A stretch of 40,469 nucleotides of DNA. Source: an uncultured Eubacteriales bacterium. GTDB taxonomy: Bacteria > Bacillota > Clostridia > Christensenellales > Aristaeellaceae. The stretch is taken from positions 1 to 40,469 of the forward strand of contig CADAQZ010000018.1 in assembly GCA_902790175.1 (NCBI GenBank). The letters are read 5' to 3'. Positions 1-40,469 of the stretch are shown here, piece by piece. Each line of letters opens with the position of its first letter. The first letter of the stretch is position 1. The translations under genes were made by a program, and so were the position numbers. Below the pieces are notes generated by a model. It was not told the DNA's origin. It ran no database searches and saw only the letters and a list, made by a program, of their open reading frames with translations.

Positions 1-3000
1 AGCATCAGCTTCATGTTGCCGGTGCCGCTGGCCTCGGTGCCCGCGGGGGAGATCTGCTCGGAGATGTCCGCCGCCGGGATGATGTGCTCGGCGTAGGAGC
101 AGTTGTAGTTCTGCGCGAACGCCACGCGCAGCCGGTCGTTTGTCTCCATGTCGGCGTTCACCATCGCGGCGATGCGGTTGATGAAGCGGATCACGGCCTT
201 CGCGCGGGCGTAGCCCGGGGCGCTCTTGGCCCCGAAGATGAACGCCGTGGGTGGGAAGTCGGTCAGGCTGCCGTCCTTCAAGCCGTAGTAGATGTCCAGG
301 ATCGACAGCGCGTTCATCAGCTGCCGCTTGTACTCGTGCAGGCGCTTCACCTGTACGTCGAAAACGAAGTGCGGCGGGATGTCGATGCCCTCGCGCTCCA
401 GGATCAGCTCGGACAGCTGGCGCTTCTTTTCGTCCTTCACCTCGATGAACCGCGCGGCCAAGTCGTCGTCGATCAGCGGCTTGAGGGCTTTCAGCGCGAA
501 CAGGTCCGTCAGGAAGGCGTCTGTGCCCAGCGCGTCCGCAAGCAGCGCCGTCAGCTCCGGGTTGCACAGGCCCAGCCAGCGCCGCTGGGTGATGCCGTTG
601 GTCTTGTTGTTGAAGCGCTCCGGATACAGCGCGTACCACTCCCGGAACACGTCGTCCTTCAGGATCTGGCTGTGGATCTCGGCCACGCCGTTGGTGTACG
701 ACGAGCCGTAGACCGCCAGGTTCGCCATGTGCACGCGCTTGCCCGCGTCGATGATGGCGTAGGGCGCGGCGTCCTCGATCCCGGCCTTCTTGAGGTCGGC
801 GTTCAGCTTCGTCTGGATGCGGCGGATGACGCGCACAAGCTCCGGCGACAGCTCGCTCATCAGCTTCAAATCCCAGCACTCCAGCGCCTCGCGCATCACG
901 GTGTGGTTCGTGTAGCGGAAGGTCCTGCGCGCGATGTTGAAGGCCCTGCCGAAGGTCATGCCCTCGTTCATCAGCAGGCGGACCAGCTCCGGGATCGCCA
1001 TCGTCGGGTGCGTGTCGTTCAGCTGCACGCCGTGGAGCTTCGCGAAGCCCGACAGGTCGTCGCCGTGCGCGCGGCGATAGGCGTCCAGCATGTCCTGCAG
1101 CGACGCGCTCACCAGCACGTACTGCTGCCTCAGGCGCATCAGCTTGCCGGCCTTCATCGTGTCGTTCGGGTACAGCACCTTCGTGATGTCCTCGGCCCTG
1201 TTCTTGCTTCGGCAGGCGGCGGCGTAGTCCTGGGCGTTGAAGGCGTCGAAGTCGAAGTCCTCCACGGCCTCGCACTGCCACAGCCGCAGCGTGCCGACGC
1301 TGCGTCGGTCGTAGCCGATAATGGGCATGTCGTAGGGCACGGCGCGCACCGTCAGGCCCTTCATGGTCACGTACTGCTCCAGGTCGTCCCGGCGCACGCT
1401 CCAGGGATCGCCGAAGCGGGTCCAGTCGTCCGGGTCCTCCGCCTGCGCGCCGTTCTCGTCGAAGCTCTGGCGGAACAGGCCGTACTTGTAGCGCAGGCCG
1501 TAGCCGTCCAGCGGTATGTCGTGCGTGGCGGCGCTGTCCAGGAAGCAGGCGGCCAGTCGGCCCAGCCCGCCGTTGCCCAGCGCGGCGTCCTCGATGTCCT
1601 CCAGGTCGGCCAGGTCCACGCCGTCCAATGCGAGGCGCTCCCGCACGTCCTTTAACACGCCCATCGCGTACAGGTTGTTGTACACCATGCGGCCCATCAG
1701 GTATTCCGCGGACAGGTACACCGCGCGGCGCCGGTTCAGCCGGTCCTCGTAGTCGTCGGCCCACTGGGACGCGATGTCCAGCATGGCGGCCTTCGCGACG
1801 GCGTCGTGCAGCTGCACGGGGCCGACGGCGCTCAGCGGGGCGTGCCAGTCGCACAGGCTGATCTCCCCGGCCTTTGATATCAGCTCCGCGCCGGTGGCGG
1901 GGCGGATCGGCCCGCGATGACTCAGCCGGTTCAGGCGGCGGATGCGGCGCGCGATGGGCGCGTAGTCGGTCGGCGGCATGCGCCACAGCCAGTTGCCGCC
2001 CACCGTGCCGGGAAAGTTCATGCGTGCCTTCGCGCCCAGGCCCAGCCAGTCCTGCATCGGCACGATCACGGTGTCGCCCACGGACAGGAAGGCCTCGCGG
2101 ATGATGTAGGGCAGCACGTCGCTCTCGTCCGCGGGCATGCCCAGCTTCTCGCGGGCGCGCGCGCGGGTGGCCTTGTCGGCGTCTTCCCACCAGCCCCGCG
2201 TGGTGTTGTTGTCGTGCGTGCCGGTGTACACGATGCAGTTCTTCACGTGGTGCTCCGGCAGGTCCGGGTTCTCGTCCGAGCCGTAGGCGAACTGCATCAC
2301 CTTCATGCCGGGATAGCCGCAGAAGGCCAGCAGCTTCTTTACGCGCGGGCTCACCACGCCCAGGTCCTCGGCGACGATGTTCAGCCCCGGCAGGGCCTTC
2401 TTGATCTTCGTGAACAGCTTGCGGCCCGGCCCGAGCTCGTAGACGCCGTTGCGGGCGGTGGCCTCGGTGGCGGGGATGGCATAGTAGTTCGCGAAGCCGA
2501 TGAAGTGGTCGATGCGCAGGATGTCAAACATCTCGCCCAGCGCCTTCAAGCGCCCGATCCACCAGGCGTAACCGGTCTCGGCGTGTTTTTTCCAGGCGTA
2601 GAGCGGGTTGCCCCAGCGCTGGCCGTCCTTCTGGAAGTAGTCCGGCGGCACGCCTGCGATGCGGATGGGCTTGCAGTCCTCGTCCAGCTCGAACATGTCC
2701 GGGTTCAGCCACACGTCCGCGGAGTCCTCCGCCACGTAGATGGGCATGTCGCCCATCAGCTGCACGCCGCGCGCGCGGGCGTAGTCGTGCAGCCGCGCCC
2801 ACTGGTCGAAGAACAGGTACTGCTCGAAGATGTAGTAGTCCACCTCGCGGGCCAGCTTCTTTTCATACTTCGCCACGGCTTCGGGCTTCCTCAGGCGGAT
2901 GGCCTGGTCGGGCCACTCCATCCAGCTGATCTCGCCGAACCCGGCCTTGATGGCGCGGAACAGGCCATAGTCGCGCACCCACGGGCGGCTGGCCTCGAAC

Positions 3001-3371
3001 TGCGCGATCTCGTCCGACAGGCTTTCAAAGCTGGTCTCGAACGCCAGACGCAGCAGCTTCGACTTCTGCGCCTTCACGGCCTCGAAGTCCACGTCGTCCT
3101 CGAAGGGCAGCGGCTCGTAGCTCCCGGCGGGGAGCACGCCCTCGGCCTCCAGCATGTCGAAGTCGATCATCAGCGGGTTGCCCGCGAAGGTGGAGGCGCT
3201 CTGGTAGGGCGACTCGGCGTAGCCGGTGGGGCCGATGGGCAGCATCTGCCACACGGACATGCCGGACGCCTTCACGAAGTCGATGAAATCATAGGCCGCC
3301 TGTCCCAGCGTGCCGATGCCGCCGCGGGAGGGCAGGGACGTGATATGCAGCAGTATGCCGCTCTGTCTCAT
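1..3371 (-). CDS. malQ-glgP: Fused 4-alpha-glucanotransferase / glycogen phosphorylase (partial, 3' end outside window)
   Basis: One uninterrupted reading frame covers two enzymes of alpha-glucan breakdown. Residues 1 to about 486 are MalQ (GH77, amylomaltase), which disproportionates maltodextrins; visible motifs are the N-terminal SGILLHITSLPSRGGIG, RIDHFIGF (catalytic Asp) and YTGTHDNNTT. From about residue 487 (near 1915) the frame runs into a GT35 phosphorylase, with YLSAEYLMGRM, the glycine loop ALGNGGLGRLAACFLDS, and at the window edge EASGTGNMK, whose Lys is the pyridoxal-phosphate lysine in this family. The MalQ start codon and the final phosphorylase codons are in the same phase, with no stop between. 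About 1123 residues are inside the window; I expect roughly 150 more outside. MalQ would lengthen or rearrange chains that GlgP then phosphorolyses to glucose-1-phosphate. The ATG at 3371 is preceded by AAGGAG with 8 nt spacing. Domain identities are very secure; the fusion is read directly, barring an assembly error. Confidence 0.93.
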   Translation of the reverse strand, partial: MRQSGILLHITSLPSRGGIGTLGQAAYDFIDFVKASGMSVWQMLPIGPTGYAESPYQSASTFAGNPLMIDFDMLEAEGVLPAGSYEPLPFEDDVDFEAVKAQKSKLLRLAFETSFESLSDEIAQFEASRPWVRDYGLFRAIKAGFGEISWMEWPDQAIRLRKPEAVAKYEKKLAREVDYYIFEQYLFFDQWARLHDYARARGVQLMGDMPIYVAEDSADVWLNPDMFELDEDCKPIRIAGVPPDYFQKDGQRWGNPLYAWKKHAETGYAWWIGRLKALGEMFDILRIDHFIGFANYYAIPATEATARNGVYELGPGRKLFTKIKKALPGLNIVAEDLGVVSPRVKKLLAFCGYPGMKVMQFAYGSDENPDLPEHHVKNCIVYTGTHDNNTTRGWWEDADKATRARAREKLGMPADESDVLPYIIREAFLSVGDTVIVPMQDWLGLGAKARMNFPGTVGGNWLWRMPPTDYAPIARRIRRLNRLSHRGPIRPATGAELISKAGEISLCDWHAPLSAVGPVQLHDAVAKAAMLDIASQWADDYEDRLNRRRAVYLSAEYLMGRMVYNNLYAMGVLKDVRERLALDGVDLADLEDIEDAALGNGGLGRLAACFLDSAATHDIPLDGYGLRYKYGLFRQSFDENGAQAEDPDDWTRFGDPWSVRRDDLEQYVTMKGLTVRAVPYDMPIIGYDRRSVGTLRLWQCEAVEDFDFDAFNAQDYAAACRSKNRAEDITKVLYPNDTMKAGKLMRLRQQYVLVSASLQDMLDAYRRAHGDDLSGFAKLHGVQLNDTHPTMAIPELVRLLMNEGMTFGRAFNIARRTFRYTNHTVMREALECWDLKLMSELSPELVRVIRRIQTKLNADLKKAGIEDAAPYAIIDAGKRVHMANLAVYGSSYTNGVAEIHSQILKDDVFREWYALYPERFNNKTNGITQRRWLGLCNPELTALLADALGTDAFLTDLFALKALKPLIDDDLAARFIEVKDEKKRQLSELILEREGIDIPPHFVFDVQVKRLHEYKRQLMNALSILDIYYGLKDGSLTDFPPTAFIFGAKSAPGYARAKAVIRFINRIAAMVNADMETNDRLRVAFAQNYNCSYAEHIIPAADISEQISPAGTEASGTGNMKLM

Positions 3372-3411
3372 GGGTATCACTCCTTGATTCTTGGCATGGG
3401 ATGCTTCTAAC

Positions 3412-3440
3412 ATTATATAGCCAAAAGTATATTTTAACAA
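3412..3440 (-). promoter_or_regulatory. Predicted promoter of malQ-glgP
   Basis: On the minus strand, a -35 box TTGTTA (3440-3435) and a perfect -10 box TATAAT (3417-3412) are separated by 17 nt. Transcription would start near 3405, giving a leader of about 35 nt that carries the AAGGAG ribosome binding site. No operator-like inverted repeat was seen beside it. Confidence 0.75.
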
Positions 3441-3676
3441 GAGGTTTTTATCATTGCGGAGCGAAGGATCTTAAACACAACAGTATTACAATTCTATGCC
3501 GATTGTGCGCTCCATGGAAATATTGTCACAGCTTTTCACACGGATGGCGCAGCGCTGCCCCAAAGCTATTACGAAACTAAGTTCTGTCACCACCTGTCCG
3601 ATTATTTCCAAGAATTGTTTGCCGGAATGTCTTTGCAATCGCGGCGCGCTTCCGATATTCTGATAGATACCGGTAT
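3441..3676. other. AT-richer intergenic stretch with a repeat-A remnant and a start-less open frame
   Basis: The gap between the divergent malQ-glgP and the C39-like gene is visibly AT-richer than its surroundings. Bases 3451-3472 (GCGGAGCGAAGGATCTT at the core) match one arm of repeat family A without its partner, so this looks like a decayed copy. On the plus strand a frame stays open from about 3438 to a TGA at 3684-3686, but it has no ATG, GTG or TTG start with a ribosome binding site and I recognise no protein in it. It may be a degraded gene fragment or chance. Confidence 0.35.
3633..3661 (+). promoter_or_regulatory. Predicted promoter of the C39-like gene
   Basis: A -35 box TTGCAA (3633-3638) and a -10 box TATTCT (3656-3661) are 17 nt apart. 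Transcription would start near 3668, leaving just enough leader for the GGAGGTGA ribosome binding site at 3679-3686. Confidence 0.5.
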
Positions 3677-3691
3677 ATGGAGGTGACAGAC

Positions 3692-4261
3692 ATGCGATGC
3701 TTCAAGCGGGCGCTGGCCCTGTGCTTTATATGTGCGCTGATTTTGGCGCTGCTCGTTCCCGCGGGCGCGGAGGGCCTCTACTTCGGCTCGCACCCGGGCG
3801 ACGACGTGTACCTGACGCAGACGGTGCCCCATACCTGCACGCTGATCGCGGCCACGATGATGCTGCGCAACTACTCCTGCCAGCGCGGATCGCCCTATGA
3901 GCAGGTGACGGACACCGGCGTGGGCCGCTACGCCTGGACGAAGCAGTGGGGCCTGAGCCAGGAGTTCCAGATCGGGCAGGTGCAGGTGACCTGCAACGCG
4001 GACATCCGCAACTGCATCGACAAGAAGGCCTACCTGATCAACGTGCTGCAATACCATCCCGAGGGCGTGGTGATTTACGACACCGGCGCGCCGCACGCCA
4101 TCTGGCTGTTCGGCTACGACCAGGACTCTGATACCTTCTACTGCGCCGACACCATCAACCGCAACGGCGGCCACGCCATTCCGCTGGTGGAGTCGATCAT
4201 CCGCGGCGAGACCCAGCAGGACAAGGTGAACACGATCGACAAGATCTGGTACATACTGTAA
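3692..4261 (+). CDS. Secreted C39-like (papain-fold) peptidase-type protein
   Basis: This 189-residue protein has a classical signal peptide (basic MRCFKR, a hydrophobic core to about residue 24, likely cleavage after AGA) and no lipobox. The mature part has the layout of the peptidase C39-like family. Gln43 precedes a Cys49 helix (TVPHTCTLIAATMMLRNY), a His sits in GAPHAIWLFGYD (His135), and an Asp in FYCADT (Asp153), giving a plausible Cys-His-Asp triad. It is about the size of a stand-alone C39-like domain and has no ABC-transporter part, so it is unlikely to be a bacteriocin exporter. The ATG at 3692 is preferred over the in-frame ATG at 3677, because the latter overlaps the ribosome binding site GGAGGTGA that lies 8 nt before 3692. 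The substrate is unknown. The next gene begins directly after the stop codon. Confidence 0.72.
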   Translation: MRCFKRALALCFICALILALLVPAGAEGLYFGSHPGDDVYLTQTVPHTCTLIAATMMLRNYSCQRGSPYEQVTDTGVGRYAWTKQWGLSQEFQIGQVQVTCNADIRNCIDKKAYLINVLQYHPEGVVIYDTGAPHAIWLFGYDQDSDTFYCADTINRNGGHAIPLVESIIRGETQQDKVNTIDKIWYIL

Positions 4262-4933
4262 ATGGACAGGCAATGGACGATTCGGGCCTACACCCGCTTC
4301 TTCGCGGGCGTGCTGATCCTCGGCGCGCTGCTGTTCATCCCGGCGGGGAGCCTCGCGTGGCTGAACGGCTGGCTGCTGATGGGGCTGCTGTTCGTGCCGA
4401 TGTTCGCGGCGGGGCTCGTATTGATGAAGAAGAACCCGGCGCTCCTCAAGCGGCGGCTGAACGCGAAGGAGACGGAGGCGACCCAGAAGAAGGTGATCGC
4501 CGCCAGCGCGCTGATGTTCGGCGCGGCCTTCGTGCTGGCCGGGCTGAACTGGCGCTTCAGATGGATCGTCCTGCCCGACTGGGTCAGCTGGGTCTTCGCG
4601 GCGGTGTTCCTCGCCGCCTACGCGATGTACGCCGAGGTGCTGCGCGAGAACGAGTACCTGTCGCGCACGATCGAGGTCTCCGAAGGCCAGAAGGTGGTGG
4701 ACACGGGCCTCTACGGCGTCGTGCGCCATCCGATGTACGCGGTGACGCTGGCGCTGTTTATGTCGATGCCGCTGGTGCTGGGGTCGCTTCCGTCACTCGT
4801 CGTCATGCTCGTCTACCCCGCGATCATCGTCCGCCGCATCCTGAACGAGGAGGAAGTGCTGACGCGGGAGCTGGACGGGTACGACGCGTATAAGAAGAAA
4901 GTGAAATACCGGCTGATGCCGGGAATATGGTGA
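4262..4933 (+). CDS. Isoprenylcysteine carboxyl methyltransferase-like integral membrane methyltransferase
   Basis: This 223-residue membrane protein has about five hydrophobic segments, at roughly residues 13-29, 34-52, 75-92, 104-122 and 160-185. The C-terminal half carries the ICMT/PEMT signature: RENEYLSRTIEV, then VVDTGLYGVVRHPMYA, and a late acidic EEEVLTRELDGYDAYKKKVKYRL motif region near the end. In this family the RHPxY element and the C-terminal Glu pair help bind S-adenosylmethionine. Bacterial members methylate unknown small or lipid substrates, not prenylated proteins. The start codon abuts the upstream stop (TAAATG) and I see no good ribosome binding site, so translation probably depends on coupling to the C39-like gene. 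The true substrate cannot be read from sequence. Confidence 0.82.
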   Translation: MDRQWTIRAYTRFFAGVLILGALLFIPAGSLAWLNGWLLMGLLFVPMFAAGLVLMKKNPALLKRRLNAKETEATQKKVIAASALMFGAAFVLAGLNWRFRWIVLPDWVSWVFAAVFLAAYAMYAEVLRENEYLSRTIEVSEGQKVVDTGLYGVVRHPMYAVTLALFMSMPLVLGSLPSLVVMLVYPAIIVRRILNEEEVLTRELDGYDAYKKKVKYRLMPGIW

Positions 4934-4952
4934 TACTCCTTTTATACCGAAT

Positions 4953-5029
4953 AAGATCCTTCGCTTCGCTCAGGATGACATCGTTGCGGTTTTCGCGGGC
5001 CTGTCATCCTGAGCGCAGCGAAGGATCTT
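4953..5029. repeat. Repeat family A, copy 1: long intergenic hairpin
   Basis: Two 28-nt arms (4953-4980 and 5002-5029) are inverted complements with a single mismatch, around a 21-nt spacer. The right arm reads TGTCATCCTGAGCG then CAGCGAAGGATCTT. The same arms recur at 8235, 26622 and 29490, with a half copy near 3451. It begins 20 nt after the stop codon of the methyltransferase gene and could end its transcript, although no T-tract follows. Confidence 0.9.
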
Positions 5030-5081
5030 TCTCGTTTCCGCGCCCATTCGTTAAAACTCCAATAAAAACAGTCGGAATTGA

Positions 5082-5140
5082 TTGACGCGCGCGGGGTTCG
5101 GTGCTACAATACAGCCGTAAACCTGAGTAAAAAACTCGGA
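5082..5140 (+). promoter_or_regulatory. iscR operon promoter with IscR-type operator
   Basis: A -35 box TTGACG (5082-5087) and a -10 box TACAAT (5105-5110) are 17 nt apart. Just downstream, at 5122-5140, is CCTGAGTAAAAAACTCGGA, an inverted repeat (GAGT/ACTC flanked by CC and GG) spaced like the type 1 IscR sites of enterobacteria but with the inner base changed symmetrically. It lies over the expected transcription start, so the Fe-S form of IscR would block initiation. The autoregulation is inferred from site position and family behaviour. Confidence 0.7.
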
Positions 5141-5171
5141 ATTTGCAAGTCAAAAGCGGGAGGTCGGGACG

Positions 5172-5609
5172 ATGAAGCTCTCCACCCGGGGCCGGTACGG
5201 CATCCACGCCATGTACGACCTGGCGCGCTACGCCGAATGCGGGCCCCAGTCCATCAAGGCCATCGCCGAGCGGGAGGGCATCCCCGAGGCGTACCTGGAG
5301 CAGCTGATCGCGGTGCTGAAGCGGGAAGGGCTGGTCACCAGCACCCGCGGGGCCCAGGGCGGCTACGCGCTGGCCCGCGAGCCGGAGCGGATCACCGTGG
5401 GCGATGTGCTGCGCGCGCTGGAGGGCGGGCTCAACCTGGTGGACTGCCTGGACGGGGAGGACGCCTGCGGCAAGGCCTGCGCGTGCCCCTCGCGCGTCGT
5501 GTGGCAGAAGGTGCGCGACGGGCTGAACGCCATCGTGGACGGCATCACGCTGGAGGACATGCTGGAGGATTACAGGCGCATGAACGCGCGGGAGGAACAG
5601 ACGACATGA
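5172..5609 (+). CDS. iscR: Rrf2-family Fe-S cluster regulator IscR
   Basis: This 145-residue regulator starts MKLSTRGRYGIHAMYDLA, the typical opening of the Rrf2 winged helix. The wing follows as STRGAQGGYALAR, and then a cysteine cluster (Cys92, Cys99, Cys103, Cys105 within VDCLDGEDACGKACACPS) where IscR family proteins bind a [2Fe-2S] cluster. It probably senses cluster status and represses its own operon through the inverted repeat at 5122-5140. The ATG at 5172 has GGGAGGT about 7 nt upstream. Its stop overlaps the iscS start (ATGA), indicating translational coupling. In this phylum the same family includes CymR, but the cysteine cluster and the iscS-iscU neighbours favour IscR. Confidence 0.9.
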   Translation: MKLSTRGRYGIHAMYDLARYAECGPQSIKAIAEREGIPEAYLEQLIAVLKREGLVTSTRGAQGGYALAREPERITVGDVLRALEGGLNLVDCLDGEDACGKACACPSRVVWQKVRDGLNAIVDGITLEDMLEDYRRMNAREEQTT

Positions 5610-6814
5610 GAGTGTACATGGACAACGGCGCCACGACGCGCGTGACCGAGCCGGTCTTCGCGGCGATGCAGCCCTATTTCTGTGAAATTTACGGCAACCC
5701 CTCGTCGGTGCACGGCTTCGGGCGCGAGGCCCGCAAGGCCGTGGAGGCGGCGCGGGCGCAGGTGGCGAAGGCCATCGGCGCGCAGGAGCGCGAGATCTAC
5801 TTCACCGGCTGCGGCACCGAGAGCGACAACTGGGCCATTCGCGGCGCGGCCTACGCGAACGTCAAGAAGGGCCGCCACATCATCACAACCAACATCGAAC
5901 ACCACGCCGTCCTGCACACCTGCAAGCAGCTGGAGCAGGAGGGCTTCGAGGTCACATACCTGCCCGTGGACAACGACGGCCTGGTGACGCCCGAGCAGCT
6001 GGCGGCGGCCATCCGCCCGGACACGACGCTCGTGACCATCATGTACGTCAACAACGAGATCGGCACCATCGAGCCCATCCCGGAGCTGGCGGCCGTGGCG
6101 CACGAGAAGGGCGTGCTGTTTCACACCGACGCCGTGCAGGCCGTCGGCCACGTGCCCATCGACGTGGCGGCGCAGGGCATCGACCTGTTGAGCCTGTCCG
6201 GGCACAAGTTCCACGCGCCCAAGGGCATCGGCGCGCTGTACGTGAAGCAGGGCGTGCGCCTGCAGCGGCTGATGCAGGGCGGCGCGCAGGAGCGCGGCCA
6301 GCGCCCCGGCACCGAAAACCTGGCGGGCATCGTGGGTCTGGGCAAGGCCATCGAGCTGGCCACTGCCGACATTCCCGGCAAGAGCGCGCAGGTGCGCGCC
6401 ATCCGCGACCACATGATCTCGCGCATCCTGGGTGAGATCCCCCATGTGCAGCTGAACGGCCATCCCACGAAGCGCGTCTGCGGCAACATCAACGTGTCGT
6501 TCTACTTCATCGAGAGCGAGAGCGTGCTGTTGCACCTCGACTTCAAGGGCATCGCGGCCAGCTCCGGCTCGGCCTGTACGTCCGGCTCGCTCGACCCCAG
6601 CCACGTGCTGCTGGCCATCGGCGTCTCCCACGAGCACGCGAACGGCTCCGTGCGGCTGAGTCTGAGCGACGAGAACACGATGGAGGAGGCCGACTACGTG
6701 GTGGACTGCCTGGCGGAGGCCGTGTCGCGCCTGCGGGCAATGAGCCCGCTGTACGAGGACTTCCTCAAGGGCGTGGAGACCGTGGGCACCGACGACAGCT
6801 GCCACTTGCACTGA
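5606..6814 (+). CDS. iscS: Cysteine desulfurase (IscS/NifS type)
   Basis: This 402-residue PLP enzyme converts cysteine to alanine and passes the sulfur to Fe-S assembly. It is a class V aminotransferase fold. The N-terminus MDNGATTRV is followed by GNPSSVHGFG, the His pair in TNIEHHAVLH, the PLP lysine Lys201 in LSLSGHKFHAPKG, and the catalytic cysteine Cys324 in SSGSACTSGSLDPSHV on the long mobile loop of group I (IscS-like) enzymes. The ATG at 5606 overlaps the iscR stop by four bases. The start is fixed by the conserved YMDNGATT opening; the frame runs open for about 500 nt further upstream through iscR, which is not coding there. Length is normal for the family. A repeat C element sits between this gene and iscU. 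Confidence 0.96.
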   Translation: MRVYMDNGATTRVTEPVFAAMQPYFCEIYGNPSSVHGFGREARKAVEAARAQVAKAIGAQEREIYFTGCGTESDNWAIRGAAYANVKKGRHIITTNIEHHAVLHTCKQLEQEGFEVTYLPVDNDGLVTPEQLAAAIRPDTTLVTIMYVNNEIGTIEPIPELAAVAHEKGVLFHTDAVQAVGHVPIDVAAQGIDLLSLSGHKFHAPKGIGALYVKQGVRLQRLMQGGAQERGQRPGTENLAGIVGLGKAIELATADIPGKSAQVRAIRDHMISRILGEIPHVQLNGHPTKRVCGNINVSFYFIESESVLLHLDFKGIAASSGSACTSGSLDPSHVLLAIGVSHEHANGSVRLSLSDENTMEEADYVVDCLAEAVSRLRAMSPLYEDFLKGVETVGTDDSCHLH

Positions 6815-6820
6815 TACCCG

Positions 6821-6868
6821 GCTCCCCTTTCAAGGGGAGCTGGCCCGCGAAGCGGGACTGAGGGGTTC
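6821..6868. repeat. Repeat family C, copy 1: GC-rich hairpin inside the isc operon
   Basis: GCTCCCCTTTCAAGGGGAGC (6821-6840) is a near-perfect hairpin, followed by a second one, CCCGCGAAGCGGG, and then ACTGAGGGGTTCGA. The same arrangement recurs at 11279 and 30914. It begins 7 nt after the iscS stop and lies between iscS and iscU, so it may stabilise the transcript or tune the iscS to iscU ratio. Confidence 0.82.
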
Positions 6869-6903
6869 GAGCACGAGATACACAAACACCAGGAGGCTAT
6901 CAT

Positions 6904-7323
6904 ATGGAATACACCGAGCAGGTCATGGACCACTTCATGAATCCCCGCAACATGGGCGAGATGGAGGACGCCAACGGCGTCGGCACCGTCGGCAACGCCA
7001 AGTGCGGCGACATCATGCGCATCTATATCAAGGTGGAGAACGACGTGATCACCGACGTGAAGTTCAAGACCTTCGGCTGCGGCGCGGCCATCGCCACGTC
7101 CAGCAAGGCCACCGAGATCGTCAAGGGCATGACGCTGGAGGAGGCCGAAAAGGTGACCAACAAGATGGTGATGGAGGCGCTCGGCGGGCTGCCGCCGGTG
7201 AAGGTGCACTGCTCCGTGCTGGCCGAGGAGGCCCTCCACGCCGCCATCCAGGACTACCGCGCCCGCCTCGAAAGCGGCGAAGCCCCCCGCACCGACGACG
7301 ACGCGGACGTGAAGTACGTCTGA
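6904..7323 (+). CDS. iscU: Fe-S cluster assembly scaffold IscU
   Basis: This 139-residue scaffold receives sulfur from IscS and assembles a transient [2Fe-2S] cluster. The three ligand cysteines are at GNAKCGD (Cys34, with Asp36), FGCGAAIA (Cys59) and VHCSVLAEEA (Cys103). The segment LPPVK (residues 96-100) is the motif bound by the HscA chaperone in other bacteria, although no hscA or hscB is in this window. It has the length of classic IscU, and the LPPVK motif argues against SufU. An AGGAGG ribosome binding site precedes the ATG. The C-terminal tail (about residues 122-139) is Asp/Glu-rich and probably disordered. A separate promoter for the next gene starts 5 nt after the stop. Confidence 0.96.
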   Translation: MEYTEQVMDHFMNPRNMGEMEDANGVGTVGNAKCGDIMRIYIKVENDVITDVKFKTFGCGAAIATSSKATEIVKGMTLEEAEKVTNKMVMEALGGLPPVKVHCSVLAEEALHAAIQDYRARLESGEAPRTDDDADVKYV

Positions 7324-7327
7324 ATCG

Positions 7328-7399
7328 TTGACATTCCCCGAAATTCATAGTATATTGTTTACGCGCCATCCTATATATTGGGGATGGCGCGTTTGGAGG
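7328..7399 (+). promoter_or_regulatory. Promoter of the hydrolase gene with a leader hairpin touching the ribosome binding site
   Basis: A consensus -35 TTGACA (7328-7333) and a -10 TATATT (7351-7356) are 17 nt apart. The transcript would begin near 7363, almost at the base of a perfect 11-bp stem: ACGCGCCATCC (7361-7371) pairs with GGATGGCGCGT (7382-7392). The GGAGG ribosome binding site is at 7395-7399, two bases past the stem. The hairpin could protect the 5' end, control ribosome access, or double as a terminator for iscU. Confidence 0.72.
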
Positions 7400-7405
7400 A
7401 TGGAT

Positions 7406-8236
7406 ATGCAGGAGAAAACCTACGCCACCCCGCGCGGGACGATCCACTACTGGGTCAGCGCGCTGCCGAGCGGCGGGTCGGCGCTGGCGCTCCTGCCGGG
7501 GCTGACGGCGGACCACCGCCTGTTCGACAAGCAGGTGGAATACTTCGAGGGCAAGGCCAGCCTGCTGGTGTGGGACGCGCCCGGGCACGCCGCGTCGTGG
7601 CCGTTTGAGCTCGACTTTACGCTGATGGACAAGGCGCGCTGGCTGGACGAAATCCTCACCGCCGAGGGCTTCGACAAACCGGTGATCGTCGGCCAGTCGA
7701 TGGGCGGCTACGTGGGCCAGGCCTACGCGCAGCTGTTCCCCGAAAAGCTGGCGGGCTTTATCTCCATCGACTCCGCGCCGCTGGGCCGGGAGTACGTGAC
7801 GGCGTTGGAGATCTGGCTGCTCAAGCGCATGGAGCCGGTCTACCGACACTATCCGTGGAAGTGGCTGCTCAAAAGCGGCACGAACGGCGTGGCGACTTCT
7901 GAATACGGGCGCGCGCTGATGCGCGAGATCATGATGACCTACGACGGCGATCAGGCCCGCTACGCGAAGCTGTCCGGCCACGGCTTCCGCATGCTGGCCG
8001 AGGCCATGGAGGCGGACCTGCCGTATCGCATCGACTGCCCCGCGCGGCTGATATGCGGCACGAAGGACCGCGCCGGGTCGTGCATCCGCTACAACAAGGC
8101 GTGGCACAAAAAGACCGGGATCCCGCTCTCGTGGATCGAGGGCGCGGGCCACAATTCCAACACCGACGCGCCCGACGAGGTGAACGCGCTGATCGAGGAC
8201 CTGCTGAGGCGCGTGGCATCGCCGGAGAAGAATTAA
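7406..8236 (+). CDS. Alpha/beta-fold hydrolase
   Basis: This 276-residue soluble hydrolase has the full catalytic set of the alpha/beta fold: the nucleophile elbow VGQSMGG (Ser98), an acid in LICGTKDRAG (Asp221) and the histidine EGAGHNSN (His249). The early segment LLPGLTADHRLF corresponds to the oxyanion-hole region, and DAPGHAAS matches the usual DxxGHG-like element. A cap of about residues 130-200 is rich in Trp, Tyr and Met, suggesting a hydrophobic substrate. The ATG at 7406 is chosen because GGAGG lies 6 nt upstream; the ATG at 7400 would touch that site. It has its own promoter and so is not an obligatory part of the isc operon. The substrate is unknown; family members include esterases, lactonases and epoxide hydrolases. 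Confidence 0.83.
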   Translation: MQEKTYATPRGTIHYWVSALPSGGSALALLPGLTADHRLFDKQVEYFEGKASLLVWDAPGHAASWPFELDFTLMDKARWLDEILTAEGFDKPVIVGQSMGGYVGQAYAQLFPEKLAGFISIDSAPLGREYVTALEIWLLKRMEPVYRHYPWKWLLKSGTNGVATSEYGRALMREIMMTYDGDQARYAKLSGHGFRMLAEAMEADLPYRIDCPARLICGTKDRAGSCIRYNKAWHKKTGIPLSWIEGAGHNSNTDAPDEVNALIEDLLRRVASPEKN

Positions 8237-8330
8237 GATTCTTCGACTTCGGCTGACGCCTCCGCTCAGAATGACATTGCTGCGGTTTGCCTGTCATCCT
8301 GAGCGGAGCGATAGCGGAGTCGAAGGATCT
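8235..8330. repeat. Repeat family A, copy 2
   Basis: The left end AAGATTCTTCGAC and the right end GTCGAAGGATCT pair. The inner part CTCAGAATGACA pairs with TGTCATCCTGAG. Between them each arm holds extra, only partly complementary sequence absent from copy 1. The left arm begins within the stop codon of the hydrolase gene (TAA at 8234-8236). Confidence 0.88.
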
Positions 8331-8389
8331 GTAGGATTGGCCATTGAGCGACATTATAACTTGACGTGATACCCCCTGGAGGATGAAAC

Positions 8390-10156
8390 ATGATTCACGG
8401 CAACCTGACGGGCATCCGCGAGAGCACGCTGAACGAGCTGGACAAGCTGTACGACGCCGAGTTTGAGCGCGACGCCTTCCTGCCGGACCGGCTGCTCAAC
8501 CTGCTGGTGCGCTACACGGACCTGCTGAACCGCGAGATGCTGGTGTACCTGGGCCGCGACGGCACGGTGCTGGAGATCGCCATCGGGTCGATCGGCTCCA
8601 TCGCGCTGCCGGAACTGCATCTGCGCCGAAACATCGACCGGCTCTCCGGCTTTCGCTGCATCCACACCCATCCGGGCGGGGACGCGCGGCTCTCGGACGT
8701 GGACCTGCAGGCCCTGCGGCTTTTGCGCTTTGACAGCATGTGCGCCGTGGGCGTGGGGGAGGGCCGCTGCACCGGCATCAGTGCGGCGTTCCTGGGCGAG
8801 GCGGAGTACGACAACCTGTCCATCGTCGTAAAGGGCCCCGTCAAGCCCGGCCGCATCCCCCAGATGCTGTGGATGAAGGAGATCGAGCTGGCGGAGGAGC
8901 GCGTCCGCAAGGCCATCGAGAAGGGCGGGCTGGTGGAGTCGGCCGAGAAGGTCATGCTGATCTCCACCGACAGCGAGGAATCGCTGGACGAGCTGGCGAG
9001 CCTGGCGGAGACCGCCGGGGCGATGGTCATCACGCGCGTGATCCAGAACCGCCAGAAGCCGGATTCCGCCACCTACATCGGCAGCGGCAAGGCCGAGGAG
9101 CTGGCGCTGACGTGCCAGGCGATGGAGATCGACCTGGCGATCCTCGACGACGAGCTGACCGGCGCGCAGCAGAAGAACCTGGAGGACATCCTCGGCGTGC
9201 GCGTGATCGACCGAACGGCGCTGATATTGGACATCTTCGCCCAGCGCGCGCAGTCCGCCGAGGGCAAGCTGCAGGTGGAGCTGGCGCAGATGAAGTATAG
9301 GCTGCCGCGGCTGACGGGCCTGGGCGCGTCGCTTTCGAGGCTCGGCGGCGGCATCGGTACGCGCGGCCCCGGCGAGACGCGCCTGGAGGTGGACCGCCGC
9401 CGCATCCGCAGGCGCATCGACGATCTGGAGGGCCAGCTTGCGCAGATCAAGAAGCAGCGCGACCTGCGCCGCGCCCGCCGCGAAAAGACCGGCCAGACGA
9501 CCGTCGCGCTCGTGGGCTACACGAACGCCGGAAAGTCCACGCTCCTGAACGCGCTGTCCGGTTCAGACGTCCTGGTGGAGGACAAGCTGTTTGCCACGCT
9601 GGACCCGGTGATGCGCAGCGTCGACCTGCCGGAGAACCGGTCCTGCCTCGTTGTGGACACCGTCGGCTTCATCCGCAAGCTGCCGCACCAGCTGGTGCAG
9701 GCGTTCCGCTCCACGCTGGAGGAGGCGCTTAGCGCGGACCTGCTCGTGGTGGTGTCCGACCTATCCAGCCCCCACTACGCCCAGCAGCGCGCGACGGTGT
9801 TCGAGGTCTTAAGCGACCTCGGCGCGTCGGACAAGCCCATCCTGGAGGCGCTGAACAAGGCCGACCAGGTGAGCATCGGCGGCGTGATCGAGCCCGCCGA
9901 CGCGATCCTGATCTCGGCCAAGTCCGGCCGCGGGCTGGACAAGCTGAAGGCGGAGATCTCCCGCCGCATCGCGGCCCTGCGCCACCGCGCGGAGCTGGTG
10001 ATCCCCTACGACAAGGGGAATGTGCTCTCGCTGATCCACGGCAAGGGGCAGGTGCTGGAGGAGGAGTACACCGAAGCGGGCACGCGCGTCGTCGCCCTGA
10101 TGGACGCCGAATTGTACCAACGTGTACTGGGTATGCTTGGGACGCAGAAAACATGA
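8390..10156 (+). CDS. hflX: Ribosome-associated GTPase HflX with an N-terminal JAMM-like domain
   Basis: HflX splits stalled or hibernating ribosomes by binding the 50S subunit. This 588-residue protein is longer than a classical HflX of about 420 residues. The HflX part starts near residue 195, with the glycine-rich linker SRLGGGIGTRGPGETRLE (about 313-330), a coiled-coil, Walker A VGYTNAGKSTLLN (about 378), DTVGFI (G3) and NKAD (G4). The first 190 residues form an extra domain with HTHPGGDARLSDVD. His92, His94, Ser102 and Asp105 fit the HxHx7SxxD zinc signature of JAMM/MPN+ metalloproteases, and Glu49 or Glu62 is a candidate acid. Whether this domain is an active isopeptidase is unknown. 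The start ATG has GGAGG 8 nt upstream. The stop codon falls within the first bases of a repeat B copy. Confidence 0.92.
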   Translation: MIHGNLTGIRESTLNELDKLYDAEFERDAFLPDRLLNLLVRYTDLLNREMLVYLGRDGTVLEIAIGSIGSIALPELHLRRNIDRLSGFRCIHTHPGGDARLSDVDLQALRLLRFDSMCAVGVGEGRCTGISAAFLGEAEYDNLSIVVKGPVKPGRIPQMLWMKEIELAEERVRKAIEKGGLVESAEKVMLISTDSEESLDELASLAETAGAMVITRVIQNRQKPDSATYIGSGKAEELALTCQAMEIDLAILDDELTGAQQKNLEDILGVRVIDRTALILDIFAQRAQSAEGKLQVELAQMKYRLPRLTGLGASLSRLGGGIGTRGPGETRLEVDRRRIRRRIDDLEGQLAQIKKQRDLRRARREKTGQTTVALVGYTNAGKSTLLNALSGSDVLVEDKLFATLDPVMRSVDLPENRSCLVVDTVGFIRKLPHQLVQAFRSTLEEALSADLLVVVSDLSSPHYAQQRATVFEVLSDLGASDKPILEALNKADQVSIGGVIEPADAILISAKSGRGLDKLKAEISRRIAALRHRAELVIPYDKGNVLSLIHGKGQVLEEEYTEAGTRVVALMDAELYQRVLGMLGTQKT

Positions 10157-10266
10157 GAGTTTAGAGTTGAGAGTTTAGAGTTCAGCGAACAGTGGCGGTG
10201 CAAGGATCGTCTACAGATCGCCCAAAGCCATTTATCTAAACTCTAAACTCTTATCTCTAAACTCTT
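10155..10266. repeat. Repeat family B, copy 1: inverted pair of AGAGTTT heptamers
   Basis: The left arm (10155-10182) is built of GAGAGTTTAGAGTT units and the right arm (10234-10266) of their complements CTAAACTCTAAACTC. About 50 nt lie between, including AGTGGCGG, which resembles the AATAGTGGC core of other copies. The right arm ends in a run of five T, so the pair could act as an hflX terminator. The repeat starts at the hflX stop codon. Confidence 0.82.
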
Positions 10267-10303
10267 TTTCCCGGCATGACATCGATTATAGGGAGGCCTG
10301 CGC

Positions 10304-11239
10304 ATGACTTTGCAGCAACTCAACTACATCATCACCATCTCCGAGATCGGGTCCATCAACCGCGCCGCGGAGAAGCTGTACGTGTCGCAGCCCTCGCTGA
10401 CCAGCGCCATCAAGGAGCTGGAGAAGGAGCTGGGCATCGTGCTGTTCAACCGCACGGGCCGCGGCGTGACGCTGACCGCCGAGGGCATGGATTTCCTGCC
10501 CTACGCCCGCCAGGTGTACGGCCAGTACCTGAACCTGATGGAGCACTACGGCAAGGGCGGCGAGCGCAAGCAGAAGTTCGGCGTGTCCTGCCAGCACTAC
10601 TCCTTCGCCGTCAAGGCGTTCGTGGAGATGGTGAAGGCCTACGACATGGCCAAGTACGAATTCGCCATCCGCGAGACCAAGACGCTCTCCGTCATCAGCG
10701 ACGTGGCCTCGATGCGCAGCGAGATCGGCATCCTCTACATGAGCGACTTCAACCGCAAGGCGCTCCTGAAGCTGCTGCACGGCAGCGGCCTGGACTTCCA
10801 CCGCCTGATCAACTGCAACGCCTACGTGTACCTGTGGAAGGGCCACCCGCTGGCGGGGAAGAAGTCCATCACGTTCGACGACCTCGCGCCCTATCCCTGC
10901 CTGTCCTTCGAGCAGGGCGACGAGAGCTCGTTCTACTTCGCCGAGGAGATCCTCTCCACCAACGACTATCCCCGCTCCATCAAGACCACCGACCGCGCCA
11001 CGAACCTGAACCTGATGACCGGCCTGAACGGCTACACGCTCTGCTCCGGCATCATCTGCGAGGAGCTCAACGGCTCGGACTACATCGCCGTGCCCTACGA
11101 GGCCGACAGCAACAATCCCAACAGCATCATGGAGGTCGGCTACGTGGTCAAGAACAACGCGATCCTGAGCGCGATGGGCGAGAGGTATATCGCGGAGATC
11201 AAGCGATACCTCGGGATAGAGACAGGGAATAGGGATTAG
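10304..11239 (+). CDS. LysR-family transcriptional regulator
   Basis: This is a 311-residue LysR-type regulator. The N-terminal winged helix-turn-helix (residues 1-60) is canonical: LNYIITISEIGSINRAAEKL, then VSQPSLTSAIKELEKELG, then LFNRTGRGVTLTAEG. The co-inducer domain from about residue 90 is divergent and its ligand cannot be read from sequence. No divergently transcribed target gene lies beside it, which is unusual for the family, so its regulon is unclear. The last residues (about GNRD) and the TAG stop are encoded within repeat B sequence, suggesting that the C-terminus was reshaped when the repeat arrived. The ATG at 10304 has a GGGAGG site upstream. Confidence 0.9.
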   Translation: MTLQQLNYIITISEIGSINRAAEKLYVSQPSLTSAIKELEKELGIVLFNRTGRGVTLTAEGMDFLPYARQVYGQYLNLMEHYGKGGERKQKFGVSCQHYSFAVKAFVEMVKAYDMAKYEFAIRETKTLSVISDVASMRSEIGILYMSDFNRKALLKLLHGSGLDFHRLINCNAYVYLWKGHPLAGKKSITFDDLAPYPCLSFEQGDESSFYFAEEILSTNDYPRSIKTTDRATNLNLMTGLNGYTLCSGIICEELNGSDYIAVPYEADSNNPNSIMEVGYVVKNNAILSAMGERYIAEIKRYLGIETGNRD

Positions 11240-11362
11240 GGATTAGGGATTAGGAATAGTGGCTGACATATAATACCTTGCCTCCCCTGTGTAAGGGGAG
11301 GTGGCCCGAAGGGCCGGAGGGGTTGTAGGGGCGGTGTTGCGCCGCCCGTCCCTGTGCCCGCC
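11223..11362. repeat. Composite of repeat B (copy 2) and repeat C (copy 2)
   Basis: Three GGGATTA units (from about 11227) lead into GGAATAGTGGCTGAC. About 13 nt later repeat C begins: CTCCCCTGTGTAAGGGGAG, then GGCCCGAAGGGCC, then GTAGGGGCGG with the complementary GCCGCCC. The B part supplies the stop codon of the LysR gene. Together with the following promoter region it fills most of the 306-nt gap before prfC. Confidence 0.85.
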
Positions 11363-11382
11363 CTGTATACGAACTTTAACGC

Positions 11383-11431
11383 AATATCCAGCCCCGCGCG
11401 ATTGACACGCCGCGGGGCTGAATATTACAAT
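11383..11431 (+). promoter_or_regulatory. prfC promoter embedded in a 16-bp inverted repeat
   Basis: The -35 box TTGACA (11402-11407) lies in the 12-nt spacer of an inverted repeat: AATATCCAGCCCCGCG (11383-11398) pairs with CGCGGGGCTGAATATT (11411-11426) with one mismatch. The -10 box TACAAT (11426-11431) starts at the last base of the right arm, 18 nt from the -35. The 114-nt leader that follows contains AAAGGAG and short start-stop frames, such as ATG at 11481 reading five codons to a stop. The arrangement could be an operator or a terminator overlapped by a promoter. Confidence 0.55.
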
Positions 11432-11545
11432 ATAAGTTGTGGTTTTTTCAACCGAGAAACAGGCAAAGGAGCATGGTCGATGCGCGGGCCCATTTGATAC
11501 ACGGCAACGGAGACAGGATTTGAAAGAAGATCAGGAGGAACAAAC

Positions 11546-13165
11546 ATGAATCATCCCGAACTTGCGGCGGAAGTGGCGCGCAGGCGCACGTTCGCCATCA
11601 TTTCCCATCCCGACGCCGGCAAGACCACGCTGACGGAAAAGCTGCTGCTCTACGGCGGCGCGATCCGCCAGGCGGGCTCCGTGAAGGCGCGCAAGGCCGC
11701 GCGCCACGCCACCAGCGACTGGATGGAGATCGAAAAGCAGCGCGGCATCTCGGTGACGAGCTCCGCGATGCAGTTTGACTATAATGGATATAGGATCAAC
11801 ATCCTCGACACACCCGGCCACCAGGACTTCTCCGAGGACACCTACCGCACGCTCGTGGCGGCGGACAGCGCCGTCATGCTGATCGACAACGCCAAGGGCG
11901 TCGAGGAGCAAACGATCAAACTGTTCAAGGTGTGTAGACTTCGCTCGATCCCCATATTCACGTTCATCAACAAGATGGACCGCACGGGCCGCGACCCGTT
12001 TGAGCTGATGGAGGACATCGAGCAGGTGCTGGGCATCCGCTCCTGCCCCGTGAACTGGCCCATTGGCATCCACGGCGACTTCAAGGGCCTCTACCATCGC
12101 GACACCCGCCTGATCGAGCTCTATTCCGGCGGCGACCACGGCCAGGGCCAGGTGAACGTGGAGACGATCTCCGTCGACGATCCCGGCTGCCCCGCCAGGA
12201 TCGGTCAGAGCTACTACGACAAGCTGATCGAGGACATCGAGCTGCTGGACGTGGCGGGCGACGCCTTCGACATGGAGAAGATCCTCTCCGGCCAGCTGAC
12301 GCCGATGTTCTTCGGCTCCGCCACCAACAACTTCGGCGTCGAGCCGTTCCTGAACCGCTTTCTCAGCTACACGAAGTCCCCGACGCCCCGCGTGGCGGAG
12401 GGCGAGGGGCCCATCGACCCCGCCGACGAGAAGTTCACCGGCTTCATCTTCAAGATCCAGGCCAACATGAACCCCGCCCACCGCGACCGCCTCGCGTTCA
12501 TGCGCGTGTGCTCGGGCGTGTTTGAAAAGGGCATGACCGTGTGGCACTCCTCCACGAACAGCCGCGTCAAGCTGGCCCAGCCCCAGACCTTTATGGCCCA
12601 GGAGCACGAGACCGTGGACACGGCCTACCCCGGCGACATCATCGGCCTGTTCGACCCCGGCATCTTCCGCCTCGGCGACACGATCTGCACCGGCAGCCCC
12701 GTGCGCTATTCCGGCATCCCGCTGTTCGCGCCGGAGTTCTTCTGCCGCGTCAGCCCCGAGGATTCGATGAAGCGCAAGCAGTTTTTGAAGGGCGTGAACC
12801 AGCTGTCGCAGGAGGGCGCGATCCAGACCTTCAAGCGGCCCAACATCGGCCGCGAGGAGATGATCGCGGGCGTCGTGGGCGTGCTGCAGATGGACGTGCT
12901 CGAATATCGCCTCAAGGGCGAATACGGCGTGAACATCCTGCGCGAAAACCTGCCCTTCCGCTTCGTGCGCTGGGTGGTGGAGACGCCCAAGCCGCTGGAC
13001 CGCCTGCGCTTAACGAGCACCACCGCCATCGCCGAGGACCGCGTCGGCAGGCCCGTGCTGATGTTTGAAAACGAGTGGTCCATTCGCCTCGCCTGCGAAA
13101 ACAACGAGGGCCTCGTCCTCGCCGAAACCGCCGACCGCATGACGGCGGACGAGATCGACGTTTGA
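11546..13165 (+). CDS. prfC: Peptide chain release factor 3 (RF3)
   Basis: RF3 is the translational GTPase that recycles RF1/RF2 after termination. This 539-residue protein has the RF3 G domain: SHPDAGKTTLTEKLL (G1), then QRGISVTSS (G2), DTPGHQDFSEDTYR (G3, with the RF3-specific SEDTYRTL), NKMDR (G4). The N-terminal run of MNHPELAAEVARRRTFAIISH is typical, as are the later domain 2 and 3 segments and the closing region with DRPL-like LDRLRLTSTTAIAED. Length is close to the E. coli protein of 529 residues. AGGAGG lies 9 nt before the ATG. It is followed on the same strand by typA, across a repeat B pair and with no convincing promoter between them, so the two may share a transcript. Confidence 0.95.
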   Translation: MNHPELAAEVARRRTFAIISHPDAGKTTLTEKLLLYGGAIRQAGSVKARKAARHATSDWMEIEKQRGISVTSSAMQFDYNGYRINILDTPGHQDFSEDTYRTLVAADSAVMLIDNAKGVEEQTIKLFKVCRLRSIPIFTFINKMDRTGRDPFELMEDIEQVLGIRSCPVNWPIGIHGDFKGLYHRDTRLIELYSGGDHGQGQVNVETISVDDPGCPARIGQSYYDKLIEDIELLDVAGDAFDMEKILSGQLTPMFFGSATNNFGVEPFLNRFLSYTKSPTPRVAEGEGPIDPADEKFTGFIFKIQANMNPAHRDRLAFMRVCSGVFEKGMTVWHSSTNSRVKLAQPQTFMAQEHETVDTAYPGDIIGLFDPGIFRLGDTICTGSPVRYSGIPLFAPEFFCRVSPEDSMKRKQFLKGVNQLSQEGAIQTFKRPNIGREEMIAGVVGVLQMDVLEYRLKGEYGVNILRENLPFRFVRWVVETPKPLDRLRLTSTTAIAEDRVGRPVLMFENEWSIRLACENNEGLVLAETADRMTADEIDV

Positions 13166-13181
13166 TTGAAGATCAAACGAG

Positions 13182-13314
13182 GAGGGATTAGGGATTAGGG
13201 AATAGGGATTAGAAAGAACACAGCGACAGATGCCTGCTGCTTATTCCTATTTCCAGGTTAATGATGTGCTTTACGCGCCAGCCACTATTCCTAATCCCTA
13301 GTCCCTAATCCCTC
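13182..13314. repeat. Repeat family B, copy 3: inverted pair of GGGATTA heptamers
   Basis: The left arm (13182-13214) reads AGGGATTAGGGATTAGGG and then AATAGGGATTAG. The right arm (13288-13314) is the complement, CTAATCCCTAGTCCCTAAT, preceded by GCCACTATTC, the reverse complement of the GAATAGTGGC core of other copies. Between them are about 70 nt of unrelated sequence. It begins 17 nt after the prfC stop, just past a small TTTGAT/ATCAAA hairpin. Confidence 0.87.
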
Positions 13315-13348
13315 TCTAAAGTGAAACGATTGAAAAGAGGTAATCCCC

Positions 13349-15181
13349 TTGACCATTACCCGCAACGACTTACGCAACATCGCCATCATCGCCCACGTCG
13401 ATCACGGCAAGACCACGCTCGTGGACGAGATGCTCAAGCAGGGCGGCGTGTTCCGCCAGAACCAGCAGGTGGCCGACCGCGTGATGGACTCCAACGACCT
13501 GGAGCGCGAGCGCGGCATCACGATCCTTTCCAAGAACACCGCCGTGCACTACAACGGCGTGAAGATCAACATCGTGGACACCCCCGGCCACGCCGACTTC
13601 TCCGGCGAGGTGGAGCGCGTATTGAAGATGGTCTCCGGCGTGCTCCTGCTGGTGGACAGCTTCGAGGGCCCCATGCCCCAGACGCGCTTCGTGCTGAAGA
13701 AGGCGCTGGAGCTGGACCTGAAGGTCATCATCGTCGTGAACAAGACCGACCGGCCCGACGCCCGCTGCGAGGCGGTGGTGGATGAGACGCTGGAGCTGCT
13801 GATCGACCTGGACGCCAGCGACGAGCAGCTGGACAGCCCGATCATCTACGCCTCCGGGCGCACCGGCACGGCGAGCACCGACTGGCATGAGCCGGGCACC
13901 GACCTTCGCCCGCTGTTCGACTGCATCCTCGAGCACATCCCCGCGCCCGAGGGCGACCCGGAGGGTCCGCTGCAGCTGCTGATCTCCACGATCGACTACA
14001 ACGACTACGTGGGCCGCATCGGCGTGGGCCGCATCGAGCGCGGCAGCATCGAGGCCGGCCAGATGGCCATTCGCTGCGTGTATGATTCCGCGTTCGTGTC
14101 CGCCCCGGCGCGCCTGGCGGGCCTGTTCGAGTTCGACGGCCTCAAGCGCGTGAACGCCGAGCGCGCCGAGGTGGGCGACATCGTGGCGGTCTCGGGCTTT
14201 ACAGACCTCTTGATCGGCGACACCATTTGCCCGCCCGCGATGGCCGAGCCGCTGCCGTTCGTGAAGATCGACGAGCCTACTATTTCCATGACGTTCTGCG
14301 TCAACGACAGCCCCTTCGCCGGCACCGAGGGCACCTACGTCACCTCGCGCCACCTGCGCGCGCGCCTGGAGAAGGAGGCGCTGACGGACGTCAGCCTGCG
14401 CGTGGAGGAGACGGAGAGCACCGACGCCTTCCGCGTGTACGGGCGCGGCGAGCTGCACCTGTCGATCCTGATCGAGACGATGCGCCGCCAGGGCTACGAG
14501 TTCGCCGTCACCAAGCCGGTGGTGCTCTACAAGGACATCGATGGCGTGCGCTGCGAGCCCATGGAGCGCCTCGTGTGCGACGTGCCCACCGAGTACTCCG
14601 GCGCCGTGATCGACAAGATCGGTCGCCGCCGCGGCACGCTCCTGTCCATGAACGGCGAGGGCCGCATGCGCCTGGAGTTCCTCGTGCCGTCGCGCGGCCT
14701 GTTCGGCTATCGCAGCGAGTTCCTCACCGACACCCGCGGCGAGGGCGTCATGAGCGCCGTGTTCGAGGATTACGAGCCCGTCAAGGGCGACATTCCCACG
14801 CGCAATTCCGGCGCGCTGGTCGCCTGGGAGGACGGCCTCTCCACCTCCTATGCGCTGTTCAACATCCAGGACCGCGGCGAGCTGTTCATCGAGCCGGGCG
14901 TGAAGGTCTACAACGGCATGATCATCGGCCGCAATTCCCGCCCCGGCGACATCGACGTGAACGTGTGCAAGAAAAAGCACATGACCAACAGCCGCAACTC
15001 CGCCGCCGCCGAGGAAGCGCTGAAGATCACCGGCGTGCACATCCCAACGCTCGAGGAGGCCATGGAGTTCATCGACGACGACGAGCTCGTCGAAATCACC
15101 CCCAAGTCCATCCGCATGCGCAAAAAGATCCTCGGCACCGAGGCGAGGAAGAAGCTGGAGGCCAGGAAGAAGAACGGGTAG
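13349..15181 (+). CDS. typA: Ribosome-associated translational GTPase TypA/BipA
   Basis: TypA/BipA is an EF-G-like GTPase that acts on ribosomes under stress and in 50S assembly. The 610-residue length is normal. Visible elements are the N-terminal RNIAIIAHVDHGKTTLVDEML (G1), RERGITILSKN (G2), DTPGHADFSGEVER (G3), NKTDR (G4), then domains III and V, and the BipA-specific C-terminal domain containing NMHFANSR-like NVCKKKHMTNSRNS and ending in the basic tail RKKILGTEARKKLEARKK. The start is a TTG at 13349 with AAGAGG 8 nt upstream. No ATG is available before the conserved ITRNDLRNIAIIAH start, so initiation may be deliberately weak. A strong hairpin terminator follows. Confidence 0.96.
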   Translation: MTITRNDLRNIAIIAHVDHGKTTLVDEMLKQGGVFRQNQQVADRVMDSNDLERERGITILSKNTAVHYNGVKINIVDTPGHADFSGEVERVLKMVSGVLLLVDSFEGPMPQTRFVLKKALELDLKVIIVVNKTDRPDARCEAVVDETLELLIDLDASDEQLDSPIIYASGRTGTASTDWHEPGTDLRPLFDCILEHIPAPEGDPEGPLQLLISTIDYNDYVGRIGVGRIERGSIEAGQMAIRCVYDSAFVSAPARLAGLFEFDGLKRVNAERAEVGDIVAVSGFTDLLIGDTICPPAMAEPLPFVKIDEPTISMTFCVNDSPFAGTEGTYVTSRHLRARLEKEALTDVSLRVEETESTDAFRVYGRGELHLSILIETMRRQGYEFAVTKPVVLYKDIDGVRCEPMERLVCDVPTEYSGAVIDKIGRRRGTLLSMNGEGRMRLEFLVPSRGLFGYRSEFLTDTRGEGVMSAVFEDYEPVKGDIPTRNSGALVAWEDGLSTSYALFNIQDRGELFIEPGVKVYNGMIIGRNSRPGDIDVNVCKKKHMTNSRNSAAAEEALKITGVHIPTLEEAMEFIDDDELVEITPKSIRMRKKILGTEARKKLEARKKNG

Positions 15182-15192
15182 GGGAGTACATG

Positions 15193-15224
15193 AAAATCGC
15201 CGGAGGCTTGCCTCCGGCGATTTT
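15193..15224. terminator. Bidirectional rho-independent terminator between typA and hepT
   Basis: AAAATCGCCGGAGGC (15193-15207) and GCCTCCGGCGATTTT (15210-15224) form a perfect 15-bp stem with a two-base spacer; the A and T runs at its base serve both strands. It lies between two convergent transcription units. Confidence 0.88.
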
Positions 15225-15228
15225 CCAG

Positions 15229-15572
15229 CTAAGTGGGGCGGTCGATCTCTTGCAGCGTTTCCTTCAATACCGGTATGTCCTCGACGACGGTCTTGTACAC
15301 GTCCTCGAAGTCGATCCTGCCGTACTGGTGGGCCGCGATGTTGCGGAAGCCCCGGATCGCCTTCCACGGGATACTGGGCATGCCTGCGAGATAGTCATCC
15401 GTGAGCGACTTGGACAGCTCGCCGATGTTGATCAGGCTCATCACGATGGCCTTCTGACACATGCGGTCGGCCAGGAGTTCGTCAACGCCGCGTCGTCGAT
15501 GAAGGCTTCGATGTCCGCGATTTCGTCCAGCAGCTTCAGGCGGATGGCCTCGTTTCTCTCCTCATGCACCAT
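15229..15572 (-). pseudogene. hepT: HepT-like HEPN toxin RNase, frameshifted
   Basis: This is the HEPN partner of the MntA gene just upstream. The first part (from ATG at 15572, overlapping the mntA stop) reads NEAIRLKLLDEIADIEAFIDD in one frame. Near 15484-15492 homology moves to another frame, which continues DELLADRMCQKAIVMSLINI and ends IPVLKETLQEIDRPT. One missing base there would rejoin the two. The second part keeps the RNase motif RNIAAHQY (RX4HXY) of HepT toxins, so only the frame is broken. As written, the first frame stops after about 44 residues. A start at the internal Met at 15462 would give a 77-residue fragment that lacks the N-terminal helix. Possible explanations are an inactivated toxin, a sequencing or assembly error, or frameshifting. 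Confidence 0.8.
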
Positions 15573-15849
15573 AGATCTTCACCGTCCTGTTCACGGTCAG
15601 CCCGTCGTCGGGCTTGCGGGGGAGCTTGACGATGTCCACGTCCAGCTTCAGCATGTCCGAGAGGGCCTCCCGGAAGCCACAGATGTGGATGAGGGAGGTG
15701 GGGTTTTCCGCGAATTCGACGAGGAAATCCACGTCGCTCTGCTCGTCGGCGGTGCCGTCGGCGTAGGAACCGAACAACTCCACGCGCCTGACGGGGTATA
15801 GCGACGCCGCGGCATTCACGGCCTGGCGAATCTTTGTGAGCGTAGTCAT
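15562..15849 (-). CDS. mntA: MntA-like minimal nucleotidyltransferase antitoxin
   Basis: This 95-residue protein has the minimal nucleotidyltransferase (MNT) signature GSYADGTADEQSDVDFLVEF: Gly-Ser followed by ten residues and Asp-x-Asp. A third acidic strand, LDVDIV, follows about 40 residues later. In type VII toxin-antitoxin systems this family adenylylates its HEPN toxin partner to silence it. It ends inside the start of the HepT-like gene (11-nt overlap), the usual order and coupling of the pair. AGGGAGGT lies 8 nt before the ATG. All catalytic residues look intact, unlike the toxin partner. Confidence 0.87.
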   Translation of the reverse strand: MTTLTKIRQAVNAAASLYPVRRVELFGSYADGTADEQSDVDFLVEFAENPTSLIHICGFREALSDMLKLDVDIVKLPRKPDDGLTVNRTVKIYGA

Positions 15850-15872
15850 GGCGCAAACCTCCCTTCCACTTC

Positions 15873-15901
15873 AGTATAACACGCGCGCACGAGAATATCA
15901 A
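15873..15901 (-). promoter_or_regulatory. Predicted promoter of mntA-hepT
   Basis: On the minus strand a -35 TTGATA (15901-15896) and a -10 TATACT (15878-15873) are 17 nt apart, ending 23 nt upstream of the mntA start codon. It sits directly downstream of the trkH terminator, so the pair is transcribed independently. Confidence 0.72.
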
Positions 15902-15906
15902 CCGCG

Positions 15907-15931
15907 AAAAAGCCGCCCACAGGCGGCTTTT
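15907..15931 (-). terminator. Rho-independent terminator of the trk operon
   Basis: AAAAAGCCGCC (15907-15917) pairs with GGCGGCTTTT (15922-15931) around a four-base loop. Read on the minus strand, a T run follows the stem. It lies 18 nt beyond the trkH stop. Confidence 0.83.
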
Positions 15932-15948
15932 CCATTCCCTGGGTCGCT

Positions 15949-17391
15949 TTACTTCTTCCACGCGCTGGGGGAGAAGAGCATCAGGATCGGGAAGACCTCG
16001 AGGCGGCCGATCAGCATGCACATCGACAGCACGATCTTGCTGAGGCCCGAGAACGCGGCGTAGTTGCCGACGGGGCCGACCATGCCCAGGCCCGGGCCGA
16101 TGTTGGAGATCGTCGCCAGCACGGCGGTGAAGCTGGTCTCGAACGAGAAGCCGTCGATCGATACGATGATGACCGCCGACAGCAGCACCAGTATGTAGGC
16201 GAAGAAGAAGCCCTGCACGCCGCTGATAATGCCCTCGTCCACGGTGTGTCCGTCCAGCTTCACGGTATTGACGGACTTCGGGTGCACGGTGCGGCGGATG
16301 TCGCGCACCATGCTCTTGAGCAGCAGCTGGAAGCGGATCACCTTGATGCCGCCGCCGGTGGAGCCCGCGCTCGCGCCGATGAACATCAGCATCACCAGGA
16401 TCACGCGGCTCAGCTGCGGCCAGAGGTCGAAGTCCGCCGTGGCGTAGCCGGTGGTGGTCATGATCGAAGAGGCCTGGAAGAAGCTGTAGCGCAGCGAGGT
16501 CAGGAAGTTGCCGTTGTACAGCGGCATGATGTTCAGCGCGATGATGCAGCTGGCGCCCAGCAGAATGCTCCAGTACCAGCGCAGCTCGCTGTTGCCCAGC
16601 GCGGCCTTCCAGTTGCGGTGGATCAGGAAGTAGTAGATCGAGAAGTTCACGCCGAACAGCGCCATGAAGATGCCGATAACCACGTCCACGGAGGCGCTGT
16701 TAAAGTGAGCGATGCTGTCGCCGTAGGTGCCGAAGCCGCCGGTGCCGGCCGCGCCGAACATGTGCACCACCGCGTCGTACAGGTCCAGCCCGCAGAACAG
16801 CAGCGCCGCCACCATGAAGATGGACAGGGCGATGTAGATCTCGTAGAGGATCTTCGCGTTGTTGGCCACGCGGGGCACCAGCTTGTCGGTGGAGGGCCCG
16901 GGGCTCTCCGCGCGCATCAGGTGGATCGAGCGCGCGCCCATCTTTGGGATCAGCGCGAGCGACAGCACCAGCACGCCCATGCCGCCGGCCCAGTGCGTAA
17001 AGCTGCGCCAGAACAGCAGGCCCTTGGGCAGCGCCTCGACGTCCGTCAGGATCGTCGCGCCGGTGGTGGTGAAGCCGGAGACGGTTTCAAAGAAGCAGTC
17101 CACCAGCGAGGGCACGTAGCCGGAGAAGTAGAACGGCAGCCCGCCCAGGAAAGACACCAGCAGCCAGCTGAAGGCCACGATGGCGAAGCCCTCGCGGGCG
17201 CGCAGCGTGTCCCGCCGGGGCTGGATCAGCGCCAGCGCCGTGCCCACCGCCGCGGTGATGAGCATGGACAGCAACAGCGGCACGGTGTCGCCGCTTTGCA
17301 GGATCAGTGAAACGGCGACGGGCAGCAGCATCAGCGCGCCGCAGACGCGCACCACGTTGCCCACGATATGACACAGCAATCGTTTGTTCAT
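15949..17391 (-). CDS. trkH: Trk/Ktr-type potassium uptake channel subunit TrkH
   Basis: This 480-residue membrane protein is the ion-conducting subunit of a Trk/Ktr potassium transporter. The four pore-loop repeats are recognisable from their selectivity-filter glycines: SGFTTTGATILTD, GAAGTGGFGTYGD, TTTGYATADF and ISNIGPGLGMVG. About ten hydrophobic segments surround them, as expected for the eight-TM-plus-loops fold with extra N-terminal helices in TrkH. The ATG at 17391 overlaps the trkA stop (ATGA), so the two subunits are translationally coupled in equal operon order. A longer open frame upstream of 17391 is trkA shadow sequence and was not used. The gene ends 18 nt before a strong terminator. 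Confidence 0.95.
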   Translation of the reverse strand: MNKRLLCHIVGNVVRVCGALMLLPVAVSLILQSGDTVPLLLSMLITAAVGTALALIQPRRDTLRAREGFAIVAFSWLLVSFLGGLPFYFSGYVPSLVDCFFETVSGFTTTGATILTDVEALPKGLLFWRSFTHWAGGMGVLVLSLALIPKMGARSIHLMRAESPGPSTDKLVPRVANNAKILYEIYIALSIFMVAALLFCGLDLYDAVVHMFGAAGTGGFGTYGDSIAHFNSASVDVVIGIFMALFGVNFSIYYFLIHRNWKAALGNSELRWYWSILLGASCIIALNIMPLYNGNFLTSLRYSFFQASSIMTTTGYATADFDLWPQLSRVILVMLMFIGASAGSTGGGIKVIRFQLLLKSMVRDIRRTVHPKSVNTVKLDGHTVDEGIISGVQGFFFAYILVLLSAVIIVSIDGFSFETSFTAVLATISNIGPGLGMVGPVGNYAAFSGLSKIVLSMCMLIGRLEVFPILMLFSPSAWKK

Positions 17392-18758
17392 CTTCTGATC
17401 TCCGAAATGTCGAAGGCGTCCTCCAGGTTTACCACCGTGCCGGCCTTCGCGGTGAGGATCACGGTGTCGCCGGCCTCGATGCGGTCGCTGCCGAACGGTA
17501 TGATGCACTTGCGCTCGCGTACCAGCACGGACACGAGGATGCCCTTGCGGATGTTCAGCTGGTTCAGCGGGATGTTCAGGTAGGGCGCGCCCTCCAAGGC
17601 GGTGAACTCATAGGCCTCCACCTGGCCGCCCAGCATGCCGTATACCTTCTCCACCACGGAGTTGCGGCTGTTGTTCAGCGCGCGCACCGAGCGCAGGATG
17701 GCGTTGGCGGTGGTCAGCTTTGGACTGACGGCGCAATCGATGCCCAGGTCCTCCATCACGTCCATGGCGTTCAGGCGGTTCACCTTGACGATGACCTTCT
17801 TCACGCCGTGGCGCGAGCCGTACATGCCGGTGATCAGGTTTTCCTCGTCGCGGTTGGTCAGGCAGATCAGCGCGCCGCAGTCGCCGATGTTCTCTGATTC
17901 CAGCACCTCCTGGTCGGTGCCGTCGGCGTGGATGATCATCACGCCGTCCAGCTGGTCCGCCAGGCGCAGGCACTTCTTCTCGTCGATCTCGATCAGGCGC
18001 AGGTAGACGCCCATCCCGGCGATGATCTTCGCCAGGTAGTAGCTGATGTGGCCGCCGCCGATCAGCAGCGCGGACTTCAGCCGCTGGGTGTCCTTGCCCA
18101 GGTGCTTGAAGAACTGGGTGACGGATTCGCGGTCGCCGGTGGCGTACACGCGGTCGCCCGGGATCAGCACGCTCGCGCCGTCGGGGATGAAGGCGTCACC
18201 GTTGCGCTGCACGGCGGTGAACTGGATGCGCGGATAGCGGCTGTGCAGGCGGGAGAGCGGCGTGTTCAGGATCGCGTCGCGCTCCTCCGTGCGAAATTCC
18301 ACCATCTCCACGCGGCCGTGCGCGAAGGATTCGATGTTGATGGCGAACGGGAAGCGAAGCAGGCGCGAGATCTCCTGCGCGGTGGTGCGCTCCGGGTTGA
18401 TTACCTGGTCGATGTCCAGCTTCTTCTGCAAAAGCGTCAGGCTCTCGGTGTACTCCGGGTCGCGGATGCGCGCGATGGAGTACTTCGCGCCCAGCTGCTT
18501 GGCGGCCAGGCAGCACACCATGTTCAGCTCGTCGTTGCCCGTGACGGCGATGATGACGTCCGCGGTCTCCACCCCGGCCTCCATCAGCGTCTTCACGTTC
18601 GCGCCGTTGCCGCGCACGCCCATCACGTCCAGCGTCTCGTTGGCGCGGTTCAGCGCCTGCTGGCTGCGATCCAGCACCGTGATGTCGTGTCCATCCTTGC
18701 TCAGACATTGGGCCAGCGTGTAGCCCACCTTGCCGTTGCCGACGATGATGATGTTCAT
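17388..18758 (-). CDS. trkA: Trk system potassium uptake regulatory protein TrkA
   Basis: This 456-residue cytoplasmic gating ring subunit has two tandem RCK modules. Each has a Rossmann nucleotide site: MNIIIVGNGKVGYTLAQ at the start and ALLIGGGHISYYLA near residue 230. Each is followed by a TrkA_C domain; the second is seen at the end as KGILVSVLVRERK and RIEAGDTVILTA. NAD(H) or ATP binding at these sites gates TrkH. Length matches E. coli TrkA (458). It sits between a TIM-barrel isomerase gene, whose stop is 3 nt upstream, and trkH, which overlaps its stop. All three are probably read from the promoter at 19582-19610. Confidence 0.96.
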   Translation of the reverse strand: MNIIIVGNGKVGYTLAQCLSKDGHDITVLDRSQQALNRANETLDVMGVRGNGANVKTLMEAGVETADVIIAVTGNDELNMVCCLAAKQLGAKYSIARIRDPEYTESLTLLQKKLDIDQVINPERTTAQEISRLLRFPFAINIESFAHGRVEMVEFRTEERDAILNTPLSRLHSRYPRIQFTAVQRNGDAFIPDGASVLIPGDRVYATGDRESVTQFFKHLGKDTQRLKSALLIGGGHISYYLAKIIAGMGVYLRLIEIDEKKCLRLADQLDGVMIIHADGTDQEVLESENIGDCGALICLTNRDEENLITGMYGSRHGVKKVIVKVNRLNAMDVMEDLGIDCAVSPKLTTANAILRSVRALNNSRNSVVEKVYGMLGGQVEAYEFTALEGAPYLNIPLNQLNIRKGILVSVLVRERKCIIPFGSDRIEAGDTVILTAKAGTVVNLEDAFDISEIRR

Positions 18759-18761
18759 TGA

Positions 18762-19529
18762 TTATTCCTCGTCTCTGAAATGATTGAGCGCGATCCTCGC
18801 GTCCTCCGCGAACGTCTCCGTGATCGTCCCGGAAAGCGTCAGGCCGCCGGTATAGCCGATGTCCCTGAGCGTTTCGACGAGCCGCCCGTAGTCCTCGCCG
18901 TCGCCGGGGCGGGGGAGGGCGCGGGTCAGCGCGTTCTGGGCGTACACGTGCCGAAGCAGCGGCGCGGCCCGGCGCAGCGACGACAGCGGCTCGGACGCCA
19001 GGGCCATGTGGCCCCAGTGCGCGGCCACCGCGATGTTGGAAAGCTGCAACAGCCCTGCGATCAGCGTGGCCTCGGACACGAGGTTCAACAGGTTGCAGTC
19101 CGACTTGCGCAGCGGCTCCAGCGCCACGGTGATGCCGCACTCGTGCGCGTGACCCTGCAAAAGTCGCAGGAAGTTGCCCAGCTGCCGCCAGGCGAAGGGG
19201 AAGTCGCCGTCGTCCGGCACCGCGCGGGACCTCGCGCCGTCCAGTGCGATCACCTTCGCGCCCAGCCGCTGCGCCCGGCCGAAGGCGTGCTTCAGGTAGC
19301 CGTGCAGCGCCGTGGCGTTCACGTTCGGCCCGGTGACGGGCAGGTCGTCCGGCAGCATGTCCGAGCACGCGCCCACGCATATGCCCAGCCCCTCCACATA
19401 GTCCACGAAGGCGCTGAAGTCGCCCTTCGGCAGCGCCGCCAGCTCCCGCAGCGGGATCTCCACGTAGTCGAAGCCCAGACCGGCCACGTCGGGCAGGTTC
19501 ACAAAGTCGGTGTAAATGCCCAGCTTCAT
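18762..19529 (-). CDS. Xylose isomerase-like TIM-barrel protein (sugar phosphate isomerase/epimerase family)
   Basis: This 255-residue protein belongs to the AP endonuclease 2 / xylose isomerase-like TIM-barrel superfamily. It starts MKLGIYTDF and has the strand motifs FDYVEIPLREL, AKVIALDGARSR, ITVALEPLRKSDCNLLN (with the typical metal-ligand Glu) and AAHWGHMALA, ending with GLTLSGTI. Several expected metal ligands (Glu, Asp/His) are present, although WGHMAL replaces the usual Asp-His pair and the reaction cannot be predicted. The ATG at 19529 is chosen because GGGGAGGT lies just upstream; an in-frame ATG at 19574 would put that site inside the gene. It is first in the operon with trkA and trkH, an association I do not recognise. 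Confidence 0.78.
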   Translation of the reverse strand: MKLGIYTDFVNLPDVAGLGFDYVEIPLRELAALPKGDFSAFVDYVEGLGICVGACSDMLPDDLPVTGPNVNATALHGYLKHAFGRAQRLGAKVIALDGARSRAVPDDGDFPFAWRQLGNFLRLLQGHAHECGITVALEPLRKSDCNLLNLVSEATLIAGLLQLSNIAVAAHWGHMALASEPLSSLRRAAPLLRHVYAQNALTRALPRPGDGEDYGRLVETLRDIGYTGGLTLSGTITETFAEDARIALNHFRDEE

Positions 19530-19581
19530 CGAACGCCCACCTCCCCGCGCGGCATAATCATCCATTGTATTCATTACCTAC

Positions 19582-19610
19582 AGTATACGCCTGTTTGTGC
19601 CTTTCGTCAA
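19582..19610 (-). promoter_or_regulatory. Predicted promoter of the isomerase-trkA-trkH operon
   Basis: On the minus strand TTGACG (19610-19605) and TATACT (19587-19582) are 17 nt apart. Transcription would start near 19575, so the ATG at 19574 would be almost leaderless; this supports the start at 19529, which has a ribosome binding site. Confidence 0.77.
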
Positions 19611-19675
19611 ATCAAAAGGTAAAATACTGATATAAGAAAGGTGGCGGCCGCGTTATTTTCCCGTGACGCATCGCT

Positions 19676-19703
19676 TGACGGGCCGTTTTGAGGATGTTAT
19701 ACT
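19676..19703 (+). promoter_or_regulatory. Predicted promoter of the secreted protein gene at 19749
   Basis: TTGACG (19676-19681) and TATACT (19698-19703) are 16 nt apart. The box sequences are the same as those of the divergent trk operon promoter, back to back within about 120 nt, so the two may respond to the same conditions. Confidence 0.72.
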
Positions 19704-19748
19704 TGCAGAAAGACCCTGGAATCAACCAAGGATGAGGAGGATGCCGAT

Positions 19749-20585
19749 ATGAAGAAGATGCTTTCCATGATTCTGGCGCTCTGCGTGCTGCTGACCCTGA
19801 CGACGGGCGCGATGGCCGAGGGTGGCAGACAGACCGCCTCCGCCGTTCTCGACAGCGACGGCGAGGCCGTCATCGCGACGGTGGACCTGACCGGCGGCTG
19901 GTCCGTCGAATTTGCGTTCGGCGCGTTCTACCTGTACGACGGGGAGATCACCGAGGACAGCCCGGCGGTGGCAATCGGCCTGACGCTGGATAAGGAGGTC
20001 TACGAGGAGGACCTCGCCGAGGCGAAGGCGAGCGACACCTACAGGGAGGTCGGCGACGCCGTCAGCTATGCGGCGGACGGTACCACCTACTACCTGTATG
20101 CCGTCGGCGACTCGGCTTATTTCATGCTGGATGTGATGGACGGTGCGGACGGCGACGCGATCGCGGCGCGCGTCGACCTGGCGAGCGAGGCGGAATACTA
20201 TGCCCTCGACGGGGAGGACGCCGCGAACATGGCCGCTTACGCGGGAAGCTGGGTCGCCGGTCGCGCGCTTCTGACCATCGAACCGGCGGACGACGCGGCG
20301 CTCTGCACGGTCGAGTGGGGCAACAGCGCCTTTGACTCTACCGTGTGGGAATACGAGTGCACCTACGACGAAGTGTCCGGCGCGCTGACGTCCCTCGAGA
20401 CGGGCGTCAAAAAGATCGTGACCTACGCCGATGGCGGCGAAGTGGCCTCCGAGGAGGTCCTCTTCGACGACGGCGCGGCGAGCTTTGCGCTGAACGACGA
20501 CGGCACCCTGACCTGGACGGACTTCAAGGAGACCCCCGGCGAGAACGAGGTGCTGTTTGAAAGGGCGCAGGGATCGGCCGATTGA
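19749..20585 (+). CDS. Secreted protein of unknown function
   Basis: This 278-residue protein has a clear signal peptide, MKKMLSMILALCVLLTL, with cleavage expected after GAMA near residue 23. There is no lipobox cysteine and no cell-wall anchor, so it should be released or only loosely bound. The mature part is strongly acidic (runs such as DGEDAANMAAY, DDGAASFALNDDG), poor in lysine, and looks beta-rich with alternating hydrophobic residues. A repeated theme of short Asp-Gly turns suggests a beta-sandwich or lipocalin-like fold, but I recognise no domain. GAGGAGG lies about 8 nt before the ATG. It has its own promoter, and a separate promoter precedes the aldolase gene, so it appears to be monocistronic. 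Confidence 0.75.
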   Translation: MKKMLSMILALCVLLTLTTGAMAEGGRQTASAVLDSDGEAVIATVDLTGGWSVEFAFGAFYLYDGEITEDSPAVAIGLTLDKEVYEEDLAEAKASDTYREVGDAVSYAADGTTYYLYAVGDSAYFMLDVMDGADGDAIAARVDLASEAEYYALDGEDAANMAAYAGSWVAGRALLTIEPADDAALCTVEWGNSAFDSTVWEYECTYDEVSGALTSLETGVKKIVTYADGGEVASEEVLFDDGAASFALNDDGTLTWTDFKETPGENEVLFERAQGSAD

Positions 20586-20657
20586 CGGCCGTCGTCCGGC
20601 CGCGGAAAAAACGGGCCGAAAATCGCCGAACCCGCGCGTTTCGACTGAAATTTCATC

Positions 20658-20686
20658 TTGATTTTGTTTTCCCCAGCTGGTATAAT
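20658..20686 (+). promoter_or_regulatory. Predicted strong promoter of fba
   Basis: TTGATT (20658-20663) and a perfect TATAAT (20681-20686) are 17 nt apart, in an AT-rich patch. The short leader carries AAAGGAG. This suits a highly expressed glycolytic gene. Confidence 0.82.
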
Positions 20687-20717
20687 TAATCCAGTCTAAT
20701 ATAAAGGAGTGTTTCAT

Positions 20718-21701
20718 ATGGCTCTTGTTACTTCCACCGAGATGTTCAAGAAGGCATACGACGGCGGCTACGCCATCGGCGCTTTCAACGTGAACAACAT
20801 GGAGATCATCCAGGGCATCACCGAGGCCGCCATCGAAAAGCGCGCCCCGCTGATCCTGCAGGTCTCCAAGGGCGCTCGCGCCTATGCCAAGCACGTCTAC
20901 CTGATGAACCTGATCAAGGCTGCCATTGAGGACGCCGAGCAGTCCGCCGGCTTCGACCTGCCGATCGTCGTCCACCTGGACCACGGCGACAGCTTCGAGC
21001 TGTGCAAGAGCTGCATCGACGGCGGCTTCACCTCCGTCATGATCGACAAGAGCGGCCTGCCCTTCGACGAGAACGTCAAGATCACCAAGCAGGTCGTCGA
21101 GTATGCGCACGACCACGGCGTCGTCGTCGAGGCCGAGCTGGGCAGCCTGGCCGGCGTTGAGGACGAAGTCAACGTGTCCGCCGAGGATTCCAGCTACACC
21201 CGCCCCGAAGAGGTGCAGGAGTTCGTCGAGCGCACCGGCTGCGACTCCCTGGCCATCGCCATCGGCACCTCCCACGGCGCCTACAAGTTCACCGCCGAGC
21301 AGTGCACCCGCAACGAGAAGGGCATCCTGGTGCCCCCGCCGCTGCGCTTCGACATCCTCGACGAGGTCTCCAAGCGCCTGCCCGGCTTCCCGATCGTGCT
21401 GCACGGCTCTTCCTCCGTGCCGCAGGAGTTCGTGAAGATCATCAACGAGAACGGCGGCAAGATGCCCGACGCCGTCGGCATCCCCGAGGAGCAGCTGCGT
21501 CAGGCTGCCCGCGGCGCGGTCTGCAAGATCAACATCGACTCCGACCTGCGCCTGGCCATGACCGCCTGCATCCGCCAGTACTTCGCGGAGCATCCGGATC
21601 ACTTTGACCCGCGCCAGTACCTGAAGCCCGCCCGCGTGGCCATCAAGAACATGGTGGAGCACAAGCTGGTGGACGTCCTGGGCTGCGACGGCAAGGCCTA
21701 A
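20718..21701 (+). CDS. fba: Class II fructose-bisphosphate aldolase
   Basis: This 327-residue zinc-dependent aldolase interconverts fructose 1,6-bisphosphate with glyceraldehyde 3-phosphate and dihydroxyacetone phosphate in glycolysis and gluconeogenesis. Class II features are the opening GYAIGAFNVNNMEIIQGI, the zinc and catalytic region VVHLDHGDSFE, EAELGSLAGVEDEV, the Zn ligand in IAIGTSHGAYKF, and the phosphate-binding loops VLHGSSSVP and KINIDSDLRLAMT. The ATG at 20718 follows AAAGGAGTG with good spacing; a GTG at 20709 inside that site was rejected. Codon choice is smoother than in neighbouring genes (many GCC, CTG, AAG and GGC codons), consistent with high expression. A GC-rich hairpin follows at 21731. 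Confidence 0.96.
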   Translation: MALVTSTEMFKKAYDGGYAIGAFNVNNMEIIQGITEAAIEKRAPLILQVSKGARAYAKHVYLMNLIKAAIEDAEQSAGFDLPIVVHLDHGDSFELCKSCIDGGFTSVMIDKSGLPFDENVKITKQVVEYAHDHGVVVEAELGSLAGVEDEVNVSAEDSSYTRPEEVQEFVERTGCDSLAIAIGTSHGAYKFTAEQCTRNEKGILVPPPLRFDILDEVSKRLPGFPIVLHGSSSVPQEFVKIINENGGKMPDAVGIPEEQLRQAARGAVCKINIDSDLRLAMTACIRQYFAEHPDHFDPRQYLKPARVAIKNMVEHKLVDVLGCDGKA

Positions 21702-21730
21702 TCGGCAATACCGACCGACCGACCATCCAT

Positions 21731-21754
21731 GGGCGCGCCCGCGTTGGCGCGCCC
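21731..21754 (+). terminator. GC-rich hairpin between fba and the first CotH gene
   Basis: GGGCGCGCC (21731-21739) pairs perfectly with GGCGCGCCC (21746-21754) around a six-base loop. The sequence after it, AATCGTTTC, is a poor T-tract, so termination would be partial. Only 25 nt separate it from the next start codon, leaving no room for a promoter in between. The downstream gene may therefore depend on readthrough from fba. Confidence 0.6.
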
Positions 21755-21779
21755 AATCGTTTCAAAACGCATCGGGGCC

Positions 21780-24677
21780 ATGAAGAAGGGGCACAACGCA
21801 AACAAGAAGAGTCCATGGCGGCGCGCCAGCCGTCCGTTCACCGCGGGCGACTGGCTGCGCCTGTCTGCGCTGGCGGCGGCGATCGCCCTGCTGGCCTGGG
21901 CGGGCGCCGCCCTGCAGCCCTCGAACGACGCAAAGCCCATCGATTCCCCGGTGGTGATCAACCGGGTGATGACCTCGAACCCCTCCGCGTGCTACAGCGT
22001 TCGCGGAAAGTACTACGACTGGGTCGAGCTGCTCAACACCTCCGATGCGGACGTGAACCTGCGGGGCTGGCGCTTCTCCGACACGGTGGACCAGCGCGGG
22101 GCCTTCGCCTTCGGGGACGTCACCCTGCCCCCGAACGGCAGCCTGATCGTCTACTGCGCCCCCAGGCCCGAGGGCTTCGAGGGCGGCGAGCTGTTCACCG
22201 GCTTCTGCCTGGACGCCGACGGCGAGGTGCTGGCCCTGTCCGATGCCCAGCGGCAGCTGGTGCAGGTGCTGGAGGTGCCCGCCATCGCCGCCGCCCAGAT
22301 CTTCCAGCGCGGCGAGGACGGCGCATACAGCGCGGTGCCCTTCGCCCGGATGGCGGCGGAGGGGGCGGTGGACCTGCGGCCCGCGTTCAACCCCGACGGC
22401 GTGAGGATCAACGAGCTGATGGCCTCCAACCGCACCCAGCTGCAGGACGAGGACGGCGACTGGTCCGACTGGATCGAGCTGTACAACGCCTCTGCCTCCG
22501 CCGCGGACCTGACGGACTGCGCCCTGTCCGATGACGACGCCAACCAGCGCAAGTGGGTGCTTCCGCCGCTGACGATGCAGCCCGGCGAATATCTGCTGGT
22601 GTTCGCCTCCGGCAAGGATCGGCGGGAGGACGGCGCGCTGCACACCAACTTCAAGCTCTCCAAGTCCTCCGAGGCCGTGCGGCTCTACGACGCCGACGGC
22701 AACGTGCTCTCCTGGGCGGAGTACGACGCCCTGCCCGGCGAGACCTCCCTCTCCCGCCTGCCCGACGGCAGCCTGACCACCGAGATCCTGCCCACCCCCG
22801 GCTATGAGAACACCGAGGCGGGCGTGCGGGCGGCCCGGTCGCTGGTGAGCCGCAACGCCGACGGCCTGTGCATCAACGAGATCATGGCCAAGGGCGACGG
22901 CGAGGACTGGGTGGAGCTGTACAACGCCGCCGGCAGCGCCGTGGACCTGACGGGCATGGGGCTTTCCGACGACACCGACCACCCCCGCCGCTGGCAGTTC
23001 CCGGAGGGCGCGATCATCCCCGCGAAGGGCTATGTGACGGTGCTGCTCACCGGAAAAGGGGGAGACAGCGGCATCCATAACGGCCGCTATTGCGCCGACT
23101 TCGCCCTCTCGGACGGGGAGACCGCGGTGCTGGCCCGGCCGGACGGCACGCTGATGGACAAGGTGACGCTGTTCGAGCAGCACCATAACATCAGCTACGG
23201 GCGGGCCGAGGGCCAGGAGCGCTATCGCTACTTCCCCGAGGCGACCCCCAGCGCGGCCAACACCACCCCCTCCTACGCCCGCAAGGCGGCGAACGTGGCC
23301 TTCTCGGAGCCCGGCGGACAGCGCGAAGAAAAGGCGCTGACGGTGACGCTCTCGTCGGACCCGGACGTGACGATCTACTACACCACCGACGGCAACGACC
23401 CGACCACGTCCTCCGCGGCCTACACCGGCCCGATCGAGGTGGAGAAGAACACCGTGATCAAGGCGGTGGCCTGGCAGGCGGACCTCATCCCCTCCGACCT
23501 GTGCGTGCAGAGCTACATCCTGGGGGCACACCACGCGCTGCGTCTGGTCTGCGTGTCCGGGGACCGGGACAAGCTGAACGGCTCCTCCGGCATGCTGAAG
23601 ACCGGCATCAAGGGCGAGGGCAGCGAGGCCTACGTGGAGATCTACGAGCCGGACGGCACCCGTGTGATCGCCCAGAAGTGCCTGATGAAGCTGGCCGGTC
23701 ACAGCACCCGCATGCACGAAGGCCAGAAGGGCTTTTCGCTGCGGGCGAAGAAGGAATACGGGGCCAGCCGCTTCAACTACGCCCTGTTCTCCAACCGGGA
23801 CTATCCCTCCTATAAGTCCTTCGTGATGCGCGCCTCGGGGCAGGACTGCAAGCAGACCTTCATGCGCGATTCCGTGCTCAGCGCCCTCGCGGCGGACACC
23901 AGCGTGCTGTACCGCGAGACCGAGGTCTCCGTGGTCTACATCAACGGCCGGTATTGGGGCGTGTACAACATGCGCGAGCGCGTCTGCAACGACATGATCG
24001 CCCAGTTCCACGGCTGGGACAATCCCGACGACGTGGAGTACAAGGAGGGCGCGGGCACTTCCTCCGAGAACTACCAGCAGATGCTGCGGTGGGTGCGGCG
24101 CAACGACCTGTCGAAGGACGCCAACGTGGCCAAGCTGCGGGAAATGGTGGACATCGAGAACTACCTGGAGTACGTGATGCTGGAGATGTACGCCAACAAC
24201 CAGGACCTCAACAACGTGGGCTTCTACCGCAATCCCAAGGCCGACGGCCTCTGGCGCTGGGCGGTGTTCGACCTGGACCTGAGCTTCCAGCTCAGCGGCG
24301 ACAACGTCGGCCCCTGGCTGCGCGGCGATACCGTGGGCTCCATCACCGAGCAGAGCAACCTGCTGTTCAGGCGGCTGATGGAGAACGCCACGCTGCGGGA
24401 CTGGTTCCTGCGGCGCATGGGCGAGCTGCTGGCCACCACGTTCAGCGCCGAAAACGTGACGGGGAAGATCCGGGACCGCTACAACCTGCTGGAGCCGGAG
24501 ATGGGCGCCGAGTGCAAGCGCTGGGACTGGAGCAAGGCCACCTGGAAGCGCTACGGGCAAAGGCTGATCAACTATGCCAAGCGGCGTCCGAAGGACCTGA
24601 TCGAGTACCTGACGGACGACTTCAATCTGACCAAAGACCAGGCGCAGATGTACTTCGGCGCGGCCATGGCGCAGTAG
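21780..24677 (+). CDS. Membrane-anchored lamin-tail / CotH kinase-like surface protein 1
   Basis: This large protein (965 residues from the ATG at 21780) has a basic N-terminus and one hydrophobic segment at about residues 27-45, so the rest should face outward. Three lamin-tail (LTD) domains follow at about 58-150, 207-310 and 362-470, each with a motif like INELMASN and DWIELYN. Next are a chitobiase-type beta domain with IYYTTDGNDPT (about 518-585) and a CotH kinase domain (about 585-950). The CotH core shows MKLAGHSTR, RYWGVYNMRERV, YVMLEMYANNQDLNN and RWAVFDLDLSF, the last with the paired Asp expected in the active site. B. subtilis CotH phosphorylates spore-coat proteins; the substrate here is unknown. 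The start is uncertain, since an in-frame ATG at 21729 overlaps the hairpin and neither ATG has a good ribosome binding site. A paralogue lies at 35754. Confidence 0.9.
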   Translation: MKKGHNANKKSPWRRASRPFTAGDWLRLSALAAAIALLAWAGAALQPSNDAKPIDSPVVINRVMTSNPSACYSVRGKYYDWVELLNTSDADVNLRGWRFSDTVDQRGAFAFGDVTLPPNGSLIVYCAPRPEGFEGGELFTGFCLDADGEVLALSDAQRQLVQVLEVPAIAAAQIFQRGEDGAYSAVPFARMAAEGAVDLRPAFNPDGVRINELMASNRTQLQDEDGDWSDWIELYNASASAADLTDCALSDDDANQRKWVLPPLTMQPGEYLLVFASGKDRREDGALHTNFKLSKSSEAVRLYDADGNVLSWAEYDALPGETSLSRLPDGSLTTEILPTPGYENTEAGVRAARSLVSRNADGLCINEIMAKGDGEDWVELYNAAGSAVDLTGMGLSDDTDHPRRWQFPEGAIIPAKGYVTVLLTGKGGDSGIHNGRYCADFALSDGETAVLARPDGTLMDKVTLFEQHHNISYGRAEGQERYRYFPEATPSAANTTPSYARKAANVAFSEPGGQREEKALTVTLSSDPDVTIYYTTDGNDPTTSSAAYTGPIEVEKNTVIKAVAWQADLIPSDLCVQSYILGAHHALRLVCVSGDRDKLNGSSGMLKTGIKGEGSEAYVEIYEPDGTRVIAQKCLMKLAGHSTRMHEGQKGFSLRAKKEYGASRFNYALFSNRDYPSYKSFVMRASGQDCKQTFMRDSVLSALAADTSVLYRETEVSVVYINGRYWGVYNMRERVCNDMIAQFHGWDNPDDVEYKEGAGTSSENYQQMLRWVRRNDLSKDANVAKLREMVDIENYLEYVMLEMYANNQDLNNVGFYRNPKADGLWRWAVFDLDLSFQLSGDNVGPWLRGDTVGSITEQSNLLFRRLMENATLRDWFLRRMGELLATTFSAENVTGKIRDRYNLLEPEMGAECKRWDWSKATWKRYGQRLINYAKRRPKDLIEYLTDDFNLTKDQAQMYFGAAMAQ

Positions 24678-24719
24678 AGCGCCCGGGAGAGCGGCTTTTT
24701 CAGACAACAGGACAGTGAA

Positions 24720-24763
24720 GCAATGGCCAAACGCATTCTTTGCGTTTGGCTATTGCCTTTTTT
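24720..24763 (+). terminator. Rho-independent terminator after CotH gene 1
   Basis: GCAATGGCCAAACGCA (24720-24735) pairs with TGCGTTTGGCTATTGC (24741-24756) with a single G-T wobble, around a five-base loop, and is followed by CTTTTTT. It is the strongest terminator in the window. Confidence 0.92.
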
Positions 24764-24848
24764 GGCGGAGTATGTTAAACTGTTATTGAGATAAGGAATC
24801 ATTATTGTGCAATTCCAGTAAAATAAATATGAATTATAGGAGGCTGCC

Positions 24849-25757
24849 ATGATAGACGTCAAGCTGTTGACCCTGTTGAAGGTGAACGAGACCGGCAACT
24901 ACACCCGGGCGGCGGAGCAGCTCTCCCTGACACAGCCCGCCGTCAGCCAGCACATCAAGCAGATCGAGAAGGAGATGGGCATCACGCTGTTCGTGCGCAG
25001 CGGCGGCAAGATCCGCCCCACGCCGGACGGCCGTCTGGTGATCCAGTACGCCGAGCGCGTGGTGTCCCTCTACGAGCACTTGCAGCAGGCGCTGCTCGAC
25101 CAGAAGCGCTCCATCAACCGCCTGCGCGTGGGCATCACCCACACCTCCGAGAGCAACGTGGTCACGGAGGTGCTGGCGAAGTACGCTGGGCAGAACGAGA
25201 ACGTCAGCATCACGATCCAGACCGATACGATCAATAATCTTTATGTGATGCTGAAGAACTATAAGATCGATATCGCCATCGTGGAGGGCGGCGTGCAGGA
25301 CGAGAGCATCAACTCCATCATGCTGGACACCGACTTCCTGGTCTGCGCCGTGTCCAACGAGAACCCGCTGGCGAAAAAGAGCATCGTGACGCTGGACGAA
25401 TTGAAGCACGAGCGCCTGATCCTGCGCCTGCCCAACTCCGGCACGCGCAACCTGTTCGCGGCGCACCTGGAGAGCCGCAACATCTCCATCGACGAGTTCA
25501 ACGTGACGCTGGAGGTGGACAACATCGCCACCATCAAGGACCTGGTCCGCCGCAACTACGGCGTGTCCATCCTGCCGCGCAGCGCCTGCATGGATGAATT
25601 GAAGAAGGCCAAGATGACCGTGCTGCCCATCGAAAACCTGAGCATGATCCGCGAGATGAACATCCTCTACCACAAGAGCTTCCGCCACGCGGACATATTG
25701 CAGGACATCGTGAAGATCTACAACGAATCCGTGCGGTTTTACAAGAATGGGGAGTAG
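24849..25757 (+). CDS. LysR-family transcriptional regulator (CysL/CysB-like ligand domain)
   Basis: This is a 302-residue LysR-type regulator. The DNA-binding domain reads LLTLLKVNETGNYTRAAEQL, then LTQPAVSQHIKQIEKEMG, then LFVRSGGKIRPTPDG. The effector domain (from about residue 90: RLRVGITHTSESNVV, IDIAIVEGGVQ, LILRLPNSGTRN) is close to the standard PBP type 2 fold seen in sulfur- or nitrogen-responsive members. The residues conserved for a specific ligand are not evident. An AGGAGG precedes the ATG. The stop (TAG at 25755-25757) lies in the first unit of a repeat B copy. No gene is divergently transcribed within 170 nt upstream, since a terminator of the CotH gene intervenes, so its target is not obvious from position. 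Confidence 0.92.
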   Translation: MIDVKLLTLLKVNETGNYTRAAEQLSLTQPAVSQHIKQIEKEMGITLFVRSGGKIRPTPDGRLVIQYAERVVSLYEHLQQALLDQKRSINRLRVGITHTSESNVVTEVLAKYAGQNENVSITIQTDTINNLYVMLKNYKIDIAIVEGGVQDESINSIMLDTDFLVCAVSNENPLAKKSIVTLDELKHERLILRLPNSGTRNLFAAHLESRNISIDEFNVTLEVDNIATIKDLVRRNYGVSILPRSACMDELKKAKMTVLPIENLSMIREMNILYHKSFRHADILQDIVKIYNESVRFYKNGE

Positions 25758-25840
25758 GGAATAGGGAGTAGGGAGTAGGGGGTAGGAATAGTGGCTGACG
25801 CTGTTCCTTATGTAGGGGCGGCGATGCGCCGCCCGCCCCT
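25752..25840. repeat. Composite of repeat B (copy 4) and half of repeat C (copy 4)
   Basis: Heptamer units GGGAGTA and GGGAATA (from 25752) lead to GGAATAGTGGCTGAC (near 25785), then to the second half of repeat C, GTAGGGGCGGCGATGCGCC and GCCC. The CTCCCCTGTGTAAGGGGAG hairpin seen in copies 2 and 3 is missing here. It spans the gap from the LysR stop to the ribosome binding site of surE. Confidence 0.83.
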
Positions 25841-25856
25841 TCCCGGAGGAATTGAT

Positions 25857-26615
25857 ATGAACGTACTGCTTACCAACGACGACGGCATCCGCTCGCCGGG
25901 CATCCACACCCTGGCCCAAGCCTTCGCGGCGGCGGGCCATCGCGTGTTCGTCTGCGCGCCGGACCGCGAGCGCTCCGCCGCCAGCCACAGCGTCACGCTG
26001 GCCGCCGCGCTGCACGCCGAGCCGGTCGACTTTCCGTGTGCCGAGCGCGCGTGGGCCTCGGACGGTACGCCGTCGGACTGCGCCTCGCTGGGCCTGTTCC
26101 TCGCGCGCGACGCGGGCGTCGACCTCGTCGTCTCCGGCATCAACCGCGGCATGAACATGGGCGGGGCCTGCGTCTATTCCGGTACCGTGAACGCGGCGAT
26201 GGAGGCCTCCATGTGCGGCTGCCAGGGGCTGGCGGTGTCGCTGTGCACCGAGGCGAATCGCGGCGAGGATTTGAACGACTACGGCCCGGCGGCGCGTCTG
26301 GCACTGCGCGTGGCCGAGCGGATCGGCGATCATCCGCTGCCGCTGGGCGCGCTGTACAGCCTGAACGTGCCTGCGCTTCCCTACGACGGGATCCGGGGCC
26401 TCGTCCCGGCTCGGCTGGCTCCGGTGTTCCTCGACCCGCCGGACTACGCCCCGGCCGAGGACGGCGGCTGGCGCTACCGAGGCTTCCCGCGCCGCTTCGA
26501 CGACGAACGCTACGACACGGTGCTCGTCGACCGCGGCTTCGCCACGCTCACGAAGTTGACGTGGGACTGGCGCATGGACGCGGACGATGGCGACATCAAT
26601 GAAATCGGACTATGA
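25857..26615 (+). CDS. surE: 5'/3'-nucleotidase SurE
   Basis: SurE is a metal-dependent phosphatase that dephosphorylates nucleoside monophosphates. This 252-residue protein has the family's signature opening LLTNDDGIRSPG (metal-binding Asp-Asp), then CAPDRERSAASHSVTL (catalytic region), GTPSDCASLGL, VVSGINRGMNMG and YSGTVNAAMEA. Length matches the family. The ATG at 25857 has GGAGGA about 7 nt upstream, directly after the repeat C half-element. The protein ends near ADDGDINEIGL, which resembles the usual C-terminal TDLxAxxxGYISITPL region in position but not in sequence, so the C-terminal extension is short. A repeat A copy begins 7 nt after the stop. Confidence 0.95.
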   Translation: MNVLLTNDDGIRSPGIHTLAQAFAAAGHRVFVCAPDRERSAASHSVTLAAALHAEPVDFPCAERAWASDGTPSDCASLGLFLARDAGVDLVVSGINRGMNMGGACVYSGTVNAAMEASMCGCQGLAVSLCTEANRGEDLNDYGPAARLALRVAERIGDHPLPLGALYSLNVPALPYDGIRGLVPARLAPVFLDPPDYAPAEDGGWRYRGFPRRFDDERYDTVLVDRGFATLTKLTWDWRMDADDGDINEIGL

Positions 26616-26621
26616 ATTGAG

Positions 26622-26727
26622 AAGATTCTTCGACTGCGCGTCGCTCAGGGCGATGCTCCGCTCAGAATGACATCATTTCGATTCGCCTGTCATCCTGAGC
26701 GGAGCGGCAGCGAAGTCGAAGGATCTT
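26622..26727. repeat. Repeat family A, copy 3
   Basis: The outer ends AAGATTCTTCGACT and AGTCGAAGGATCTT pair perfectly; the inner parts CTCAGAATGACA and TGTCATCCTGAG pair with one G-T type difference. The left arm contains additional TCGCTCAGGGCGATG absent from copy 1. It lies between surE and the CYTH gene. Confidence 0.88.
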
Positions 26728-26778
26728 TAGAGATGGTATAGTTTCTACTGATGTAATGGTTTTCAGGGAGGCATAAGC

Positions 26779-27294
26779 ATGTCTGTGGGCAAGCACTATG
26801 AAATCGAGCGAAAGTACCTGATCCGCTACCCGGACATCCCCACGCTGCTGGCGCAGAAGGGCGTGGAGCAGTGGGAGATCGTGCAGATCTACCTGACGGT
26901 GTCCGGCCCGGGCGAGACGCGCCGCATCCGGCAGGTGGTCTGCGACGGCGGGATCAAGTACTACAAGACCTTCAAGCGGCATCTGTCCAGCGTGAAGAAC
27001 GAGGAGGACGAGGGCGAGATCGACCAACTGGAGTACATCCGCCTGTCCCACGAGATGCAGCCCGGCTGCAAGCCGCTGGGCAAGACGCGCTACCGCATCC
27101 CCTACGCGGGGCACGTGCTGGAGTTCGACATCTACCCCTTCTGGAAGGACCGCGCGATCATGGAGATCGAGCTCGGGCGCGAGGACGAGGGCGCGGCCAT
27201 CCCCGACTACGTGCACATCATCCGCGACGTCAGCGACGACGTGGCCTACAAGAACCGGAGCCTGGCGGAGAACGTGGTGTACGAGGAGATTTGA
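26779..27294 (+). CDS. CYTH-domain (triphosphate tunnel metalloenzyme) protein
   Basis: This 171-residue protein is a single CYTH domain of the triphosphate tunnel metalloenzyme (TTM) superfamily. The ExExK motif is YEIERKYLI (Glu8, Glu10, Lys12). The tunnel residues follow on alternating strands: Arg49 and Arg51, Lys60 and Lys63, Glu78/Glu80, Lys102-Arg104-Arg106, Glu115-Asp117, and Glu129-Glu131 in MEIELG. All charged positions are intact, so it should bind and probably hydrolyse a triphosphate such as inorganic triphosphate or thiamine triphosphate; some relatives are class IV adenylate cyclases. AGGGAGG precedes the ATG. It stands alone between a repeat A copy and a bidirectional terminator. 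Confidence 0.9.
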   Translation: MSVGKHYEIERKYLIRYPDIPTLLAQKGVEQWEIVQIYLTVSGPGETRRIRQVVCDGGIKYYKTFKRHLSSVKNEEDEGEIDQLEYIRLSHEMQPGCKPLGKTRYRIPYAGHVLEFDIYPFWKDRAIMEIELGREDEGAAIPDYVHIIRDVSDDVAYKNRSLAENVVYEEI

Positions 27295-27297
27295 GCG

Positions 27298-27335
27298 CAC
27301 GAAAAAAGAACCCCTTTCGGGGTTCTTTTTCGTGC
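27298..27335. terminator. Bidirectional rho-independent terminator
   Basis: AAAAAGAACCCC pairs with GGGGTTCTTTTT around TTTC, with the outer CACG/CGTG also complementary. T runs are present on both strands. It ends the CYTH gene on the plus strand and the TRAP operon on the minus strand. Confidence 0.92.
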
Positions 27336-29402
27336 CTATGCCGCCGCCTTCTTCTTGCTGCGCAAAAACTGCATCAACACGCCCAGCGCGATCACGCCCA
27401 GGCCGATGAAGTCGGTCAGCGTGCCGGGGATGATCAGCGCCAAACCGCCGCCGATCAGCAGGATGCGCTCCAGCGCGTTCATGTTCGTCATCAGGTAGCC
27501 CGACAGGCCCGCCGCGACGCCGAACATGCCCAGCGTGGCGGTGATGGCGATCAGTATGACCTCGTACCACACCGTGTCGATGAACAACAGCGCGGGGCTC
27601 GCGGCGAACACGAACGGTATGATGAACGCGCCGATGGCCAGCCGCGTGGCCGTGACGCCGGTCTGCATCGGCCGGCCCTTGGCGATGGCCGCGCCGGCGT
27701 AGGCCGCCAGGGCGACCGGCGGCGTGATGTCCGCCACGATGCCGTAGTAGAACACGAAGAAGTGCGCCGCCAGCACAGGTACGCCCATCTTCGTCAGGAT
27801 CGGTGCGCAGGTGGCCGCCATGATGCAGTAGGTGGCGGTGGTCGGGATGCCCATGCCCAGCACGATGCAGCACAGCATCGTCAGCAGCAGGCCCAGCAGC
27901 AGCGCCAGGCCCGGCACGCCCGCCAGAGCCGGGGACTGCGTCAGCGACACGATGCCGTTGATCATCTGGCTCGCCAGGCCCGTGATCGTCAGGCACCCGG
28001 TGATGATGCCCGCCATGCCGCAGGCCACGGCCACGGTGATGCAGCTGCGCCCGCCGGACTCCAGCGAGTCGAAGATGCTCTTGATGCCGAAGCCGCCCTT
28101 CATGCCGACGGCGGCCTTCGCGGCCTCGCCCGCGGTGGCCTTCTCATTGCCCTGCTTGCATTTGGAGAAGTAGTCCACCACGTTGTTGATGATGCCGACG
28201 ATGATCGTCACGATGATGGCGATGGCCGCCGAGAACTGCATCGTGCGCGCGTTGGTGGACACCAGGTAGATCAGTATGATCAGCGGCAGCAGCATGTAGG
28301 TCTGCTTGACGAGGTTGCGCATCCGGGGCAGCAGGCTCTTGTCGATGCCCTTCAGGCCCAGCTTCTTGGCCTCCAGGTGCACCGCGATGAAGATGCCCAG
28401 GAAGTACAGCACCGCGGGCAGTATGGCCCGGATGATGATGTTCGAGTAGGGGATCTGCAAGATCTCCGACATCAGGAAGGCCGCCGCGCCCATGATCGGC
28501 GGCATGATCTGACCGCCGGTGGAGGCCGCGGCCTCGACGGCGCCCGCGAACTCCGGCTTGTAGCCGGTTTCCTTCATCATCGGGATCGTCACCGAGCCGG
28601 TGGTGACGGTGTTGCCCACGGAGCTGCCGGACACCATGCCGCACAGCGCCGAGGAGATGACGGCCACCTTCGCCGGGCCGCCCGCGAAGCGGCCGGTGAT
28701 GCTGTTGGCGAGGTTGATGAAGAACTCGGAGACGCCCGTGCGCTCCAGGAACGCGCCGAAGATCGTGAACACCACGATGAACTTCGAGCAGGCGTTGATC
28801 GGTGTGCCCAGCACGCCCGTCGTGTTGAAGAACAGCTCGCGCGCCGCCAGCGCCAGCGACTGCTTGCTGATCAGGAACGTGTAGGCCAGGAAGAACACCG
28901 CCACGCACAGCACCGGCAGGCCCACGCTGCGGCGGCACAGCTCCGCCAGCACCAGTATGCCCACGACGGCGATGACCGTGTACTTCGGCTGCAGCAGCAC
29001 CTTCGGCCGCATCGCCAGGATGCTGGAGGCGTTGAACGTGAAGTAGAAGAACGCGCCCGCGCCCAGCAGCATCAGCACGATGTCATACCACGGCATGTGG
29101 TTTTCCTTCAGGTAGCCCTTTTTGACGGGGAACGTCAGAAAGCCCATGAGGATGACCAGCCCGAGGAAGCTGGAGAGGCGCACCTGCTCCTTGAAGTTGG
29201 CGAACAGCGTGACGTAGAGGCAGAACAGCGAGAACATCACCAGCACGCTGCCGACGATGAGCTTCGGGACGCCCGTCCACACGCGCGTGTTCGATTCGCG
29301 GTCAAACTTCTTCATGACGGCCTCGACGTCCGCCGCGGCGTTCGCGGAGGCGTCGTTGAGCGGCGCGTTCAGGTTCGGGTCCCGGGGTTTGTTGCTGGCC
29401 AT
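27336..29402 (-). CDS. TRAP transporter permease, fused small and large membrane subunits (TAXI type)
   Basis: This 688-residue membrane protein is a fused TRAP permease of the 4TM plus 12TM (DctQ-DctM) type. It works with a TAXI-family binding protein and the sodium gradient to import organic acids or similar solutes. The N-terminal 60 residues are hydrophilic. About 16 hydrophobic segments follow. The DctM signature is clear in ISSALCGMVSGSSVGNTV, TTGSVTIPMMKETGY, GGQIMPPIMGAAAF and a second half with GMGIPTTATYCIMAAT. The ATG at 29402 has AAAGGAGG 7 nt upstream; the longer open frame to 29489 would cross repeat-rich sequence. It lies downstream of the TAXI protein gene on the same strand, with a hairpin and a repeat A copy between them. 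The substrate is unknown. Confidence 0.93.
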   Translation of the reverse strand: MASNKPRDPNLNAPLNDASANAAADVEAVMKKFDRESNTRVWTGVPKLIVGSVLVMFSLFCLYVTLFANFKEQVRLSSFLGLVILMGFLTFPVKKGYLKENHMPWYDIVLMLLGAGAFFYFTFNASSILAMRPKVLLQPKYTVIAVVGILVLAELCRRSVGLPVLCVAVFFLAYTFLISKQSLALAARELFFNTTGVLGTPINACSKFIVVFTIFGAFLERTGVSEFFINLANSITGRFAGGPAKVAVISSALCGMVSGSSVGNTVTTGSVTIPMMKETGYKPEFAGAVEAAASTGGQIMPPIMGAAAFLMSEILQIPYSNIIIRAILPAVLYFLGIFIAVHLEAKKLGLKGIDKSLLPRMRNLVKQTYMLLPLIILIYLVSTNARTMQFSAAIAIIVTIIVGIINNVVDYFSKCKQGNEKATAGEAAKAAVGMKGGFGIKSIFDSLESGGRSCITVAVACGMAGIITGCLTITGLASQMINGIVSLTQSPALAGVPGLALLLGLLLTMLCCIVLGMGIPTTATYCIMAATCAPILTKMGVPVLAAHFFVFYYGIVADITPPVALAAYAGAAIAKGRPMQTGVTATRLAIGAFIIPFVFAASPALLFIDTVWYEVILIAITATLGMFGVAAGLSGYLMTNMNALERILLIGGGLALIIPGTLTDFIGLGVIALGVLMQFLRSKKKAAA

Positions 29403-29489
29403 GGGGCGGCCTCCTTTCGGGAAGGGATTGGATTCTGGGACAGTGGGGTTGGCAGGCCGGCTGCCATGTAGCTGTGGAGTACAGGGCAC

Positions 29490-29604
29490 AGATTCTTCGA
29501 CTGCGTTCCGCCTTCGGCTGCACTTCGCTCAGAATGACAGCATGTCGCAACAATTGTCATCCTGAGCGGAGCCTTGCCATTGGCAAGGCGCAGTCGAAGG
29601 ATCT
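29490..29604. repeat. Repeat family A, copy 4, with a nested palindrome
   Basis: Outer ends AGATTCTTCGACTGCG and CGCAGTCGAAGGATCT pair perfectly; inner parts CTCAGAATGACA and TGTCATCCTGAG also pair. The right arm contains GCCTTGCCATTGGCAAGGC, a self-complementary insertion whose counterpart in the left arm is CCGCCTTCGGC. It lies in the 302-nt gap between the TAXI protein gene and the TRAP permease; the remainder of that gap holds the hairpin at 29646 and nothing else I can identify. Confidence 0.88.
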
Positions 29605-29645
29605 GTACGGATGCGGTTTCTTTCAACAATCCAATTCGTTAAACG

Positions 29646-29677
29646 CGGGGCTGCGGCAGGTTTCTACCGCAGCCCCG
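29646..29677 (-). terminator. Hairpin between the TAXI protein gene and the TRAP permease gene
   Basis: CGGGGCTGCGG (29646-29656) pairs perfectly with CCGCAGCCCCG (29667-29677) around a 10-nt loop. On the minus strand it lies 27 nt past the binding protein stop, and the following GCGTTTAACG is a weak T-tract. It probably reduces but does not stop transcription into the permease, giving more binding protein than permease. Confidence 0.62.
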
Positions 29678-29704
29678 TGCGAGTCGTTTGATGGGGCGAG
29701 AGGC

Positions 29705-30649
29705 TTATTCAGCGGTCTCAACCTCGATGCCCTGCTCGGCGAAGTACTTGGCAGCGCCCGCCTGGTAGGGGATGCCGCAGGTGGAGGCGAACTCCAGATC
29801 GATCTCAGCGCCCTTGGCGTGCGCCTGGGTGATCTCGTCCTTGCCGTCGAAGATGGCCTTGACGATGGCGTAGGCCTCGTCGTCGGTCACGGTGTCGTTG
29901 GCGACGATGGTGGCCTTCATGCCCACGGTGATCACGTCGTCGTCGATGCCGTCATAGGTGCCGGCGGGGATGGCCGTCTTGGCGTAGGCAGCGGAGATCT
30001 CCTGCAGGGCGGCGATGTGCTCGTCGTCCAGGCTCAGCAGCTGGGCGCCCTGGGTGGTGCACAGCTCGGTGATGGCGGGGGTGGGCGCGCCGGCGACCAC
30101 GAAGCCCGCGTCGATCTTGCCGTCCTTCAGCGCGTCGCAGGTCTCCTGGAAGTTCAGGTACTGCGGGGTGATGTCGTCCTCGGTCATTCCGTAGACGGCC
30201 AGGAAGTCGATGGCATTGAAGTTGACGCCGGAGCCCTGCGCGCCGATGGAGACGTTCTTGCCCTTCAGGTCCTCAATGGACTTGATCTCGGGGTTGTTGG
30301 TGACCACCTGCACGGCCTCGATGTACATGGCGGCCAGCGCGGAGATGTTCTCCACGGGCGCGCCGTCGAACAGGCGGATGCCGTTCACGGCGTAGTAGGC
30401 CACGTCGTTCTGCACGAAGCCCAGCTGTCGCGTGTTGGCCTCGAGGTCGTCGATGTTGGCCGCGGAGCCGCCGCTGGACACGACGGTGATCTTGGCGTCG
30501 GTGTTGTCGGAGATGTACTGGGCCAGCACGGTGCCGTAGCCGTAGTAGGTGCCGGCTTCGCCGCCGGTGCCGAATTGCAGGTCCGCCAAAGCGGCGACGC
30601 AGGACAGCGCCAGGACCAGCGCGATGACCAGGGACATAACTTTCTTCAT
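29705..30649 (-). CDS. TAXI-family TRAP transporter solute-binding protein
   Basis: This 314-residue exported binding protein captures a solute for the TRAP permease encoded downstream. The signal peptide is MKKVMSLVIALVLALSCVAALA; a Cys lies in its hydrophobic core (SCVAALAD), but the spacing does not make a convincing lipobox. The mature start DLQFGTGGEAGTYYGYG is the TAXI-family glycine motif. VVSSGGSAANIDDLEANTRQ, GFVQNDVAYYA, GKNVSIGAQGSGVNFNA and DGKIDAGFVVAGAPTPAI follow the family order. TAXI systems import glutamate-like or other dicarboxylates in characterised cases, but the ligand here cannot be read. GGAGGA precedes the ATG, and the leader contains a GC-rich hairpin GGCCGG/CCGGCC at 30668-30684. 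Confidence 0.93.
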   Translation of the reverse strand: MKKVMSLVIALVLALSCVAALADLQFGTGGEAGTYYGYGTVLAQYISDNTDAKITVVSSGGSAANIDDLEANTRQLGFVQNDVAYYAVNGIRLFDGAPVENISALAAMYIEAVQVVTNNPEIKSIEDLKGKNVSIGAQGSGVNFNAIDFLAVYGMTEDDITPQYLNFQETCDALKDGKIDAGFVVAGAPTPAITELCTTQGAQLLSLDDEHIAALQEISAAYAKTAIPAGTYDGIDDDVITVGMKATIVANDTVTDDEAYAIVKAIFDGKDEITQAHAKGAEIDLEFASTCGIPYQAGAAKYFAEQGIEVETAE

Positions 30650-30697
30650 GGTGGTTCCTCCATTTCAGGCCGGAAGCGCCGGCCGGTTGATGCCTGT

Positions 30698-30726
30698 ATT
30701 ATACAATAAATGCCCGGGAAAGGCAA
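30698..30726 (-). promoter_or_regulatory. Predicted promoter of the TAXI-TRAP operon
   Basis: On the minus strand TTGCCT (30726-30721) and a perfect TATAAT (30703-30698) are 17 nt apart. The leader of about 40 nt holds the GGCCGG hairpin just before the ribosome binding site. Confidence 0.75.
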
Positions 30727-30882
30727 TAGAGAACTGCCAACCCCAATGTTAAAAGTTGCAATTTGTCGCCTCAAACCGACGCAGTTCGGGAATTTTGCAT
30801 AAAATCGGAAATCGTGATGCTCATACTTTTGCGTAGTAAACGTATAAATATACGGAAATGATTTATAATTATGCGGGAGAGG
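30727..30882. other. AT-rich spacer upstream of the TAXI-TRAP promoter
   Basis: This is the least GC-rich stretch of the 439-nt gap between the divergent TAXI gene and lepA. It contains the short inverted repeat CGTATAAATATACG (30841-30854) and several TATAA-like elements but no open frame. It could hold a regulator site for the divergent transporter or an extra promoter; nothing decides between them. The remainder of the gap is the TAXI promoter and leader, a repeat B/C composite and the lepA promoter. Confidence 0.35.
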
Positions 30883-31010
30883 GATTAGGGATGGCGGCTG
30901 ACGCGCGGCAGCCTTGGCTCCCCTGTGTAAGGGGAGCTGTCGCCGTAGGCGACTGAGGGGTTGCAGGGGCGGCGTTGCGGCGGAAAGTCCGCCCCTGCGC
31001 CCGCCCCAAT
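30883..31010. repeat. Composite of repeat B (copy 5, reduced) and repeat C (copy 3)
   Basis: A short GAGGGATTAGGGATGG remnant runs into GGCTGACG, then repeat C: GGCTCCCCTGTGTAAGGGG, then GTCGCCGTAGGCGAC, then GCAGGGGCGG and GCCCCTGCGCCC. The order B then C is the same as at 11223 and 25752. Unlike the other B copies it does not follow a stop codon. Confidence 0.82.
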
Positions 31011-31022
31011 GCCCCCTCCATC

Positions 31023-31051
31023 TTGACGAATTAACACAAACCCACTATGAT
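31023..31051 (+). promoter_or_regulatory. Predicted promoter of lepA-hemW
   Basis: TTGACG (31023-31028) and TATGAT (31046-31051) are 17 nt apart; an overlapping TATAAT at 31051-31056 would have a 22-nt spacer and is less likely. It lies immediately after repeat C, so that repeat has not cut the gene from its promoter. Confidence 0.62.
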
Positions 31052-31088
31052 ATAATATGTACTAATTTACGTGACGGAGGGCTGCGTT

Positions 31089-32838
<1,750 letters not shown>

Positions 32839-32840
32839 CC

Positions 32841-33965
32841 ATGTATCCGCTGTCATTGTATATACACATTCCCTTCTGCCTGTCGAAGTGCGCGTACTGC
32901 GATTTCGCGTCGTATCCCGGCAGGGAGGGGGACTGGGCGCGGTATTTCGGGGCGCTGTGGGACGAGATCGACGGCTGGAGGCCGGAGCTCGGCGGCTATC
33001 AGGTCGCCACGGCGTTCTTCGGCGGCGGCACGCCCACGCTGGTGTCCGCCGGGTACATCGCCGAGACTCTGGAGCGCTGCCGCGCCGCGCTGCCCTTCGC
33101 GCCGGACGCGGAGATCACGATCGAGGGCAACCCCGGCACGCTGTCGCCGGAAAAGCTGCGCGCGTATCGGCGGGCCGGGATCGACCGGCTTTCGCTGGGC
33201 GCGCAGAGCTTCGACGACGGCCTGCTCCGGTCGCTGGGCCGCATCCACAGGGCCGCGCAGGTCGGCGAGGCCGTGCGCATGGCCCGGGACGCGGGCTTCA
33301 ATAACATCAACCTCGACCTGATGTACGCGCTGCCGGGGCAGACGATGGACCAGTGGCGCGTCGCGCTGGACGCGGCGGTCGCGCTGGGCGTGGAGCACCT
33401 CTCCGCCTACAGCCTGATCGTGGAGCCGGGCACGCCGATGGCGGCGCGCGTGGCGCGCGGCGAGGCCGCCGTTCCCGACGACGACGCCGTGAACGCGATG
33501 CAGCGGCTGGCCGTGTCCCGACTGGCGGACGCGGGCTACGCGCGCTACGAGATATCGAACTACGCCAAGCCCGGCTTCGAGTGCCGCCACAACCTCGTCT
33601 ACTGGAGCCGGGGCGAATACCTGGGCCTGGGCTGCGCGGCGCACTCGCTGCTGCGTGAGACGCGCTTTTCCAACCCCGCGTCGCTGGAGGCGTACCTGTC
33701 GGGCGAGCGGCGGCTGGATGTGCGGCGATTGACCGACGCCGAGAGGATGGACGAGACGCTGATGCTCGCCACCCGCACGGCGCGGGGCCTGGACCTCGTC
33801 GCCTGGGAGCGCGACTTCGGCGCGCCGTTTGCCGCGGGCCGGGAGGGCGCGCTGCGGCGGTTGTCGGACGGCGGCTTTATCGAGATCAATGGGGGCTTTT
33901 TGCGCCTGACCCTGCGGGGCATGGAGGTGCAGGACGCCGTGGTGCTGGAACTGACGGAGGCTTGA
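32841..33965 (+). CDS. hemW: Radical SAM protein HemW (heme chaperone / coproporphyrinogen oxidase-like)
   Basis: This 374-residue radical SAM protein has the 4Fe-4S cluster motif FCLSKCAYCDF (CxxxCxxC) after LSLYIHIP. Next come FFGGGTPTLV, ITIEGNPGTLSPEKL, GIDRLSLGAQSFDDGLLRSLGR and NINLDLMYALPGQTMDQW, all standard for the HemN-like HemW family, and a C-terminal HemN_C region. HemW is usually a heme chaperone, not the oxygen-independent oxidase; many Clostridia keep it without full heme synthesis. It starts three codon positions past the lepA stop (2-nt gap), the common lepA-hemW order. Because the upstream lepA is frameshifted, coupling of translation could be impaired, although the downstream half of lepA might still be reached by ribosomes that restart internally. 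Confidence 0.93.
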   Translation: MYPLSLYIHIPFCLSKCAYCDFASYPGREGDWARYFGALWDEIDGWRPELGGYQVATAFFGGGTPTLVSAGYIAETLERCRAALPFAPDAEITIEGNPGTLSPEKLRAYRRAGIDRLSLGAQSFDDGLLRSLGRIHRAAQVGEAVRMARDAGFNNINLDLMYALPGQTMDQWRVALDAAVALGVEHLSAYSLIVEPGTPMAARVARGEAAVPDDDAVNAMQRLAVSRLADAGYARYEISNYAKPGFECRHNLVYWSRGEYLGLGCAAHSLLRETRFSNPASLEAYLSGERRLDVRRLTDAERMDETLMLATRTARGLDLVAWERDFGAPFAAGREGALRRLSDGGFIEINGGFLRLTLRGMEVQDAVVLELTEA

Positions 33966-33967
33966 AC

Positions 33968-35569
33968 ATGAACGGATGGATGGGACGCCTGGCGATGCTG
34001 CTGTGCCTGTGCCTGCTGGCGGGCGCGTGCGTCGGCGGCGCGCTGGCGGAGGAGACCGGCGAGGCGCGGGACATCACGAAGAAGTGCGCGATCAAGGTGT
34101 CCGAGGGCGACAGGGACAAGATGCTGGACGGCAGCGTCCGCACGTCCTGGTCCTGCACGCATCGCGAGGCCTACGTGGGCCTGAAGCTGCCGGACGGCGA
34201 CGCGGGCTGGCTGCGCGTGGAGTGGTTCTTCGACCCGACGGACTTCGAGCTGACGGAGTACGACGCCGACATGAACGTGCTGCGCGCGCGCGACAAGACC
34301 AGCACCTTCCCCAGCATCTACATGCTGTTTGACCTCGAGCCGAATACCAAGTACGTCAAGCTCCAGCTGAACCGCACGGACCAGAAGATCTGCAACCTGC
34401 GCGTCTACAGCGCCGGCGCGCTGCCGCGCGACGTGCAGCAGTGGCAGCCGCCGGTGGACAAGGCCGATGTGATGGTCGTCTCCGCCCACCAGGACGACGA
34501 GCTGATCTTCATGGGCGGCACGATCCCCTATTACGCCACGGCGCTGAAGAAGCCCACCGAGGTGGTCTACATGGCCAACTGCAACCGCCAGAGGCGGGCC
34601 GAGGCGCTGAACGCGCTGTGGAAGATGGGCGTGAAGAATTATCCGGTGTTCATCAACCTGAAGGACGACAAGGTGGGCTCGATCGCCGAGGCGGTGAAGC
34701 TCTGGGGCGGCAAGGACAACGTGCTGCGGCTGCAGGTCGAGCAGATCCGCCGCTTCAAGCCCGAGGTGATTGTCACGCACGACCTGGACGGCGAGTACGG
34801 CCACAACCAGCACAAGGTGACGGCCCAGGCGATGAAGTACGCCATCGACGCCGCGGCCGATCCCGCGCAGTTCCCGGAGTCCGCCGAGGTCTACGGCGCG
34901 TGGCAGGTGAAGAAGCTGTACCACCACCTGTACAAGGACAACCAGATCATGATGGACTGGGAGACGCCGCTGGACAGCCTCAACGGCTATTCGCCGCTGA
35001 AGGTGGCCGAGCTGGGCTTCGAGGAGCACGTCTCGCAGAAGGCGTACTACCGCATCAAGAGCCACGGCACCTACGACAACGCGAAGTTCGGCCTCTACTA
35101 CAGTGCCGTGGGCGAGGACGTGGCCAAGGACGACTTCATGGAGAACATCGACCCGAACGCCACCGCGGCCTACGTAGCCGAACACGCGGAGCAGATCGCG
35201 GCCTATCCCGTGTGGCCGGAGCTGGCCGAGGCCGAGGAGGAGCACCCGGAGGCCGACGCCGGGAGCGAGACAGAGGCGACCCCGGCCGAGGACATGACCG
35301 AGGTGCCCGCGGGTGACGCCGGGGAGGCGGACCAGTTCGCGGACGCCGAGCCGGAGGCCCAGCCGGAAGCGCAGCCTGAGGTCCAGCCGGAAGCCCAGCC
35401 GACGCCCGAGCCCGGCCCCGCGCCCCAGCCCGCGAAGGAGCGCGGGGGCGGCGCGGGCCCCGCGATCGCGCTGATCGCATTGGGCGCGGCGATCGTCGGC
35501 GCGGGGGGCTGGTATGCCTGGCGCACGCTGTATGCGCGCCGCCGCCACCGCCGCAGGAGGCGGTGGTGA
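33968..35569 (+). CDS. Membrane-anchored extracellular PIG-L/LmbE-type deacetylase
   Basis: This 533-residue exported protein has a signal peptide (MNGWMGRLAMLLCLCLLAG, cleavage near GGALA). Residues about 30-155 look like a galactose-binding beta domain (DGSVRTSWSC, FFDPTDFELTEY). A PIG-L/LmbE zinc deacetylase follows (about 165-330): SAHQDDELIFMGG (residues 172-184) replaces the usual AHPDDE, and a later DLDGEYGHNQHK supplies the second metal site. The family removes acetyl groups from N-acetylglucosaminyl substrates. After about residue 420 come an Ala/Glu-rich stretch, a stalk of PEAQPEAQPEVQPEAQP (about 460-480), a hydrophobic segment (about 497-515) and the tail RRRHRRRRRW, so the enzyme is anchored on the outer face of the membrane. 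It has no LPXTG. GGAGG precedes the ATG, 2 nt past the hemW stop. The substrate is unknown, perhaps a surface glycan. Confidence 0.86.
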   Translation: MNGWMGRLAMLLCLCLLAGACVGGALAEETGEARDITKKCAIKVSEGDRDKMLDGSVRTSWSCTHREAYVGLKLPDGDAGWLRVEWFFDPTDFELTEYDADMNVLRARDKTSTFPSIYMLFDLEPNTKYVKLQLNRTDQKICNLRVYSAGALPRDVQQWQPPVDKADVMVVSAHQDDELIFMGGTIPYYATALKKPTEVVYMANCNRQRRAEALNALWKMGVKNYPVFINLKDDKVGSIAEAVKLWGGKDNVLRLQVEQIRRFKPEVIVTHDLDGEYGHNQHKVTAQAMKYAIDAAADPAQFPESAEVYGAWQVKKLYHHLYKDNQIMMDWETPLDSLNGYSPLKVAELGFEEHVSQKAYYRIKSHGTYDNAKFGLYYSAVGEDVAKDDFMENIDPNATAAYVAEHAEQIAAYPVWPELAEAEEEHPEADAGSETEATPAEDMTEVPAGDAGEADQFADAEPEAQPEAQPEVQPEAQPTPEPGPAPQPAKERGGGAGPAIALIALGAAIVGAGGWYAWRTLYARRRHRRRRRW

Positions 35570-35753
35570 GGAAGGCTCTCCCATAATTATTTCACCGACT
35601 TAGGAAACTTTTTATCGGAATGCCCGATTGTTGAAACCATATCACAATATAAAAGTAGTATTATACCATAGATAACGTGTTATTTCGGGCGATGCCCGTC
35701 CCGGGAAAGGACCCTTCCGGGCGGACCCCGTACAGCGTTCAGGGAGGCACCGC

Positions 35754-38700
35754 GTGGCAAACCAACCCCGATCCACAAATAAGAACAGCAGGCCCGCCTG
35801 GCAGGCGAAGCGCCCCATGGGCGCCCTGCCCGGCGTCATTGCGCTGATCGGCGCGGCGGCGCTGCTTTTGACGTGGCTTGCGCAGTCCAGCCCGCTGCTG
35901 TCCGGCACAGGCCGCGCGGCGGCGAAGTCCGGCCTGCGCATCAGCGAGGTGATGACCTCCAACGCCTCCACGCTGGTGGGCGACGCGGGCGGCATCGTGG
36001 ACTGGATCGAGCTGGAAAACGTCTCCGACGCGCCCATCGACCTGACCGGCTACGCCCTGATGCGCGCGACGAAGCCCGCGCAGGCGTTCGCCTTCCCCGG
36101 CGGCACGCTGCAGCCGGGCCAGTTCGTGCTGGTGCTCGCCGACGGCAGCGGCAAGGCGCAGCAGGCCGACGGCTATCACGCGCCCTTCTGCCTGCCCGCC
36201 TCCGGCGAGGACGTCGCCCTGATCGACAAGGCCGGCAACGGCGTGGACCTGGCGCAGGTGCCCGCGCTGGCGCGCGACCAGGTGTACTGCCGCGACGCGG
36301 CGGGGGAGTGGGCCGTCAGCGATTTCCCGACCCCCGGCGCGGCGAACCGGGCCGAGCGCCTGGACAACGCGCGGGACCGCGAGATCGAGGTGCAGGAGGG
36401 CGCGCTGGAGATCACCGAGGTGATGGCCGACAACGCCACCTTCTTCGCCGACGAGAACGGCCAATACCCCGACTACGTCGAGATCCACAACAAGACAAAC
36501 AGCCCCGTCAATCTGGAGGGCTGGAGCCTTTCGGACAAGCCCGAGAAGCTGACGCGCTGGCAGTTCCCCGCCGTCACGCTTCCCGCCGACGGCTACCTGG
36601 CCGTGCACTGCTCCGGCGACGATCGTCGGTCGGACCCCGCGCACCTGCACGCCAGCTTCAAGATCTCCAACAAGGGCGACAACGTGTTCCTGACCCATCC
36701 CAGCGGCGTGACCGTGAGCCACGTCAAGACGCCGGTGATGGAGCCCGACCAGTGCTACAGTTTGCTCGAGACCGGGTGGAGCAAGCAGTTCTCCCCGTCC
36801 CCGAACTATCCCAACACGCCCCAGGGCGCGGACATCGCCGCGGAGCAGATCGAGCTGAACAACACGCGCGGCGTGCGCATCACCGAGGTGCTCGCCTCCT
36901 CGTCCAAGTCTGACGACTGGATCGAGCTCTACAACGGCACCAGCGCCGCGGTGGACCTATCCGGCTGCGGCCTGTCCGACAACGCGGGCCGTCCGCGCAA
37001 GTGGCAGTTCCCCTCCGGCACCGTGATCGAGCCGGGGCAGTATCTGGGCGTGTTCGCCAACGGCCTGGACAGCGCGACCGAAGGCCGCATCCAGACGAAC
37101 TACCGCCTCTCCAGCGACGGCGGCTACTCCGTGGTGCTCTCCGAGCCCAACGGGACCATCTTTGACCGCGTGTTCGTGCCGATGCAGTACCAGGACATCT
37201 CCTTCGGCCGCGCCGAGGGCCAGAGCGGCCTGAGGTACTTCACCACCGTCACGCCTGGCTCCGCCAACAGCTCCGAGGCCTACTACGGCCGCGCGCCCAA
37301 GCCGATCTACTCGGTGGAGGGCGGCCTGTACAAGACCGGCGACGTGCTGACCGTGGAGCTGTCCGTGCCCTCCAGCTGCCGCGTCTACTACACGCTGGAC
37401 TACACCGACCCCAGCCAGTCCAGCACACTCTACACCGGGCCGATCCAGGTCTCCGAGACCACGATCCTGCGCACGCGCGTGTACGGCGAGGGCTACCTCG
37501 AGTCGTTCATGGACAGCCAGAGCTACCTGTACGACGTGAACAACGGCGGCGGCACCGTGTACGTGGTGTCGATGGTGTCCGATCCCTACAACCTCACCAG
37601 CGACGAGGCCGGCATCATGGTCAAGGGCCCCAATGCCCTCGAGACCTATCCCTTCGGCTCGATGAACAAGGGCGCGAACTTCTGGATGGACTGGGAGCGC
37701 GAGGCGCACGTGGAGGTGTTCAACCCCGACGGCAGCACGCTGATCTCCCAGGAGTGCGGCATCAAGCTGCACGGCCAGTACAGCCGCGCCGAGAAGCAAA
37801 AGGCCTTCAAGGTGATCGCCCGCAGCAAGTACGGCGCCAACCGCTTCCAGGCCGCGATCTTCTCGCGCAGGCCCTACACCGAATACCAGTCCTTCCTGCT
37901 GCGCTCGTCCAGCGAGGACGGCTACAAGACCCGCTTCCGCGACGCGCTCCTGCAGCGGCTGGTGGAGGGCGGCTGCGTGGACTACCAGGAGACCGAGGTC
38001 GGCGTGCTCTACATCGACGGCCAGTACTGGGGCCACTACAACCTGCGCGAGCGCATCTGCAAGAGCAACATCTGCCAGTTCGAGGGCTGGGAGGGCGACG
38101 AGGACGACATCGACCTGATCAAGGCCAACACCAACGTGATGCAGGGCTCCAACGAGACGATGGTCCAGCTGCTGGACTACGTCAAGAGCCACGACATGAA
38201 CACCGACGAGGCCTGGCAGGTGCTCGACAGCGCCATCGACATCGACAACTACATCGAGTACATGGCGGCGGAGATGTACACCGGCAACACCGATACGCTG
38301 AACGTCAAGCGCTACCGCAACCCGAAGGCCGACGGCAAGTGGCGCTGGGTGCTGTTCGATCTGGACTGGGCGTTCTCGGTGGACACCAACTCGCCCAAGC
38401 GCTGGCTGACGCCGGGCGGCATGGGCAACAAGCTGCGCACCGACAACACGCTGTTCATCGCCTGCATGAAGAACGAGCGGTTCGCGGACAGGTTCCTCAC
38501 GTTCCTGGGCGAGAAGATGGCCACCACCTACAGCGCCGACAGCGTCGCGGCCATGACCGAGGAGTTCTACAACGCCATCGCGCCGCTGATGCCGGACCAC
38601 TACGCGCGCTGGGATTTCAGCGAGTCCGAGCACAAGTCCGCGATCCGCGAATTCGTGCGCTACGGCAACGCCAGGCCGGGCCGCATGCTGCAGTTCCTGA

Positions 38701-38807
38701 AGTACAACCCCTACCTGCCGCTGAGCAAGGCCCAGTTCGAGCAGTACTTCGGAAAGGTGATGGAGCAGGTCGGCGTGACCTATGAGGAAATAAAGGAAGC
38801 CAAGTAA
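35754..38807 (+). CDS. Membrane-anchored lamin-tail / CotH kinase-like surface protein 2
   Basis: This 1017-residue protein is a paralogue of the one at 21780, with the same domain order. A basic N-terminus and hydrophobic segment (about 26-43) are followed by LTD domains at about 61-150, 218-320 and 374-480 (ISEVMTSN, ITEVMADN, ITEVLASS; each with a WIEL/YVEI strand). A chitobiase-type domain with VYYTLDYTDPS (about 532-598) and a CotH kinase domain (about 600-985) complete it. Kinase landmarks are IKLHGQYSRAEKQKAFKV, LRSSSEDGYKTRFRDALL, YWGHYNLRERI, EMYTGNTDTLNVKRYRNP and WRWVLFDLDWAFS; the FDLD pair is intact. The start is a GTG at 35754 with AGGGAGG upstream. It is the first of a cluster with VTC, DUF4956 and a partial gene. 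The 184-nt leader is AT-rich with a GC-rich hairpin near its end and no promoter I trust. Confidence 0.92.
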   Translation: MANQPRSTNKNSRPAWQAKRPMGALPGVIALIGAAALLLTWLAQSSPLLSGTGRAAAKSGLRISEVMTSNASTLVGDAGGIVDWIELENVSDAPIDLTGYALMRATKPAQAFAFPGGTLQPGQFVLVLADGSGKAQQADGYHAPFCLPASGEDVALIDKAGNGVDLAQVPALARDQVYCRDAAGEWAVSDFPTPGAANRAERLDNARDREIEVQEGALEITEVMADNATFFADENGQYPDYVEIHNKTNSPVNLEGWSLSDKPEKLTRWQFPAVTLPADGYLAVHCSGDDRRSDPAHLHASFKISNKGDNVFLTHPSGVTVSHVKTPVMEPDQCYSLLETGWSKQFSPSPNYPNTPQGADIAAEQIELNNTRGVRITEVLASSSKSDDWIELYNGTSAAVDLSGCGLSDNAGRPRKWQFPSGTVIEPGQYLGVFANGLDSATEGRIQTNYRLSSDGGYSVVLSEPNGTIFDRVFVPMQYQDISFGRAEGQSGLRYFTTVTPGSANSSEAYYGRAPKPIYSVEGGLYKTGDVLTVELSVPSSCRVYYTLDYTDPSQSSTLYTGPIQVSETTILRTRVYGEGYLESFMDSQSYLYDVNNGGGTVYVVSMVSDPYNLTSDEAGIMVKGPNALETYPFGSMNKGANFWMDWEREAHVEVFNPDGSTLISQECGIKLHGQYSRAEKQKAFKVIARSKYGANRFQAAIFSRRPYTEYQSFLLRSSSEDGYKTRFRDALLQRLVEGGCVDYQETEVGVLYIDGQYWGHYNLRERICKSNICQFEGWEGDEDDIDLIKANTNVMQGSNETMVQLLDYVKSHDMNTDEAWQVLDSAIDIDNYIEYMAAEMYTGNTDTLNVKRYRNPKADGKWRWVLFDLDWAFSVDTNSPKRWLTPGGMGNKLRTDNTLFIACMKNERFADRFLTFLGEKMATTYSADSVAAMTEEFYNAIAPLMPDHYARWDFSESEHKSAIREFVRYGNARPGRMLQFLKYNPYLPLSKAQFEQYFGKVMEQVGVTYEEIKEAK

Positions 38808-38823
38808 ACAAAGAGGGTATACC

Positions 38824-39531
38824 ATGCAGCAGAAACGAAACGGTCTGCCCGCGCGGCACGAACTGAAGTACTTTATCAACCCCGCGGAGCTGGAGGCGCT
38901 GCGCGCGCGCCTGCGCGGCGCGCTGGCGATGGACAGCCACTGCGTCGGCGGCCGTCCCTACGTCATCCGCTCGCTGTACTTCGACGACATCGACGACTCC
39001 GCCTTCTACGACAAGCAGGCGGGCGTGATGCACCGCGACAAGTACCGCATCCGCATCTACCGCTACTCCGACAAGGAGATCTTCCTGGAGCGCAAGCGCA
39101 AGCTGGGCGACCTGATCCAGAAGAGCAGCGTGCAGATCACGCGGCGGCTGTGCGACCAGCTGATCGACGGGAACCCCTCGGGGCTCTACAAGGCGCAGAA
39201 CCCGCTCTTGCAGGACATGTACGTGCAGATGCGCACAAAGCTGCTGCGCCCGCGCGTGATCGTGGACTACGCCCGCGAGGCCTACCTGCACAAGGCCGAG
39301 GACGTGCGCATCACGTTCGACCTCAGCCTGCGCTCGGGGCTGGCCAGCCACGACCTGTTCAACCCGAACCTGCCCACCGTCTGCCCGCACGATCGCAACG
39401 TGGAGATCCTGGAGGTCAAGTTCAACAACTACCTGCCGGACTACGTCAACGCGCTGCTGCACGGCGTGGAGGCGGAGCGCAGCGCCGTCAGCAAGTACAT
39501 CCTCTGCCGGCGGTACGAGCCGCTTGGATAG
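38824..39531 (+). CDS. VTC-domain polyphosphate polymerase-like protein
   Basis: This 235-residue protein is a stand-alone VTC domain. In yeast Vtc4 this fold polymerises ATP phosphate into inorganic polyphosphate inside a tunnel of basic residues. The tunnel positions are conserved: HELKYFI (Lys15), IRSLYFDD (Arg49), KYRIRIYRY (Arg75, Arg77), FLERKRK (Glu89, Lys91 and Lys93), RVIVDYAREAY (Arg144), DLSLR (Arg170) and EILEVKF (Glu197, Lys199). There is no SPX domain, so any regulation differs from that of the yeast complex. It begins 16 nt after the CotH gene stop, with AGAGGG upstream, and its own stop abuts a repeat B copy. In several bacteria the VTC domain, CotH and DUF4956 occur together; the functional link is inferred. 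Confidence 0.9.
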   Translation: MQQKRNGLPARHELKYFINPAELEALRARLRGALAMDSHCVGGRPYVIRSLYFDDIDDSAFYDKQAGVMHRDKYRIRIYRYSDKEIFLERKRKLGDLIQKSSVQITRRLCDQLIDGNPSGLYKAQNPLLQDMYVQMRTKLLRPRVIVDYAREAYLHKAEDVRITFDLSLRSGLASHDLFNPNLPTVCPHDRNVEILEVKFNNYLPDYVNALLHGVEAERSAVSKYILCRRYEPLG

Positions 39532-39590
39532 AGTGAGGAGTGAGGAGTTGAGAAAGCCTGAACCGCTTTCATTTCTCATCCCGCAATTCC
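39531..39590. repeat. Repeat family B, copy 6: variant GAGTGAG heptamers
   Basis: GAGTGAGGAGTGAGGAGTTG begins at the VTC stop codon (TAG at 39529-39531). A complementary-looking GAAAG / CTTTC pair and a TTTCTCATC segment follow about 15 nt later. The unit is a variant of the GGGATTA and AGAGTTT forms, so membership in family B is by position and structure more than sequence. Confidence 0.5.
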
Positions 39591-39643
39591 ATTGATATAT
39601 ACATCCTGCCTTAGCATGACATACAAACAGGAGGAAGAAGTCC

Positions 39644-40303
39644 ATGAACAGCATCTTTGCCAATCTATTCAGCTCCCAGACCATCACCCCCGCGTCCTTC
39701 CCGACGATCCTGCTCTCGCTGGCGCTCGCGCTGGCGGCGGGCCTGTTCATCGCGTGGATCTACCGGCGCAACTATCGCGGTGTGATGTTCTCCAACAACT
39801 TCACCCTCACCCTGGTGATGATGACGCTGATCACCTGCCCGGTGGTCATGTGCATCCGCGAGAGCATCCAGCTCTCGATGGGCATGGTGGGCGCGCTGTC
39901 GATCGTCCGCTTCCGCACCGCCGTGAAGGACCCGCTGGATACCGCCTACATGTTCTGGGCGCTGACCATGGGCATCCTGCTGGGCGCGGGTCAGTTCTTC
40001 CTCACCGCCTGCGCGGTGGTGGGCATCGGCCTGCTGCTGACGCTTTTGACGCACATGCAGTCCAAGGGCATGAACAGCTACCTGCTGGTGGTGCGCATGG
40101 GCGACGATGCCGAGCGCCAGGCCAACCAGCTGGTGAACGGCCTGAAGATGCAGCAGCTCAAGAGCAAGACCGTCTCGGCCAACGGCATCGAGGCGACCTA
40201 CGAGGTGCGCGTGGACAAGCCCGACGCCTTCCTGAACAAGCTGCGCGGCGTGCCCGGCGTGTACGACGCCACGCTGGTGTCCTACTCCGGCGAGACGGTC
40301 TGA
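39644..40303 (+). CDS. DUF4956 family membrane protein
   Basis: This 219-residue protein has four hydrophobic segments (about residues 22-42, 53-75, 100-115 and 120-140) and a soluble C-terminal domain of about 80 residues (SYLLVVRMGDD onward). The conserved stretch GMVGALSIVRFRTAVKDPLD (residues about 82-101) is the family hallmark; its Arg pair and Asp may lie in or near the membrane. The C-terminal part has an alternating beta-alpha pattern, like a small ferredoxin-like domain (EATYEVRVDKPDAFLNKL). The function is unknown. It follows the VTC gene by 112 nt in the CotH cluster, so a role in moving or handling the phosphate polymer or its product is plausible but unproven. GGAGGAAG precedes the ATG. 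Confidence 0.9.
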   Translation: MNSIFANLFSSQTITPASFPTILLSLALALAAGLFIAWIYRRNYRGVMFSNNFTLTLVMMTLITCPVVMCIRESIQLSMGMVGALSIVRFRTAVKDPLDTAYMFWALTMGILLGAGQFFLTACAVVGIGLLLTLLTHMQSKGMNSYLLVVRMGDDAERQANQLVNGLKMQQLKSKTVSANGIEATYEVRVDKPDAFLNKLRGVPGVYDATLVSYSGETV

Positions 40304-40339
40304 TCGCGTACCCGATAGAAACACTGGGAGGGATTTCCC

Positions 40340-40469
40340 TTGACTGATCACAACAGGCCGGCGCAGCGGCGTCCCCAGGCGTCCAGCCGGTTTGGCGAAC
40401 TGAACGAGGCGAGGCCGGCGCAGCGGCCCGCGCAGGCCCGGCCCACGGCGGCCCGGCCCGCCGCGGCAC
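40340..40469 (+). CDS. Start of a Pro/Ala/Arg/Gln-rich protein (partial, 5' end only)
   Basis: A TTG at 40340 has GGGAGGG about 7 nt upstream. It opens a frame reading TDHNRPAQRRPQASSRFGEL and then mostly Ala, Arg, Pro and Gln to the window edge. About 43 codons are visible, with no stop. The composition suggests a flexible cytoplasmic tail before a transmembrane or secreted domain that lies outside the window. It begins 37 nt after the DUF4956 stop, so it is probably another member of the CotH-VTC cluster. No homology can be assigned from this part. Confidence 0.5.
   Translation, partial: MTDHNRPAQRRPQASSRFGELNEARPAQRPAQARPTAARPAAA

What the first reader, a model, noticed from the sequence alone, without database searches (positions are those of the whole stretch)
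35754..40469. Surface module: CotH kinase-like protein, VTC polyphosphate polymerase, DUF4956 and a partial Pro/Ala-rich protein
Four same-strand genes lie close together: an outward-facing LTD-CotH protein, a VTC domain with a complete basic tunnel, the uncharacterised membrane protein DUF4956, and the start of a low-complexity protein. VTC makes polyphosphate and CotH is an atypical kinase in the systems where they are known. Together they suggest that a phosphate polymer or phosphorylated surface polymer is made at the membrane and attached or sensed outside. CotH/VTC/DUF4956 neighbourhoods are, as far as I recall, recurrent in bacteria but without a demonstrated function. The extra PIG-L deacetylase just upstream may belong to it.
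Basis: partly seen in the sequence, partly recalled or inferred. Interest (0 to 1): 0.75.

Follow-up and report, generated by a model that had tools for sequence, protein, structure and literature searches.

The report
Bacterial VTC–MgtC-like surface polyphosphate module
Next to each other lie genes for an enzyme resembling yeast's polyphosphate maker, a membrane protein distantly related to MgtC and a surface protein with a kinase-like domain; in a large genome sample the first two occurred in exactly the same genomes, so they probably form one machine, whose job nobody has yet shown.

Summary
CotH-LTD, VTC and DUF4956 lie on one strand, and the contig then ends inside a fourth gene that relatives show to be a second LTD surface protein.

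VTC and DUF4956 form a near-obligate pair. In a 348-genome phylum sample each occurs in 53 genomes, the same 53; 58 of 60 DUF4956 matches have VTC within 1 kb on the same strand. In loci from two other phylum samples 32 of 34 have VTC beside DUF4956.

VTC keeps nine Vtc4 tunnel residues and the fold. CotH keeps both catalytic aspartates. DUF4956 is a remote MgtC/SapB relative (five helices plus an ACT-like domain).

The third partner varies: CotH with or without LTD, or a Cthe_2159 protein. In 4 of 15 Cthe_2159 partners examined the N-terminal membrane anchor is the one found on CotH partners, a domain swap at the pair.

The gene set itself is in print as Pel-operon accessory genes (PMC7112168); here no PelG was found. 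The MgtC kinship, obligate pairing and anchor swap were not found in the papers searched.

Favoured mechanism, inferred: membrane-coupled polyphosphate synthesis or export serving an interchangeable surface protein. PIG-L is neighbouring synteny only.

The parts
35754..38807 (+). Membrane-anchored surface protein, 1017 aa from GTG (ATG at 35817 possible): basic N-tail, one hydrophobic stretch, three LTD domains, CHB_HEX domain, C-terminal CotH domain
   Evidence: Pfam: LTD, CHB_HEX_C_1 523-584, CotH 670-969. N-terminus read; no topology program was run, outward topology is inferred from the basic tail and the LTD domains
37761..38660 (+). CotH domain; D847 and D869 align with the two catalytic Asp of spore-coat CotH
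   Evidence: one search place; profile A7 matches PDB 5jd9 E 3.1e-30; both Asp invariant in 40 rows; D228/D251 mutants inactive per PMC7821199 passages
38824..39531 (+). VTC-type triphosphate-tunnel protein, 235 aa, no SPX and no membrane domain of its own
   Evidence: Pfam 135.2 bits; profile to Vtc4 3g3q E 1.8e-17; AF2 pLDDT 93.1, Foldseek best 3g3r E 1.6e-15
39644..40303 (+). DUF4956 membrane protein, 219 aa, remote MgtC/SapB relative: five long helices and a C-terminal ACT-like domain
   Evidence: Pfam 44.9 bits; hhalign to MgtC prob 97.3-98.0 with controls; AF2 pLDDT 84.6; Foldseek ACT domains, C-terminal part only
40340..40469 (+). Start (43 aa) of a second LTD surface protein, cut by the contig end
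   Evidence: Relatives L040, L047, L048, L056 carry the same kind of tail followed by one hydrophobic stretch and LTD domains; Pfam LTD, 2 stretches, in L047

Best explanation
VTC and DUF4956 are two subunits of one membrane machine. VTC, on the inner face, makes polyphosphate from ATP through its tunnel. The MgtC-like DUF4956 holds the polymerase at the membrane and couples synthesis to passage of the chain across it, doing in trans what the membrane helices of Vtc1/Vtc3/Vtc4 do in yeast. The outward protein, anchored by one helix, is the terminal part: here LTD domains plus a CotH domain, elsewhere CotH alone or a Cthe_2159 domain, which receives, holds or uses the phosphate at the surface, for example to phosphorylate or cross-link a surface protein or polysaccharide. 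Shown: near-obligate pairing, conserved catalytic residues, predicted folds, interchangeable third partner, an anchor shared between some CotH and some Cthe_2159 partners. Inferred: polyphosphate as product, export through DUF4956, use by the surface protein.
For: Same 53 of 348 genomes for both families, spread over 30 family labels; adjacency 58 of 60 and 72 of 80 DUF4956 matches, 77 of 80 named loci, 62 of 64 loci of three phylum samples. Nine Vtc4 tunnel residues invariant in 54 rows; catalytic Vtc4 matched better than Vtc2/Vtc3 (Vtc2's tunnel domain inactive per PMC8749416 passage). DUF4956 predicted membrane-embedded, with invariant R89 and R91 in 66 rows. PPK1 is present in this genome and in 24 of 32 VTC-positive genomes tested, this one included, so bulk internal polyphosphate need not come from VTC. 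CotH in 43 of 53 pair genomes against 5 of 295 others; of the 10 pair genomes without CotH, 9 have a Cthe_2159-like gene beside or near the pair. Same anchor on CotH and 4 of 15 Cthe_2159 partners. In yeast the VTC membrane helices form a basic channel coupled to the tunnel (PMC9911596, abstract and passages).
Against: No polyphosphate, transport or kinase activity is reported for such a locus in the passages I read. MgtC is known as a regulator that binds PhoR (PMC6658541, abstract), not as a channel. 15 of 80 named loci have a response regulator and histidine kinase within three genes, which fits regulation. The Cthe_2159 alternative has no kinase, so CotH chemistry cannot be the constant function. 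11 of 15 Cthe_2159 partners, and the window's own CotH-LTD protein, lack the shared anchor. Eight DUF4956 and eight VTC matches in the relatives' set have no partner within 1 kb. Tunnel residue K455 is not conserved. The VTC-DUF4956 interface could not be modelled.
Confidence: 0.4

Rival explanations
1. Regulatory unit: the MgtC-like DUF4956 with its ACT-like domain senses phosphate or nucleotide state and tells a neighbouring histidine kinase or a surface-polymer synthase; VTC makes or trims the signal. The surface protein is the regulated output.
For: MgtC kinship; MgtC binds PhoR histidine kinase (PMC6658541, abstract); RR plus HK within three genes in 15 of 80 named loci; best Foldseek hits include regulatory ACT domains; the module accompanies Pel operons (PMC7112168).
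Against: None of those 15 loci holds an LTD-CotH gene; of 43 LTD-CotH loci only L088 and L091 carry members of both clusters at all, a few genes off, and the window carries none (only these two clusters were counted). RR and HK families are large, so some neighbourhood is expected. It does not explain conserved polymerase residues.
Confidence: 0.25
2. VTC here is a tunnel enzyme on another substrate: it handles a triphosphate or transfers phosphate to a lipid or polymer carrier, and the module modifies a surface glycan or protein without free polyphosphate.
For: The same fold serves ygiF, thiamine triphosphatase and an RNA capping triphosphatase (Foldseek); PPK1 already present; surface partners are carbohydrate-binding or kinase-like by family name.
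Against: Sequence and structure are nearest to polymerase Vtc4, with equivalents of R264/R266 kept (R264/R266 essential for polyphosphate synthesis per PMC8749416 passages).
Confidence: 0.2
3. It is simply the Pel-operon accessory cassette and works on Pel polysaccharide.
For: cotH, poly-phosphate polymerase and DUF4956 are contiguous with pelDEADAFG in streptococcal and clostridial species, and a variant occurs in bifidobacteria (PMC7112168 passages).
Against: PelG is not found in this genome; of 60 genomes (this one and 59 relatives) 6 have a match at E 0.001 and 2 exceed the cut-off, while VTC is in 46 of 60. The genome is 87.8% complete, so one absence alone is weak; the pattern over relatives is not.
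Confidence: 0.05

Closest known systems
Accessory gene group of Gram-positive Pel loci (cotH, PPP, DUF4956, DUF4832; PMC7112168)
   Same: Same three gene families, contiguous, function unknown
   Different: No PelG here; LTD domains on CotH; a second LTD protein follows. The words MgtC, Cthe_2159, carbohydrate-binding and lamin tail do not occur in its main text
Yeast VTC complex (Vtc4 tunnel domain plus Vtc1/Vtc3 membrane helices)
   Same: Tunnel fold and catalytic residues; membrane partner
   Different: No SPX domain; membrane part is a separate MgtC-like protein, not the Vtc1-type helices; extra surface protein
MgtC/SapB family
   Same: Remote profile match over nearly the whole length; five helices and C-terminal ACT-like domain (MgtC architecture recalled)
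   Different: Below curated MgtC cut-offs; own conserved motif GALSIVRFRTAVKDP; near-obligate VTC neighbour
Spore-coat kinase CotH (PDB 5jd9)
   Same: Domain and both catalytic aspartates
   Different: Membrane-anchored and probably outside the cell, fused to LTD domains; no spore-coat substrate known
C. perfringens NELoc-2 (VTC / 'tubulin' 222-226 aa / CotH; PMC2879425)
   Same: Published gene table has two VTC genes, each followed by a 222-226-aa protein placed at the cytoplasmic membrane, plus CotH
   Different: Not compared by sequence here; that the 'tubulin' genes are DUF4956 is my inference

Membership tests
VTC-type polyphosphate polymerase | Tunnel fold closest to Vtc4 | tested here: met
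   AF2 plus Foldseek 3g3r E 1.6e-15
VTC-type polyphosphate polymerase | Tunnel residues K200, R264, R266, K281, K294, R361, R373, E426, K458 | tested here: met
   Positions 15, 75, 77, 91, 100, 151, 162, 197, 224; invariant in A5, 54 rows. K455 is not kept. The role of residues other than R264/R266 is recalled
VTC-type polyphosphate polymerase | SPX domain and fused membrane domain as in Vtc4 | tested here: not met
   235 aa with the VTC domain only
VTC-type polyphosphate polymerase | Makes polyphosphate from ATP | not testable with these tools
   Needs an enzyme assay
Pel accessory cassette | cotH, PPP and DUF4956 contiguous | tested here: met
Pel accessory cassette | Contiguous with pelDEADAFG | tested here: not met
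   No PelG in G000; none of the 28 genomes of the genus over the cut-off, two with weak matches, G006 and G024. Only PelG was searched, and the contig ends at 40469, so the downstream side is not visible here
Pel accessory cassette | DUF4832 gene in the set | not tested
   Not searched
MgtC/SapB | Over the curated cut-off of an MgtC model | tested here: not met
   Pfam gives DUF4956 only at E 0.01; NCBIfam PRK09977 17.1 bits against 214
MgtC/SapB | Remote homology with controls | tested here: met
   hhalign prob 97.3-98.0, E 2.3e-11 to 3.1e-13, score 78.5-92.4; two reversed, 10 block-shuffled, two VTC and 13 other membrane-family profiles give at most 10.1 and 27.2. A 12-row set of other PF16316 members matched A4 (96.9) but not MgtC directly (1.2)
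MgtC/SapB | Five helices and C-terminal ACT-like domain | tested here: met
   AF2; Foldseek for the C-terminal part only, no MgtC entry among the 50 rows shown. That MgtC itself has this architecture is recalled
CotH kinase | Catalytic Asp pair (D228/D251) | tested here: met
   D847 and D869, invariant in 40 rows
CotH kinase | Protein kinase activity | not testable with these tools
   Needs an assay

The most novel reading that the evidence does not exclude
Polyphosphate made by VTC and passed outward through the MgtC-like DUF4956 is the phosphate donor for the extracellular CotH domain, so these cells phosphorylate surface polymers outside the cell without ATP; the anchor shared with Cthe_2159 partners is the docking element of one export complex.
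Probability: 0.1. Interest if true: 0.88.

Novelty: new variant of a known kind. Interest (0 to 1): 0.62.

Why it matters
As far as the papers searched show, bacterial VTC proteins are called polyphosphate polymerases by homology, and DUF4956 is a domain of unknown function. Identical presence in 348 genomes argues that VTC and DUF4956 are one machine. It ties MgtC-type proteins, long studied with an unsettled biochemical role (my recollection), to a phosphate-handling enzyme. The anchor swap suggests which part of the surface protein belongs to the machine. Each point is testable in harmless strains.

Tried and rejected
PIG-L as a part: rejected; its cluster is in 2 of 80 named loci and absent from two same-genus loci, L036 and L045.

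Pel dependence: not supported.

VTC as the only polyphosphate polymerase: rejected, PPK1 is present.

Promoter and terminator scan: no promoter-like site, 4 terminator-like sites against 2.7 (sd 2.0) in shuffles.

Sequence search of DUF4956 against PDB: nothing, or chance-level tropomyosin. Single-sequence VTC against PDB weak (Vtc4 E 0.27), CotH-LTD none; profiles were needed.

MgtC kinship for the wider PF16316 set: not detected directly with 12 rows (5.2, then 1.2); the first alignment held one wrong-frame row (L213), and the frame put in its place was also a poor one. A profile merging those rows with the A4 and A2 rows does match MgtC (97.9), but the A4/A2 rows dominate it.

The count printed ('same strand +': 13, 11 and 2) was wrong because those loci are not oriented; read with the DUF4956 strand, 62 of 64 have VTC: 30 of 30, 21 of 21 and 11 of 13. 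In L231-L234 the DUF4956 strand was taken from the place listed, since the local profile did not find it. L239 and L240 show no VTC in the 1.5-kb flanks.

Fisher and log-probability values ignore shared ancestry and are not used as evidence.

The 15 training rows of the anchor profile were picked by eye from 31 LTD-less CotH rows, some of them fragments; the rest lack the motif or have a late or cut start.
Full report
What is there. The window is contig C18 of a 2.43-Mb draft genome in 72 contigs, 87.8% complete. Its last 4.7 kb hold a 1017-aa protein with three LTD domains, a CHB_HEX domain and a CotH domain, a 235-aa VTC protein, a 219-aa DUF4956 protein and the first 43 codons of another gene, all on the plus strand with gaps of 16, 112 and 36 nt. 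The contig ends at 40469.

The truncated gene. In relatives L040, L047, L048 and L056 the same kind of Pro/Ala-rich start runs into one hydrophobic stretch and LTD domains without CotH (Pfam LTD 106.5 bits, 2 stretches, in L047). It is a second LTD surface protein. An LTD-only gene stands next to the pair in 18 of 40 relatives' loci and in 7 of 80 named loci, L075-L081.

Conservation of the pair. In 60 genomes (this one and 59 relatives) VTC is found in 46 and DUF4956 in 45, 44 over its cut-off; the one difference is G011, whose VTC match starts at base 82 of its contig. In 348 genomes drawn over the phylum, this one included, both are found in the same 53 and neither in the other 295. Of 60 DUF4956 matches 58 have VTC within 1 kb on the same strand, and of 63 VTC matches 58 have DUF4956; in relatives 72 of 80 and 71 of 79. 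The misses in the phylum set are G121 (both genes at the start of a contig), G195 (about 2 kb apart, with CotH between), and partial VTC matches in G329 and G367. The eight misses each way in relatives were not followed up one by one. In 64 loci from three phylum samples 62 have VTC on the DUF4956 strand within the 1.5-kb flanks. The second sample is centred on a record titled Atopobium, the third on one titled Methanocorpusculum. Among 14 control genomes the same three ring for both families: Bacteroides ihuae, Corynebacterium glutamicum and Methanosarcina acetivorans. The gene order varies: CotH-VTC-DUF, CotH-DUF-VTC, VTC-DUF-CotH.

Third partner. CotH is within three genes on the same strand in 66 of 80 named loci, 43 with LTD and 23 without. 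In the phylum sample CotH is found in 43 of 53 pair genomes and 5 of 295 others, one of the five below the curated cut-off; 33 of the 53 have it within 3 kb on the same strand. Of the 10 pair genomes without CotH, nine have a Cthe_2159-like gene beside or near the pair, E 2.3e-33 or lower; in L250 it lies about 2.2 kb further on after a response regulator and kinase, and in L252 on the other strand. L244 has none. The Cthe_2159 profile was built from six proteins that match PF14262; the nine were not scanned with Pfam. Of the 14 named loci without CotH nearby, three (L117, L144, L151) have a PF14262 protein; the others were looked at only by eye, and several are cut by contig ends.

Anchor swap. 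A 36-residue N-terminal profile trained on 15 LTD-less CotH partners, picked by eye from 31 rows, was run against the N-termini of 1369 proteins of the loci. Besides the training rows it finds the Cthe_2159 partners L144 (1.1e-12), L117 (2e-8) and L151 (0.0034, called from a late start; the DNA shows an earlier ATG with the full motif, 21 of 34 residues identical to the CotH partner L152), then further CotH partners (0.0097-0.032); the first protein not beside the pair is at 0.04. In a later set of ten loci it finds the Cthe_2159 protein of L249 at 1.4e-9. So one anchor carries two unrelated ectodomains at this pair, in 4 of the 15 Cthe_2159 partners examined (6). L067, L071, L072 and eight of the nine do not show it, nor does the window's own CotH-LTD protein.

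Active sites. VTC: profile to Vtc4 (3g3q) E 1.8e-17, Vtc2 4.1e-10, Vtc3 1.6e-7. Residues equivalent to K200, R264, R266, K281, K294, R361, R373, E426 and K458 are invariant in 54 rows; K455 is A221. The numbering was set with recalled K200 and agrees with R264/R266 of PMC8749416, which gives those two as essential (passages); the role of the others is recalled. AF2 pLDDT 93.1, pTM 0.89; Foldseek best 3g3r E 1.6e-15. CotH: profile to 5jd9 E 3.1e-30; D847 and D869 are invariant in 40 rows and align with a 5jd9 pair that is 23 residues apart by my count in the printout, as D228 and D251 are (22 in the window). D228Q and D251A are inactive in B. subtilis (PMC7821199, passages). That D847/D869 are exactly D228/D251 rests on this.

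DUF4956 is MgtC-like. Profile comparison with MgtC/SapB proteins from this genome and relatives gives probability 97.3-98.0, E 2.3e-11 to 3.1e-13, score 78.5-92.4, 192-198 columns end to end. Reversed and block-shuffled versions, VTC and 13 other membrane families give probability 10.1 and score 27.2 at most. The model (pLDDT 84.6, pTM 0.69) has helices 16-43, 51-71, 75-89, 97-114, 118-139 and a C-terminal beta-alpha-beta-beta-alpha-beta domain. Its best PDB matches are ACT domains of GTP pyrophosphokinase, best E 1.2e-3, probability 1.0, mixed with other ferredoxin-like folds; they cover the C-terminal part only, none reaches E 0.001, and no MgtC entry is among the 50 shown. Also against: it fails curated MgtC cut-offs, and a 12-row set of other PF16316 members matches this clade but not MgtC directly.

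Literature. PMC7112168 (passages) reports cotH, a poly-phosphate polymerase, DUF4956 and DUF4832 contiguous with pel operons and suggests CotH may regulate Pel by phosphorylation; 'MgtC' and 'Cthe_2159' do not occur in its main text. PMC2879425 (passages) tabulates VTC and CotH genes in one C. perfringens locus. DUF4956 occurs in three held papers; 'MgtC' occurs in the main text of none of the three. Searches of held papers; only open-licence papers are held, and of the 123 papers only 20 were listed. Whether Pfam or others already class DUF4956 with MgtC was not checked.

Mechanism. In yeast the tunnel domain sits over a basic membrane channel and synthesis is coupled to passage (PMC9911596, abstract and passages). 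Here the VTC protein has no membrane part, and the pair is near-obligate. The simplest reading is a two-protein polymerase-translocator with an outward partner. A regulatory reading is the main rival, since MgtC binds PhoR (PMC6658541, abstract) and 15 of 80 named loci have a two-component system within three genes, though none of those 15 holds an LTD-CotH gene as found here; two LTD-CotH loci, L088 and L091, carry such genes further off. PPK1 in the same genome suggests that VTC does something other than internal storage.

Verdict. The gene set is known; its unity, the DUF4956 kinship and the exchangeable anchored partner are what this study adds. Function remains unproven.

Noticed in passing
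window 21780-24677: A second CotH-type protein stands in the window (CotH place 23697-24593) with no VTC or DUF4956 beside it; a third CotH lies at G000:C5:119842-120738.
   Followed up: partly
window 31071-32838: LepA is split over two overlapping frames (31071-32165 and 31573-32838), while relatives such as L042, L045, L047 and L055 have 601 aa in one frame; assembly error or real break not settled.
   Followed up: no
window 26785-27294: 169-aa protein weakly like a CYTH tunnel enzyme, E 0.0071, below the Pfam cut-off.
   Followed up: partly
L113, L115, L117, L123, L127, L135, L136, L139, L141, L142, L144, L146, L149, L150, L154: Response regulator plus histidine kinase within three genes of the VTC-DUF4956 pair in 15 of 80 named loci, none of them with an LTD-CotH gene in the locus.
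   Followed up: partly
G000:C37:22347-22967: A PPK1 domain in the same genome, so a conventional polyphosphate kinase coexists with VTC.
   Followed up: yes
G000:C2:131636-132046: One of three true MgtC matches of the own genome has a TAA inside the match.
   Followed up: no
L210-L216, L230-L234: Much stronger PF16316 matches (145-203 bits) than the window's 45 bits, also with VTC on the same strand in all 12 loci: perhaps two deep branches of DUF4956.
   Followed up: partly
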